The notes under the pieces: generated by a model
Told to the model about the DNA's origin: nothing
Seen by the model: the letters and a program-made list of their open reading frames with translations, nothing else
Database searches by the model: none
In this document: piece by piece, positions 1-64,000 of the stretch
How the letters are laid out: each line of letters starts with the position of its first letter
How positions within the stretch are numbered: position 1 is the first letter of the stretch
Position numbers and translations under genes: made by a program
Assembly (NCBI GenBank): GCA_022925895.1
Contig: JAKSYS010000058.1
Location: 88,373-152,372, forward strand
DNA length: 64,000 nt
Origin: Fragilaria crotonensis
Lineage: Eukaryota > Bacillariophyta > Fragilariophyceae > Fragilariales > Fragilariaceae
Direction of reading: 5' to 3'

Positions 1-1819
1 TGATCGATGTGGCTTTTTTCTGATTTCCTCTGATTGATAACATGCATCAGATCACGAGTCATCGCCATTGCTTGTTTCACTTCAAATAAAAAAAATTCAG
101 TCAAGGCTGATCAATTACAAAACCTAGTTGTGTCGTTTTCCAGCATTGTCTCCCTGCTGCTTGTCGAGGGGAGCGTTCTGTGGTGACGATCAGGGTCTTT
201 TCTTTCCAACTCTGATGCCATTCTGTTGTTCTTATCCTTCTGTCATGTCAACCAGCAAGCCATCAAGTTCTACCTTTCCATCTGTCCTAATGCGAGCCAT
301 CAAAGCTGCACCTTGCGGGACACCATCAAGTTCTACCTTGCCATCCGCAGAACCAATTGACGATATCCCACCAGGTCTGGCCAGTTCTCCAGGGTATTCT
401 CTGTCATTCCTGTCATACTAATGTTGGGCTTTACCGGACCTATTGAAGAACCAACACCTTACAACAAATACCTGACTTCCGTGCAATTGTTGCAAGTCGA
501 ACTCGGAGAGTCACCCCATTTACCCGAACAAGTCCCCCCACAGTGTTTGGAGTCGGAGCTTCGCAACGTGCGATAGGTTCAGGGAGTCCTGTTGCCATTT
601 ATCCAGTTGTAACAATGGAAACAAAGTCACAACAGTAGTGTCGTTGCCAAGAGCTGCTGTGTGAACACCTGCTGCACTAATCAGCCAGGTATCACTTTAT
701 ATGCTGGGCGGAGAATACGACAAGGGCATTTACCCACAAAACCCCTTGATGATGTCGCCTTAGCCTGCACTGTGGGAAGCCTGGCTGCTGGTAGCCATCA
801 ATTGATCTGGTGTTGACAGGGCCAAGCTCAAAGAAACACCCAGCAGGCGCGCTTCAAGTTTATCAATTTCCTTGCTCTTTACCTCGTCTGTGTCTTGAAT
901 GTCAAAAGTGCTGTGGAATGTTGAAGCATCATGCATTTTGGGGTGCATGCTTTCTACAATGCTCAGCATCTCTTAAAGCCTCTGGGCTGCTTTTTGCTGC
1001 ATCTGTCGGCGATTTGGGTTGGGGATGCGCTGTCGTGCTGTGAACTGCTGGATTTGCACTCCGTCTTGTGACAACCAACCTTGATCCAAATCTTAATGAT
1101 TTCAGGGGCTGCGCTGTGCCACTCCTCGTACCAAATGTATCGGAATACAGAAGGCGGCCTGCATTCTTGCTATTCTTAAAACCAAGTTAGACCCCAGCCT
1201 CGTCACCGGCATCATCGTACTATTCTCGTTTACTGGTGGTCCCGAAGCGGAATTGTCGTATCAGTACCAATCTGAAAGGAATCAAAAAAAACTGCTGAGG
1301 ATCACCTGCATACTAGTGACGGCAAGACCTAGTATCCGAAGTACCGATAGGTCGAGTTCGATGATTGTTCATTGTTGTGTCATTGCGGTCATGATGCGTA
1401 TTCCGCGGCGCTGTTTTTTGTGATCGAAGGATTGACAAACTCGAGTACATGCTCTCTACTAGTGTACAGTTGTACTGGTTTCTACGAGATGACCCAATTT
1501 TCCATTGGAGCTGTCTATTCGTATCGGAGGTACACTTGCGACCCGTTTGGAGCTAGTATGGCTGGGTGCACGAAAAAAGGATTTTGGGAAGACGCGGTAG
1601 GCCTATGGCTGGGTAAAAAATTCGGATCCTTCTTGTAGCTCTGTGTAACCCTAGTACGTGACGTCAAAAAACGCGCCGTCCGATGTCTTCGCGCCATTAT
1701 TTTTCCGCACAAACAACACGAGGACCGTCTCTCGACGATGGTGAAAACGCCGTCGCTCATTTCCAATCTTTGAGTGCTTATCAGGTGGAGCCAAAGCGTC
1801 TATTCCCTTCTTCAATTGT
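1..1819. other. No recognisable gene
   Basis: I see no convincing coding sequence here. The open frames are short and have no family signature. The nearest thing to structure is a loosely repeated phrase around 250-350 (catcaagttctacctt occurs twice), which also creates the small open frame at 128-421. Confidence 0.5.
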
Positions 1820-4800
1820 ATGAGAATGCAGTCATCCATTTGGCTCCACCCAAGAGAAAGGTATCGGTTCATCAGAAGCTCCGTAAAGTACCTTTGTCGT
1901 GAAACTCGTTTCCGACACAAGTGGCGGACTGCTGACCACCTTGTTGCACTCTGTCATGAGTGGTTTACAATTCCAGAGCCCCTACAATTCAATGCCAATG
2001 ATCTTAATAATGCTTTGTTGAAAGATCCGGCATTGAAGCTAGATATGCAGGCAGAAAAGTCAGCTCCAAACCAGTTTGGGATCTATTACGATACCTACCG
2101 CCCAAAAGATACCAAGCGAAGAAATCATTGTTACTATCTGTGTGATCCAAATGGAAACGATCATGTCCAGAGTCCATCATTAGGAAAGGCTTGGTTTGCC
2201 ACTATCCCAGATATGATGGATGACATAAGGGCACTGGAACGTGCGACCCGAAACAAAGAACAACGGCAGTTTCCGCCCGATGTAATTGACTTGGTGTCAA
2301 TCGCAAAGAACCAAGAAGCAATCCAGTGTAAACGACAAAATAAAGAAGAAGAGGTTGAAAGAGCAGCTAAAAGACTTTGTTGTCAAGACTCTACTCCGAC
2401 AACTAGTCAGCATACCGAACAAGTAGTACCAGCATGCCGTCTTTCCAATCATACTTCTAGTAGCAGCAGCAATCGAGATGAGCAGGAGACGCCGACCAGC
2501 ATAACGATAAAGACGGAACAAGAGTCCGACACAAAGCCCCAGCTTCCTCCAGGATGCAATATCTGGTGGCAGTCGAAACTGGCATTCAAGCTTTTTAATG
2601 CCTCCGAAGACAAGGAGACTGTACTCGACCGAGTTGAGGAATTGATTGCCGTCCTCGACAACGCAAACTCATCTGCTGTCGCCTTCAAAACAATTGTCGA
2701 GGGTTTGGATTCTGAGGATGACGAGGACACAATGAGTGAGCACAAGAAAGAGGACATAAGAATGAAAGCAAGATACCTCGCGCAGGCTTACCGTGTTGCC
2801 ATTGAGGAGATGCCATTCAAGAAGTGGAATGATTGCTGCCGTGATGCAATCGATCAACTTGCTGCCGTTCATATAAAATACATAACGAACGAAAAGTTCT
2901 GCGACGATGGCATGTTCAGTTTTGTAAGAAGAAATTGTTTTCCATCAAGAGAAAGGGCAACAGAGACTTACCTGCTTTCCTAGAGGCACATCCTATTGTC
3001 GTTACTGTGATAAAAGAGTATGGCCGCGCGAATCTTACTGAGCTTTCAGTCGAGATGATGCATTCGTATCTTCACGATACAATTGTAAAATCGCTTGTCA
3101 TGGAACGCCTGCAAGGACAGAATGAAATAATCAATTGTGAGTTTGAAGAAGAGAAGTTGAATCTGTTCCAAGAGTACGGCTTAAGCTGTCTCTGTCGTAA
3201 GACGACTTACCAATGGATGTTGAAGCTAGGATTTCGATATGAAACACGTCGAAAGGGATATTACGTTGACGGACATGAAAGGAAGGCAACAGTTCAATAT
3301 CGGTGGGACTTCTGCGACCGATATCTATCGCTTGAGCGCAGAATGTTTCGGTGGATTCAAGTAAGTCTGGAAGAGGCGGAGAAACTGCAAGCGTTAGGCG
3401 AAGTCACAAAGGGCAGCGGATACAAGTACACCGACGAACTTACCGGAAAAGCAATGGTGGAGTATCATGTTGACACCTGCCGAGGATTCATGGATTGCAT
3501 GAACGAACAAACTATATTTGGCGGAAATCTCAGCGTGCGAATGAATCCGGATGAGCGCCCTGTCATTTCGTTCGGTCAAGACGAATGCATTGTCAAACAG
3601 TATTCATTTACAAACAAGAGTTGGACTGGGCCAAATCGCGAACAGGCACTGATACCAAAAGACGATGGCCTTGGGTGATGATGTCGGATTTGCTTCACGT
3701 GAGTTTGGGTTTGGAGTGTCGCTAACAACCGAACAACTCCAACGCGTGAATGCTAATAGACTTGGAAAGAAATACAAGGATGAGTCGGCGGCCAAGAAGA
3801 AACGAGGAAGCGAATTCAAGCAGCCACTTACCATAAGTCCCTTTGTTCTGGAGTTCGAGTATGGAGCGTCTGCAGAAGGATACTGGACATACGATTCAAT
3901 GGTCCTTCAATTGGAAGACTGCGCTGATGTTGTCACAACTCTGTATCCCCAGTACGACTTCCTTTTCCTATTTGATCACTCATGCGGTCACGATAGAATG
4001 CCCGAAGATGCGCTGCGAGTAGATGGAATGAACAAGGGATACGGGGTGAGCAAAACATCATGAGAGATAGCATTATCAAAGGTGAAGATGGATACCTTGG
4101 ACCACACAACCGCAGTCTCAATGTGGGCGACGTTCAATCTATGGTCTTCCGTTCCACAGACAACGGGCCATACTGGATGACTCCAGAAGAACAAGAGCAA
4201 ACGAGGAAAGATCATTTCGTAACGACGGTTACTACAAAGGAGCACACCAAGCCACAGCTGATTGAGCTGCTCCGGCAGCGAGGCATTGAGAATGCAAAAG
4301 GAAGTAAGAAACATATCAGGAACATGGCAGAGCGCGCAGGCATCTCACTCACTTACCAGAAACAAGATGTGCTTCAAGGCTGGGAAGGAAAAGCAAAAGG
4401 GATGGAGCAGATTCTTTGGGAGCGTGGATGGATTGATCCCAGTCAGGATCGAAGAACCTATACGGTTAATGGTAAAAAAGATTCGATGGGAGCACTCAGA
4501 AAAGACACAAGCCTTCGCTACCTCATGTCAAACCTCAAGGACTTTGAGGGCCAAGAAACGATGCTTCAACTCAAGGCAACGGAGATGGGCGTATTTATGG
4601 ATCGAACTCCGAAATGCCATTGTGAGTTGGCTGGAGAGGGGATTGAATATGCATGGGGATGCGCCAAGAATCATTATCGAAGACAACCTCTGAAGGACAA
4701 GCGCGGAAAGGACAACTTCCGAAGGACAGTGAGAGCATGCTTCTCACGAAATGTGGTGACAACAGAGCGAGTACGACTCTTTTCACAACGCGCCCGAGCA

Positions 4801-5013
4801 TACATGCAAGCATATCACAAAATACGACACAAGCAACTTACCAATTCAGCAACAATGGACTCCGGCATCGACGACGACTCTGCGTCTCCAGTGAAGGTAG
4901 AAAAGGTGCTGAAAGAATTCAAGACACATAGATGCGCCATGGACTTCGACAGCAGCTTCTGTAAGGCTGTATTCCTTAACGATGCTCGTCCTCAGGGCGA
5001 TACGGAAGCATGA
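1820..5013 (+). pseudogene. Frame-broken IS630/Tc1-mariner-like DDE transposase
   Basis: One long transposase-like reading frame is split into four overlapping pieces (1820-2983, 2935-3678, 3665-4063, 4060-5013), and conserved sequence continues across each join. The first piece is a lysine/acid-rich N-terminal region I do not recognise. The second has a YYVDGHER block of the kind seen before the catalytic domain in eukaryotic IS630/Tc1-like transposases, then FGQDE, the probable first catalytic Asp. The third carries FLFDHSCGHD (second Asp). The fourth ends with GEGIEYAWGCAKNHYR, matching the IExxW context of the third acidic residue. Between the second Asp and this Glu lies a SAP-like stretch (LIELLRQRG...GSKKHIRNMAERAG). 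Breaks fall near 2930, 3670 and 4045, so as written no full-length transposase can be made. The DDE assignment is from motif recognition; I could not find terminal repeats. Confidence 0.7.
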
Positions 5014-5831
5014 TCGTCGCGCTTCATGATTCTTGCGTTTGTGTTGTTGGTGTCGAAACTGAAATCTTTATGACATGCGTCTTCAATGATGCCATTTGTC
5101 TACGGTAGTGGCAGTATTAAAATCTCGTACTATTTTTTTTGTATGAAAGCCTACTAAGCCTACTAAGCCTACTTGAGTCACTCTGATATTGTACCCAGCC
5201 ATATGGCTATAGTATGATATTTATTTAGTTTTTTTGCACTCCGATTCTTTCATCACGTATCACGTCAAATGTCGTGCTCTATTGCTGTTGACATTGATCC
5301 TTGATTATCTTCTGATCAGGACCACCTCCCGCGTGGCCTAAGGTCTCAAATTGACCGCCATGAGTAGCTATGATGAGTGGGATCAAAATCTACCCACGCG
5401 GAAAACACACTCCTGCATATGTTTTCTCAATATACACGTCAAGCATGACAGTTTGCCATGCTGTCAACACTGCGCATGTTGATCCCCAAATTCAACATGA
5501 TTGTTAAGTTTCGGTCCAGCAGCCAGCAGTTGACAAGAAGTCTATCAGAATATAATCATTCAACGTTTTGAAGTTGACTTTGACCACAAGGTGCCTCATG
5601 GAGGCATGATGAGCGTCAATGGTGTTCACTCATTGTGAGCGTACATTTTCGTTCATTTGAATTTCGTCAAGTATTCCCGTATACAAAAATACTACATCGT
5701 TGTATACAGATAACTACTCAAGGAGTTTCCTTCCATTAATGGCTAGCTAATTTAATTTATATGAGTGCTACGGTGGCTACCCAAGGTACTTTTTATCTGC
5801 ACCCAGCCATATCATACAGCACAGAGTAGTG
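5014..5831. other. Intergenic; short tandem repeat only
   Basis: No gene seen. Around 5148-5172 a short tandem repeat of cctactaag occurs about three times. The right end abuts the first repeat of the DIRS-type element. Confidence 0.5.
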
Positions 5832-6058
5832 CTAACCATGCCCCAAGCTACGAAGGTACCCAAGACTGACAGACGAGGAACCGGTACACCATTCATTTAT
5901 ACAAACACAGCAACGGTATCAATTCTTTTGAAAAGTCATTTTCAAGAATCGGCACTTTGGAGCAACATCTCATACATACGTCGAACGAGAATAACAACAG
6001 GTTGAAGAGAAAAGACTGATCATCTTTTGGACCCGACTGCGTCGTTATTTTTGATTTC
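5832..6058 (+). repeat. Split direct repeat A1 (5' end of DIRS element)
   Basis: Starts ctaaccatgccccaagctac and ends gttatttttgatttc. It is identical by eye to 14104-14330. The following leader to about 6450 contains a G9 run near 6211-6219 and no convincing coding sequence. Confidence 0.9.
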
Positions 6059-6449
6059 GTCTTCGCTCCGCGTTGTGTAACACGCCTTCAGCTCGTGTGT
6101 TATTGCTTTTATCGGTGGGTGTCATGTCTGCTTTGTTTGGCCTTTCTGCGGGTCGCCCTCGGGCGTCAAGCCCCACTGATCGTGGAGCGGAAGGTATGTA
6201 TCGTGGACGGGGGGGGGTGTTGTTTTGTCGTCGCGTTCTGGCGTCAGTCTCTGGAAAGGGAACGGGTCTGGGCTTGGTGTTTCGTTCTGCGGCGGTGTTA
6301 TCGGCAAAGCTGGTCACAAGATGTGCGTGATGACCGATTGCACAGTCGGTGCACGTTGGACGGAAGGCAGTATTCCCAACGCTGGATGATGGTAGCGACG
6401 AGGCTGTTTTCATTGTCAGCAATGCCGGGGCGCTAACGACGTTCAGTCA

Positions 6450-8341
6450 GTGCACTTAAGCCCATGTGTTGGTACCCTGAAACTTGGCACAAATTTGGAC
6501 CGGTATTTGGAAGAGAGACGCGAAGTGTTAGATTGGGAAACACTATTCAATGGGATTAACGCTCGAGTAGCGGGACGCGAAGGACAAGTTGACGAAGAAG
6601 ACTTCGAACGAATCTCTCGTAAGTTGGATGGAGACTTAGCCATTGGAATGACCCCATTCAAGAAACGGCCTAAGTTGGAGGTGGTTTCGCCTCCGGAAGA
6701 ATTTGAGGACATCTCGGAATTTGCTCTTGAAACGGCTGTTGAGTTGGGCGATGACTTTCTCAACGATGGGTCACTAAGAATGGCAATTCGGAGTCTTGGA
6801 GCGGGGCTCCAATCTATTGGTAATCGTGCGGATAGCAATCGCAGTGCGCTTCGCGCGCTCGCTTACGAGACGAGGGAGGAATTGGAGTTGGTGGATCTGC
6901 AATTGTCCAAACTTAACAGCTTGTTAGGCAAACGCGGTCAAGACGATGGGACTCTTTCGGCTTTCGAAGTGCTCAGGGAACTGGAAGAGCAGGTGGAACG
7001 CTTGCGAAACGCTATTCAACCAGCCATCGTGTTGGCAGCTGATGCTTCCGAGCAATCTGAGTCGATGAAGCGGGAGATTTTTGACACCATGCAAAAAGGG
7101 CTGTGCCCCCCTATTTCATCTTTATCGTCTTTACTCAACCGATGAGCATACTCCGGGTAACTTGCTAAACCAACGCATTCGAAAACTGGAGGCAGGAGTG
7201 TTGGAGTTGATGTCTAAGGTGAACGACTCGGGTGGGCCGGTGTCTATTTCGTTACCACCTTCTCCAGCTCGCACTGGAGCACAATTCGGTTTCAGTTTGA
7301 GCAACAACAACAACACAGACGTGCCGAGTAGTGCAAGGAATCCCGAAGTACGTTTTACAGCCGGAGGAGTAAACGAGCCAGAATCGATGGCGAAACTTTT
7401 GGGGATGGAGATCCAAATCCACGAACTAAAGAACCAGATGCAAGCAAATGCGGTGACTATCGGAGGAAAACTTTTTAAGTCGCGCGCGGACGTTAAATCT
7501 TGGTTGGCTGTGCACGCTGGAGCGTCAGGGTCGTATGTTTTCTTTTCGGATATTCATTCTGTCATGGCGCTCAAAATGGGTGTCACCTTAGATGATGCGG
7601 CAGCGGACGCAGATTTTGAGAGTAAGGTTCGCAAGAACGGATACGCTCACACGGAAGAAGCGAGAGTGGCATCCTCTTTCTCGCGAAGTCTGCCTTCATT
7701 CTTTGGGAAGCCTACGCCCACGGAAGCGAGGAAGCTGCCTGCAGTCAAGAAGCCAGAAGACTGGGAACCCAAAACGATGGGTGATGGAGCGCGAGCAGTG
7801 TTGGATAGGGGCTTGACGGCGGCTGCGAGGGCTACTGTCTAGTGCCAGCGACTTCTTGGTGGGTGAAGGTTTGTTGGTAGCCCAGGCCACCATTCAAGCA
7901 TCGGTCAAGTTCATGACAGATCTATCGACCTGGATGACGCGAGAGTACCTTGAGCTGCTCAAGCGTGGAGGTTCAGAAACTGAATGTTGGGGTCTCATCT
8001 CGCATTGCGTGCGTGCGGTGTTTGAAGACCTTCATGAAGCAAGAATGCCTGGGCGAGGACCTCACATGACTACTGCCGATCGCGCCGCCTCAAGCGCATG
8101 GGGGTGTTTCCAGGCGCAGTTGAAGATGCAGGAGTTTGAGAAAATGGGCTTCGGAGCACACCCCACGCTCAGTTACATCTTGAACATTCACTTGAGGGAT
8201 CACACGGTGTCTCGAGCCACGTTCGATCGTTTGGTGACTCGGTTGGAGGCCGTTGAAGCGGCAGTGAAGGTGAACACGAACACGATTCGCAACACGTCGT
8301 CCAAAGTGGGGGAGATCAAGAAGGTGGCGTTGAAAAGCTGA
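6450..8341 (+). pseudogene. gag-like ORF of DIRS element (two frame breaks)
   Basis: Three consecutive open frames (6450-7145, 7081-7842, 7856-8341) read as one acidic, heptad-rich protein when joined. The first has several helical or coiled-coil-like stretches. The second contains an alanine/lysine-rich domain with a GGKLFKSRADVKSWL phrase. The third continues directly from sequence upstream of its apparent start (LSSASDFLVGEGLLVAQ can be read across 7832-7880) and ends in a heptad-like tail. No zinc knuckle is visible. Position before RT and size fit the capsid-like first ORF of DIRS elements, which is poorly conserved in sequence, so the assignment rests on position. The open frame at 6450 begins at GTG. 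The true start may lie upstream or be spliced in. Breaks fall near 7095-7145 (close to a C6 run) and near 7835. Confidence 0.6.
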
Positions 8342-8392
8342 CAAAGTGCAGGGAGGGAGGAAAATGAAGTCGGAAGGGTGACTAATCGCCCT

Positions 8393-11300
8393 ATGTCTGC
8401 TGGAGTGGATCAGATGATCTCCACCAGACTCCAACTACATGATACGAATAAAGTTAAACTTTCCTTCGTATCCTCCTCTGACCCGCAGGTTTTTTATCTT
8501 TTTGTTGGTCGAAAGGCGCAGGTAGAATGGATTTTAAGCGAAAAACCGTTCGTGGCGAGACGAGAATGTGACCCTGTGTTGGTTTCTCCTGCTAAAGCAT
8601 CTACTGTCACTCTTGCAAAAGATAGTCCGGTGGACGTCTTAATCTTTGAAGGGAAGCCTCCCAAGTCCGATGACCTGGTCTGGGAAGCAATCGAGGTTAG
8701 GAGAATTGCTTGGATTGACGACACAGGAAGAGGCCGATTCAGGTGGGACAACAAGGTGGGTTGGCGCATTCACCGTCGTTCAATCAGCCATGCAGCGATC
8801 GGCGGGGTCACCGACGGGATTTTTTCGGTGTTTCTTGCGAGTCGTGTGGAAGAGGACGTCGGTTGGTGTATCCCAGCGACAGGGGTGCGAGCGACATTAA
8901 GCCGAGTGGTTGATCCTACGAAGGGCGGGCGAGCTGTAGATCCGCCAGTGGCTACCACTGGATCGGTGGAAGCAAGGAATACTGCGAGAGGTCTATTGGA
9001 GTGGAAGAAGAGATTCGATAAGGTTTGTGTCCCAACAGTTTACTCAAAGGATAAGTGGGCAGTGCGGAAACTGAGCGATACCGAGCTAGTCGATGTGTTG
9101 GACCTCCCGGGAACGATGAGGAAGAGGATGAACAGTGGGCAGTTGGCACAGTTGAGCAAGTTGAAGGTTCCAGGAAAAGTGATGGCGGCCGTTGTAGAGT
9201 CTTTGGTAACGTTGGTAACGGACGGTCGAAAAAGAGATGACCTTACACTAGCCGTTAAGAATCTGTCGAGGAAAAGACCGATGGAGGAGGCGCAGGGTGC
9301 CAGTAAGAAAACAAGGCACCTCGAAGGTGACTCGCACTTTGAACAAGCTAAAATGACGAAAGGCAACGGTGAGTCAGAGACGACAATCTCGATTGCGAGG
9401 GTTGAAAATGCTGAAGCAACGGCGCCGGTGGAATTGTCCACGGTTGTTGACAAGGCTGTCAAGTCGGATGACGCGCCGGCTCCAGTACATTTGTTTGATC
9501 GGAGAGTGTTGGAGGCTTTCCCTTTTGTTATCGATAGAGAACGGAATAAATGTGGAGGGAAGCTAGGTTGGGTCGAAGCGCTGGAATTGCTACGCAGTTT
9601 CTGCCTGCACATTTGGAAGCGTAAGGTCCGACGGGAGTTCGTCGAATGGTTGACAAGTCGTAAGAGCACGACAATTGATCTGATAAGCATGGAGAAATTG
9701 GGATGGGACGCGTGTCGACGAGTGGATGGAGCGTCGTTCTGGGAGTGGGACTGTGGGTCTACACCCTTATTTTGGAGGTGGCCCGAAGTCTTTCAGCGGG
9801 ATATCTGGCAAGGTGCTGCCCCAAGGTTTGTGGGTGCACCGCCGACTTCAAAAGAGGCTCAACCAGCGTATGAAGATATGAAGGTGCGAGCGAAGGTGTC
9901 AGCCAAGCTGCAGAAAGTTGTTGATCGGGGGTACATCGAGATCGTGGAGGATGCAGAGAAAGTTAAGTCGTTCATGTTCATGTTTGATGTGCCGAAAGGA
10001 GATTCAGACATCAGAATGGTGTATGATGGTTCACGCAGTGGTTTCAACGAGTCGATCTGGGCGCCCTGGTTTGCTTTGCCAACGGTGGATACAATGACCA
10101 GAACAGTGTTGACAGGAGGCTGGTGCGGAGATCGCGATTTCGGCGAGATGTTTTTGAATTTCATGTTGCACCCCGAGGCAAGGGTTTACTGTGGAGTTGA
10201 TCTGGCACAATTAGATCTTACTGTGCGAGGCCCGGCTGCCAGCAAGGCTACGTTGATTGGATGCTGGACTCGAAATGCGATGGGGCTTCGGTCAAGCCCA
10301 TATTTGTCTGTACAATCCGTCACGAGGATCAAGCAAGCCTTCTTGGGGAACCCCTCGGATCGGGAAAACCCTTTTCATTGGGAAACAGTAGGTTTGAACC
10401 TTCCGGGATCCGAAGGATACGACCCATCAGTGCCGTGGATATCTAAGTTGAGGTATGACAGGACCATCGCCGTTGACCTACACATATATATTGATGACGT
10501 GCGGATTACAGGCCAGTCAAAGGAGTTAGTTTGGAGGGCTGGGTCGCGGGTGGCTAAACTTTGCAGTTATTATGGGCTGCAGGATGCGCCAAGGAAGCTC
10601 AGGGAGCCTAGTCAGACTCCTGGCGCTTGGGCTGGCTCAGTGGTGGCGACGGACGGAGGATGTGTCACAAAATTTGTGACGGACGAACGCTGGGGGAAAA
10701 CTCAAAGGAGTATTCGATGGATCGCGAGCAAGTTGGGCATCGCCGGCGACGACTGGAGTGTTGGGTTACCCGCAGATGAGGACGAAGGAAGGATCCCGCA
10801 GGGGAAGATTCCTCACAAGCAGGCTGAGCGGATTCGAGGGTTCCTGATCTACGTCTCACGTACCTACACGGCAATGGTGCCTTATCTCAAAGGATTACAC
10901 CTGACGCTGGATTTTTGGCGAGGCGGGAGGGACAACGAGGGTTGGAAGATCATCGGAAGGGAGGAGGAAGGGAATGGGAACAAAATGCGTTGTTGTCGAG
11001 TAATCGAAAGGCTCCGCGTTTCGTGTCGGTTGCACCAAGGTTAACGCATGACATCAAAGCGTTAATGGTGTTGACCGCGTTTCAAGAGGCGCCCCGCATG
11101 GAGGTACGAGCAACTAGCACGGCAGCGGCCTATTTGGTGGGAGATGCCTCAGGCTCGGGGTTCGGAGATTGTCTATGGGTGCAAGGTGAGGAAGGCATGA
11201 ATATAGCCTTCGGTTCATGGGACAACGAGGTCAGCGAGAGGTCGTCTAACTTCAGAGAAGGATACAATCTCGTGTTGCGCCTGGAAAATTTGCTTCATGA

Positions 11301-12087
11301 AAAAGCAATGTGTCGAGGAACAGAGCTTTGGGTGTTCACGGATAACGCGGTGGCGGAAAGTGCTTTTAACAAAGGGGCCAGTAAGTCGAAGCTGTTACAC
11401 GAGCTATGTGTGCGGCTAAGAAAGGCAGAAATGGCACATGGTCTGCACATCAATATGGTCTGGATCGCGGGCACGCGGATGATTGCCCAAGGTACTGATG
11501 GGTTATCAAGGGGAGACCTTACCAGTGGAGTGATGGCTGGCGACAGTTTTCTCTCCCACATCCCTTTGAATCTCGGGGCTTTTTCACGTTCCATGGCGCT
11601 ACAAGAGTGGCTTGAAAGTGCACTACCTCGGGAATGGCAGTGGCTAAAGACAGGAGAGGATTGGTTCAGACTCCCTTTTGGTGATGGGATGGGTCGATAT
11701 GTCTGGGATCCCCCCCCGGTTTTGGCCGACGTGGCCTTGGAACAACTTTGTGAAGCAAAATTGATGCACCCCTTTTCGAGTCATTTGTTCGTTTGTCCTT
11801 TGTTGTTAACCGGGCGTTGGCGAAAGCAGTTTCTGAAAGCTGTGGATGCTTGGTTTACTGTTCCTGTCGGGTCCGTTGTGTGGGATAACGCTTGTCACGA
11901 ACCTGTTTTGATCGGACTAATGTGCCCACTTCTTAGACATAGTCCATGGTCGGTCAAGCGTCGGAGCGCAGAAGTGGACAAGTTCCGACATACGATGTAT
12001 TCTATGTTCCGGGATCGTGACCCAGCTACACGGAGTTGTCTGCGCAAATTTTGGTTTTCAGCGTGGAGTGAGTCTGGGATCATGTGA
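8393..12087 (+). pseudogene. Reverse transcriptase-RNase H of DIRS element (one frame break)
   Basis: The frame 8378-11044 (first ATG 8393) carries a long N-terminal region and then an RT domain: MVYDGSRSGFNESIWAPW near 10015-10068, VYCGVDLAQLDL near 10188-10220, and the catalytic YIDD box at about 10487-10498. The RNase H domain follows in another frame (10915-12087): GDASGSGFGD near 11140, a Glu in SNFREGYN, an Asp in VFTDNAVAESAF, and GTDGLSRGDL. The change of frame lies around 10960-11000 in a G/A-rich stretch. RT with RNase H but no integrase or aspartic protease is the DIRS arrangement. The end overlaps the recombinase frame by about 70 bp, as is usual in these elements. Confidence 0.85.
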
Positions 12088-13492
12088 AGGAGCATGGCAC
12101 GGGGCGTGTTACAAGCAGTCGGAGAAGGATAACTTTCCGGTTTTCAATCAGGAGACGGAGGCTGAAGACTTGGTGTCAGACGACAAGATGGAGGAAGAGG
12201 ACCCGAATAGATTTAAGGAGGCAAGAGACGGTGACCATCTAATGACGCCTTTTCAATGCGATGGGTGTCATTTCGAAAATTGTAAGCGGCGACATCCAAT
12301 TCCGAACAACTCCCAAGATGAAGTTGCTTTGTTATGCATTCGACGAGCGAATTTGGATGCGTTATGGTCGAGGGAACGATCAACGGTAAGATCGAATCGG
12401 CTACAAGGGAAACACTGGGTTTCAGCGAGTGAAAGTGCAGGATGGAGTAATCTCGCGCTGCCCAAGAGGGGGCCATTCCCAGTTGAGGACACCTTTGGAA
12501 TGCAAGCGGCTGTCAACATGTTGTTGCGATCAAGAGACGTGGGTATCAACTCGAAAAACATTCAGTATGAAACGATGAGGAAGCTCAGATCCTTTCTGTC
12601 CAACTTCGTACACACAACCTATGGAGGACATGGCGATACATTCATGTCGGAAGATGGTGGGGGTGGCACCATCTCAATGTCTCCTACGAATTCACCGTGG
12701 TTTAAACGCTTCATGAGGGGAGTGCATAAGAGGATGGGCGACGTATGGATTCCAGACCGAGCGTTAATGAAGCGTGAACTTATGTTTTGTCTGACCCTGT
12801 TGGAAGAAGATTGGATATGTTATTTCGATGCGGATGATGGAGGAGGAAAGCTGAAAGCTGCTCTCACAGCAACAATGCTGATCGCAGGTTGGTTTGCAGC
12901 TTTGCGGGGAGAGGAGATCGTAAGAATTGACGTCGGACAGATGCGGCAGCACTGGGTGGAGAGCGTAAACCACACTGAAGAACCACACGTCCCGCTGATG
13001 TTGTCGGGTCGGTTCAAGCGCGAGATTGGTGAGAAGGTATTCTGTCAACCACTAGCTATGACATCAAAGTCGGGAGTTAACATCGGGGAATGGATATGGA
13101 GAACTCTTGAGACTTTGGGACAACAAAACATTATGTCGGGCCCAATGTTTCGAGTGGCCGATAAAGGGAAGGGAGTCTACAAGCGAGCCACGACGGCTGA
13201 TTTGAACCCAAGTTTTATTGGACTGCTGGAGAGAGTCCAAAAACGTTGGGCTAATGCTTTTGTAGGAAATTTGGATATCGGCAAAGAATTCAGCATTGGT
13301 CGTTCATTGCGCAGAGGAGTGACTTCAGAAGCACAAAATGTTGGAATACCAAGAGAAGTCATTGAAGCCAACAACAGATGGAGACGTCAAGCGCGATCTA
13401 AAGGACTCACTCCGGGAATGTCAATGATGGAACGATACTCGGATGCCAAAGCAAGCGTTCCGACGCTGGTGCGGTTTTCGAAGGACTTGTAG
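12017..13492 (+). CDS. Tyrosine recombinase (YR) of DIRS element
   Basis: Would catalyse integration of the circular cDNA. The open frame starts at a GTG at 12017, and the first in-frame ATG is at 12188. A cysteine-bearing phrase MTPFQCDGCHFENC near 12242-12283 is typical of the start of the DIRS recombinase domain. Catalytic signatures, numbered from 12017: R297 in AALRGEEIVR, the RSLRRG box (R429-R432), and Y474 in MMERYSD near the C-terminus. The box is normally HSLRRG, and here the His position is Arg. The NNRWRR phrase supplies the residue upstream of the nucleophilic Tyr. Intact throughout, unlike gag and RT. It overlaps the end of the RNase H frame, so it may be translated by frameshift, reinitiation or from its own ATG. 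Confidence 0.85.
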   Translation: MTQLHGVVCANFGFQRGVSLGSCEGAWHGACYKQSEKDNFPVFNQETEAEDLVSDDKMEEEDPNRFKEARDGDHLMTPFQCDGCHFENCKRRHPIPNNSQDEVALLCIRRANLDALWSRERSTVRSNRLQGKHWVSASESAGWSNLALPKRGPFPVEDTFGMQAAVNMLLRSRDVGINSKNIQYETMRKLRSFLSNFVHTTYGGHGDTFMSEDGGGGTISMSPTNSPWFKRFMRGVHKRMGDVWIPDRALMKRELMFCLTLLEEDWICYFDADDGGGKLKAALTATMLIAGWFAALRGEEIVRIDVGQMRQHWVESVNHTEEPHVPLMLSGRFKREIGEKVFCQPLAMTSKSGVNIGEWIWRTLETLGQQNIMSGPMFRVADKGKGVYKRATTADLNPSFIGLLERVQKRWANAFVGNLDIGKEFSIGRSLRRGVTSEAQNVGIPREVIEANNRWRRQARSKGLTPGMSMMERYSDAKASVPTLVRFSKDL

Positions 13493-13606
13493 TAGGAGAA
13501 CCAAAGCCCAATTTCCCAAAAGTCTCTACTGGGAAAGCGTTGTCGACCGCTAACCTATGACGACTAATCGATGAGGGAAGTTTGGGAGGTAGAGTGCCGA
13601 GGGGGG

Positions 13607-14103
13607 TTTTTTGCGCTGAGAACTCTACGAGTTCGCAGCCCATGTTTTGTGAAGATTCTTGAGACTACCAAGCGAATCCTTTTGAAGTCGAAGCAGAGCG
13701 ATCGGATTTGCTATCCGATCGCTCTTGGCGAGAATATGCACATATAGCGTATTTTCGTCAGAAGGCAAACCCGATGGGAATGTACTTGGACGCAGACTCC
13801 AAGTCGGGCCTTCTGTCAGACAGAGACATCAGAGGAGGGAATTGGATTAGCAAGAATTGGAGACCGGCCTTGCATTTTTATTTTGTGAGCCGGGAAACAT
13901 TTGGAATTTTGTCACGAAATCCATATTTAAGCAGGGAATCGGGAAAGTGACAAGCCACCCCCCACTACGGCAGTGCTTCTACAATTGAACACTGCTATTA
14001 TCGGTTGAAGAAGTTGTAAACTCTAATTTTTATGTCTGGGAGAAGACTCCAGGGTAGATATAGATAATGGTGTCCCGAGGACGAATCTGAAACGATTAAG
14101 TAC
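13607..14103 (+). repeat. Split direct repeat B1
   Basis: 497 bp starting ttttttgcgctgagaactc and ending cgattaagtac. Repeated at 14346-14842 with two differences seen by eye (a/t near 13876 and g/t near 14055) and no indel. It holds a strong hairpin (13696-13724) and an 80-codon open frame (13708-13950, TTG start), conserved in both copies but resembling nothing I know. Confidence 0.9.
13696..13724. other. Perfect 11-bp hairpin in repeat B1
   Basis: Stem gagcgatcgga / tccgatcgctc with a 7-base loop tttgcta. The same hairpin occurs in B2 at 14435-14463. It lies downstream of all three ORFs, so it could be an RNA structural or termination signal, or a recombination-site element. The function is not known from the sequence. 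Confidence 0.6.
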
Positions 14104-14330
14104 CTAACCATGCCCCAAGCTACGAAGGTACCCAAGACTGACAGACGAGGAACCGGTACACCATTCATTTATACAAACACAGCAACGGTATCAATTCTTT
14201 TGAAAAGTCATTTTCAAGAATCGGCACTTTGGAGCAACATCTCATACATACGTCGAACGAGAATAACAACAGGTTGAAGAGAAAAGACTGATCATCTTTT
14301 GGACCCGACTGCGTCGTTATTTTTGATTTC
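14104..14330 (+). repeat. Split direct repeat A2
   Basis: Identical by eye to A1 (5832-6058). It lies between B1 and B2. A 15-base C/A-rich linker (cacacccacccaccc) separates it from B2. The B1/A2 junction at 14103/14104 (aagtac/ctaacc) is what the circular intermediate's B-A junction should look like. Confidence 0.9.
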
Positions 14331-14345
14331 CACACCCACCCACCC

Positions 14346-14842
14346 TTTTTTGCGCTGAGAACTCTACGAGTTCGCAGCCCATGTTTTGTGAAGATTCTTG
14401 AGACTACCAAGCGAATCCTTTTGAAGTCGAAGCAGAGCGATCGGATTTGCTATCCGATCGCTCTTGGCGAGAATATGCACATATAGCGTATTTTCGTCAG
14501 AAGGCAAACCCGATGGGAATGTACTTGGACGCAGACTCCAAGTCGGGCCTTCTGTCAGACAGAGACATCAGAGGAGGGAATTGGATTAGCAAGAATTGGA
14601 GACCGGCCTTGCTTTTTTATTTTGTGAGCCGGGAAACATTTGGAATTTTGTCACGAAATCCATATTTAAGCAGGGAATCGGGAAAGTGACAAGCCACCCC
14701 CCACTACGGCAGTGCTTCTACAATTGAACACTGCTATTATCGGTTGAAGAAGTTGTAAACTCTAATTTTTATGTCTGGGAGAAGACTCCAGGTTAGATAT
14801 AGATAATGGTGTCCCGAGGACGAATCTGAAACGATTAAGTAC
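14346..14842 (+). repeat. Split direct repeat B2 (3' end of DIRS element)
   Basis: Second copy of the 497-bp B block, ending cgattaagtac. The same 11-bp-stem hairpin is at 14435-14463. The flanking host DNA begins cgctccgaactccg. Confidence 0.9.
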
Positions 14843-15230
14843 CGCTCCGAACTCCGACATTTACCGACAAACAGCTGACGACCTTGTGTTCCTCGTCCGC
14901 GACAGAGAATACAGACGCGATCTCATGTGCGTATGCGCATAAATGTTATCCAGTATTTCTTTTTTTGTCGTATGCGTGTATCACGTATGATTCGCTTCCT
15001 GAAGGACGAACTATGATATACTTACTTGAATGGGAGAGCATCAATGTATTTTCATTGTGAAGAAGGCATAAATAATAAATAACGAAAAAAAACGAAAGAC
15101 GTAGTCTAATCCTTTCGACGACTTTCTACCTTTCTACCAATACAGGTTGCTCCCTGTGAGGACAAAGAGGATCCCACTCTCGCTGTCACAAGGTGCTGAC
15201 AATCTTTATCGAAATAAAACGACTCAGATC
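14843..15230. other. 5' flank of amino-acid transporter
   Basis: No gene seen. AT-rich, with A-runs near 15080-15095 just upstream of the transporter. It presumably contains its promoter and leader, but I see no definable motif. Confidence 0.4.
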
Positions 15231-17279
15231 ATGTCGCAGACTGCCCCGGATACCTTCCGGTTTTCATTGTCGGATGAACAGATGGTGCAACGAGCGGCGG
15301 CTCGTGCACAGAGTCATCATAGCAGGGGCAGCATTGTCTCTATTGGAACTTCGGCGTCACGACGAGCCTCAAGAATGTCCATGATTGCCTTTGCTTCAGC
15401 TGAGCTTATTCATCCTGATGAGGAGAATGTCGGAATATCCTCATTCCTGTCCGCTTGCCTTACAGCCAATTACATTTCGGTTGGATACATACTTGTGCCA
15501 TGGGGTGAGTCAGCGTGAATCGCTTGTAACAAGATAAAGGACGATGATGTAACCTCAACCTTTGATCTTGTCTGCCATCAGCGTTTGCACAGGCAGGTCT
15601 CGTTCTCACAGCTGTCGCTTTTTTATTGATCATGCTTCAGTCCTACATTACCTGCACGTACGTTATGGAAGCATGTGCAAGAGCTGAGCTTCTGGCCACC
15701 ATCTCCGAGGAACGAGATTGGCAGCAAGGTGTCGGCAATGTGCCTTCGTCACTATCCCTTGGAGAAAAAGTTGGGGTCGATACGAAAGTGCCAGTTTCCT
15801 CTCGCAATGTGCACCGATTATCCAATACGGTTGAGAGCATTGAAAGTGATTCCCCGGAATGCGATGTTGAACAGACAGTTGAGTCAGAGGCATTCCATAC
15901 AACAAAGACTATAGTCAAGCATGGCGGAAACCAACCTCTCTCATGGTCCAGTCTCGACGACAACAACACTCTTCCCAAGATTCGCAATCGAAAATTTGAG
16001 TTGCCAGAGCTTTCTCGCATCTTCTTGGGACGGTCGTGGAGTCTCGTCTTCACTGCAACGGCATGCCTCGATCTTTACGGCCTGACGTGGTCGGTTGCGG
16101 CCGTCTTTGCGTCCTCCCTTGCTGCCGAGTTCTCAATTCTGAGCAGTGTGGATGATTATGTTTCCTTCATCCTCATCTTTGCTGTCGTGGTTATTGCAAT
16201 ATCCTTCGTCCCGATTGTCGCGCAAGTCTGGCTTCAGATGGCGTTTTTCGCGGGGCGAATGTTGATGGTGATAATCATGTTGACAACAACAGCTGCGGCC
16301 TTTGGGGCTGCAGAACCACACTTTGGGGATCAAGATGGTCCTCAGAGAACAGCTCCCTTGGCTAACTTTGGAGTCCTTCATCTGTAAGTGTGAAACGAGG
16401 TGATTACCTGGCAGCGTATAAGTGGTATGAAGGTTGTCTCACAGTCTCACCCTCGCGCCCCGTGCCTTGTGCACCTGCACCTGGATGCAGTGCGACTCAA
16501 ATCTGCATATTTTCGACTGCATTTCAGTTCTCGGTGCCAGTCATTGCATCGATTTCGATCGATAAGTCGAAAACGAAGCTAATCTACTTGGGATCGTCTG
16601 CGTACATCTGTGGCTCCGTCTTGATCTTGAGTTTGGTGCTGGCTTCTTATTTTGGCAGTGATCTCATGGAAAAATCGTCCAACATTAACTGGGCGGTGTA
16701 TCATGGTGGCACTGGCTCATTTGACGAGGAATCAGGACAACAGATCAACGTCGCATGGTGGGCCACTATGCTTTCCAAGTACGTGTTGATATATCCAGCA
16801 ATTGACAGCGTGTCAACCTTCGTCCTTTGCTCGCTTTCGATAGCAGAGATTATCATGGGAGCTTGGTACGGTGATGCAATTCATGACAAGCCGCCAAGTT
16901 GGGTGCGGCAGATATTGTTTCGTCTCGTCGCCCTAATTCCTCAGATTGTTGGTGCAACGTTTGTACGAGATTTGAGTGTCATGTAAGTGTACGACCCCGA
17001 GTACCTCTCGTCGCTTAATGTTTGAGATGTCTTTCCCACCCTTTTTCTCACGTGGCCCGAAGTGCAAACTACACAGGTTTGTTCACAGTTTTCAGCTACA
17101 CTGTTTGCCCGTGTCTGCTACAAGTTTTTAGCTCCAGAATAGTCAAAAAGGCTGGCATGGGAACGACAACCCGATACCACACCGCGTTTTCGAACGAATC
17201 GTCAGCCTGGATGGTAGCGCTCTTTGGTGTGTTAATAATTTTCTACGCCATTATCGGATCCGCCGTAATTGCTACATAA
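15231..17279 (+). CDS. Amino-acid transporter, AAAP (Aa_trans) family, four exons
   Basis: Exons 15231-15504, 15582-16383, 16491-16982 and 17063-17279. The introns have GTGAGT or GTAAGT donors and AG acceptors, and the total coding length of 1785 nt is exactly in frame (594 residues). The predicted product is a multi-pass permease that would move amino acids with a cation across a membrane. It has a polar, Ser/Arg-rich N-terminus and then the family's first helices (CLTANYISVGYILVPWAFAQ joins exons 1 and 2). A long acidic cytoplasmic loop follows, then further hydrophobic helices including a block near ATQICIFSTAFQFSVP (exon 3 start), and the DLSVIANYTG join of exons 3 and 4. The ATG at 15231 is the first in frame. 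The splice choices for introns 2 and 3 were made by frame and family pattern, and simple AG alternatives at 16527 and 17076 break the frame. The substrate cannot be told from sequence. Confidence 0.8.
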
Positions 17280-17513
17280 GCCAGCGGAATGACATGCTTT
17301 ATGAAGGCGCGGCCACATGAGCCACAAGACGCCTCTGCTTGATCTATTGGAGAACATCCGACGCTGAAAACATCGCATTAGACAAATTACAGATCGTTCT
17401 GGAATACATTGTTGTCGTACTCCTGATGCTCAGAGCTCCCTTCTTTCCCACATTTATTAAAATTAGTTTATCTGAGCGATGATTTACAACCTCGATAATG
17501 TACAGGCGGACAT

Positions 17514-18813
17514 TCATGCAACTTTAGTTTCGCAGGGTGGCAATAGTCGCTGCGATTGCATCCATTTCTTAGCCTGTTTCTGAAAGCCTTGGGCAGTATT
17601 CCCTTCATTGTCAAACTTCACATCATTGATAAGGCGATCTTCCATCTCAATCAGTGCCTCTAACTTGCTTCTTCGAACCATGGCCTCCTCTGTCACTCGT
17701 CCCTCTCGGTCTTTTACGCTTTTCATCAGGTCAGCTTGTTGATCCATCATGCTTGAAAGTGAGACCGCCAAGCTTCCGATTCGATCACTCAAGTTGTCTG
17801 CCTTGCGTTTATACACGTCAGTGCTGGCGGAGACTTCAGCAAGTGTTTGGCGAAGGTCGTCACGTTCGCGTTCGAGATCAAAGAGTTTGGCTGTCAACTC
17901 CTCAAGAAGCTCATCCTTTTCCGCACATTCACGTTCTTTTCGGCTCAAAGAAGCCTCCATTGACTTGAGATTCTGGTGGGCATCCTTGAGTGCAGCATTA
18001 GAGGCATGAACCTGTCTCTCCAAATCGAACGTCTGCGACTTGAGACTCGACACACTATTGGTCATTTTGCTTTCCAATTGCACCTCGCGCTTCTTCTGTT
18101 CTTGCCTTAGCTTCGTCACTTCTTGGCGGAGACGACCAACGGTCAAGGGCGAATCTCGGCCAGTTGACTCTCCAGAAGTTGACTTGACCAAAGCCGGCAC
18201 GGAGTTTGATGACGCATCTCCGTCGGTCTTACCTTTGTCGAACCATCTCTTGAGGGCAGCAACAACTGCATCCTTTTCTGGGTATTCAGCATCTTTCGCT
18301 AGATCCATCGCTGTATTTCCATCAGCATCCACCGAGTCGCCGACATCACGATGTGCCACCAATACCATATCAATGATTGAAACGGAGGAAGGGCCCCAGC
18401 ATGCCAAGTAGTGGATGGGAAGCATGCCACGAGGATCCGGAATCTTGGCGGCTTGTGGGTTCGCCACCAGCAGCAAGCGAATGACCTCGCGGGAGGCCTG
18501 GTTCCCGCAGGCGTAGTGTAGTGCGAACATTCCCCTGATCATCGACACACTTGGCTCCTTCTGGGTAGGCTTTCAGAAGGGCTGAGATGACAGATGCAGG
18601 TGGTTGGCGGGCGCACGCAGAATGGATTGGGAGGAAACGCCACATGATCTCATCGCTGTCTTCGTAGTGACGAACAACCCATGTGCGTGCTTCGCGAGGC
18701 ACTGCATGGACGGCGTCAATCGCCACATCCCAATCACAGCTAGTGATAGCTTCATACAATTTGGTTATGTTTGTGTCGTAATCGACTTCATATTCCTCCT
18801 TGCTGCTGGTCAT
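17514..18813 (-). pseudogene. Ankyrin-repeat/coiled-coil protein (single-base frame break)
   Basis: Starts at ATG 18813. The N-terminal part reads as degenerate ankyrin repeats: a VDYDTNITKLYEAI block, FLPIHSACA, then after the break MFALHYACGNQ and MLPIHYLACWG, each followed by a helix pair. The C-terminal third is a long heptad-rich coiled coil (about codons 235-400) without membrane segments. Near 18529-18535 the frame changes by one base (an apparent extra base in the coding strand at gggaatgttc), exactly inside the DDQG-MFALHYA repeat boundary, so the conserved reading continues in the next frame. It could be an assembly indel or a real inactivating insertion. Same architecture as the gene at 24552-25919, with which it shares the MTSS start, the two-part RFLPIH/RLLPIH repeat pattern and the coiled-coil tail. 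No specific function can be assigned. Confidence 0.65.
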
Positions 18814-19155
18814 CTTGTCGCTACCGTTACCGACGAAATGCACCGACAGAAAGATGCTATTGGCGCGTTAATCAAATGTAGATAAAGTTGAGTCGTTTTT
18901 GGACTTGAGAAATGTGGGCCTCGCTAAATGCGGACCTTCGGCGACTTTCGTTGTACAAGTTCTAACGTACTTGTACTCCGAGCATAATTTTATAGCCTGA
19001 AGCCTGAATATTAGAGAGGGGTATGTAGTGTATGTATGAACATCGGGGTTCATTGGAGGTTTCGGAAGATTATTGGCCAAACGTTATGCATACCCCCCCA
19101 AATTCTGGGTCCGTTGAAGTCGTAAGTACTGTAGGTTGTGACTTTAAACACATAA

Positions 19156-19185
19156 GAGCATCCCCACCGCTGGAGCGAAATCTGA
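19156..19185 (+). repeat. Harbinger left terminal inverted repeat
   Basis: 30 bp, perfect inverse of 22801-22830. Preceded directly by TAA. Confidence 0.95.
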
Positions 19186-19258
19186 GATATGACCCGATAG
19201 GACCATTTGCGTCGACAATTTTGTCCAAAATGCATGGCACCGCTTGGGCTCGATACCT

Positions 19259-19333
19259 CAGATTTCGCGCCCGAGGGGCTCGAAATCTGAATTGGGGCTC
19301 GAGAATAGAACCAAATTGCTGAATTCTCGAGCC
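19259..19333. other. Two subterminal hairpins in Harbinger left end
   Basis: cagatttcg (19259-19267) pairs with cgaaatctg (19281-19289), and ggctcgagaat (19296-19306) pairs perfectly with attctcgagcc (19323-19333). The shared gctcga and aaatctg words also occur in the terminal repeats and near 22779, as expected of transposase-binding subterminal motifs. Confidence 0.55.
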
Positions 19334-19537
19334 GGCTCCAGATTCTCGCGCCCCTCGTTTTGTCCTATTCGACCCATTCGAATAAAAAATTAACCAATAG
19401 AATGTTATCACGGACGCTGTTTGAAGAGACCGTGACTGATGTCATTTTGCCCGTGATCGGAATGTATCATGTATCATGTATCATGTATGAACATTCTCAT
19501 GTATCATGTATAACAACAGAATTTTGACTTCCAAAAA

Positions 19538-20950
19538 ATGAACTTCTTTGACGACGACGACGATGACATCATGGAGTTCCTCATCCATGAGGAGGACGAT
19601 GACTTCACCGAAGCTCTGGTTATTATCGCCGACAATCTTGAGGACGATACCGACGAGGATGACGATGACATTCCTTTTGTTCCCCCATTTGTTTGGGGTA
19701 GTGGTTCTCGTGTTGGAAAGGCTCCCAACATTGAACGTCGTCGTGTTTTTTACTCACACCTCCTTTTCAATGATTTTTGGGGTCCTACTCCCATTTACAA
19801 CGCCACATACTTCAAGAAGTTCTTCAAGATGCCAATTGCATTGTTTGACGACATCGTGGCAAAAGTGACTGCAAACGACGACTACTTCCGACAGAAGACG
19901 GATGCTGTGGGTAAGATGGGACTGTCATCGCTTCAGAAGATCTGCTCAGCTGTCCGTCAGCTCACATCTGGTGTCAGTTCCGCAGAACACGATGACAAGT
20001 ATCGTATGGCTGCATCAACAGGGTTGGAAGCCTGCAAACGCTTCTGTCATTCAGTCATTGAAGTGTATGGTGACGACGCGCTCCGTCACCCAAATGCTAT
20101 TGACATCGGACGACTGCTTGATGAGGGTTGCGCTGCTGGCTTTCCCGGATGTATAGGCTCAATTGATTGCATGCATTGGGAGTGGAAGAACTGTCCTTCC
20201 GGTTGGAAAGGCATGTTTCAAGGAAAGTCAGGCGTCCCGACAGTTGTTTTGGAGGCAATCGCTGATAACCGATGTCGTTTTTGGCATTTCAACTTTGGAT
20301 CTGCAGGGGCATTGAATGATCTCAACATCTTGGACCGCTCTCCCTTGTTTGACAATGCCGTTCGCGGTGAATCTCCTTCTGTTCATTTTGTTGTGAACGG
20401 GAATGCCTATCAGTACGCATATTGGCTTGGTGACGGAATCTATCCTCGCTATGCTTGCTTTGTGAAAACGTTTGCAAAACCCCAGACTCGGATGCAAAAA
20501 ATGTTTGCATCGGCGCAGGAAGCAAAGAGGAAGGACATTGAGCGAGCGTTTGGAATGCTCCAAGCAAGATTTCATATCCTGACCTCAGCTTGTCGTCTTT
20601 GGGAACGTCATGCGATGAAGACAGTCATCAAGACATGTGTGATTCTTCACAATCTTGTGATTGACTTCGAGCGCCAGAACGGAATCGATTCTGACTACAT
20701 TAACAATGAAATGTACATCCCGCAGCATCCATTTGTTGTCATTCCTAGAGAGGGAGGACAAACTTGTGATACGAGATCCCAAATGATCTCGGCGATGCAG
20801 AACTCGGAACTTCACACTCGTCTTCAACACGATTTGATGATCGACAGGTGGGAAAAATGGTACGCAAACAACAATGATGACGATGACGAAGAAGAAGCTC
20901 ACGACGACGACGAAGCTCACGAAGAGAACGAAAACGAAAACGAATTGTAG
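19538..20950 (+). CDS. PIF/Harbinger DDE transposase (DDE_Tnp_4-like)
   Basis: 470 residues from ATG 19538, uninterrupted. The N-terminus is a run of Asp/Glu followed by a helical region. The catalytic core carries the family triad: D210 in GSIDCMHWEWKNCP, D261 in GALNDLNILD, and E335 in KDIERAFGMLQARF, with the conserved ADGIYP-like phrase (here GDGIYPRYACFVKT) between them. The C-terminus is again strongly acidic (Asp/Glu runs). It is expected to cut and paste the element in the nucleus together with the Myb-like partner at 21118-22565. An acid-rich N-terminus encoded by gac repeats is unusual but does not affect the core. Confidence 0.93.
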   Translation: MNFFDDDDDDIMEFLIHEEDDDFTEALVIIADNLEDDTDEDDDDIPFVPPFVWGSGSRVGKAPNIERRRVFYSHLLFNDFWGPTPIYNATYFKKFFKMPIALFDDIVAKVTANDDYFRQKTDAVGKMGLSSLQKICSAVRQLTSGVSSAEHDDKYRMAASTGLEACKRFCHSVIEVYGDDALRHPNAIDIGRLLDEGCAAGFPGCIGSIDCMHWEWKNCPSGWKGMFQGKSGVPTVVLEAIADNRCRFWHFNFGSAGALNDLNILDRSPLFDNAVRGESPSVHFVVNGNAYQYAYWLGDGIYPRYACFVKTFAKPQTRMQKMFASAQEAKRKDIERAFGMLQARFHILTSACRLWERHAMKTVIKTCVILHNLVIDFERQNGIDSDYINNEMYIPQHPFVVIPREGGQTCDTRSQMISAMQNSELHTRLQHDLMIDRWEKWYANNNDDDDEEEAHDDDEAHEENENENEL

Positions 20951-21117
20951 AACGAAAACGAATAGTAGTATGACAATAACCAGCACGGCAACTATTAGTT
21001 TGTTGACGATGCACGACGACGACATTGTTGTTTCAATCTCCTACTATTAGAAGTAGTAGTAGTAGCGGTAGAAGTTGTCGTGTATTATCTTACTAGTACT
21101 ATTGCTAGGCGTGGTTG
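20951..21117. other. Short spacer between convergent Harbinger genes
   Basis: Contains agtagtagtagtag around 21050-21066. No other feature. Confidence 0.4.
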
Positions 21118-22565
21118 TCAAGTGCAGTCCACTGCTTCCTCCTCTTCCATCGCCTCAACCTTAACTTTGACCATCAATGGAATTGGAGCATCGTTTTCCT
21201 TTTCGTCGTCAGAAAAATCAGATCCACGAATCATTGTTAAGTCGATGACGGGCGGCGTATTCTTCTCCAGCCACTTGCGTGCATTAAAGTACGTTTCATC
21301 CTCGTAATCGTCGTCATCGTCATCCTTTTCCTCGTTGTCGTTCATTGACGTGGCTGCCGCTGCGTCAAGAAGACACCCAACAAGCTTCTGCGTGTCAGGC
21401 AAAAGTCCGAAATCCTCTGGCTCGTCATCATCGTCGTTGTTGAAGCTAACAGGAACGTCCTCGTCGGGCTTCGTAATGACAACAGCAGAAACCTCCCTAG
21501 CAGCACCAGCATAGTACTCCGCGGACTTTGCGGCAAAAAAAGCGAGTGAAGCAACAGATTGCGGATTGGCCAAGAAGAGTTGCATCATCAACTGCTCTTT
21601 AGCAATTCCGTTTTTGGCTTCTACAGCCAAAGCCATACGCATTCCAACTTGGTTTTTGGTTTCCGCCGCCGATGCCAAACGTTCAAGCGAAACCTTGTTC
21701 GAATCAAAACGGGCGGATGGTAACTGTACCTTCAGCCTTTTGTTAGCAGAAGCAGCCTGCTGCTGTGCAATGACTTTCGCTTTCTTCTTTCCAATTGAAG
21801 GGCGAGGTGTCATGGAAAGGTCAGCATGAAGAACAGCACGACGAAAACCAGAATTTGCCGCACTTGTCCTTGCATCATCGTCAGAGCAGCGTCGTCGTCA
21901 GCGGCAGACATAGCAGGTTCTGCTTCAACGATGTTGCTCTTGTCAACAAGAACATTTGAATTTTCGTCGTTGCTATCAACAGATGAATTCAACAAAGCAG
22001 TTATGTTAGCAACAGGGAACACTGCAGCAACACGAATTGCATCACGTTCCATAGCACGTTCGTTGTCGTTGTCGAGGAGGGCCAATGCCCGAGCCACTCT
22101 GGGATGGATAGTGTCAAGTGAGATTTCATACTTAGGCAATGTCCTCTTGAGTATATCATACACAATGTCGTGTTTAAACATCTTTCCCTGCTTGGTCTGA
22201 AACTCAGCCTTCGCCTTTGTTGTGTAGTCAATCATGGACCAACCACTGTGGAATTCACGAAGAGCGGAGTGAAGATAGCCAACATACTTGTTCACTTCAG
22301 CCTGCAACACTTTGTTGAACCGATTCTTCAATGAGAGAAGAGTACGGGTTGCCAATCCTCCGCCCTTGATAAAACTGTCACGAATCTTCTTCCAATACGT
22401 CTCGCCATCTTGATCAGTACCGATTGCCGCATTCGTCGTGACGAAAACATACGCAGAAGCCAACTTCATGTCTTCATCAATCTTGAAGTTACCAGTTTGA
22501 CGACCAACAGTGGAGCGAATGCTGGCTCGGTTTGTACCCTGGTTGTCCGCATTGGCATCTTCCAT
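21118..22565 (-). pseudogene. Harbinger Myb/SANT-like accessory protein (one frame break)
   Basis: The DNA-binding partner that PIF/Harbinger transposases need. From ATG 22565 it has a Myb/SANT-like domain (FKIDEDMKLASAYVFVTTNA, AIGTDQ, YWKKIRDSFI, and a FKHDIVYDILKR helix), then a region typical of the associated C-terminal domain (RPSIGKKKAKVIAQQQ, and a long Ala/Lys/Gln helix ending EQLMMQLFLANP). The two halves are in different frames (22565-21810 and 21813-21118). Reading the second frame upstream gives SDDDARTSAANSGF, so the break lies near 21880-21900 and is a single missing base. I found no GT-AG pair that would make it an intron. It ends in an acidic tail. Confidence 0.8.
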
Positions 22566-22800
22566 GGTGGATGACGTTAAAAGAAGTGACAAGGAGGTGA
22601 GGATCAATCGACAAAACACTCGTTGACACCAGACGACAATACTCGAGACTACACACAAAATTCAAATCGGAGCCTAATTTACGGCGCGCGCCAGTATTAA
22701 TTGCTGGAGAATTTGAAAAAAAATCTGCACGCGGTGCGAGAAAGATACCACCAAAATGTCCAAAATAGGTTTCTAAAGGCTCGAGACCAATATGTCCGAT

Positions 22801-22830
22801 TCAGATTTCGCTCCAGCGGTGGGGATGCTC
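22801..22830 (-). repeat. Harbinger right terminal inverted repeat
   Basis: 30 bp, perfect inverse of 19156-19185, followed by TAA (22831-22833). Confidence 0.95.
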
Positions 22831-22833
22831 TAA

Positions 22834-23308
22834 CCTCCTTTACGCTCATAGTCTTTCTCTTGCTACTACCGGTATTTTACTAATACTCCGGACTCCGGAA
22901 TCCGTACTCCGGGCCTCCTCCTCACAGTGCTGTCTGTACATCTGTCAAAAGTCAAAAGCCATACAAGATACAAAAGTACAAGTGCACCGGAAGCCTTGTA
23001 CAACCTCTACTGGAGTACTCCGAAAAAAGACCCGAGTATATGTATTTGGTCTTCGACACCTCGACTTACATACGACTATGCTACGTACGACATCCTCTTC
23101 TCCACAAGTATACTTCTATCGTAGCTGTACTGGTAGAAGTACTGGTACCCAACAACAAAAACAGGATATGAACCTTGTAGGACCACCAGAAATTATTAAC
23201 CTACTACTATTTGACCCAAGATTCACGTACAAGTAGACTGCTGCGAGTCTGCGAGTATGACATCTGCATTCCCATGCCGACTAATATGCATAGTTCGATG
23301 CATCCATC
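22834..23308. other. Intergenic, rich in gtac/tactcc words
   Basis: No gene seen. Dense in short motifs such as tactccg and gtactggtac, as in many intergenic stretches of this window. Confidence 0.4.
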
Positions 23309-24016
23309 ATGTCTATAGACCACAGCCAGAACAAAGCTTCTCGATTTTTGATTCGATGGAGAAGTCTTCGATTTGGCTTTCATGGCATGTGGGCCATGCT
23401 GACCATGCTTGTGACGACAATCTGCATTATTTCCGAGAATGATGTATATTTCTGGCCTTCCGTCATTGGCAATCAAGTTCTGGCAATGCATGCCTATTCA
23501 CTCCTTGACCAAGTCCCATTGTCCACCAAAATCTGTCGCGGTTTCGTTGCGCCGCACCGCGAGGCCTTCAAGAGAACCATCGCCATGATGCTCTACACAA
23601 ACCTGCGGTTGGTTCATCCATGGATACCATCCGGACTGCTATACTATCCCTTATTGGCAGTGACTTGGTGGCAATTTGTACCGCTGAATTCTGATTTTCG
23701 AAATGGCAATACCTGGATATTTGTAGTGCCAATGTTTGTCGGGGTGTCTCTCGAAATGGCACAGTCGCTGCTCATGGAGCATCACTGCGGTGGCCTCCCC
23801 TCGTTGGTCCCACCGAGAATCCTGCTAGTCGTAAATTGGTCGGCCATGGTCATGGCATTCGGCTTTACATTGGCATTTCGAGGCATGGTTTCGATACAAC
23901 GCATCTACTTTGGAGCAGCGTTCTTTGTGGCACTCCTGTTTGTCGCCGGATGTGGCCTCATTTTTTGGAACTCGGGATCCGAGATTTGCTCGTACAGAAC
24001 GCCGGTCTTCAATTAG
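23309..24016 (+). CDS. Multi-pass membrane protein, family not recognised
   Basis: 235 residues from ATG 23309. Four to six hydrophobic segments are visible: GMWAMLTMLVTTICII, SGLLYYPLLAVTWWQF, TWIFVVPMFVGVSLEM, WSAMVMAFGFTLAF, and IYFGAAFFVALLFVAGCGLI. A charged N-terminus (RFLIRWRSLRF) and a histidine/cysteine-containing loop (MEHHCGGLP) precede the last helices. I cannot place it in a family. The uninterrupted frame and consistent membrane topology make it a credible gene. No intron is needed. Confidence 0.55.
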   Translation: MSIDHSQNKASRFLIRWRSLRFGFHGMWAMLTMLVTTICIISENDVYFWPSVIGNQVLAMHAYSLLDQVPLSTKICRGFVAPHREAFKRTIAMMLYTNLRLVHPWIPSGLLYYPLLAVTWWQFVPLNSDFRNGNTWIFVVPMFVGVSLEMAQSLLMEHHCGGLPSLVPPRILLVVNWSAMVMAFGFTLAFRGMVSIQRIYFGAAFFVALLFVAGCGLIFWNSGSEICSYRTPVFN

Positions 24017-24551
24017 CCCCTACTACTATGAACATAGATTCCACGCTCTACTAAATGATAGCTATGCATACAGTACAAGTACTTGACATGGATCTGTGGC
24101 GTCGGCATTGCAATGCGAACTCCCGACGTAAAACACTCTCCTAGTAGGTTGTGATGGTGACAGAATCCGCAAATGTGTTGGATTTCCTGTTTGCTACTAG
24201 GCCTACCATACCTGGTGCTCTGCCTTCAACTTAATTACCTTGTAGTGTTGGCTGGAGAAGTTGACTATGCATACTTCGAGGACCCAGTGGATGGATGGGC
24301 AGATGTCGTAGATTTCTTGTTAGACCACATGTCCTTCTCTGTAGTCCGCAGTCCACATGCATTGCTAAATGCGTCCATTTTAATCAACGCATGCCCTAAG
24401 CATGGTTGGGGACCACAGCTCTACACACACGTATATATGAAAACATTCATTGGCTAGGTACGACAAATTTGGTGAAGCGCAGGGACACCGCCACTCCGAT
24501 TACTTTCTACATGTCCCGATTTAAACATAAAATGGAATTACTTAGATAATC
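24017..24551. other. Intergenic
   Basis: A 94-codon open frame (24173-24457) lies here but has no family signature and I do not call it a gene. Otherwise no feature. Confidence 0.4.
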
Positions 24552-25919
24552 ATGTTTCTGGCGGGACTTAGCCGGCCGTCCCTCTCGCCCAATTTTAGAA
24601 CGCAGTCGACAGCCGTTACAGTACCATTTGCACATGCTATACCTCCCACTCACTGCTTATCAAGAAACAGGAAAGGTTTCGTCGTCCCGCCAAAACGTAC
24701 AATGGCATCAGCCACAATGACGTCCTCGCCAACAAATCAAGGAGTCGGCGCTAGCAAGTCGTTCGGTAACCCTGGCCATGGATATACTCTAGAGTGTGAT
24801 TATGACGCGAATCCTAGCTTTCTCTATCAGGCACTCGAAGCCAAGCAATGGGATTACGCCATAAAATTCTTTAGCAAACCCGATGGTGCTCTGCAGGCAG
24901 CAACTTGGGTAACTCGCAAGGAGAAGAATGGGAAACTCCGTTGGAGACTCCTTCCCATCCATGCGGCCATCATCTTTGGTGCGCCTGTCAAGGTTATTGA
25001 GTTGCTACTGCAGGAATACCCCCCGGGAGCTCAACAAAAGGACGACCAGGGCATGTTGCCCCTCCACCTTGCCTTTCGCAACGATTCTAGTTGGGATGTA
25101 TTGGAAGAGCTCTTGACTGCCTTTCCTCAGGGGATTAATGTCAAGGACCGCAAGGGTCGATTGCCCATTGGATGTGCCTCGGGCACAACCTCCAAACGTG
25201 CCTCCGTCTTGGAACTGTACTCCCAAATTGCCATTTCCAGTGAACGACAAAATGCCGTGACCGAATCCAGGACGGCACTGGATGCGCGCATTGCGGCATT
25301 GCAAGAGACACACATCAACACTCTGACCAATCTCAAGGAGGAATGGGAATTCCAGCATGAAGCGTTGGAGAAGGAGGTTCGAGATTCGAAACGGGCCGAA
25401 GAAATCACGGCGGTGCGATTGAAGGAAGCTCAGGCACTCTTGGCGCAAAAGTCCAACTCGGAAGCGGAACTTACTCACAAGTTGGGTATGGTGACCATGG
25501 CATTGCAATCTGTGAACAAGGCGCGTGCGGAAGAAGCAAAGGCCGTGGCTGAGCGTACGGCAAGTGAGAAAGAGAAAGAAACCGACACCACCACCAAGGA
25601 TCCGTCGCAATTGCAGGAGGCCAACGAAGAATTGTTGTACCTTGTGCAAACCCTGTTGGATCAGCAGACGGAACTCAAGGCGCAGTTGGATAAACAAGCG
25701 TATAGCTTCAAGGACGAAACCAAAAGGAAGGCGGCCATTCTCAAGGAGCTTGCCGAGGTTCACCGAGCGGAGGAAGAAGCCGCATCGACGGATCGCGATA
25801 TTTGGCGCAGCAGGTTGGGTGAGTCCAACGAGCAAGTTTCGTGGAAGCTCAAATCAGTCATGGCAATGATGGATGGAGCAGCCGCTCCCAAAGCTTCTCG
25901 AGGAGGCAAGGGACCATGA
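24552..25919 (+). CDS. Ankyrin-repeat/coiled-coil protein, intact paralogue
   Basis: 455 residues from the first ATG after an in-frame stop. Internal ATGs at 24702 and 24717 (MASATMTSS) are equally plausible starts because the related gene at 17514-18813 begins MTSS. After a YTLECDYDANPSFLYQAL block come ankyrin-like repeats (RLLPIHAAIIFGAPVKVIEL, GMLPLHLAFRN, GRLPIGCASG), then from about residue 225 to 440 a nearly continuous heptad-rich coiled coil high in Glu, Lys and Ala. No membrane segment. The first 50 residues (basic, Ser/Thr/Pro-rich) could be a targeting presequence or untranslated. Likely a scaffold or adaptor, but this is inference from architecture. The related gene is on the other strand, with the Harbinger transposon between them. 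Confidence 0.8.
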   Translation: MFLAGLSRPSLSPNFRTQSTAVTVPFAHAIPPTHCLSRNRKGFVVPPKRTMASATMTSSPTNQGVGASKSFGNPGHGYTLECDYDANPSFLYQALEAKQWDYAIKFFSKPDGALQAATWVTRKEKNGKLRWRLLPIHAAIIFGAPVKVIELLLQEYPPGAQQKDDQGMLPLHLAFRNDSSWDVLEELLTAFPQGINVKDRKGRLPIGCASGTTSKRASVLELYSQIAISSERQNAVTESRTALDARIAALQETHINTLTNLKEEWEFQHEALEKEVRDSKRAEEITAVRLKEAQALLAQKSNSEAELTHKLGMVTMALQSVNKARAEEAKAVAERTASEKEKETDTTTKDPSQLQEANEELLYLVQTLLDQQTELKAQLDKQAYSFKDETKRKAAILKELAEVHRAEEEAASTDRDIWRSRLGESNEQVSWKLKSVMAMMDGAAAPKASRGGKGP

Positions 25920-26068
25920 ATATCGCGGTCGGAGTGTGGACTGGTTCCCAAGGCCTAGATGTAACGTAAGTTTTGATGTACATGGTTACGCCTTGTGAGA
26001 ATAGGAGTATGGTCCTTATTTGATTGTTACGCGCTTCCATGCACCATTAGCGATTATAGTACAGCACA

Positions 26069-27592
26069 TCATGCTGATGAAGCATGACATTTGAAAAGAT
26101 AAGAAATAGAGCTCACAAAAATCCCATGAACCACGTTGTCAATTTGCCACCTTCTCATACGAACATTACTTCCACTTCTCAAGTTCCTTCCGTGGGACAT
26201 GATACGTCTTGGCCAAATAATTTCGAAAGTCTTCCCTAATATACTTCGAATCACCTCCCTTATCATTCCGTCCCTTGCGTCCCCATGATTCATGTGTACC
26301 ACAAAGGCGTTGGGATGGACCTGGTACTGATATCCACGATAATGTGCCTCCATGAAGAATGACATTTTATTAAAGGCAAATCCTCGAAAGGTGGGAAAGT
26401 ATTCGGGCAAACCGATTTTGTGTACAATCACGTAGGGTTCAAACAAAAAGTCGTACGTAATGTTGTACATGGTAGTGGCATTGTACCACTTGGTGTAATT
26501 GCAGGGAGCATGACCGGCAGGAAAGTATGTGTGGAAGGGTGCTACTGTTTTGGTTGGCAGGGCTTGTACAGTGCCGCCTTGGTATCAGGGATCCATGAAA
26601 TGTTGGTGACGGTAGATCTTGGACCTTTTGGACCAAATCGTTCAAAGGCAGGAAGAACCCAAAATATGTTTGGTGGTGGCAGTGATGATGATGATGATGA
26701 TGGATGAGGGAATCGTAATTGTCGGGTGGTCGGAGGAGCAGGTCATGTGCATTGGCGGGTGGCATAAAATCAATATCGTTCAAAAAGACATGGTCCGTCT
26801 CTGCATTGCGCAAGGCAAGGTTGCGTAATTTATTAATTGGATGACGATTGACCGTCAAGGGCAATTGTGGTTGTTCCATCAGGACATGAAATGAAACATA
26901 CGTGGCGATGAGTTGTTGGTCTTTTGGTTCCTCGACAAAGGTCAACCATGTATCCAATTGTTCCTCAGTGGTAATGTAAATCGCACACGAAATGGGTCCC
27001 CGCCACCGTCCCGCAAGATCCACCAATCGATCTAATTTGGAAACACCTCCCTGGGTGCAAAGCGTAATCTTTCCACCTTGACCTGTTCGAACGACTGCGT
27101 CCGACATTTCTCGCTGTGTCGTATTGTTGGGCAGTGTTTGAAGGAGATGCAACAGTCTTGATCTCAAGGGCACGTCTAATGTCGATGTTGTTGATGAAGT
27201 TGGATCGTGATTTGGGGAACGTTTGCCCCCTTGTAATTGTAATTGTAGGTTGTCATTAGCGTATTGTTGTCTTTTCCTTGGTCGATATCCGACAACAACA
27301 ATGACAACGGATGTGTCTCTTGCGTTGTTATGTTAATATTTTCACCAATATGTGGGACAGCCATGATCATTTTCATGACAATAATCATAATGACGAATAG
27401 TAGTAACATGAGTATCATCCATACGTGTCGAGGTCGAGATGGTTGTCGTCGGCGTTGTTGATGTTGATGTTGCGGTTGAAGGGAACCGCTTGCGCCCATA
27501 CTAGGTTTCATTGATCTTGTCACGTTATTATCAATGTGACTGATGATATAGTTAGGTCGCCGTTTTGGCAATTGATCAATTCGGGATGTCAT
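26069..27592 (-). pseudogene. LARGE-like glycosyltransferase (GT49) with frame breaks
   Basis: Type II membrane glycosyltransferase expected in the Golgi. From ATG 27592 there is a short basic tail and one membrane anchor (MILMLLLFVIMIIVMKMIM), then a luminal catalytic domain: KITLCTQGGVSKLDRL, WRGPISCAIYI, LRNLALRNAETDHVFLNDID (the DxD metal site), VLPAFERFGP, then PTKTVAPFHTYFPAGH, NYTKWYNATTMYNITY, EPYVIVHKIGLPEY, and VVHMNHGDARDG. This order matches the GT49 domain of LARGE/B4GAT1 proteins. Three single-base losses split it: near 27226-27230 (a G5 run on the coding strand), near 26651-26665 and near 26564-26576. Conserved motifs continue across each, so assembly error is as likely as decay. 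A His run (HHHHHHH) is encoded by the cat repeats at about 26681-26703. Confidence 0.8.
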
Positions 27593-28324
27593 TGTTGAGT
27601 TGGTTCAATGTTGATTTGGAAACAGAAGGCAGATTGCAATCAAACTTTTGCAATGTTGATCAGGAAGTAACTGGGGAATGGAACACCAAGTATACTACTA
27701 GTTGTAGTCCAATAGAACAGAAGAGAACAAAACAGCGCTCAGCACTTACCCTCAAGAGTCGAGAGGGTCAGGTGAGTAACCGAATGGAAATGATATTGGT
27801 TTGAGATGATCCCAAATTTCGACTTCATTTCGAATTTCGACGGCGTGGACGTCTCCGGTACTGTCGTACCAGTACTACGAAGAAGTGTACTGTAGGCAAT
27901 GAGATTCCGTAGTAGTCTAGTACTTGTACCAGATACCAGGTCCATCATACTTGTAGTACGTAGTAATTACTGTACAGATATATACTGTGCGATTGTCACT
28001 CCCGTCTGTTCAGCACCCGACATGTGATTCCACGTGTTCTGCTACTCAACCTTGGGCGACCCAACAAGTGAGAAGAGCAAGGATTCGGATCCCCCCCCGC
28101 CATCTCAGCAGTGTTGACAAGACGATCAATCGCTTCCCTCATTCCATTTCGTCACAGCTCAACGTATCATACGACGTGGAACACAAAGAGTTCTAAAGTT
28201 ACCAGGAGCCGTATCGCAGATACACAATCATTCAATCTGAAGCTTTAGTACTGCAGACTGCTGTCGGAGTACAGAAGTGTTCCATTCTTTATACAACAAC
28301 ACAATCACGCACACACGGAAAACG
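27593..28324. other. Divergent intergenic region
   Basis: Lies between the GT49 gene (-) and the plastid-type gene (+), so it should hold both promoters. Dense in agtactag/gtacc words near 27700-27980; no specific regulatory motif identified. Confidence 0.4.
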
Positions 28325-28916
28325 ATGTTGTCACTTGCCCCTGTTAAAATGTCCCTCCTATTTGCCGTTTCAACACTGTCATTCACAGCAACGGCATGGA
28401 CATTGGTTCCAACAACGTCGACGATGACAAGGACATTTCAACAACAACTACTACAATCAGCACCTCACCGTCGTCATAATCATGGTGCCACAACGATGAC
28501 ACAACGGTCCATGTCCAGCATCTCGACATCCTCCGACACAAACGAGAGTGAATGGGAATATGTGGAATTCGATCGTCTTTCGGAATCTGATTTAGTCGGC
28601 AGTGAATGGTTGATTGGTACGTGTTGGGACAATCGTCCAAATGCGATTGACGATTAGTCTGGATGTGGCCACTCAGTATGTCACAATCTCCAAAACACGA
28701 CCGTGGGGAAAACAAATTTGGGCCTGTCTTGTGGAGGATTACTATTTTATGCGAGGGACGGTCCGTGGATGGTCGTTCTGGGCGGCTGCAGCCGTCGAAG
28801 GACAGTGGCAGGCGAGGAGATTGGGAGTTGATCCAGAGGAAGCGGGCGTGGCGCCGTGGTTTGCGAATGAAGTCAATGAAAATGAAGGAGGCGATGATGA
28901 TCGTGGTGATGTTTGA
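28325..28916 (+). pseudogene. Probable plastid-targeted protein, interrupted frame
   Basis: From ATG 28325 (or 28349) there is a hydrophobic signal peptide (MSLLFAVSTLSFTATAW) with an ATAW-TLVP cleavage region resembling the diatom ASAFAP plastid signal, then a Ser/Thr/His-rich transit stretch. The mature part begins about EWEYVEFDRLSESDLVGSEW and has LIGTCWDNRPNAID. After about 28655 the conserved-looking reading moves to another frame: SLDVATQYVTISK, GKQIWACLVEDYYFMRG, TVRGWSFWAA, GQWQARRLGVDPEEAG. I recognise the general look of a small soluble plastid protein family but cannot name it. The change of frame is by one base (or a small deletion). A GTACGT...TTAG pair there gives the wrong phase for an intron. 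Confidence 0.5.
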
Positions 28917-29093
28917 CGATGAGGCATCTCAGCCATTACAGGACAACAACATGGAAGTTGTCAATGTCAAGACTCCCATCGCAATACCAGTAATAGTGAG
29001 TGCTAGTGACGCTCCAGTAATCCATTTCTATAGATACACATTTATATTACTACCTGTTGTACAGGTATAATACAATAAATAGAAATTGATTAC

Positions 29094-29795
29094 TCACGCA
29101 TCCTTCAACTTCTCAGTTGTGGTTCTCATGAACGATTGGGGAATCACAACCAACGTATCGTACAGCAAAAGCGTATTGAGGACGTGGGTCGTCCAGCACA
29201 AGATGCACAATTCCTGAAGGAGTGTCAGGTGGTAGGCCAAGAATACAGACGACGCCATGGCAGCCACAGACGCAAAGACCGTCACGGGGTATGGAAAGTA
29301 GTCGCGCAAGACGAGTTGGTAGAAATAGTAGACAGCTCCCAACGCCGCATTTGGAACATTCAACAAGGATTCTTGCGAAACCAATCCAAAGTAACTAAGC
29401 AAGTGACCCTGGGGAGTTGAAAGACGGCACTGTTGGGGGAGCACGCAAAACACACGAGACAAGAGTTAGCAGGGAAAAGGTGGTTTTGGACTCTGTCAAA
29501 GTGATCATACACCGATTGAATCGGTAAAATATCTAGCTCACACAGCAGAGTTGGCACTGTACTCAGTACTACTCTCAACATGCATGGAGAATTGCAATGT
29601 ATGCCACGTCCATCACGACAACAAACCGAACAATGCTTACCTACACGATGCCTTGATGGCTTCAATGTCACACATGGCGGAAAACTCTTCACCTTCCTTC
29701 AGGTGATGAACCTTATGCTCGACATATAGAGCATATCCTGATAGGATGATTCCCACAGTGGCAAGGAACGACGGTGAAGTCAGAATTCCCATCAT
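29094..29795 (-). CDS. VKOR-family membrane thiol oxidoreductase, two exons
   Basis: Exon 1 29795-29641 (ATG 29795), intron 29640-29430 (GTAAGC...ACAG), exon 2 29429-29094. The product has the vitamin K epoxide reductase layout: an N-terminal helix, VEHKVHH, then C-x6-8-C (CDIEAIKASCS, with SCS formed across the splice), a loop ending LLSYFGLV, LLNVPNAALGAVYYF, and in the last helices the CILC redox motif (LCILCWTTHVLN). It would oxidise thiols of a partner and pass electrons to a quinone in a membrane. No thioredoxin-like fusion follows. A single base seems missing near 29409-29418 (AVFQ then TPQGHLLSYFG in the next frame), so strictly the frame is broken. The family call does not depend on it. 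Confidence 0.78.
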
Positions 29796-31512
29796 CTCTT
29801 CAGTTCTGATTCTTTGATCATAAATTGAGCAGAAGCGAAGTATTGGAGGAGTGAGGTGTGAGTGATGAGTCTCTACGAGTAGACGTGCGGACCAGTATTA
29901 ATGGTACGATGGTACTCCAGTATTGTGTGTTGTATCGTAGTTCAATACTGTAGATTCTACTTCTACGTGGCCGACTATAGAAATGATACTGGGATACTTG
30001 TTGGGCCGGCGCATTAGGCGACGTGGTGTGTACGGATGCATGACAGACGTCATGATGACCTGTCTTTGGCTCGACACTCGAACTGCTGCTCGAAGCACAC
30101 GACGAGTATAATTCATGTACGAGAACATAGTCAAACTCCTCTCAAACCAATCAGGCATTTTAAGCAATTGTAACCAATAAATCTGGCAACAAAATCCTGC
30201 TGAATATCATTAATGCCAATGCCTTGCTGGTGCAGATGTGAGCAAAATTCATGAGAATCATGAGGAAAATGCCAGTCAGTTTGCATTCAGCTGCATTCAC
30301 AAGAAGTGCTAGAGCGGCTCTTGCAGAACTGAACAAGACATAACCGGGAAGAAGTGGCAACAAGAGTCCTCAAAATAGTACATCAGCATCATGCATCACC
30401 CCCAACTTCCTTGGAAGACATAGCTACATGAGCCACTTCTCAGTGCTTCTTGGGGTTATTTTCTGCCCCTTTTTTGCTTTGACATGCTGGCAAATAGTCT
30501 CTTGCTCAAGATCCGTGATCAACTAAATCAACCAAGCAGACAGCATTCATTGGAAAACTGAAGTCCTCGCCACATTTTGGGCTTGTTTTTGTTGCTTTCC
30601 GGTCGTAGGTTGAAGAAGCAGTCAGTCCTGGAATGGTAGTACCAAATCATGTGGGGGAGAATGCCACCTGCCGACCTGACCTGGTGATATGCTGCAGCCA
30701 CGTTCTTGGTGGTTGTACTAGTACTAGCTAGTTCTGGAGTAGATGCTCATCTGCATAATCAGGACAACAGCAGCACATGGTTGCAGCATGTAAACTAATT
30801 GTTCTTATTCATAGCAACCAATGTAGTTGAGAAGGCAGGAGATGGGCGTTGTAGTGATCAGGAGGAAGATGACAGTGAAGGAACGTTCTACATACTGTAC
30901 GTGAAGCTATTCGACGGACGGGCTGGCGCGTAAAGACATTTCAAATGACGTTCATATCTACGCATGTCTGCTGTCTGTGTTCCCCAAATTCTCGGAGAAC
31001 CGTACAGTGGAAGTCTGATACTGCTACAGCAAATCATAGCATAAAGCGTACTACCGTGGTAGTACGCAGTGCCCATCTCAAATTTCCCTCGTGACAAAGA
31101 TCACCACTCACCACGCAGCTTGTGTACTCCTACTAGTACCAGGTATTACTATGTCATATACACGGACTCGAACTGCAGTGTGCACGCTCGGAGTATGGAG
31201 CCAGTACCTGGTACTGGTACCTGGTGGCTGGTGTCAACGTTTTCACGGTGTTGTAGTAGTCGTGCAAATCAGAATCAAGCGCAACACTGAACAGAACAAC
31301 ACAACAAGGTTGGTGAGCTGCGAGCTTTGAGAAGCAGTGACCAGTCTTCCTTTTGTGCTGTTTTGATTCAGGAACCTGCATGCAATCCACTCTAGAGGAG
31401 ACAGTTGGTGCAAAGTACTTCTACTGAGTTGTTAGTAGCATTGGTCACGAGCTGTGAAAGTACGGGATCCTCCACTACTGTACATCACTAACTAAGGGAC
31501 GACACTGACACG
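29796..31512. other. Intergenic, no gene recognised
   Basis: About 1.7 kb without a credible coding frame. gtac-type words are dense at 30870-31260 (for example ggtactggtacctggtgg near 31207). It should include promoters of both the VKOR gene (-) and the cullin gene (+). Confidence 0.45.
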
Positions 31513-33879
31513 ATGCCGGTCGCCAAACAAGGCAAACGCATCACTATCAAGGCATTTGCCAAGCCACCTAAGTTGCCTCCGAACTTCTACGAATCAACGT
31601 CGAAACAACTGTTGGAGGCGACATCCTCAATCCTTCGTCTTGGTCATCAACAAGACCCGCCTGCACTGCAGCACTGCTACACATCTGTGGTTAATCTTGT
31701 TTCGCACAAATTCGGTCCCCGGCTCTATCATGATTTAGTTCAAGAGCTTCAGGAATCTTGTAGATTTGTCTTACCTGCCGAAGGGAGAGATCGCGACACC
31801 ACTGATTTGTTGGCCTTTCTCGCTGTTCAATACCCAAAATACGTCGACTACCTCTTGTTGGTCCGACACGTATTCCTTGCGCTTGATCGCCCCTATGTCT
31901 GGGAGTCAACAACAACGACGACAACAGCCAGTACTACATCTAACAAGGATCCATACAATCACACCCCACGCGATGCTCCCACCACTTCACCACCAACTAC
32001 AATGAATGGTCATGCCATCAAACGTACTTCGCAAACCACGACCATTCTCGAAGTTGGTTTGCAGCAATTCTACTTGCGCCTTTGTGAATTGGGTTGGGAC
32101 ACAGATGCATACAACTCCTGGTGGAAATTGCTTTGGGAATCCTTCATGGAACACAGCCATGCACAGAATTTACAACAACCATCGTCGATGATCTTGGGGT
32201 TGCTCGAGTCCACAATGAATTTGTGGAAAGATTTGGGAGTGGCGCGATCCATCATTCACCAGACACAGCCGCTCTTGCAGTCCAGTCTGCAACACCTTTC
32301 CATGGAATGGCAAGCCAAACAGCCATACTTGGCGGAAGCTTTCTTACAGCATGTCTATCAACAGTGGCAATTCGTCAGCACGCAGTGGAACTTTCTTCCC
32401 AAAACTTGGTTGCGAGCACTCCTTGAGCAGTTTCTGTTGGAACCACATTTGAATGCCGAGTATCTTCTCAAATCGTTGGACATTACCCATCACGAGCACT
32501 GCCAACACCTCTGGTTCTTGGCATCCCGCATTGACGGCGGTTTGCCACGTGTATTGGACGCTGTCAGTACACATGTCAACAACATGGCATTCAATGCATT
32601 GAGCAGTATCAACAGTCATCACCATCGTCGTCATCACAACAACAGCAGCAGCCGACTGCCAAATTGGTCATTGGTGGACTCCTACAATTGCACGAGCAAT
32701 TGTGCGCTCTTCGGGCGATCGTTGGGGAGATACCGCTCAAACCTGCATGGGCGGACGTTTTAAATCACACCCCACTCGTGGCCGAGTGGTTGGCCAAGTA
32801 CATTGATTTGGAATTCAAAAATTTAAAAAGCGAAACATCCCTCGAGCCACTGCTCTATCTCTTTGCACACATGCAGGCCAAGGATATCTTTGAAGCATTC
32901 TATAAAAAAGATTTGGCTAAGAGACTGCTCATGAATCGAGTGCAATCCATGGATTTGGAACGACAATTTGTGTCTTTGTTGAAGACAGAATGCGGTGCTG
33001 GCTACACATCCAAAATGGAGGGCATGTTTCAAGACATGGAATGGAGTCGAGAATCGTTGGCACGATACCGAGAATCGCCCGAGTACCTGTCGATGCGCGG
33101 GAATCGAGAATCACCCGCGGTTGACATGGAAGTGCAGATTCTGACGACGGGATATTGGCCCGTCTACACGCAATACAAGATTTGGTAATTCCCGAAGAAC
33201 TGACTGTTCCCAAGAGAATTTTTGGAATTATTACAAGAAGAAACATCAAGGGAGAAAGATTACTTGGCAATATGCACTTGGGAATTGTACGGTTGCGTTT
33301 ACAACTACTGTTGGTTCCAAGACTAAAACATACGACCTGGTCGTGACTTTGTTGCAGGCATTGATCCTATTATGTTTCAACGAACGTGATCACTGGACGC
33401 TGTCCGAATTGGAGCAACGCGTTGGAATGGACGAACGTGAAGAAATGGAACGCACGCTCATATCCATGTCTGCGGGAAAGGAACAGTTTCGCGTCTTGCT
33501 TCGCAAAAAAGGGCCGACTGCCCGAGATCCCAATGTCATGGTCGCACCAGATGATATCTTTCAAGTCAACAAGAAGTTCTCGTCGAACTTGAAACGCATC
33601 AAGATCCCCAACATTCTCAAAAAGGCAACCAAGGAGGAACGCGACAAGGTGGTGGAGGGCGTGTCGCGGGATCGACTGTATTTGATTGATGCCGTTCTGG
33701 TGCGCATCATGAAGGCACGCAAGACGATACTTCACCAGCAACTCATTCCGCAGGTATTGGAACAAGTCAAGGTACCGGCGCAACCGTCGGACATTAAGCA
33801 GAGGATCGAATCATTGATTGAGCGAGAGTATATGGAACGTGATGAAAAGGATCGGACACGATACAATTACCTCGCATAA
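31513..33879 (+). pseudogene. CUL4-like cullin with single-base frame breaks
   Basis: Scaffold of a cullin-RING E3 ubiquitin ligase. From ATG 31513 the N-terminus reads KRITIKAFAKPPKLPPNFY, matching the CUL4 KPKLPENY start. Cullin helical repeats follow, then the conserved C-terminal half: DIFEAFYKKDLAKRLLMNR, TECGAGYTSKMEGMFQDM, TTGYWPVY, KKKHQGRKITWQYALGNC, LLQALILLCFNE, and the winged-helix/neddylation end with VLVRIMKARKTILHQQLI (acceptor Lys in RIMKARK) and ESLIEREYMERDEKDRTRYNYLA. Frames change by one base near 32600-32640 (a Gln/Ser-coding repeat), 33165-33180 and 33220-33235, each time with the cullin reading continuing. All three look like missing bases. CUL4 and not CUL1/3 is favoured by the N-terminus. 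A cullin is normally essential, which argues for assembly indels. Confidence 0.8.
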
Positions 33880-34050
33880 TAATAAACAGAGAGGCACTAA
33901 TAATTTAGGGACAATTATGGTTTGCACTTTGTGATCTTGTTTTAGGAAACGATGATCAGAACTCTGATTTCGGACATACATTTGGCAGGATATGTATTTT
34001 TTCTTATGCAGTCGTGTTTTTTTTCTCATACATGCCAGAAGCCCCTCTTT

Positions 34051-35861
34051 TCAGTTTGGCTGGACGGACGCCCCCTGTCCGTCGTGACCAGCATGATAGG
34101 GTGGAGGATACCGAGCAATCTGACTAGCACCTTGTTGTGGTGGCAATGGTTGTTTCATGTGTGACAAGCTCCAAGAGGGTAGAAGTGGCGCGTACATTGG
34201 TGGTCCATTCCATATGGGAGGACTGAACCTTGGAAGTGCACGCACTACATATTGTTGACGCCAGACGGCAACTACCGTCGGGCAGGAGAGGTGCGACGAG
34301 TTATGAAATGGAGGACGAAAGGGAATTCCCACTCCCCCTGCAAAAGATTCGTGGCCATGAATGTTATGAGATCCCTGCGGCGCCCGCGATGGTGGTGGGC
34401 CGGGTGGTCCAACCAATCTCATTCGCTTGTTCATGACAAATTCCGATTGTTCTGCTGTAGCTTGGGAGGATTGCTTGCTATCGCTATAGTTGTGGCTCTG
34501 CGTCGGTGTGGGTACCACCATTGGTGCACGTGGGTATCCGCCCTTGATACCGCGATGCATGCGCAAAGGTGGACGCCAGCATAGTCGTTGTAGCTGCTGC
34601 TGCTGTTGCTTTTGAGGGTTTTGCTCTGCTTGAAATGCTTCAGGTTGTTGTTGATTTTGCTGTTGCGCTTGTTGCTCCTTCTGAATTGCAGCAGGTGGTA
34701 GTTGCAAGGAAGGAACATCGACTTGCTTGCCTTGGGTCTGGATGAGGGGGAGTTATAGGAGGTGATCGTATCATCATGGGCATTGTGAGCATAGGATGAT
34801 GATCAACGTCTGTCCCCAGGACTGGCGAGAAAGGTCGTTTGCGAGGCGCTGGAGACAAAAGCACTGGATCCAGATCAATGAACTCGGAACAAGAGGAATC
34901 GCTTCGATCATCATCATCATAATCATTGAGGTCCTCTGGCGGGTATCGTTGCCGTTGTTCTTCGAGTCTCTTTTCAAGTGTTGCGAAGCACCCCATGATA
35001 TTGACCATCATTTTTCCCAACGGAGTTGCCTCTTCGTCAGCGGTGAGTGTTGGTACTGTGAGAGCTCCGCCAATATCAAGGAGAGCCGATACGTTATTTG
35101 AATAGTCATCCAAGTCCACCGCGAGGTCTGTCTCGGCGGTGCTTGTAGCACGATCACCTGCATGATCGTCCAACATGCAACAGAGAGATAGTGAAGCTGC
35201 CATTTCCCCCCGCTCCAATGGATGTAAGATCCGCCATCTTGGATATATCGTCTGATGATACAATTGTTGGCGTGTTTTTCCTTTCCTGATCGACAAGTTT
35301 CTCTCGAGAAGTCCTCATCCACTTATCGTATTCTCTCATGAAATCTGCTTTCGACCTGTCCTTGCCGACGCGATACTTCTGCAAGTGGCTCTTGATCTTC
35401 TCCTTAGTAATTCCCTTCTCTGACAGAGTTGATAACCCATCCTTCATGTTTTCAATAATGACACTGGGCGACGCCTTTTGGAGTCCAATCTCAAAGACAT
35501 TCGCGACAAGGGCACGATGACTCTCCATGGTCCAGCTGGTTCTCGAACAACTACATGGATTGGATTGTACTGTTGTGTCAGTGTCGGGAGTGTCTTCCAA
35601 CGGTAATAAACTGCAACAGAAGTTGTTCATGTTGTTGTAATTGGAGCATGTCGTTCGTGAATTTTCAGGAGACGACGGTGGAGAACTTTCGACGCTAGTG
35701 TCAGAAGCGAGAATCTTGTGGGGTGCGGGGAAGGATCTGACGTTCAACGTCGGTATCGGCAGAGGTGCTTTCGATATCGATGACGATGCCATATGTGTGG
35801 AAGATGTGGGTAGGTGTTGACAATCTGGTGTTGTCGCAAGATGTTGAGGACTCATACTCAT
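34051..35861 (-). pseudogene. GARP/SHLQKY-type Myb transcription regulator (frame breaks)
   Basis: From ATG 35861 there is a Ser/Pro/Thr-rich N-terminus, then a single Myb-like domain with HRALVANVFEIGLQKASPSV, KGITKEKIKSHLQKYRVGKD: the SHLQKY helix of GARP/ARR-B-like regulators, which contact DNA as monomers. After FMREYDKWMRTSREK the frame changes at a C6 run (35206-35211 on the + strand) to EMAASLSLCCMLDD, with an acidic segment and ATLEKRLEEQRQRYPPEDL. A second change near 34715-34760 leads to a Gln-rich stretch (QKEQQAQQQNQQQ) and a Pro-rich tail to 34051, plausible activation domains. Both changes are single-base insertions, or unrecognised introns. Tail-to-tail with the cullin gene, 171 bp apart. 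Confidence 0.72.
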
Positions 35862-38800
35862 AGGATAGTCCTGGTCATCAACAAGATTCTAACACCTTGC
35901 CCTTGGAAGTAATGAAAAATACCGAAATCTACTTAGGGTAACAAAATTGTGACACCGAGGGCTTATTATTACGAGAAGTTCTCGAGTCCTGGTTGCATTA
36001 TTGCTCGCATGAGTTCCAGGTATTTCGTTCACAGTACAATTGTCATATGGGTGGCTGAGGTGGCTGCTACCTGGTACTCCTAGATCCTAAGCTATCGTAC
36101 TCCAATCCAAGAAATCGGAACATAATTTACGTACTTGTCATGCTACAGAAACTATAACAATACACCTGGTGGCCAACAAAGGTCGGTGGTAAAAATTCTC
36201 AACAACCCCGTGCGGGTGACGGGGGGAAAGTGCGAATCTGAGAAGATTCATGGAAGATTCATTGTTCGGTTTGCACTTGCAAATTATGCAGGCTGCATCA
36301 GTTCTCACCAACCACTTCCGTCACGTGCAAAACCGATTTACTTAGGGTGTCATGCGTCACCAAATTCGGAATGCAGGTGCATCAACCTAGTATCTATCGA
36401 GTCGTTGAGTCAGACAACAAGTTCTGGGTCTAGTACAAAAACCAATTTTTAACACCTCAGGATGATAAATCTTGTCCTAGGAGTATTCGGACATCTTTTG
36501 CGACGAATATAAACGTCGTGAAATTGTCGTGTCTCATGGAATTCGAAAGAACGGTGTCGTCCGATCTTTCCTGGCCATACATTCGTTGTATTTTTGGCGT
36601 GTGACTTTTCCTGTCTACTAATTCTACACCACTCGAGAGTCGAGAGTTCCAACGACAGATGTTTCCGGTATGAGATATGTCGACATCACGACCTGTTGTA
36701 ACATATCATACGTCCATGCAATCGCAGAATGCAGCGTAGCTTCGACACAAACGCGACACAGTGCTCTCTCTAGCTACGGTAGGACCACAAAACTAAAAAA
36801 TCGTTCTGGGTGCCGGGGGGTCCCAAGCATACATCCTTCAACAAATGGCGGGACCCCTGCGTCACTGTGTCAAATTCCTCGACCAGAATTCGAAAGCACT
36901 CCCAACGGACCTCGAACACGTGTGCAATATGGCGTAACACCGTGAAATAAGTACTGTACCATGTACGGGTAGTCTGGTAGTGTACTTGTCCAAAATCCAG
37001 ACATTGTATTGCAGATAGCAGGTACTTGTACTGGTACGTACCTGGTACTCGAGTACCAGCCGGTAGCATACACCCACTTGAGACTTGATACTATCACCGG
37101 AGATGATACTCTAATCGTAGGATGTAGTACGTAGTACCGTAGGAAAATTACTGTAGGAAGGTTTCACACAAAGTACATGTACCGCCCGCCGTTCTGAGAA
37201 ATCAAGCTACCAGGTACATTGTAATTGTACGCCTGGTACAGTAAATTCGGCACTCGATCGAACGAAAGACAAACTCGTCGAACGTGTCAAATGGCGTTTG
37301 ACATTTCAACTCTTTTGTCGGGTAGTTAGAGATTGGGCAGTACTGTACGCAGGGATTGGAAAAATAATACTGTCCCACGTTGAATCTGGTATTACAGTCC
37401 TCCAGTAGGTAGAATGGTATTGTGCTGTTGCAGTGGGAGGTATTTTGGTATTGAAAAAATCCTTCAGTCCGGTATGAATATAACTTCTCTTCATTTTTCG
37501 AATCGCAGTACTTACTCGGTTCCATTGGTTTCGTCCGGTAGGTATAATGGTAGTAAAAACACTACAGTAACAGTAAACTTCAGTACTACAGTACAGAAAT
37601 GAACCGTAAACACACTGATGCAGGACAGAACATTTATGGAAATTCCGACTGGTATTCCCGAACACCGGAATTCAAAATACTACCGACTAAACTCAGTAGA
37701 AAATAACCAAGGGTCTTGGTTACTGGTTGGTATATTGCAACTCGCAGGTAACCAGTTATTGGGCATCTTAAAAATCACAGTAGTGGCACAGTATAATACC
37801 ATCGGTATTTGGTTACCGGTACCGGTGGTTATTTACTTCCCAATCCCTGACTGTACGGCGTATCGTGTTTCTCATTTCGGTGGATGACCTCACAGTAGCA
37901 CAGTACAACGATGGAATCGTAGTCCAGTGCAGCGTAGGTTTCAATTCACCTACTCCCACTTGACCTTTCATTGTAGAAAATTCCGGCATGCTAACAAAGG
38001 GACGCCATGTCATTTGTAGTGCTCTCAATGAACACTATGGCATGCATTTATAGTTTCAAAGCCAATGGTTGTATGTCTGACGTAGGTTCCCAAGGACACT
38101 TCGTCTCAACAATACATTCGGGTGGTGGGCATGCATGCACTAAGGATCAGTCTTACTGGATGTTACTTCTTGCACAATGTACTGTTCAGGCGTATAGGTC
38201 GAATGTCCCTGATACGGGCATAGTGGTAGTATGTTACATTGACGTCGTTTTCTTAAGGATCAGTCTTACTTCAAGTATAAGCCAAACCGGCCAGAACATT
38301 CCATAGTAACAGCAACTATGATACATTCATACATGTACTGCACTCTTACAACCACCATCCTCATCCTGAGTACTAATACAACTGTTCCACATTAATCAAC
38401 CCAAAACCAAATCAATTACTATGGACTCTCACTTCGGAGCGACCATTTGGCCTCTTGAGGACTCAACCAATCAGTTCTCCTTTATGCATTACTACATGAC
38501 AATTTTCAACAACCATGACTGATTCTGAATATTATCTGTTTATTTCTGAGTGTTTTTTCTAAGCAATGCTCAGTCTTTTTAAAGTTTTTCATGACACCCA
38601 GAAATTCCACTGCTGGCTGATTGCTGCTGAAATGATAATAGAAGCGTGCTTGCTAGTCCACCACCATGTGTAACCCCAGCACCTGATGTTGAGCAGGAGT
38701 CGCCCTTGTAGCATGTCCCTCTTTTTGAGCAGGTGAAAGCATCTAAATAAATTGACTTTGTGAGTTTTAATGTTTCTATCAGACCTTTTGAACTTAAGCT

Positions 38801-39288
38801 ATTTGGTGGCATAATCATGACCAGCTGTAGGAAAACGTAACACAAAAAACTTAATATCAGTTTAACATGCTGCGGCGTCGCTCACTACGGGGCGATCGAC
38901 CCACACGACTAGATACTACCCTCCTTTCCAAAGGATAGGGCCCAGTAGGAAAACGTAACACAGGGTTAGTAATGTCCTCGGAGCAACACAAACTTCAGCG
39001 TGACCAGCTCAAAAGGGGACATATGCAGGCTCCTGTGCAGCATCTATTGTCACTTAAGGAATTGGCTGGTTGATATATTGCAATGTAAACTTCCACATTT
39101 GAAGTCCTAGCATTTCGTGTGTTGGAAAGCAAGGAGGATTGCTTGGCAATCCTCACTGTCACAGCCAAGAAGAATGGTAAGGACACAATTCATCTCCAGC
39201 AACATCACTTACTAGCTAGGTTGCTCAATCCCCTCTCACTTGTGTTTGGACATGCATCTGCTTCTCTACAACATACTACAGCTTTATG
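35862..39288. other. 3.4-kb intergenic region without recognisable genes
   Basis: No credible coding frame on either strand. 36960-37900 is saturated with gtac, ggta and cagtac words. An 18-bp direct repeat (gtaggaaaacgtaacaca) at 38827-38844 and 38945-38962 brackets a GC-richer ~100-bp stretch. Confidence 0.5.
38827..38962. repeat. 18-bp direct repeat bracketing ~100 bp
   Basis: gtaggaaaacgtaacaca occurs at 38827-38844 and 38945-38962. The enclosed stretch (gcggcgtcgctcactacggg... aaaggataggg) is more GC-rich than its surroundings. It could be a small insertion with a long duplication or a local tandem duplication. Confidence 0.45.
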
Positions 39289-39290
39289 TA

Positions 39291-39313
39291 CATCTAAGGG
39301 TGCCAAAACCAAG
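39291..39313 (+). repeat. Left TIR of the 6.9-kb element
   Basis: 23 bp, 22/23 identical to the inverse of 46150-46172. TA immediately outside. Confidence 0.7.
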
Positions 39314-39848
39314 TCGGCTCTTGGATATGAAAAACCAATCATCTTTGATATGATATTTTTTTGCTCATAATGTTTACCTAAAATACAGGTAAAAACTTGG
39401 GACTAAAGAGCTTGTACATCATGTGTATGAAGTGGGTTTCCTCGTATTTCCTGAACTCGGGAAATTTATTTTTCCTGAATTTTTCATCTCTTGCATAGGA
39501 TCTCATACTTTGTATTCCTGAGCTCCAAAATTTCAAATCCTGAAATTCAATGACTCATTTTAACTAGCTTCCAAGTGGAATTCCTGAGCTTTGGGACTCG
39601 AAATATCTGAACTATACCACTTCTTCATTTGTGATCATGAATTTCAATTCCTGAATTTGACATCCGAAAAGAAGAAGTTTGCTGTGTAGTGTGTATGAAG
39701 TAATCACCACAGTAGTTCTGAGCTGACATTGTTCATATAATTGACATACATGTCACGCATTTTAACTTTTGTTGGATATTAGTGTTAATGTGCCTATTCG
39801 TGGCTTTGATGAAGCATTCTTCTATTCATACTAAGTGTCTGATCAATT

Positions 39849-41340
39849 CTAAACTGCCTCCACTTTCACTTCACTGTAGACAAGTTCAGAAGCAAGATGC
39901 CTGGAGTAGTTATCATCCTCCTCATCAGAGTTGTCGTCAAATACATCCATGCACTTGTGTGGGCATTTCTTACCCTTGTCATCAAATTGTTTCCTGACCC
40001 CCTGGCCAGACTCCTTTTTCCTTCTCGACAGAAACATTTTTAGTAGTTCCTGGTTGAATGTTTGGGCTGATTTCTTTCTATCATTCTTGATGGCCATGTA
40101 TAATTCATCGTATTTCCTCATTCCAGCCTGTGACCAATCACAGCCTCCCCCATTATCATGAGCACCCTTGTTCCTGGAGAATGTGTAAAGTGGTGGCTGC
40201 GGAACATGAGAAAAGATTGGTCAGAATTTAGGATGTGGTTTTTTCATTTCACTTATCATAGTGTAACTTACGGGTAGGTTTTTGTTGTCCTCATCTGTCC
40301 ATGTATCGATTTGCTGTTTCCAACAAGTGATAACAAAGCAAGTCAGTTAGTTCCTTGTTGTTTGTTCTGTGACAAACCACTCGGATAAACTTACCATTTT
40401 CTCTGTCTTTACTAATTTGGCAAACCACCTCTTCCCATAGTTGATCAGGCACAGCAAAATGAATGCTTCATTACTTATGGACAGGATTTTCTTGCTCCAT
40501 ACTTTCCTGTCAGTTGTTGCACAGTGGTTCTCCATGTTGTTGATAATGTTATTCCACTTGCTGCTGCCGAGTAAGTGTCTATGATTTGGGCATTGTAGCA
40601 GATGTTATCCCTCATCTTGAGGAGGTAACTGGTTTCATCCTTGCATCCACTGTACAGGCTGTGTCCATATGTTCCTAAATGGGAAGTGAATCCCCTGAAT
40701 GCAAGGTGTTTGATGTTGACAGCAAGTGGGTGTGAGTATGCTCGGGACTTGGCAAAGTACACCCACTTCAAATCCTCACCTTTGAATTTCATTTGCATGT
40801 TTTTTATTGCATTGTTCCGAAGATCAGTGTGTGTTTTTACAACTATTCTCCGCATCCCAAGCCACCAGTTTTCGGTTCCTCGAATGTTTGTGTACTTCAT
40901 GATAAAGCCACAAAGTGTTTTCTCATCTTCACTGAAATGAGAATGATAGTCTTTTTGATAGAACTTCCAAATAGAGAACACGTGTTTTTTCATGCAAGTC
41001 TTGATCATACTGATTTGATTCTCTTCTGAGATTTCCGTCATGCTCATGTCCATTAAGCTGCTTAGCCCTGGAACCGATGATGTTAGTTGGCTGTCACTTG
41101 ATTCCCCGACTTTAATAGTTGAAGGTAGGGATGGTGGATTTCCGTATGCATGCTTCCATCCTTGTTTTGCATCCATTTTCCGTGGCACCAACTCCTCCTC
41201 CTCCTTGTTGTCACTTTGAATCAGATCATTGGGATCTGTGGTCACTGTTGCACGCCTTTTATGAACTCTCTCCTTTGTTTCCTAGAGCTGGGCTTTAAGG
41301 CAGTGATGCCTGCTGCTGTTTCCTGTGGCATTGATGCCAT
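39849..41340 (-). pseudogene. Three-exon gene of unrecognised family inside TIR element
   Basis: ATG at 41340 (MASMPQETAAG). Exon 1 41340-40395, intron GTAAGT...CAG (40394-40314), exon 2 40313-40272 (14 codons: QIDTWTDEDNKNLP), intron GTAAGT...GCAG (40271-40197), exon 3 40196-39849. The phases agree across both introns. Exon 1 has IVVKTHTDLRNNAIKNMQMK and, near its end, DRKVWSKKILSISNEAFILL followed by LINYGKRW. Exon 3 has GCDWSQAGMRKYDELYMAIK and a Lys-rich then acidic tail. I believe related sequences are multi-copy in diatom genomes but cannot assign a domain. Exon 1 holds two single-base breaks: a short A-run (coding strand) near 41255-41260 and one near 40560-40590. Role in the element unknown; a DNA-binding or structural role is only a guess. 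Confidence 0.55.
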
Positions 41341-41602
41341 GGTCGTATTTGTGCTTGCTTGTTGTTGGAAAAACTTTTGATGGTGCACCAAATTTTGAAC
41401 ACTGGAAATCCTTTTGTGGGATAGTATTTTGCGACCATTTGAATTTTGTACCAAGTACCAAGTTCGTAGGTAGGTTCTACACATTCATGCAGAGGTTTTG
41501 AATTTTGAATTCATACCACACCCCTTCATTTTTACATACACCAAAAATGTACCAAAAGTACATGTACAATTTGAATGCATGCTTTCCCAAAATTCTGTGC
41601 TG

Positions 41603-42056
41603 GTGTGCAGCAGTGCATGACATCTGAGATAAAAACGGTACCCGAAGCCGCAGCCGGCCGATTTTTTGCAGAGGCTTTTGGCCGCATCCGGCCGTATGCC
41701 AATATGTGAGCCTGGCCGTACCCGTCTGCAGTCCGACAGTCCCTGCCCGCACAGGGCCGCAGCCGGACTGTCCCTGCCCGTACCCGGACCCGGCCGCAGT
41801 CGTAAGGAAGTACAGTACATAGTACAAACATAGTACACAGTACTGTACTGACAGTACGTTGTCAGCAACCACCGTACCCGTGAAAAATGACAGGTGATCC
41901 GCCCTTTACCCGCGATTGGCCAAAAGTGATAGGAATCGACCGGAGCCGGCCGGAACCGGCCGGGACAGAAATACGCAGCCGCCCAAAATCACGGCCGGCC
42001 CGCGGTTTCCGGCCGGCTGCGGCTAACGGGCCCCGATGTCATGCACTGGTGTGCAG
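41603..42056. mobile_element. GC-rich hAT-type MITE nested in the 6.9-kb element
   Basis: Element 41611-42048 (438 bp) with 14-bp perfect terminal inverted repeats (cagtgcatgacatc) and an 8-bp target duplication gtgtgcag at 41603-41610 and 42049-42056. An 8-bp duplication and a CAGTG start are hAT signatures. Just inside the ends agccgcagccggccg (41646-41660) is inverted at 42010-42024, and the interior is full of ggccg/ccggcc words and cagtactgtac near 41840. It encodes nothing credible, so it is non-autonomous. Confidence 0.85.
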
Positions 42057-42088
42057 TGAATCTGTGCCCTGTCATCTTTTGACATCTC

Positions 42089-43305
42089 ATGTTCACTTCA
42101 CTTGTCCTCTTCAAAATGTTGTCCTCAAAGGCACCCCTGCTCTTCTGTCAAAACCCCTTCTGCCTGAAGTTCAACAAGAAACCATTTTCCAATCAAGCAG
42201 CATATACACAGCATATTGATAGAAACATCGCGTGCTATAATTTCATTGTGAAGAAATCACACCTTGCAGCAACACATGGTGCTTCTGTTTCACACCGTCG
42301 CCGTCTTCATGAGGATGGGAATGTCACATGCACAAGTAACAAAAGGCCTGCTGCCCTTTTAAGGTGACATTTGGTGAATGATCCCTGCATGGATTTTGTT
42401 GGCACAGACAACCTTCTGCAGTACAACCTTCTGTTGAAAGCACTTCTTGTGAGGATATTGAGGACTGCAACAAAAGTGATGATTTGTCCGTGTTAAGTAA
42501 TGACCCAAACATTCTTACCTGTACCAATTCTGCACTTGATGAAGATGTGGAAGCCCCATCATTCATGTGTACTACCGATCAGAAATGGACTGTTTCTCTC
42601 CTCAAGATCCTGGACCATGTCAATGTACCTGACTACACTTTTGGTGAAGTTCTGGAGTGGACACTGGGCACGCTCTGCATCTGCTGATAATTATTCTTAC
42701 AACCCAGTGGGTGGACTCTCACGTGCCAAAAACGTTGATGCCCTAATCAACTCAGTTTGTAATGGGAAGAAACTGCTTCCCTTTGTACAAAGAGTGGATG
42801 TAGATCATGGCTCTCCATCTGATGTGATATGTTTTGATTTCGCTTCACAGTTGCTTAGTTTGCTGCAAAATCCAAGCATTATGACTGCAGAAAACCTTGC
42901 AATTGATATGGACAATGTTGTGTTGGAGCCAGATGCACACCATCCAACCATGAGGACTCTCATTCTGATCAGAATCAAATCGGGTGGGACCAGTCATTCA
43001 TGGGAGGATTTAGTAGGAGGAGTGGTGTTGGCATCAGCGACAACACTTTTATCACACAGTGCCCATGATGACCTTACTTGACAAAGCTTAATGTGGCAAG
43101 CGAGCATCATTCACTTCTTCTGACAGAGATTGTATACTACACTCTGAAAAGAGCAAAACCAAGAAGTCCATGGGCACAACGCGGACTCATGCACAGCAGA
43201 CGCTTGCTTCCAAGCGTGAAGTGCAAAGACAACTCATCAACATGTACAAAACTCACGCAGAAGTTACTCCATCAAGATATTGGCAATCATGATCAGCACA
43301 CATAA
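42089..43305 (+). pseudogene. Decayed transposon-type gene, family not named
   Basis: Pieces in three frames. 42089-42367 carries a degenerate zinc-finger-like start (CQNPFCLKF...AAYTQHIDRN). 42484-42687 has WTVSLLKILDHVNVPDYTFG, and the next frame (within 42500-43081) continues ARSASADNYSYNPVGGLSRA, KKLLPFVQRVDVDHGSPSDV, ICFDFASQLLSLLQNPSIM, AENLAID. The succession resembles a family repeated in diatom and fungal genomes with C2H2-like start and a YxFxPxGGLSRxxNVD block, usually linked to large DNA transposons. I cannot name the superfamily. Downstream (43078-43305 and around 43330-43540) only scraps remain. Divergent from the gene at 39849-41340. Confidence 0.5.
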
Positions 43306-44296
43306 GCTGTCACAACAAATTGGTTCTCAGCCAATGCTTCCATTTTCCGTGAAAGCTACCGGAGGATTAAGCAGCGCGGAGTAGTATGCGATCCATTTGA
43401 GATTATTTCGACAATGGTGAATTTGGCTTTGGCCACAAGTTCCATCCAACAGTACTTTGCGATGGCTACTACACCTCCCAATGTGGAGCCCATCTGTGTG
43501 AGTCAAATGCCCCTTTGTCATAGGCACGTAAAATAGATTTGGTTTTTTGCTGGCATGGATTGGGAGTGGAAGTGGCATCAGTAGCTTGAGGAGCTTTGCA
43601 ATCATCCAGTTCCTCCAACTTTTTGATGCTTTGCTCCGTACTGGAATAAATGTGTATGATTTGTTTGTTGGCTGTTTTTCCTGGACAGGGCGGGGGATGA
43701 ATTTACACCTCATTCATAGCAACTGCTGGTTTGCGAGAGACTTGGGACAGTGATGGATTGTGCAACATTTTGCTGGTTTAAATAAGAATGATCTTGCAAC
43801 TGGCTTGTGTGTATACAACTCTTGAGCATGCAAACAGACAACTGACAAACAGAACCTGTACCGGTAGATCAACCTGGTTTGATTCACTCATATCAATATC
43901 AATGAGAATCTCTCGCAGGTGACCGAATAAAGATTCTGAAGGTCTGATTGCCTTACATGCTCAATCGAAGCACACAAACAGAAGAAGCACATATTCCATC
44001 AAAGCACAACAAAATGAGGCACTCAACATTCATTGTCACAAGCAGCCTCCTAAAAGAAAAAGCAGAACAAAGGCGGGACAATGTGAGATTGAATGCAAAA
44101 CAACAACAAGAAAGAACAATAGTACCAGCCTGCCTGTAACCAATACGATGAAGCAGCAGCATACTGCTGCCAGCGTATTGTAGAAGTACATCGGGATGAA
44201 GGTGCCACAGGACAAGTACAATGACGTATCTTTGTCTTCAACTGGACAGGAACATCAGCAGCTGTACTAGTACTGCTGATGTACAATGCCATCACC

Positions 44297-44506
44297 ACAG
44301 TACTGTACAATGCAGCAGTGTCATAGCGGAGTAGAGGGGAGATCAGTAGAAGTACTACTGGTCTACCGTAGCCTCAGGCTACTCCGAATACTGCAGTCCA
44401 TTGTCATGAGTACTGTAGGTAACACAGTACTGTACAATGCAGCAGTATCACAGTGGAGGAGTGTACTGGAGTACTGGAGTAGTAGTACTGGTTCACCGTA
44501 GCCTCA
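44297..44506. repeat. Two imperfect copies of an ~80-bp sequence
   Basis: acagtactgtacaatgcagc... to ...accgtagcctca at 44297-44376 and 44424-44506, offset about 127 bp. Both are inside the TIR element and rich in cagtactg. Confidence 0.6.
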
Positions 44507-45959
44507 AAGATACTCCAAGTACTACAGTACTACAGTACTGCGGTCGGTGATCGGTGATACCGAAATGAGTACTGTACGTAGGAGGCAGTACCCACACAAC
44601 AGGAGCACCTCAAAAACTCATCATGAGTGTTGATTGATTGAACAAATCAATCAACACTCAAACAATCACCAGGAACAACTCACCAACAAGGAGAGCAAAG
44701 TGTGCTTGGTGGGAAGAGGAAGAAGGGGCGAAGGTGCCGAAGAATGGAGTATTCAATGTGGGGTGACAGCAAGTGGTGGAGTTCAGAAAACAACGAACGA
44801 ATTGATGTGATACTTCGCACAAAAATTCACAGGTAGGGTTCTACGAAGCGCAATACCATGGCTGCATAAGTTTGCATTTTCGAAGCCAGTAGAAATGTAC
44901 AGCATGCACTGGTATTGGTGATGAAAGAAAAAATCAGTATATATGACATGTTCCACCTACAATACCTTTTTTACGTAAGATCTACTGCGTAGTATCATGT
45001 TCTCTCTACGAACAAACAACAAACCAGAAGTACTCGTAGTACGGAATGCCGTTCTACGTTCTACGGATCGCTCTCGCATGCGCAAGAACGGTGTATCATA
45101 AAACGCGCAGACACTTGGCATCATTTGTCATACGAGTAGCTACAGTACGCAATACATGTACACCACCTTACCATTTACATGAAGCACCGTACCAGTACCA
45201 TTCCGTTAATAAACAGTACTCGGAGTAACTGGTAGTAGTACTCCGTACACGACACCATAAACCGCGCCATATCATACCGTATGCCACCATACCATACGCA
45301 TACTGCACCATAGACAGTACACTACACAAGAACTGTAGTTCACCATACGACGTACAAGTACTCGGAGTACACCATAAAAACTGACAGTATTGCTCCAGTA
45401 GGATGGACTCCGTACCACAAACAACACACAACGCACAACAACGTACGGTACTATGTATGAACCATACCAGGGCTTGTAGTACGCCACTACGCCACTTAAT
45501 GCTGATACACAAAACCATGCAGCACACCATACGATACACCGCAACGCCTGGTGCCATGCACAACAAGCATACGAACCATACACAATACAAACAATACACC
45601 ACCATCCTTCATATTCCGGAGTTCGGACTACAAGTACTTGTATATCATACGTAGTACTACTACCATATAACCCAGTGTGCGATAGACGCGATAAACCATA
45701 CTACCATACTTCGTGGTAGAACGTAGACCGTCTACAGTAGACCATGAAATGCGTGTAAACAATAGAACACCGAATATTGCACCAAATACCGTATGTCAGA
45801 AACTGTAAAAAGCTGTATTACTGTACTCGTATACTGTATGGCGCACAGAAGCAACACTCCGTACACAATACACAATCTACAATACACCATGCTCCAGTAC
45901 ATCGTAAACAGCGCATACAGTACCAGCATTTTTATTGATGTCGAAATAATGAAGAAAAA
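44507..45959. other. Low-complexity right interior of TIR element
   Basis: No gene. 45000-45930 is dominated by tac/gtac/ccatac words, which produce long but meaningless Tyr/Cys/Val-rich frames. 45960-46110 has repeated ttcagg/cctgaa words close to the right TIR. Confidence 0.45.
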
Positions 45960-46149
45960 AGCTCAGGAATAATACTGCAGTAGTTCAGGAGTGAAAAATT
46001 TTCTTCATAAAAATGAGGAAACTGCAAACTTCCAAATCCTGAACTAAACAAATAAACCTGAACAACACTTCAGGAATCCTGAACTACATTTGGGAATCCT
46101 GAAATTTTTCCAATACATATGAGAAAAAATTCTTGTATCAACTATGGTA

Positions 46150-46172
46150 CTTAGTTTTGGCACCCTTAGATG
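46150..46172 (-). repeat. Right TIR of the 6.9-kb element
   Basis: 23 bp, inverse of 39291-39313 with one mismatch; followed by TA (46173-46174). Confidence 0.7.
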
Positions 46173-46174
46173 TA

Positions 46175-47679
46175 GTATAGCTTTCTAGCCTTGTTTGAAC
46201 ACGTCTATACACCGAGAAGTTGCTCATGCTCAGATGATGCTGTTGGTGATTATGCACCATACTCCTGCTGACAACTTGCTTTGCCCATTGCTGAAAGCAT
46301 GAATATCAATCATCATGAAATGATCAGAATATGAGTGGCTGTTTCATTTATGAGGAAATATTGTTGTCTGTCTGCTTTGCATGGTGTCATGTTTGAATGG
46401 GTGTGACAACTTCAAACCCTATAATTAGTTCAATTTTTATTTTATTCAAACTCTCAGTCACTTCTCCATCCTGAAGATTGGCAATAGGCATTCTTGCTCT
46501 GGAGCGGCAATCAATTTCATAGCAGCCACCAAATGAGGCACTATTGCTAGCAGTGCATGCAAGGAATGTGACAGAAAATCATAACCAGCCCCTTCAGTAA
46601 TCATATAATGAGTAATACCATGGACAATACGGGAGATCGTCTTGTATGACCACGAGAACGTGTAGCCTGCGAAAAAAAAACATTGTGGCTATCACACGAG
46701 CGATTTGAGCAAGAATTTAGAAGTTAATGAGCAAAAACTGTCTCCAGCTCAAAAGGAAAGCCGTGGTCAACAACAATCTGTGCCCTTCCTTAACATTGTG
46801 CACAACGCATAATTGATGAACAGCAGATCCCTTAATGCCATCGAGTTCGAATGGCTCGGGATTTATTCAACTGAGGGCACGTTTCTGATTCATAGAAGTG
46901 TGTCAAAATAAACAGTTTAATACGACAAACATCCAGTCCGTGCATCGTTCAGGGTGTAGAGTCGTCAGTAGATGTTGACTCATATGCGCACGAACACCCG
47001 AAATCCGAATTCGTCGTTGCGTTCGAGTTAGAAGGGAAAAATCAAGCACGGGCATCCTCTACTGAGTATCTAATTGAACCGCGCTCGTATCCTACAGCAA
47101 ATGTCCTATTGCACCTATCACGGTAGCCCTCCCCGGCCCACAGTGCTGTCACCCTTCCGTCGTGAAGCGCTCATTCGGAAGTAATGATGAGTGTTAGGGG
47201 TAATGTCGGACGGCATCCATCATAACGTTTGCAAAGCATTCGTAGACGAATGTATCAACCCATCATGAGAACGCGATTTCGCTTTTCGCCATCGCACTTT
47301 TGACCTGGAATCCAAATAAATTACACACCCATCTCACGAGAAATGCTGCACACCACTCGAATCTACGCTCCATCACACCGCCATGCGATGGAACTTGATG
47401 ACCCGCAAAATCATTGGGGCTCCGGAGATGTGCTCAAACTACTGGTTCAGGACTTTTTGGATCGCGACGAACGACCGTGCACTAACGTTGGTCCAGTTTC
47501 TCATTCTACTCCATGAAGGAGCGTTCTCTTGTTATACTTGTTTCCGTATCGTTTGCTCAAGCCTGATGCAACGCTACTTTCATCGCATAAGCTTCCGCAG
47601 ACGATGGAAAGAATTTGGCACGAAGAATGGAAGGCACACAAGTCCCCCCTCCCCCTCCACACTTTTCAAATTGTTTGAT
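46175..47679. other. Intergenic, no gene recognised
   Basis: No convincing gene. The 117-codon frame at 47383-47736 has no signature and partly overlaps the end of the gene on the other strand. Confidence 0.45.
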
Positions 47680-48192
47680 TCACCTCAAAATCACAAAAAA
47701 CACAGCCATAACGACCAGGGGACTCAAAACAAATGAACCTTGTCCAAAGTCAACAATCAATGGATGACCCTCGGCCAGATTTTTCCCATAGACCAAGCCT
47801 GCCATTAGGACTGGTACTCGCACGAAAACGATATTGTAAATGGCACCCACAGGATTATCGTCTGCCGTCGTGGATGTTCGAGCACCCGTCACGACGAATG
47901 GAAGATACTGCTTCAGAATCTTCCAGACTCGCAAGACGTTATTGTTGTCCATGGTGGCCGGGTTCTCACCAAATAGAATCGATTCTTTCCGAATATTGAT
48001 GGGAGCTGGCACAAGATCAGCATCGAGGCCATCTCGTTCGTTTTGCAGAATGAACTGTTCCTCCTTGTTGTCAGGACTCAAGCACAGTTTGCATCGCATC
48101 AGCGAAGATGTGTGTGGTGCTATATGGAAGGCAAAGGATAAATGAATGTAGCACAGGATTAGCCAAACGATGCGAGACATTGAAACCGTCAT
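47680..48192 (-). CDS. Small membrane protein with plastid-type presequence
   Basis: 170 residues from ATG 48192. It starts with a signal peptide (MSRIVWLILCYIHLSFAF) whose end, SFAFHIAP, resembles the diatom ASAFAP plastid-import motif. A polar middle section follows, then two hydrophobic segments near the C-terminus (AIYNIVFVRVPVLMAGLVYG and SFVLSPLVVMAVFFVIL), suggesting a small plastid membrane protein. No family recognised and no intron needed. Confidence 0.6.
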   Translation of the reverse strand: MTVSMSRIVWLILCYIHLSFAFHIAPHTSSLMRCKLCLSPDNKEEQFILQNERDGLDADLVPAPINIRKESILFGENPATMDNNNVLRVWKILKQYLPFVVTGARTSTTADDNPVGAIYNIVFVRVPVLMAGLVYGKNLAEGHPLIVDFGQGSFVLSPLVVMAVFFVILR

Positions 48193-49349
48193 CGTCCATT
48201 TGGTAGTGCGTGCTCACTGATGGCACACAACACACAACTCACAACTCGCCACAAGTCGCTCAGGAGGGTTCTGAATTCTGAATTGATGTGTGATGCAGGA
48301 TGCAGGTGGTATTCTACGTAGTTTGTAATATGTAGTATGTAGTGCTTGTACTAGCTCATATGCATGGATGTAGGTATATATGTAAGACAAGCTCACGTAC
48401 AATGGTACCAGGTACGTACAGGAGTACGATTGACTGCTCTTACCGCCACTACCCGCCACCCGCCACGCATACTTGAATGTCGTATGTCTGGTACAAGTAC
48501 TTGTATGTACCGATAGAGTACAAACTCCGAAAGGTCAGCGGCATTCCCGTTCCATAAACACCTATCTATAGCATGTATGTCGTATGTCTGGTACTTGTAT
48601 GTACCGGTAGAGTACAAACTCCGAAAGGTCAGTGGCATTCCCGTTCCATAAACACATATGTATAGCAAGTGACCTCTGGGGTTGCTCGATGTCCTGGATC
48701 CTTCGAGGGCTCCTGAACTTTTCCTCTTAACAGTCTGTAGATTCTATGTGCATACACGATTTTATTCCTGGGTGTTGGAACATTCCGGAACCTTCTTGAC
48801 GTTGAAAGTGGAGAGTCATCAAAAACGAATCACTTGATTCTGCGGTTTTCTGTGTATGCATGGGAAAGACCATCATCAAGGAGCGAGCAGAAAAGAACCG
48901 AGGTTCTGTTTTTAGATAGGAAGCGCACGACTGAACTCACTGGATGCATACACGTATAAATGCCGAAGAGTACTAATCTCCAGTCGGCATCTCCGGCATT
49001 CTAGTTATCCGATCTGACACGTTCGCATGTCGCAACGTGTCTTCTAAAAGTGTGTATATCAACAAAAGTGACCATTTGTGCAATGCAGTCATTACCATGG
49101 AGTCATAACGAAGTGTTCGTCTAGAGGGACAAGTTTACTCGTTTTTCTTTTATCCTCCGTAACCGAGATAGAGGCATCACATTTTACATAGGCATTCTAA
49201 CTACTAGGGGGTAGACAATTCCTTGCGAAGCAAGGGACTAATGACCTTGCTGATTATCATTGCTTCAAAACATCGAATCTCAAGGGTTCTGTCGACAACT
49301 CTCTACCAGGCCACAATCTTCCGCCTAAAACGACTGCTCTCATATAAGC
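48193..49349. other. Divergent intergenic region with an imperfect duplication
   Basis: Promoters of the - strand plastid-type gene and the + strand DUF6824-like gene should lie here. It contains the duplication at 48478-48667. Otherwise nothing identifiable. Confidence 0.4.
48478..48667. repeat. Imperfect tandem duplication, ~100-bp period
   Basis: tgtcgtatgtctggtac... through ...ggcattcccgttccataaac occurs at about 48478-48572 and 48578-48667. The second copy lacks a 6-base piece (aagtac-like) and differs at a few bases. Confidence 0.75.
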
Positions 49350-51065
49350 ATGGAACCGGCAAAGGATGCCAGAGCAGGGCAAGGAAAAGATCAGATTGGA
49401 AGTGAAAGAAAAAAGCAGCGTTTTCAATCGTCTTCTGGTGGTAGGCAGCATTCCATAGTGCCAAGCGACCACGATGTACTTTGCAGTCAATCTCGATCCT
49501 CCTACGAACATGCAGGAAACATTCTATTCAGAGAACTGATTGCTAAGAAATTACCCGCTTATGAAAAGGCGAAAACAAAAATTGAGAAGACCTCCTTCTT
49601 CCGTCACGTGGTGGATGAGATCTCCTCGATGGGAGGAAAGTTCTTAAAACTTGACGAGGAAAAGGGCGAATGGTTTGAAGTTGACTTTGCATCTGCGAGG
49701 AGCAAGGTCGGAAAAGCCTTTCGTTCCGCAGTCTTGGAAAAGCAAGGATTTACACCACAACGGGACGATGAAGAATGTGATGAGGGGCTGCATCGAGTCG
49801 AAAGTGGAAACGAAATCGACTCACACGTCTCAGTTTTGAGCGAGTCTGCGCACACGATGCTTCAACTTGGGAAGGCGCCAGAAACCCGAAATGAAACACA
49901 GCGTCTTGTTGATGAATCGAATGATTTGACTTCAATAGTGGAATCAGCAAAGTTGTCATACCTCGCCCTTTCGCGAGATACGACGAAGTCAAGCGAACCA
50001 ACATCGAAGGTCGCTGTGCCTATGAAACACCCACATAATGAACGTGACGTTTTAAGTTCACAGCACGCTACCATGCGAACAAAAACACCTTCTGGGTTGA
50101 ATTCATCGCTTCAGGCATCCCCAATGGCTGTACCTGCGAATCCACTTATTGAACCGCCACCAGCTGACGCCAAGATGTCGAGAAGGAGTGAAACGAATCG
50201 ATCAGCATCTGCACGACAAGGACGTCAAGTTAAAGCGTCGGCGTTGCCTCCTCCGCATGAACACTCTCCAGGATTAGCAGCCCTGAATAGATCGTCAATT
50301 ACACCGCACTTGGACGTTCAACCTCGTCCACCAACGCGCCAACAAAGCGAACGCGAACCCAACTTCCACCACCGTTCAGTCACTCTTCCGATCCCACCGC
50401 CCCGAACCGTTCTTCCCGGCAATTTTAAGCTACCTGGATTGACACGACAACTACCAAACATGTTGGACACCCGTGAACTCAAGCGAGCAATGTATCGAAC
50501 GCTAGCCCTTCGTCAACAGGCGCTTGAGCAGAATAAGGCGTCACAGCACAAATCGAACGCCAGTGCGCCTCCGAATGTGGATTTGTTTATAGGCAAGGCA
50601 ATGGCCAGCAGCCAATCCCCTCAGGAGATCTTGCAGCAGGCACTTGCGGTCCAGAAAAATGCATTTATTCAAGGAAAAGGGTTGGGCCCCGATAAGAGCA
50701 AACCAACCACAAGAGGGGCAGACGCCGTGATCAACGTCGAACAACGCACTGTCAACAAACACGGCAACAATAATCACAGCAAGACTCGGGAGACTGCCAA
50801 AGGATCCTCTCCAGAGATCGCATTGGTGAGTCCTGATTCAGTACTTAAGCCACGACTGCCAGCATCCACGATGCTGAATTTGCACCGAATAAAACGACCC
50901 AGATCGTTTGAGACTACTAGTTCAAGAGAGCCGCCCAAAAAGAAAGCCTCTTTAGCTGAAGTGGCGACTGAACATGCTATTGAAAGTCAGAAGAAAAGTG
51001 GATTTTGGTACTGCCCGTCAGGTGAAGCTGACGATTCCACGACAAGTCGATTCTACTTCCTCTGA
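49350..51065 (+). CDS. DUF6824-like diatom protein
   Basis: 571 residues from ATG 49350, intact. Residues about 38-130 match the look of the DUF6824 domain frequent in diatoms: DHDVLCSQSRSSYEHAGNIL, FRELIAKKLPAYEKAK, KTSFFRHVVDEISSMGGKFL, and ARSKVGKAFRSAV. The DVLxGRG start of the family is DVLCSQS here, a departure from the usual glycine-rich form. The remainder is a long polar, Ser/Pro/Gln-rich, apparently disordered region with basic patches (IKRPRSFE, PPKKKAS near the end). A nuclear regulatory role is often assumed for this family but is not shown by sequence. Convergent with the CCD gene, 64 bp apart. Confidence 0.75.
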   Translation: MEPAKDARAGQGKDQIGSERKKQRFQSSSGGRQHSIVPSDHDVLCSQSRSSYEHAGNILFRELIAKKLPAYEKAKTKIEKTSFFRHVVDEISSMGGKFLKLDEEKGEWFEVDFASARSKVGKAFRSAVLEKQGFTPQRDDEECDEGLHRVESGNEIDSHVSVLSESAHTMLQLGKAPETRNETQRLVDESNDLTSIVESAKLSYLALSRDTTKSSEPTSKVAVPMKHPHNERDVLSSQHATMRTKTPSGLNSSLQASPMAVPANPLIEPPPADAKMSRRSETNRSASARQGRQVKASALPPPHEHSPGLAALNRSSITPHLDVQPRPPTRQQSEREPNFHHRSVTLPIPPPRTVLPGNFKLPGLTRQLPNMLDTRELKRAMYRTLALRQQALEQNKASQHKSNASAPPNVDLFIGKAMASSQSPQEILQQALAVQKNAFIQGKGLGPDKSKPTTRGADAVINVEQRTVNKHGNNNHSKTRETAKGSSPEIALVSPDSVLKPRLPASTMLNLHRIKRPRSFETTSSREPPKKKASLAEVATEHAIESQKKSGFWYCPSGEADDSTTSRFYFL

Positions 51066-51129
51066 GCCATTAGAGGCCTTCGTTACTGGGCAAATGTATC
51101 TGCGATGTTCGTTCTAAATTTTAAGTTAA

Positions 51130-52776
51130 TTAGAGTCGTAAATTGAAATCGTAGGTCGCGCCTTCGACATACCGTCCGTGGAGACCTCCGTTGGGAACAA
51201 ACGTTGGCAATGTGGCACGAGAAACCTCGTTCAACGTTTTGGCATCCAAAATGACAACATCCGTTGTTAAATCACGACCGTTGTTGACGAATGCGAGCAG
51301 ATAGGCGTCATCTTCGTCCAATCCTCCAATTTTTGGAACAACACACGGCTCGCCAACACTTTCATAGGGCTCTGATATAAAAGTTGACAGAATGTCTCCA
51401 GAACGTGAGTCTAGTTTGCAAAATGCTCCAGGGTATCCGTATTGCGTACTTGTTGGATTGTGAGATGCGACTGTGTAGAGGAATTTATGAGGTCTTGTGG
51501 ACAGGTTTTGAGGAATAGTTGGGAACTCCATACTCCCAGTCGAACGTAATTCTCTTCGGTGCAGAATCCGTTCGTTCTCGAGATCCAGCTCGTAACGCAC
51601 CAACTTGTAGGATTCCATAGCGTCCCAAGGAACGACCTCCCAGATGGGTTTCCCTTTTCCCGCCCTAATCATTGACGCCCCAAAGTCAAAGGAACGATCG
51701 TCGGTCTCGACGCGATCAAAAATGAGGTGTCCCTGATCGTTCTCATAGGCATTTCCGAAATGAAAAGAAAATCCAAATGGTGCTTCGATTCGTTTAATAC
51801 GTTCATCTTGAAACACATCCACATTTTCAGCGCCACTTTCAAACAGTGTCCGAGGGATGCACAAAATAACATGCTTTCCATCTTCATCGAGAGCCAAGGC
51901 TTCTGCAAAGGACCCGATTCCGAACAGTGCTCTGAGTCCACCCATGGAATCCAGATTGCAATGATTCCAGCACATGACGACATAATTTTCCGTCAGTGCC
52001 GTATCGTGCATGAGTGCGACACCTGGGACAGTGATGGAGACGGGTTTCGACAGAATATTGCCATCGGCATGATCCATCTCGTACAGTCGAATGCGACTGG
52101 TTTTGGATATTGGATCAGGGTCGTCGACTCCGTGGTTCACCCACACGCGTTTGGCAGGGTCATATCGTGGATGCGCTGAAAAGCTGTCCACATCGGTTCT
52201 CATCCGTACGGTTTCCAGCGTCTTGGGGTTGAGTTCATGTGGAGAACCACCTTCCCACAGGGCGAGAAGAGTATCCCCACATAAAACAACGTTCGTGTTG
52301 GCAACATTCTTGGTCTTCATATCAAAAGCATTATTGAGAATGCCGCCACTTTTCGGAGTACCAAAAACACCCCGAGCCGAAAAGCCCCCATTCTCCATAT
52401 CAGCCTTGAATTCACGAGTTTGAACAAATTTGTTGCGAAAGACCACGTTGCCATCTCCATTGACTGTCAGGGCATTCATCAATCCGTCTCCATCAAACAT
52501 GTGCATGACCTTGGTACCATCGTTTGCCACGTATCGGCCGGCTCCATTGCGAAAGTATGTACCAATTGGAAAGTCAGATGGAATCTTTAGATCGACCAGA
52601 GAAGGAGGGCATTCTTCAGCGTTGCAGAATGACCGAATGAAAGCAGCTTCGTCGCCGCCTGATTTCAGCAATTGCCCTTGATATGCTGGACGAATCGATG
52701 GGGAAACAGCCGAGAAGGCACCAGCAATGTCAAGGACTGCCGCGAGAACAACGAGAATTGGGGCTGCAACCTTCAT
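51130..52776 (-). CDS. Carotenoid cleavage oxygenase (CCD/RPE65 family)
   Basis: 548 residues from ATG 52776; the open frame extends upstream to 52914 but only from a TTG. It begins with a signal peptide ending LDIAGAFSAVSP, an ASAFAP-like plastid motif, so the enzyme is probably plastidial. It is a seven-bladed-propeller Fe(II) enzyme that cleaves carotenoid double bases of the polyene chain with O2. The four iron-binding His are in place in order: DSFSAHPRYDP, VALMHDTALTENY, FGFSFHFGNAYE, and the near-C-terminal GGLHGRYVEG. IGTYFRNGAGRYV and HMFDGDGLMNAL near the N-terminus are also typical. Intact and intronless. The substrate (for example which xanthophyll) cannot be told. Confidence 0.9.
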   Translation of the reverse strand: MKVAAPILVVLAAVLDIAGAFSAVSPSIRPAYQGQLLKSGGDEAAFIRSFCNAEECPPSLVDLKIPSDFPIGTYFRNGAGRYVANDGTKVMHMFDGDGLMNALTVNGDGNVVFRNKFVQTREFKADMENGGFSARGVFGTPKSGGILNNAFDMKTKNVANTNVVLCGDTLLALWEGGSPHELNPKTLETVRMRTDVDSFSAHPRYDPAKRVWVNHGVDDPDPISKTSRIRLYEMDHADGNILSKPVSITVPGVALMHDTALTENYVVMCWNHCNLDSMGGLRALFGIGSFAEALALDEDGKHVILCIPRTLFESGAENVDVFQDERIKRIEAPFGFSFHFGNAYENDQGHLIFDRVETDDRSFDFGASMIRAGKGKPIWEVVPWDAMESYKLVRYELDLENERILHRRELRSTGSMEFPTIPQNLSTRPHKFLYTVASHNPTSTQYGYPGAFCKLDSRSGDILSTFISEPYESVGEPCVVPKIGGLDEDDAYLLAFVNNGRDLTTDVVILDAKTLNEVSRATLPTFVPNGGLHGRYVEGATYDFNLRL

Positions 52777-54970
52777 AATCTTTATTTCTCCTGACGCCTC
52801 AGAAGGCTGAACACCAAATATCTCTGTGATGAGCTCATCATCGAAAAGAATGTGAGGGATGCCATTAGAATGAAACGAAATGACGTCAATTACGACGTCA
52901 CAGTACGGATGCAAATCTAGAATCTAGTACAGTATATGATAGAGTATCATAGACTCGTCCTAATCAAAGGCAGCCGTAGAAGTACAGTATTGCATCATCA
53001 CACATCGTATGCGTATCGGCGTACCTGGTAATCCGGTAATCCACTGTAGTACGAGTGCTCTTGTCCGATCCTGAATCCTGATTGGTTATTCTGTGTTCTG
53101 CGCATAAAAGGATTGGCGGACGTCATTTCATGTCAATCTACTACATAGCTAGCAAATGCTCCGATTTGTCGACACACTACATGTCCCAGGTTCCTGGTAC
53201 AAGTACCCGCAAACAAATATGCATACATGTATGGGTTCTCTACTGTAGCTGACAGTAGCCAGTAGCAAAGTGGTGACATTACGAAATTTGGTTCACGTAC
53301 TAGTACTGGTAAGCGGTTACAAATAGAAGACCTACTGTACTGGTATTGAAATGAAGATTGTCATCAACGCTATTGACAGGTGAACAATACAATAAAGAAG
53401 GGAACATGCTGATAGGCTTGTTCTGTGAGTCCTGCTGGAGATCGGGCAAACAAGAAATGTACTGTGTATTGGAGTTGTAAACTCTGTGCCAAAGTAGATA
53501 GGAATTCTCGGGGCTTTCATGGTACTAGTAGTAGTATATGGCAATATGTCATCATGATTAATGATGCTCTATCACTCTAACACACTTGCACCGCACCACG
53601 TTGGATTCTGGAGTAGTACTCGGAACTTGCAGAAAGGTAACTGTGTAGTACAATCTGATAGATGTCATGTTGTGTGTTGCTGCATTGCAGCTGATGCAAG
53701 ATGCGAGATAGTGAGATACTCCGAGTACTCCACAATTCCGCCGTCACGGGGTCCGATTAGGTTTCACCAATTTGACGTCAGCACTTTTCAGCACTTTTGT
53801 TGTGGAATTTAACTTGTACGGAATCTTTATCTTTGATTTTCTCAGCGCCCACTTTTCAAACCACCTCTTGTGCAAAACTACGTTCTAGATAAGAAGGAAC
53901 ATAAATCAGCGCCACATTTGTTTGAATAGAAATAAAAATGATCGTGTCTAGATGTGTATATAACAGGGTACCAGTAGTGGATTCAAGTTTACTCACACAA
54001 AACTCATAATTTTGATATTTCACAACCACAATGGTACGGCACTTTGTCTCCCTGTCATTCTTGTTTCTCTTGTTGTTCTTGCTCTCCTTGCTGCTTTTGT
54101 TTCTCTTGTTGCTGTTGTTCTGTTTTTGCTCTTGTTTGCTCTCTGTCTGTTGCCATTTTGCGTTACTACAGCACCCACCTACCGATTATTCTGTAACCAA
54201 CCTCCTGTTTTGTTCTCTTTAGGATCATCCACAACAAGCAAGAAGGACCATTGATGCAGGATCCACATCCAGTGGATCAGACTCTATCTGCTCTCAAGGC
54301 TATGTCATGGACTGCTTCTTTGCCTTTCAAAGGTCATTTTTGTCATGCAACCGATGATTTCAATGCATCATTGGAAACCAAGTATGACCTCTTTCAGTAC
54401 ACTACTTCTATGTACAAAGGTTCCAAGCACATTATTCGGACCTAGCTAATCAATGTCGCAAGAGATCCACTTGCCTGAGGCACCCTCAACGACCTCTGTT
54501 CTGGACATGAAACTGATGTTTCTGATAATTTTGTTGATGTACAGCACACGAATACTCATAATGACGACAATGACAACATCCTCATGGAATCTACAAGTTT
54601 AGAAACTGACTGCATTGATTTTGGATCGCGTGCTCTTCACCATGAAGACATACCCGAATTGGAACGTTACAATGCGTATGACAGCATTATGCCAAGAGCA
54701 AAGGAACTAGTTAGTCTTGTTGATGCCTCAAAAAGCCCACAAGAGAGAGGTCTTCTTGTTGAGGAGGCACTCGACAAGATTATCTTCACCGAGAAAGCCA
54801 ACATGGCTTCTGAAACCACCACCCAAAGGGTCCCTAGTTTCGGGGTGTCCTGTTGGCAAGGTGTGCAAAACATATGTCTCATCATGGAGTTTTTAAAAGT
54901 AGTACATTTAGAATTAATAACAATGTTGACTTAGACTTTCGTTCTTGTTCGACATCATGAGTAGGATGGG
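52777..54970. other. Intergenic, no firm gene
   Basis: Low-complexity ttctcttgttgctgttg stretch at 54058-54150 gives a spurious Leu/Phe frame. A polar 116-codon frame at 54584-54934 (LVSLVDASKSPQERGLLVEE) and a shorter one at 54251-54445 could be scraps of a mobile-element gene; I do not recognise them. Confidence 0.4.
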
Positions 54971-55935
54971 GACTATTTGGTGATCAAAATTCGATCTTCA
55001 AATAGTCGTCACAGTACAGATAACACTAGTACAGTACAATGGCGACTATTTGGTGATCAAAATTTGATCTTCAAATAGTCATCACAGTACAAGTAACACC
55101 AGTACAGTACAATGGCGACTATTTGGTGATCGAAATTGATCTTCAAATAGTCGTCGTCTGTAACACTAGTACAGTACAATGGCGACTATTTGGTGATCGA
55201 AATTGATCTTCAAATAGTCGTCACAGTCTGATAACACCAGTACAGTACAATGGCGACTATTTGGTGATCGAAATTTGATCTTCAAATATTCGTCACAGTC
55301 TGATATCACAATTACAGTACAATGGCGACTATTTGGTGATCGAAATTCGATCTTCAAATAGTCGTCACAATACAGTAACACTAGTACAGTACAATGGCGA
55401 CTATTTGGTGATCGAAATTTGATCTTCAAATAGTCGTCACAGTCGAGTATCACAGTACAGTACAATGGCGACTATTTGGTGATCGAAATTTGATCTTCAA
55501 ATAGTCGTCACAGTACAGTATCACCAGTACAGTACAATGGTGACTATTTGGTGATCAAATCGATCTTCAAATAGTCGTCACAATCGGTATCACCAGTACA
55601 GTACAATGGCGATTATTTGGTGATCAAAATTCGATCTTCAAATAGTCGTCACAGTATAAGTAACACTAGTACAGTACAATGGCAACTATTTGGTGATCGA
55701 GTCGATCTTCAAATAGTCGTCAGTACGAGTAACACCAGTACAGTACAATGGCGACTTTGGTGATCAAAATTCGATCTTCAAATAGTCGTCACAATACGAG
55801 TATCACCAGTACAGTACAATGGCGACTATTTGGTGATCGAAATTCGATCTTCAAATAGTTGTCACAGTACGAGTATCACCAGTACAGTACAATGGCAACT
55901 ATTTGGTGATCGAAATTCGATCTTCAAATAGTCCC
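54971..55935. repeat. Satellite array of 14 hairpin-forming ~71-bp units
   Basis: Units start at 54971, 55044, 55117, 55183, 55255, 55327, 55399, 55469, 55541, 55610, 55683, 55752, 55823 and 55896. Each has gactatttggtgatc, a 3-7-base A/T-rich loop, and gatcttcaaatagtc (13 of 15 positions pair), followed by a spacer ending acagtacaatggc. Differences between units are mostly small indels and loop changes, and they keep both arms in most units. The last unit is cut by the Copia insertion. Confidence 0.95.
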
Positions 55936-56528
55936 AGTCAAGGTACAGCAGCTGACAGCTGTTATTGTGCCGTTATTGACGTTGAAATTTCGTCCCCGCC
56001 AGCTGAGTCCCATCCGGCTTTGGATACGAAGATTCTCACGCCAACTGTATACGGCAAAATGCCAGTACGAAAACTACAGTTGTCCCGGACTGCTTTCCGC
56101 CCTCATAACCTCCTTTCCTACAACAACAATTTGTCCATCTTTACCCTGGGCAATTCAACTGCAAATTCACTTCATGTGCTATCTAATTTCCAACATGTGT
56201 CCTTCATCATGTTGGCTAAGTCTGGCCATGTTGCAACAGTTGTTGCGATCGTCACTTTCAATTCGCTCGTGAAGGCGGAGTTGGTGCTGACATTTCAATG
56301 CCTTTATCAGTGGGATGAAGGCTTTGAATGTTCACTCCCACAACCCTCTAACTTCGCGAAAGTAGATCGGCAAGATTCAATCGGTCCTGGATTGAATTGG
56401 TTCCTTCAAAGTGAAACCTAGAAATAAGCTCATAAGTTAAACAACTCTAGAATTAAAACTCTACGTTTGACCGAACCCGGATTTCTACGAACTAGTACGC
56501 AGCCTTGATCACGCCGTGTACTTCGACT
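55936..56528 (+). repeat. 5' LTR of Copia element
   Basis: 593 bp, starts agtcaaggtacagcagctga and ends gtgtacttcgact. The internal sequence begins ggttattttcgccc; a TGG that could start a primer-binding site overlaps the last base of the LTR. The tRNA is not identified. Confidence 0.95.
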
Positions 56529-56768
56529 GGTTATTTTCGCCCAATAATAAGACTTACCCTCTAACGCACTTTCCTCTCCGGCAAGCTCGTTTCAAGTTCC
56601 TTTCAAAGTCACGCTCCGCGTCAAGGCAGGTCTCCTCCGGCGATCCTGCGACAGCCCCACGTCTTCCCAAGACTAGGCTGATTCATTGCTCTCTGCCAAC
56701 TCGAGTACGCAGTCAGCAATCTGTTGAGTGGTTGAAGATCTGCTTTCCAAGCCAAGACTCCAATCATC

Positions 56769-58198
56769 ATGTCGGTTCCACCATCTGAAGGCTCTACGTC
56801 CCCGACGAATCTTCCAGACGAACCTGTTGTTGGAATCCTCGGGACTGCTGTCGAAGGCCGCGGCAATCCAGAAGGATTCGAGATCTCCGATCCTGTCGAC
56901 GTTCGCCTCACCGAGGCAATCGCTCAAGCCAGGACTCTTGCTACTGATGAAGAGTCTGTCTTGGAGTTCCCAACTCAATGACTGCCCCAGTGGAGCTCCC
57001 AGCTCCTTCAAGCTCCAAGCCTCTTGTTCCCCTCATTGGGGAATCACTTTGGTGACCAAGGATGAATGGTCTGCTTGGACAGGTGGAAAGCCCAACCACA
57101 CCTGGACAGGTTTGGATGGCTCCATTGCTCTCCTAGAGCACACCTCTCCCAACCAGCTCCGCCCTGTCTATGTTTCTGCAGCCCAGAAGGCTACAACTTC
57201 AGGAGAACTGGGCACAAGATCTCCTTCAAGCCAAGTGATGATTTGATCAGCTTCCAGAATGTTGTCTGGGATCATCTCAAGGACACTGGGATGGACTCCA
57301 TTGCTTACCTCAGGGACCCAACTGACGACGCCAAGATGACTAACGTTATCAAGGCTCACGCCAGGTACACGGTCCAGTCGGCAAAGTTGTTGGCGGAAGC
57401 TCAAGTTCAACGCTACGACAAGTATGACCGGACCAACGATATGGCAGCCAGGACCTATTTGCTTGCTTCACTCTCTACTGAGCTAAGCAATAAGGTGACT
57501 GAGAAGTTGGATGATTCTGACTCCTTCCCAGTTGTTTGGCTCCAGTTCCTCAAGTCCATCCAGTCCACCTCCATTGAGAGGTTTGAAGATCTCAAGGCCA
57601 TCATCAAGGCCAGGCTCCCAAGTCAGTACTCTGGAGAGAACCTTGAACAATTGGCAGCTCACTTTCGCAAGGATGCAAATGAGTTGACAACTGCTGGCCA
57701 GTATGACCACAACCTCACTCTGGCCATGCTCAAGATCTTTCTTTTGGCTGGTGGTTCTGGCAATGAGGACTTCCGCTTCCCCCTGAGATCTGTCAAGCAG
57801 AACTTGGAGCAAGCTCTTTTGGACATTGGATTCAAGGACAAGGAAGCTGCCAACCTTCACATGCAAGTCAACAAGCTGACCTACAAGGACATCTGCGCTC
57901 ACGCAGAGGATGCCTACAGGACGCTCTTTGACAGGAAGGAGTGGCCACCTGCACGTCACACTCGCGACTCCAAGGCTCCACCAGCTGCATTCGGAAACAT
58001 GGCGACTCAATCACCAGAGCTGAGGTACTCAACCTCATCCAGTCCAAGGCCTCCAACAATGGTGCTGGACTTGCCAAGAAAGGAGTCTGTCACAAGTGCA
58101 ACAAGCCTGGACACTGGTCGCGCGAATGCCCAGAGAACAACAAGGGCAAGGGCAGGAATGGGAATGGCAATGAAAGACCAAAGGATGTCAAGTCCTGA
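56769..58198 (+). pseudogene. Copia gag (frame-broken)
   Basis: Starts about ATG 56769 (MSVPPSEGSTSPTN). After several frame changes (near 56980, 57050 and 57180) the main capsid-like domain is open from about 57190 to 58000 (SFQNVVWDHLKDTGMD, TYLLASLSTELSNKVTEKLD, WLQFLKSIQSTSIERFEDLK, and LPSQYSGENLEQLAAHFRKD). A CCHC zinc knuckle CHKCNKPGHWSRECP follows in another frame near 58093-58137. This is the usual Copia Gag layout. Confidence 0.8.
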
Positions 58199-59930
58199 AG
58201 TCTACTCCTCCTCCATCTGGAGCACCTCAAGTCAAGCAAGCCAACGGAAAGGCTTTCAACTGGTGCGCAAGCTGCAAGCGTTGGACCACTACGCACGCAA
58301 CGGCAACGCACACTGGCGTCAAGAAGAGCTCTGAGGGCCCTCAAGGTGTTGGTTCTGCAATCAACAATGTCTCCCTTGCCTTCGATCCATCGGTGTGGAC
58401 CACGGAAATTGAGGTCGTCCCAAGTGTGACTGACGCGCTCTTTATCCTGCGCACCATGGTGACCCGGATCCTCCCGTACTCGTTCTACTGCTCACCTACG
58501 TGATGGCAATATTTTCAGTCCCGTTTGCAAAAACTATGTGGACCTCCACGCTGGAAATTATTCAACTCGCCATGGCGCATTTTAACGCCGTCGATTGGAG
58601 CCAAGTCATGGCAATCCTTCGAGCGCATGTCATGGTCGTTCGCCCGCACGTCTCGCAATTTTGGAGGCTCACCAGGAGGCGCTCATTGCTCCATTGCTTT
58701 GGGCCTTACTGGCCATGGTCGTACTGTTCTGGCTTCCTAAGCCCAGCTCAACATCGCCTGAGCCTGATCCTAAGGAGCTACCTTCTCGCCGCCATCGTCG
58801 TGCTCTCAAGCAACACAATCGCAAGGTCACACGACGCGCGAATGTTCCCAAGCCGGAAGTATTCGCTCCCATGGACTGCATCGCAGGTACCCCATTAACT
58901 TGCGATCCATGGGACGCTACATTCGGAGGAATGCACCAACGTTGGTTGAACAACAGCAGCAAGTGCAGTTGAACGACCTTCACTCCAAGGTTGCAACTCT
59001 CCTTCAGCGTGTCGACTCGCTCAAGCGCTCCATTCCGCGATCAACTCACTGGACCTGCCGCCACTGCAACGATACAATCGTCCATGGGCCAACTGAACCT
59101 TGCCCCAAGCTCCGTAACACATCCCGCTCGCCATCGGATTTGTCGACGCAAGAGGAAGGGCCAAGGATCAACCACTGCGATGTCAACGACGCCTACCTCG
59201 ACGCTCCGCTTCGCCAGCAGCGACGCCGCGCTCAGGCTTCCCAAGTCCAACGGCGTCTATCGCCCCGTCTCTCCCATTGGCTTCCAAGGCCTAGGGAACC
59301 ATCAGTGGACCTCCAAGCAACTTCAAGCTGCTCGCAAGATGGCAATGCAAGTGAACATGGCTAAGTTTCCAAACGGCAACTACTCCACAATCCTTCGCAT
59401 GGCTCTCCAGTCAACCGACCGCTTCCGCGAATCCCTTCCCAAGGCTTCAACGTTTCCTGTCATTTGGGACTCTGGTGCAAGCATCTCGATCACTCCTGAC
59501 CGCAAGGACTTTGTTGGACCCATCAACACCCCTGGCCCTATCACTCAACTGCAGGGCATTGCAAAGGGACTCAGGATTGAAGGCCAAGGTCATGTTCTGT
59601 GGGCAATGCAAGATACTCTGGGCAACCTAAGGATGCTCAAGGTCCCAGCATACTTGGTGTCTTGCATCAAGGTCAGGCTCCTATCCACCACAAGCTTGCT
59701 CCAAGCTTACCCTGGAGAGACCATCACCATTGAAGCTCATCAACTGACCTTGAGTGGCACCTCTGATGAAGCCAGAGGGCAACTCATTGCAAGAGTCAAC
59801 CCTGACAACAACTTGCCTACCTCTGATGCACACCGCAGCTCAGATACTCCCAAGGCAGTTGCAGCTCTCAACATTACTCTCAACACTGTTCATGAGAGCA
59901 ACCTCAACTTGACTGAAGCTGAGAAGGAGT
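58199..59930 (+). pseudogene. Copia gag-pol spacer and aspartic protease
   Basis: After the zinc knuckle the reading wanders through three frames. A strongly hydrophobic stretch (EALIAPLLWALLAMVVLFWL) lies near 58675-58735, in the frame starting 58595. The protease signature VIWDSGASISITPDR is at about 59461-59505 in the frame 58991-60004. The frame runs into the pre-integrase segment (EKELLRWHHRL). Confidence 0.75.
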
Positions 59931-61706
59931 TATTAAGGTGGCACCACCGCCTGGACACCTTTCCTTTCGCAAGATCCAATTCATCATGCGAACTGGTGTC
60001 CTGAGTCGGAGTGAGTCGCATCGATCACTCCATACTGCTGCTGCCGAATTGTCAACCCTCCCAAGTGTGCCGCATGCCAATATGGGAAGCAACATCAGCG
60101 ACCAGCTCCTGCCAAGATCACAACTGTTATCAAGGATCGAGCTGGAGTTCTCAAGGCAGACAACTTGCTCCCTGGACAACAAGTCTCCATTGATCACTTC
60201 ATTTGTGGAACAAAGGGAAGGCTCTTCTCTTCAGCTGGAAGGAGCTTGAACTCAGACATGTTTGCTGGTGGCTGCCTCTTCATTGATCATGCTTCCAACT
60301 TTGTGCATGTTGAGTTTCAGAAGCATCTGAACACTCATGAGACTCTGAAGGCCAAGCAGAACTTTGAGTTGATGGCAAGGGACAGTGGAGTCATTCCACA
60401 ATCCTATCTCTCTGACAATGGTGGGAGCTTCACCTCAGCTAAGTTCACTGAGCACCTTGGAACTCTGAAGCAAGTCGTCAAGTTTGCTGGAGTTGGAGCT
60501 CACCATCACAATGGCCATGCTGAGAGGGCAATCCAAACGATCATGTCGATCGCTCGGACAATGATGCTCCATTCAGCGGTACATTGGCCAGATGTGGCTG
60601 ATGCAACACTTTGGCCAATGGCAGTCTCCCATGCTATCTTTCTCCACAACCATGTTCCTGATTTGGCAACAGGTCTCTGTCAAGTGATGTCTTCACTAAG
60701 TCCAGATGGGAGCAAAGGAAGTATCATGATCTGCATGTGTGGGGATGTCCTGTGTATGCTCTTGAGAAACCATTGCAGATGGAAAGAAGCTGCCTCGCTG
60801 GAAGCCTCGGTCCATCCGCTGCGTCAACATGGGGCTCTCAAGAAGCATGCAAGCACAGTCCCCTTGGTTTTGAATCCAGAGACAGGGTACATCACTCCCC
60901 AATATCACATTGTGTTTGACGATTGGTTTGCAACGGTGGCTACTAATGTGGATGCCCTCCCGGATTTTAATACAACGCGTTGGGCCCGTTTGTTTGGCGA
61001 CTCAAGATATCAGTTCCCATTCGATGACGACGACGACAATGATGCTACAGAGGAAGCGCGAATGGACTCCCAAGCTACAGAAGCCATCAATGAGAACCAA
61101 ACAAGAGTTGCTGCCTCCATGGATGAAGCTGTTGCAATTGAACAACTCCCAGTTCCTCCCTTGGCTGAGGCTCCACCCAGGACACCAACTGTTCCACAGC
61201 CATTGCCAAGCTCTCCATTGCTCACTCCAAGGCCTCCAACTCCCATGATGTCTCAAACGAGGAGCAGTCTATCGATCCTCGGTCTCTCCAGTCTCCTCCA
61301 ACGCCAGACATCAGAACTTCACCTCTGCAACGCCGTCCACACTCCAGCTCACAAGCCAAGGAAGAGACGCCACGCAAGGTCCCAGCTACCCGATCTCCCA
61401 GTTCATCAGCCAATCTTCTCCCCAGTTCGGGAGCAGACCCCAATGTCTGAAACGAGGAGAGTCCTGTTCCAGACAATGCATTCGCCCTTGACTCACCACG
61501 TGACGAGCAACCAGTCAAGTCGCCTCCGCCACCAACGTCTCCGCGCCGGTCCAACCGCATTCGCGCAGCACCACAACGCCTTGGATACGATAACACTCAA
61601 GGCCATGGATACTTTGCTTCTCCAAGTGCTTGGATCTTTGAGGAAAATGGAATCATCCTTTCCCCAACTGCCTTCAAGGCAGCTGCATCTGATCCTGACA
61701 CTCTGA
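59922..61706 (+). pseudogene. Copia integrase (frame-broken at its start)
   Basis: The pre-integrase phrase LLRWHHRL then GHLSFRKIQF (next frame, about 59955). The catalytic core in frame 60165-61706 has Asp in FIDHASNFVHVE, Asp in YLSDNGGSFTSAKF and Glu in HHHNGHAERAIQTIMS, the D-D-E triad. A C-terminal region follows with NPETGYITPQYHIVFDDWF, usual in Copia integrases, then a Pro/Ser-rich linker to RT with at least one more frame change. Confidence 0.82.
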
Positions 61707-61720
61707 GCTTTGACCAAGCT

Positions 61721-62449
61721 ATGGCTGACATTGAGCATGTGACCAAGTGGATGGAGGCAGCTGCTAAGGAAGTGGCAAGCCTTGAGAAGAATGGGACTTG
61801 GAAGGAAGTCAGTATCCTTGAAGCCAAGACCAAGATTCTCCCAGGGACTTGGGTATTTCGGCGCAAGCGATCCCCAGATGGAGAAGTCACCAAGTACAAA
61901 GCGCGCTACTGTGTTCGAGGCGACCTTGAAGAAGGAGAACCTGAAACCTATGCCCCAGTTGTTGCTTGGAGTTCAGTTCGATTGTTCCTTGTCTTGTCCC
62001 TAACATTGGGATGGCAAACTTGCTCCATTGACTTCAGCAGTGCCTTTGTTCAAGCCAACCTAACTGACCCAGTCTGGATCCACATGCCAAGGGGCTTCAA
62101 GTCTGATCAGCCAAGTGACCAAAGGACCTGCCTACGACTTGTTAAGAGCCTCTACGGCCTCTCGGTTGCTCCCCGCCTTTGGTATCAACACATTCGTGAA
62201 GCACTCCTCCTCCAAGGATTGAAGCAGAGTGCCACAGACTCATGCCTTTTGTACAAGACCATCATGATTGTTCTCTATGTTGATGATCTTGGTATTGCCT
62301 ACTCCAACAAGGATCTTGACAAACTGTTCCAGGATCTTACTGATTTGGGTTTGGAGTTCACTCGTGAAGGCACATTCACTGATTTTCTTGGAATCAAGTT
62401 TGTCAAGGATGAAGTTGCCAACACTGTCACCCTAACACAAAAGGTTTGA
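61721..62449 (+). pseudogene. Copia reverse transcriptase
   Basis: The frame 61721-62449 is a nearly full RT (RVT_2-like): MEAAAKEVASLEKNGTWKEV, LPGTWVFRRKRSPDGEVTKY, KARYCVRGDLEEGEPETYAP, CSIDFSSAFVQANL, LVKSLYGLSVAPRLWY, and the catalytic YVDD at about 62277-62288. It ends early at TGA after a frame change; the thumb and connection part continues downstream. Confidence 0.88.
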
Positions 62450-63260
62450 TCAGAAGATCATCAAGGCAACAGGACTTCAAGACTGCAACCCCAACCACAC
62501 TCCTGCTATGCAAGCATGCCTTGGGATTGACCTGATGGAGAACCCATGGATGAGTTCTGGAACTACCGCTCTATTGTTGGAATGCTCTTGTACTTGTCAA
62601 CAAACACAAGGCCAGACATCACATTTGCAGTAAGTCAAGTTGCCAGGTTCAATCATTCTCCCAAGAAGAGCCATGCCATGGCAATCAAAACAATTGTCCG
62701 CTACTTGCACCGCACAAAAGGAACTATTGTGACTCCACTGGAGACCTCTCTCTGATTGTTATGTTGATGCTGACTTTGCTGGCCTCCATGGTCGTGACCC
62801 TGATCATTCTGACACCAGCGCCAAGTCCCGCACCGGCTACATCATCACTCTTGGAGGTTGTCCAATTCTCTGGAAGTCTCAGCTACAAACAGAGATCTCC
62901 CTGTCCACATTGGAATCTGAGTACTCTGCTCTCAGTGCAAGCATGAGGACTCTGTTGCCACTTCGTGATCTTCTTGGAGAAATCTGCAAGGAATTGACTC
63001 TGCCACCTGACTTCAAGTCTACCATTCGCTGCCGAGTCTTTGAAGACAACAATGGTGCTCTGCTGCTCGCTACCAAGCAACGCATTACTAATCGCACCAA
63101 GTACTTCCTGGTTAAGTGGCACTTCTTTTGGCACCACGTCCGCAACGGAGATGTTGAAGTGCTCAAGATTGCAACCACTGACCAGTTGGCTGACTACCTT
63201 ACAAAGGGCCTCAATCGAGAAGTTTTCGAACGCATTCGAAAGCTTGCTCAAGGTTGGTGA
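62450..63260 (+). pseudogene. Copia RT end and RNase H (frame-broken)
   Basis: 62546-62755 reads FWNYRSIVGMLLYLSTNTRP then DITFAVSQVARFNHSPKKSH, the RT tail. After another break 62910-63260 reads ESEYSALSASMR, VFEDNNGALLLA and TNRTKYFLVKWHFF, ending HVRNGDVEVLKIATTDQLAD YLTKGL, the usual RNase H end of Copia elements. Confidence 0.82.
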
Positions 63261-63391
63261 CACGCGGCACCGCCGCACTTGTGTTGGGTGGATTTAAGAG
63301 TGTTCCCTCTTATCCTGCAAGCCCATATGTTTATTGTTCATGTCCTACATTTTCACCACACCATCACTAATCTATTTCTTGTTTCATTGAA

Positions 63392-63401
63392 TGAGAGGGA
63401 G
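63392..63401 (+). other. Polypurine tract before 3' LTR
   Basis: gagagggag lies directly upstream of the 3' LTR, as expected for plus-strand priming. Confidence 0.7.
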
Positions 63402-63995
63402 AGTCAAGGTACAGCAGCTGACAGCTGTTATTGTGCCGTTATTGACGTTGAAATTTCGTCCCCGCCAGCTGAGTCCCATCCGGCTTTGGATACGAAGATT
63501 CTCACGCCAACTGTATACGGCAAAATGCCAGTACGAAAACTACAGTTGTCCCGGACTGCTTTCCGCCCTCATAACCTCCTTTCCTACAACAACAATTTGT
63601 CCACTTTACCCTGGGCAATTCAACTGCAAATTCACTCCATGTGCTATCTAATTTCCAACATGTGTCCTTCATCATGTTGGCTAAGTCTGGCCATGTTGCA
63701 ACAGTTGTTGCGATCGTCACTTCGTCAATTCGCTCGTGAAGGCGGAGTTGGTGCTGACATTTCAATGCCTTTATCAGTGGGATGAAGGCTTTGAATGCTC
63801 ACTCCCACAACCCTCTAACTTCGCGAAAGTAGATCGGCAAGATTCAATCGGTCCTGGATTGAATTGGTTCCTTCAAAGTGAAACCTAGAAATAAGCTCAT
63901 AAGTTAAACAACTCTAGAATTAAAACTCTACGTTTGACCGAACCCGGATTTCTACGAACTAGTACGCAGCCTTGATCACGCCGTGTACTTCGACT
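63402..63995 (+). repeat. 3' LTR of Copia element
   Basis: 594 bp. It differs from the 5' LTR by two substitutions and two small indels (near 63604 and 63723) by eye. Followed by gtccc (63996-64000). Confidence 0.95.
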
Positions 63996-64000
63996 GTCCC

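Follow-up and report, generated by a model that had tools for sequence, protein, structure and literature searches.

A stretch of 64,000 nucleotides of Fragilaria crotonensis DNA (hereafter the window) contains a 6.9-kb element with terminal inverted repeats (TIRs) flanked by TA and two divergent genes that an earlier note on this DNA could not name, raising the question of whether Tc1/mariner-like ends with non-Tc1 genes mark an undescribed transposon group. We find that the element belongs, in disabled form, to a transposon group already described and that the claim of a new superfamily fails. As judged from its sequence relatives, it is non-autonomous and very probably descends from an 11.9-kb DNA transposon of the Plavaka group, which belongs to the CMCT clade and is related to CACTA/EnSpm. 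Its parts are the following, C361 denoting the contig of a full-size relative.

39289..39290: left target-site duplication, TA
39291..46172, plus strand: whole element, probably non-autonomous, 6882 bp, defined by TIR boundaries, 2-bp duplication and full-length genome matches
39291..39314, plus strand: left TIR, starting CATCTAAGGGTGCC, 23/24 positions equal to the right end
39450..39654, plus strand: left subterminal zone, in which CCTGA occurs six times (element positions 160-360)
39849..41281, minus strand: gene 1, decayed, in open-frame pieces at 40475-41281, 40347-40604 and 39849-40220
41599..42054: G+C-rich stretch (60% GC), a BLAST gap (query 2308 to 2765) against the C361 relative
42044..42916, plus strand: putative gene 2 remnant, matching residues 6-314 of the 765-aa C361 frame by tblastn, with the Plavaka domain (315-568) missing
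43704..44096, plus strand: probable relic of the 11.9-kb element's right-hand portion, 78% to C361 9630-10012
44566..44943, plus strand: probable relic of the 11.9-kb element's right-hand portion, 70% to C361 10773-11161
45866..46172, plus strand: right end, shared at 86% with the 11.9-kb element
45963..46103: right subterminal zone with four CCTGA and three TCAGG motifs, partly a 20-bp tandem repeat
46149..46172, minus strand: right TIR
46173..46174: right target-site duplication, TA

The TIR proper comprises 24 nt with one mismatch, and together with the TA on either side the inverted arms (39289-39314 and 46149-46174) extend over 26 nt at 96% identity. The termini of the element read CATCT..AGATG (ends CATCTAAGG). 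Its first 450 and last 300 bases hold 13 CCTGA/TCAGG motifs; mononucleotide shuffles, 2000 in each of two sets, averaged 0.83 and 0.85 and had at most 5 and 8. The ends of the C361 element hold 12 (shuffle mean 0.76, maximum 7). The near-perfect TIRs flanked by TA and the CCTGAA/TTCAGG-rich subterminal zones at both ends, as first noticed in the letters alone, are borne out by these counts, and the element is a genuine TIR transposon.

It is also multicopy. A DNA search of the 62-Mb assembly (881 contigs) with the window element returned at least 64 matches, of which at least four, the window copy included, aligned over the full 6882 bp according to the match table, while at least 12 further copies aligned as two blocks lacking query positions 3540-3723, and at least 11 more loci had mainly the left part in common. 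The 19-nt TIR core occurs 121 times genome-wide with at most two mismatches, its reversed control not once. Pairing each of 100 listed places among these 121 with the nearest opposite end gave 36 elements, 14 of them measuring 11.8-12.0 kb, 14 measuring 6.7-6.9 kb and eight of other sizes, and left 28 ends without a partner. The class of 11.8-12.0 kb is represented here by C361, the one member examined end to end. TIRs away from the two genes, named in the earlier note as evidence against its proposal, were encountered to some extent, in that one pair lies 1.5 kb apart on C21, a contig absent among the gene-1 and gene-2 matches listed.

The copies sit at different sites, and the flanks reveal how long the duplicated target is. 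Matching 2-bp flanks were present in 14 of 16 copies (the window copy and 13 of 15 others, the exceptions being L009 and L016), and none of the 15 other copies had a 3-bp match; these 16 copies are partly non-independent, as L013 and L019 have the same flanks and those of L015 and L016 are similar. The duplicated dinucleotide was TA in five of the 14 copies, TG or CA in six, GA in two and TT in one, and since it varies, insertion is not TA-specific. Direct evidence of the 2-bp duplication comes from the uninterrupted target of L015: when its flanks, joined with a single GA, were searched against the genome, 15 of the 19 rows spanned all 298 nt, five of these at 99-100% identity, and the remaining four rows came from C482 and C402, where the target is interrupted and matches as two halves. 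An equivalent joined-flank search for the insertion site of the window element found no uninterrupted version of it in this genome.

The identity of gene 2 was disclosed by its relatives. The C361 element is 11,884 bp long, has the same TIR with TA on both flanks and shares the layout of the window element, i.e., a leftward gene 1 and a rightward gene 2 in divergent orientation, together with several further open frames. Its gene-2 frame matches the Pfam profile Plavaka (PF18759) over residues 315-568 (E 3.2e-10, 40.2 bits, cut-off 26.3). Across the genome this profile had 92 matches when E was allowed up to 1. Some of these fall under the cut-off; several loci of the element's family (C361, C95, C647, C80, C548) are over it. 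Among 14 control genomes one matched, not over the cut-off. Gene 2 of the window, which carries the GGLSRAKNVD block at 42710-42739 on the plus strand, is accordingly predicted through these relatives to be the N-terminal remnant of a Plavaka transposase, and the earlier description of a decayed gene holds. As it ends right before the Plavaka domain, the element would be non-autonomous. This loss is shared by the copies examined in its size class, for none of the 254 Plavaka core residues is left in any of the 16 copies of 6.6-6.9 kb, the window copy included, in contrast to 252-254 residues in ten of 11 loci of the longer family (L034 has none).

Profile searches, which the earlier note had recommended for both proteins, thus gave a family for the C361 relative's gene 2 but none for gene 1 or for the window's own frames, eight of which had no Pfam family over the cut-off. 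Sub-threshold matches of window frames, CbtA_toxin among them (E 0.0041, 17.6 bits where 25 are required), were set aside as lying under their cut-offs. No Pfam family was found over the cut-off for the distant gene-2 protein of C175, no NCBIfam family for that of C361, and the PDB sequence searches returned nothing below E 0.28. In viral contigs gene 2 had one match (L042, 50% identity), in what looks like a chimeric assembly.

The transposases of the relatives also contain candidate residues of a catalytic core. In all seven aligned transposases WIDRT and IQD keep their aspartates, and FHELxH followed by RPE[SA] was present in the five inspected (L035, L038, L039, L041 and the second frame of L029). 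According to the excerpted description in PMC12730594, CMCT transposases carry a C(2)C and an H(3-4)H motif after the second D and before the E. In the light of that description we read the motifs above as D, D, H(3)H and E, taking FHELxH as the H(3)H in 5/5 cases. C(2)C was found in three of the seven aligned transposases (L039, L040, L041) and is altered in L024, L029, L035 and L038.

Gene 1, the companion, lies on the minus strand, divergent from gene 2 on the plus strand, with ISNEAF at 40461-40478 and GCDWSQAGMRKYDEL at 40101-40145, both on the minus strand. These motifs had been noted together with a division into three exons, and here only the motifs stand firm: the exon count is doubtful because the C361 relative reads in one frame through a stretch where gene 1 of the window changes frame, which looks like a frameshift. 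C361 gene 1 in turn has a stop at another point. Searched against the genome, the 268-aa piece of gene 1 gave 171 matches. Neither Pfam nor NCBIfam has a family that gene 1 matches over the cut-off (two of its frames in NCBIfam), and viral contigs had no match to it.

Whether both genes always travel with the element, as the earlier note had asked, was addressed with a hand-made compilation, drawn from the matches listed and five further places, of 72 loci for gene 1 and 109 entries for gene 2 (108 after allowing for the C5 locus, which was entered twice). Gene 2 lay within 12 kb of gene 1 at 62 of the 72 compiled loci, in 48 of these within 3 kb, whereas ten had no compiled gene-2 match within 12 kb; conversely, gene 1 lay within 12 kb at 64 of the 109 compiled gene-2 entries. 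The pairing is common, not universal. In C175, where gene 1 is 39% identical to that of the window, we infer that both genes belong to one element, with gene 1 starting about 8 kb downstream of the gene 2 start on the same strand, compared with the adjacent, divergent arrangement in the window.

Other open frames of the relatives yielded candidates that were rejected. One frame in C175 was suspected to encode an Ulp1-like protease and one in C361 a papain-like protease; both were without curated profile support, PF02902 having no match in either element among those listed. A GNAT-like frame in C361 scored 16.8 bits against a cut-off of 27.

Taken together, the reading of the window element as a non-autonomous Plavaka derivative implies the following course of events. 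The full-size relative has a Plavaka DDE transposase in its rightward gene 2, with gene 1 pointing leftward; in C361 itself both genes have decayed to some degree. An active transposase would cut the CATCT..AGATG termini and insert the element with a 2-bp stagger. The product of gene 1 may act in a TNPA-like accessory role, binding the subterminal CCTGA/TCAGG repeats, by analogy with maize En/Spm, whose TNPA binds subterminal repeats and is required alongside the transposase, with derivatives movable in trans (excerpt of PMC2613891). The window copy has lost the catalytic domain and kept its ends, and for this reason could have been mobilised only in trans, by the transposase of a relative. 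The descent is not a straightforward one. The outer parts of the window element align to C361, and BLAST matched nothing in it to C361 positions 3246-9629. Yet 2640 bp of the window element, spread over four stretches (41599-42054, 42910-43703, 44097-44564 and 44944-45865), are without a match in C361. A plain internal deletion of the C361 copy therefore does not explain the element, which lowers our confidence in the Plavaka-derivative reading.

The ends and the target duplication agree broadly with the group named by the transposase profile. The excerpted description of the CMCT clade (PMC12730594) lists Plavaka, EnSpm, Mirage, Chapaev, Transib, ESTA and Lanisha, mostly with CA..TG termini and 2-5-bp duplications, and assigns the termini TGT..ACA to PlavakaA and 5'-CATCA..TGATG-3', with 2-3-bp duplications, to the fungal PlavakaB. 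The ends of the element (CATCT..AGATG) and the 2-bp duplication resemble those in this published description of CMCT and PlavakaB elements: four of the five end bases equal those of PlavakaB (CATCT here, CATCA there). With Plavaka the family thus has in common the domain over the PF18759 cut-off in the C361 relative, CATC..GATG termini and a duplication of 2 bp in 14 of 16 copies; it differs in gene 1, in the further open frames of C361 and in its diatom host. The assembly shows the traits of such a host: silicon-transporter domains (PF03842) match at 19 places, the best with 646 bits, against a single match under the cut-off in the control genomes, and light-harvesting proteins (PF00504) match at 61 places.

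Three other explanations were considered. The one that survives best is a separate CMCT lineage, near or sister to Plavaka and marked by gene 1 and the CATCT ends, which we regard as rather unlikely; it overlaps with our preferred explanation, and the odds of the two are not additive. It draws on the lack of a known family for gene 1, on the C175 arrangement with gene 1 downstream of gene 2 on the same strand as opposed to the divergent genes of the window, on the altered C(2)C in some members and on a Plavaka score that is modest; this score nevertheless exceeds the curated cut-off, and both the termini and the duplication length are like those published for PlavakaB.

Much less credit is due to a classical CACTA/EnSpm element outside Plavaka, which we judge highly improbable. 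Elements such as En/Spm and Tgmt* share with ours the subterminal repeats, the combination of a transposase with a second protein and the existence of derivatives without a transposase, as excerpts of PMC2613891 describe them, and CA..TG termini are present as well, yet the ends are CATCT and not CACTA, and it is the Plavaka profile that is matched over its cut-off. Transposase_21 (PF02992) had no match in the genome, a weak argument considering that the 14 control genomes were equally silent.

Tc1/mariner elements duplicate TA only, and the capture of two unrelated genes by an element of the Tc1/mariner type, although it would match the TA flanks of the window copy, is hardly conceivable in view of the varied dinucleotide (TA in 5/14, GA duplicated at the L015 target) and the different transposase family, Plavaka, in gene 2 of the full-size relative. 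Of the earlier proposal, the statement that the genes are not Tc1 genes is supported; the Tc1/mariner-like character of the ends is not, given the copies with TG/CA, GA and TT, and the undescribed group gives way to Plavaka, gene 2 being the predicted remnant of a transposase that in C361 scores over the PF18759 cut-off.

Returning to the window element as a probable Plavaka derivative, the finding adds a diatom to the hosts of the Plavaka group; the ends are defined, the duplications measure 2 bp and the copies are numerous. Excerpts of other work mention EnSpm-Plavaka in a green alga (PMC12633428) and giant repeats flanked by Plavaka in Amoebidium (PMC11244446), and the titles and abstract openings of the literature listed held no report of Plavaka in diatoms, although Repbase may hold such families. 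Full-size and shortened elements are now available side by side for comparison, and gene 1 becomes a candidate for a second transposition protein in the Plavaka/CMCT clade. More tentatively, and with less than even confidence, these elements may represent a distinct Plavaka-like lineage of diatoms. Its full-size elements, of about 12 kb, would pair the transposase with a hitherto unnamed, putatively DNA-binding protein from gene 1, retained across deep divergence even as its position and orientation relative to the transposase gene shifted, and this protein would then be a counterpart of TNPA outside plants.

Within the 6.9-kb window element, the non-autonomous Plavaka-group copy, one segment stands out by its base composition:

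41599-42054 (window): G+C-rich stretch, 60% GC, between gene 1, the leftward gene, and gene 2, the rightward Plavaka transposase remnant

CCGGCCG-type repeats are abundant here, and the segment found no match in the full-size C361 relative; it is possibly a separate insertion. The C361 element (11,884 bp) itself carries additional open frames:

5375-9859 (element positions), minus strand: further frames of 279, 368, 215, 173 and 220 aa

None of these frames matched a family over its cut-off, and one of them gave a sub-threshold match to GNAT.

Among the other copies, L013 and L019 are the same insertion on two contigs, with flanks 95-99% identical, and represent either uncollapsed haplotypes or a duplication. 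At L021 (C836:1-9900), one 6.7-kb copy is surrounded by three extra pieces of the left part of the family, which are nested or rearranged insertions.

A Plavaka-like transposase also occurs on an IMG/VR 'viral' contig (L042:2236-7076). Within one frame it switches abruptly to unrelated phage-like sequence, and the contig also has a frame that reads as piggyBac-like; it is probably a chimeric assembly.

Both the L015 and L016 copies are housed in a repeated gene, whose translation at their flanks reads like that of a MULE transposase. The L015 flank matched this gene at several places:

C707, C65, C305, C131, C87, C765 and other contigs: places of the repeated gene

Since Peptidase_C48 matches lie about 1 kb from 12 of the 15 uninterrupted places of the L015 target, the evidence suggests that these repeated elements are MULEs bearing an Ulp1-like gene.
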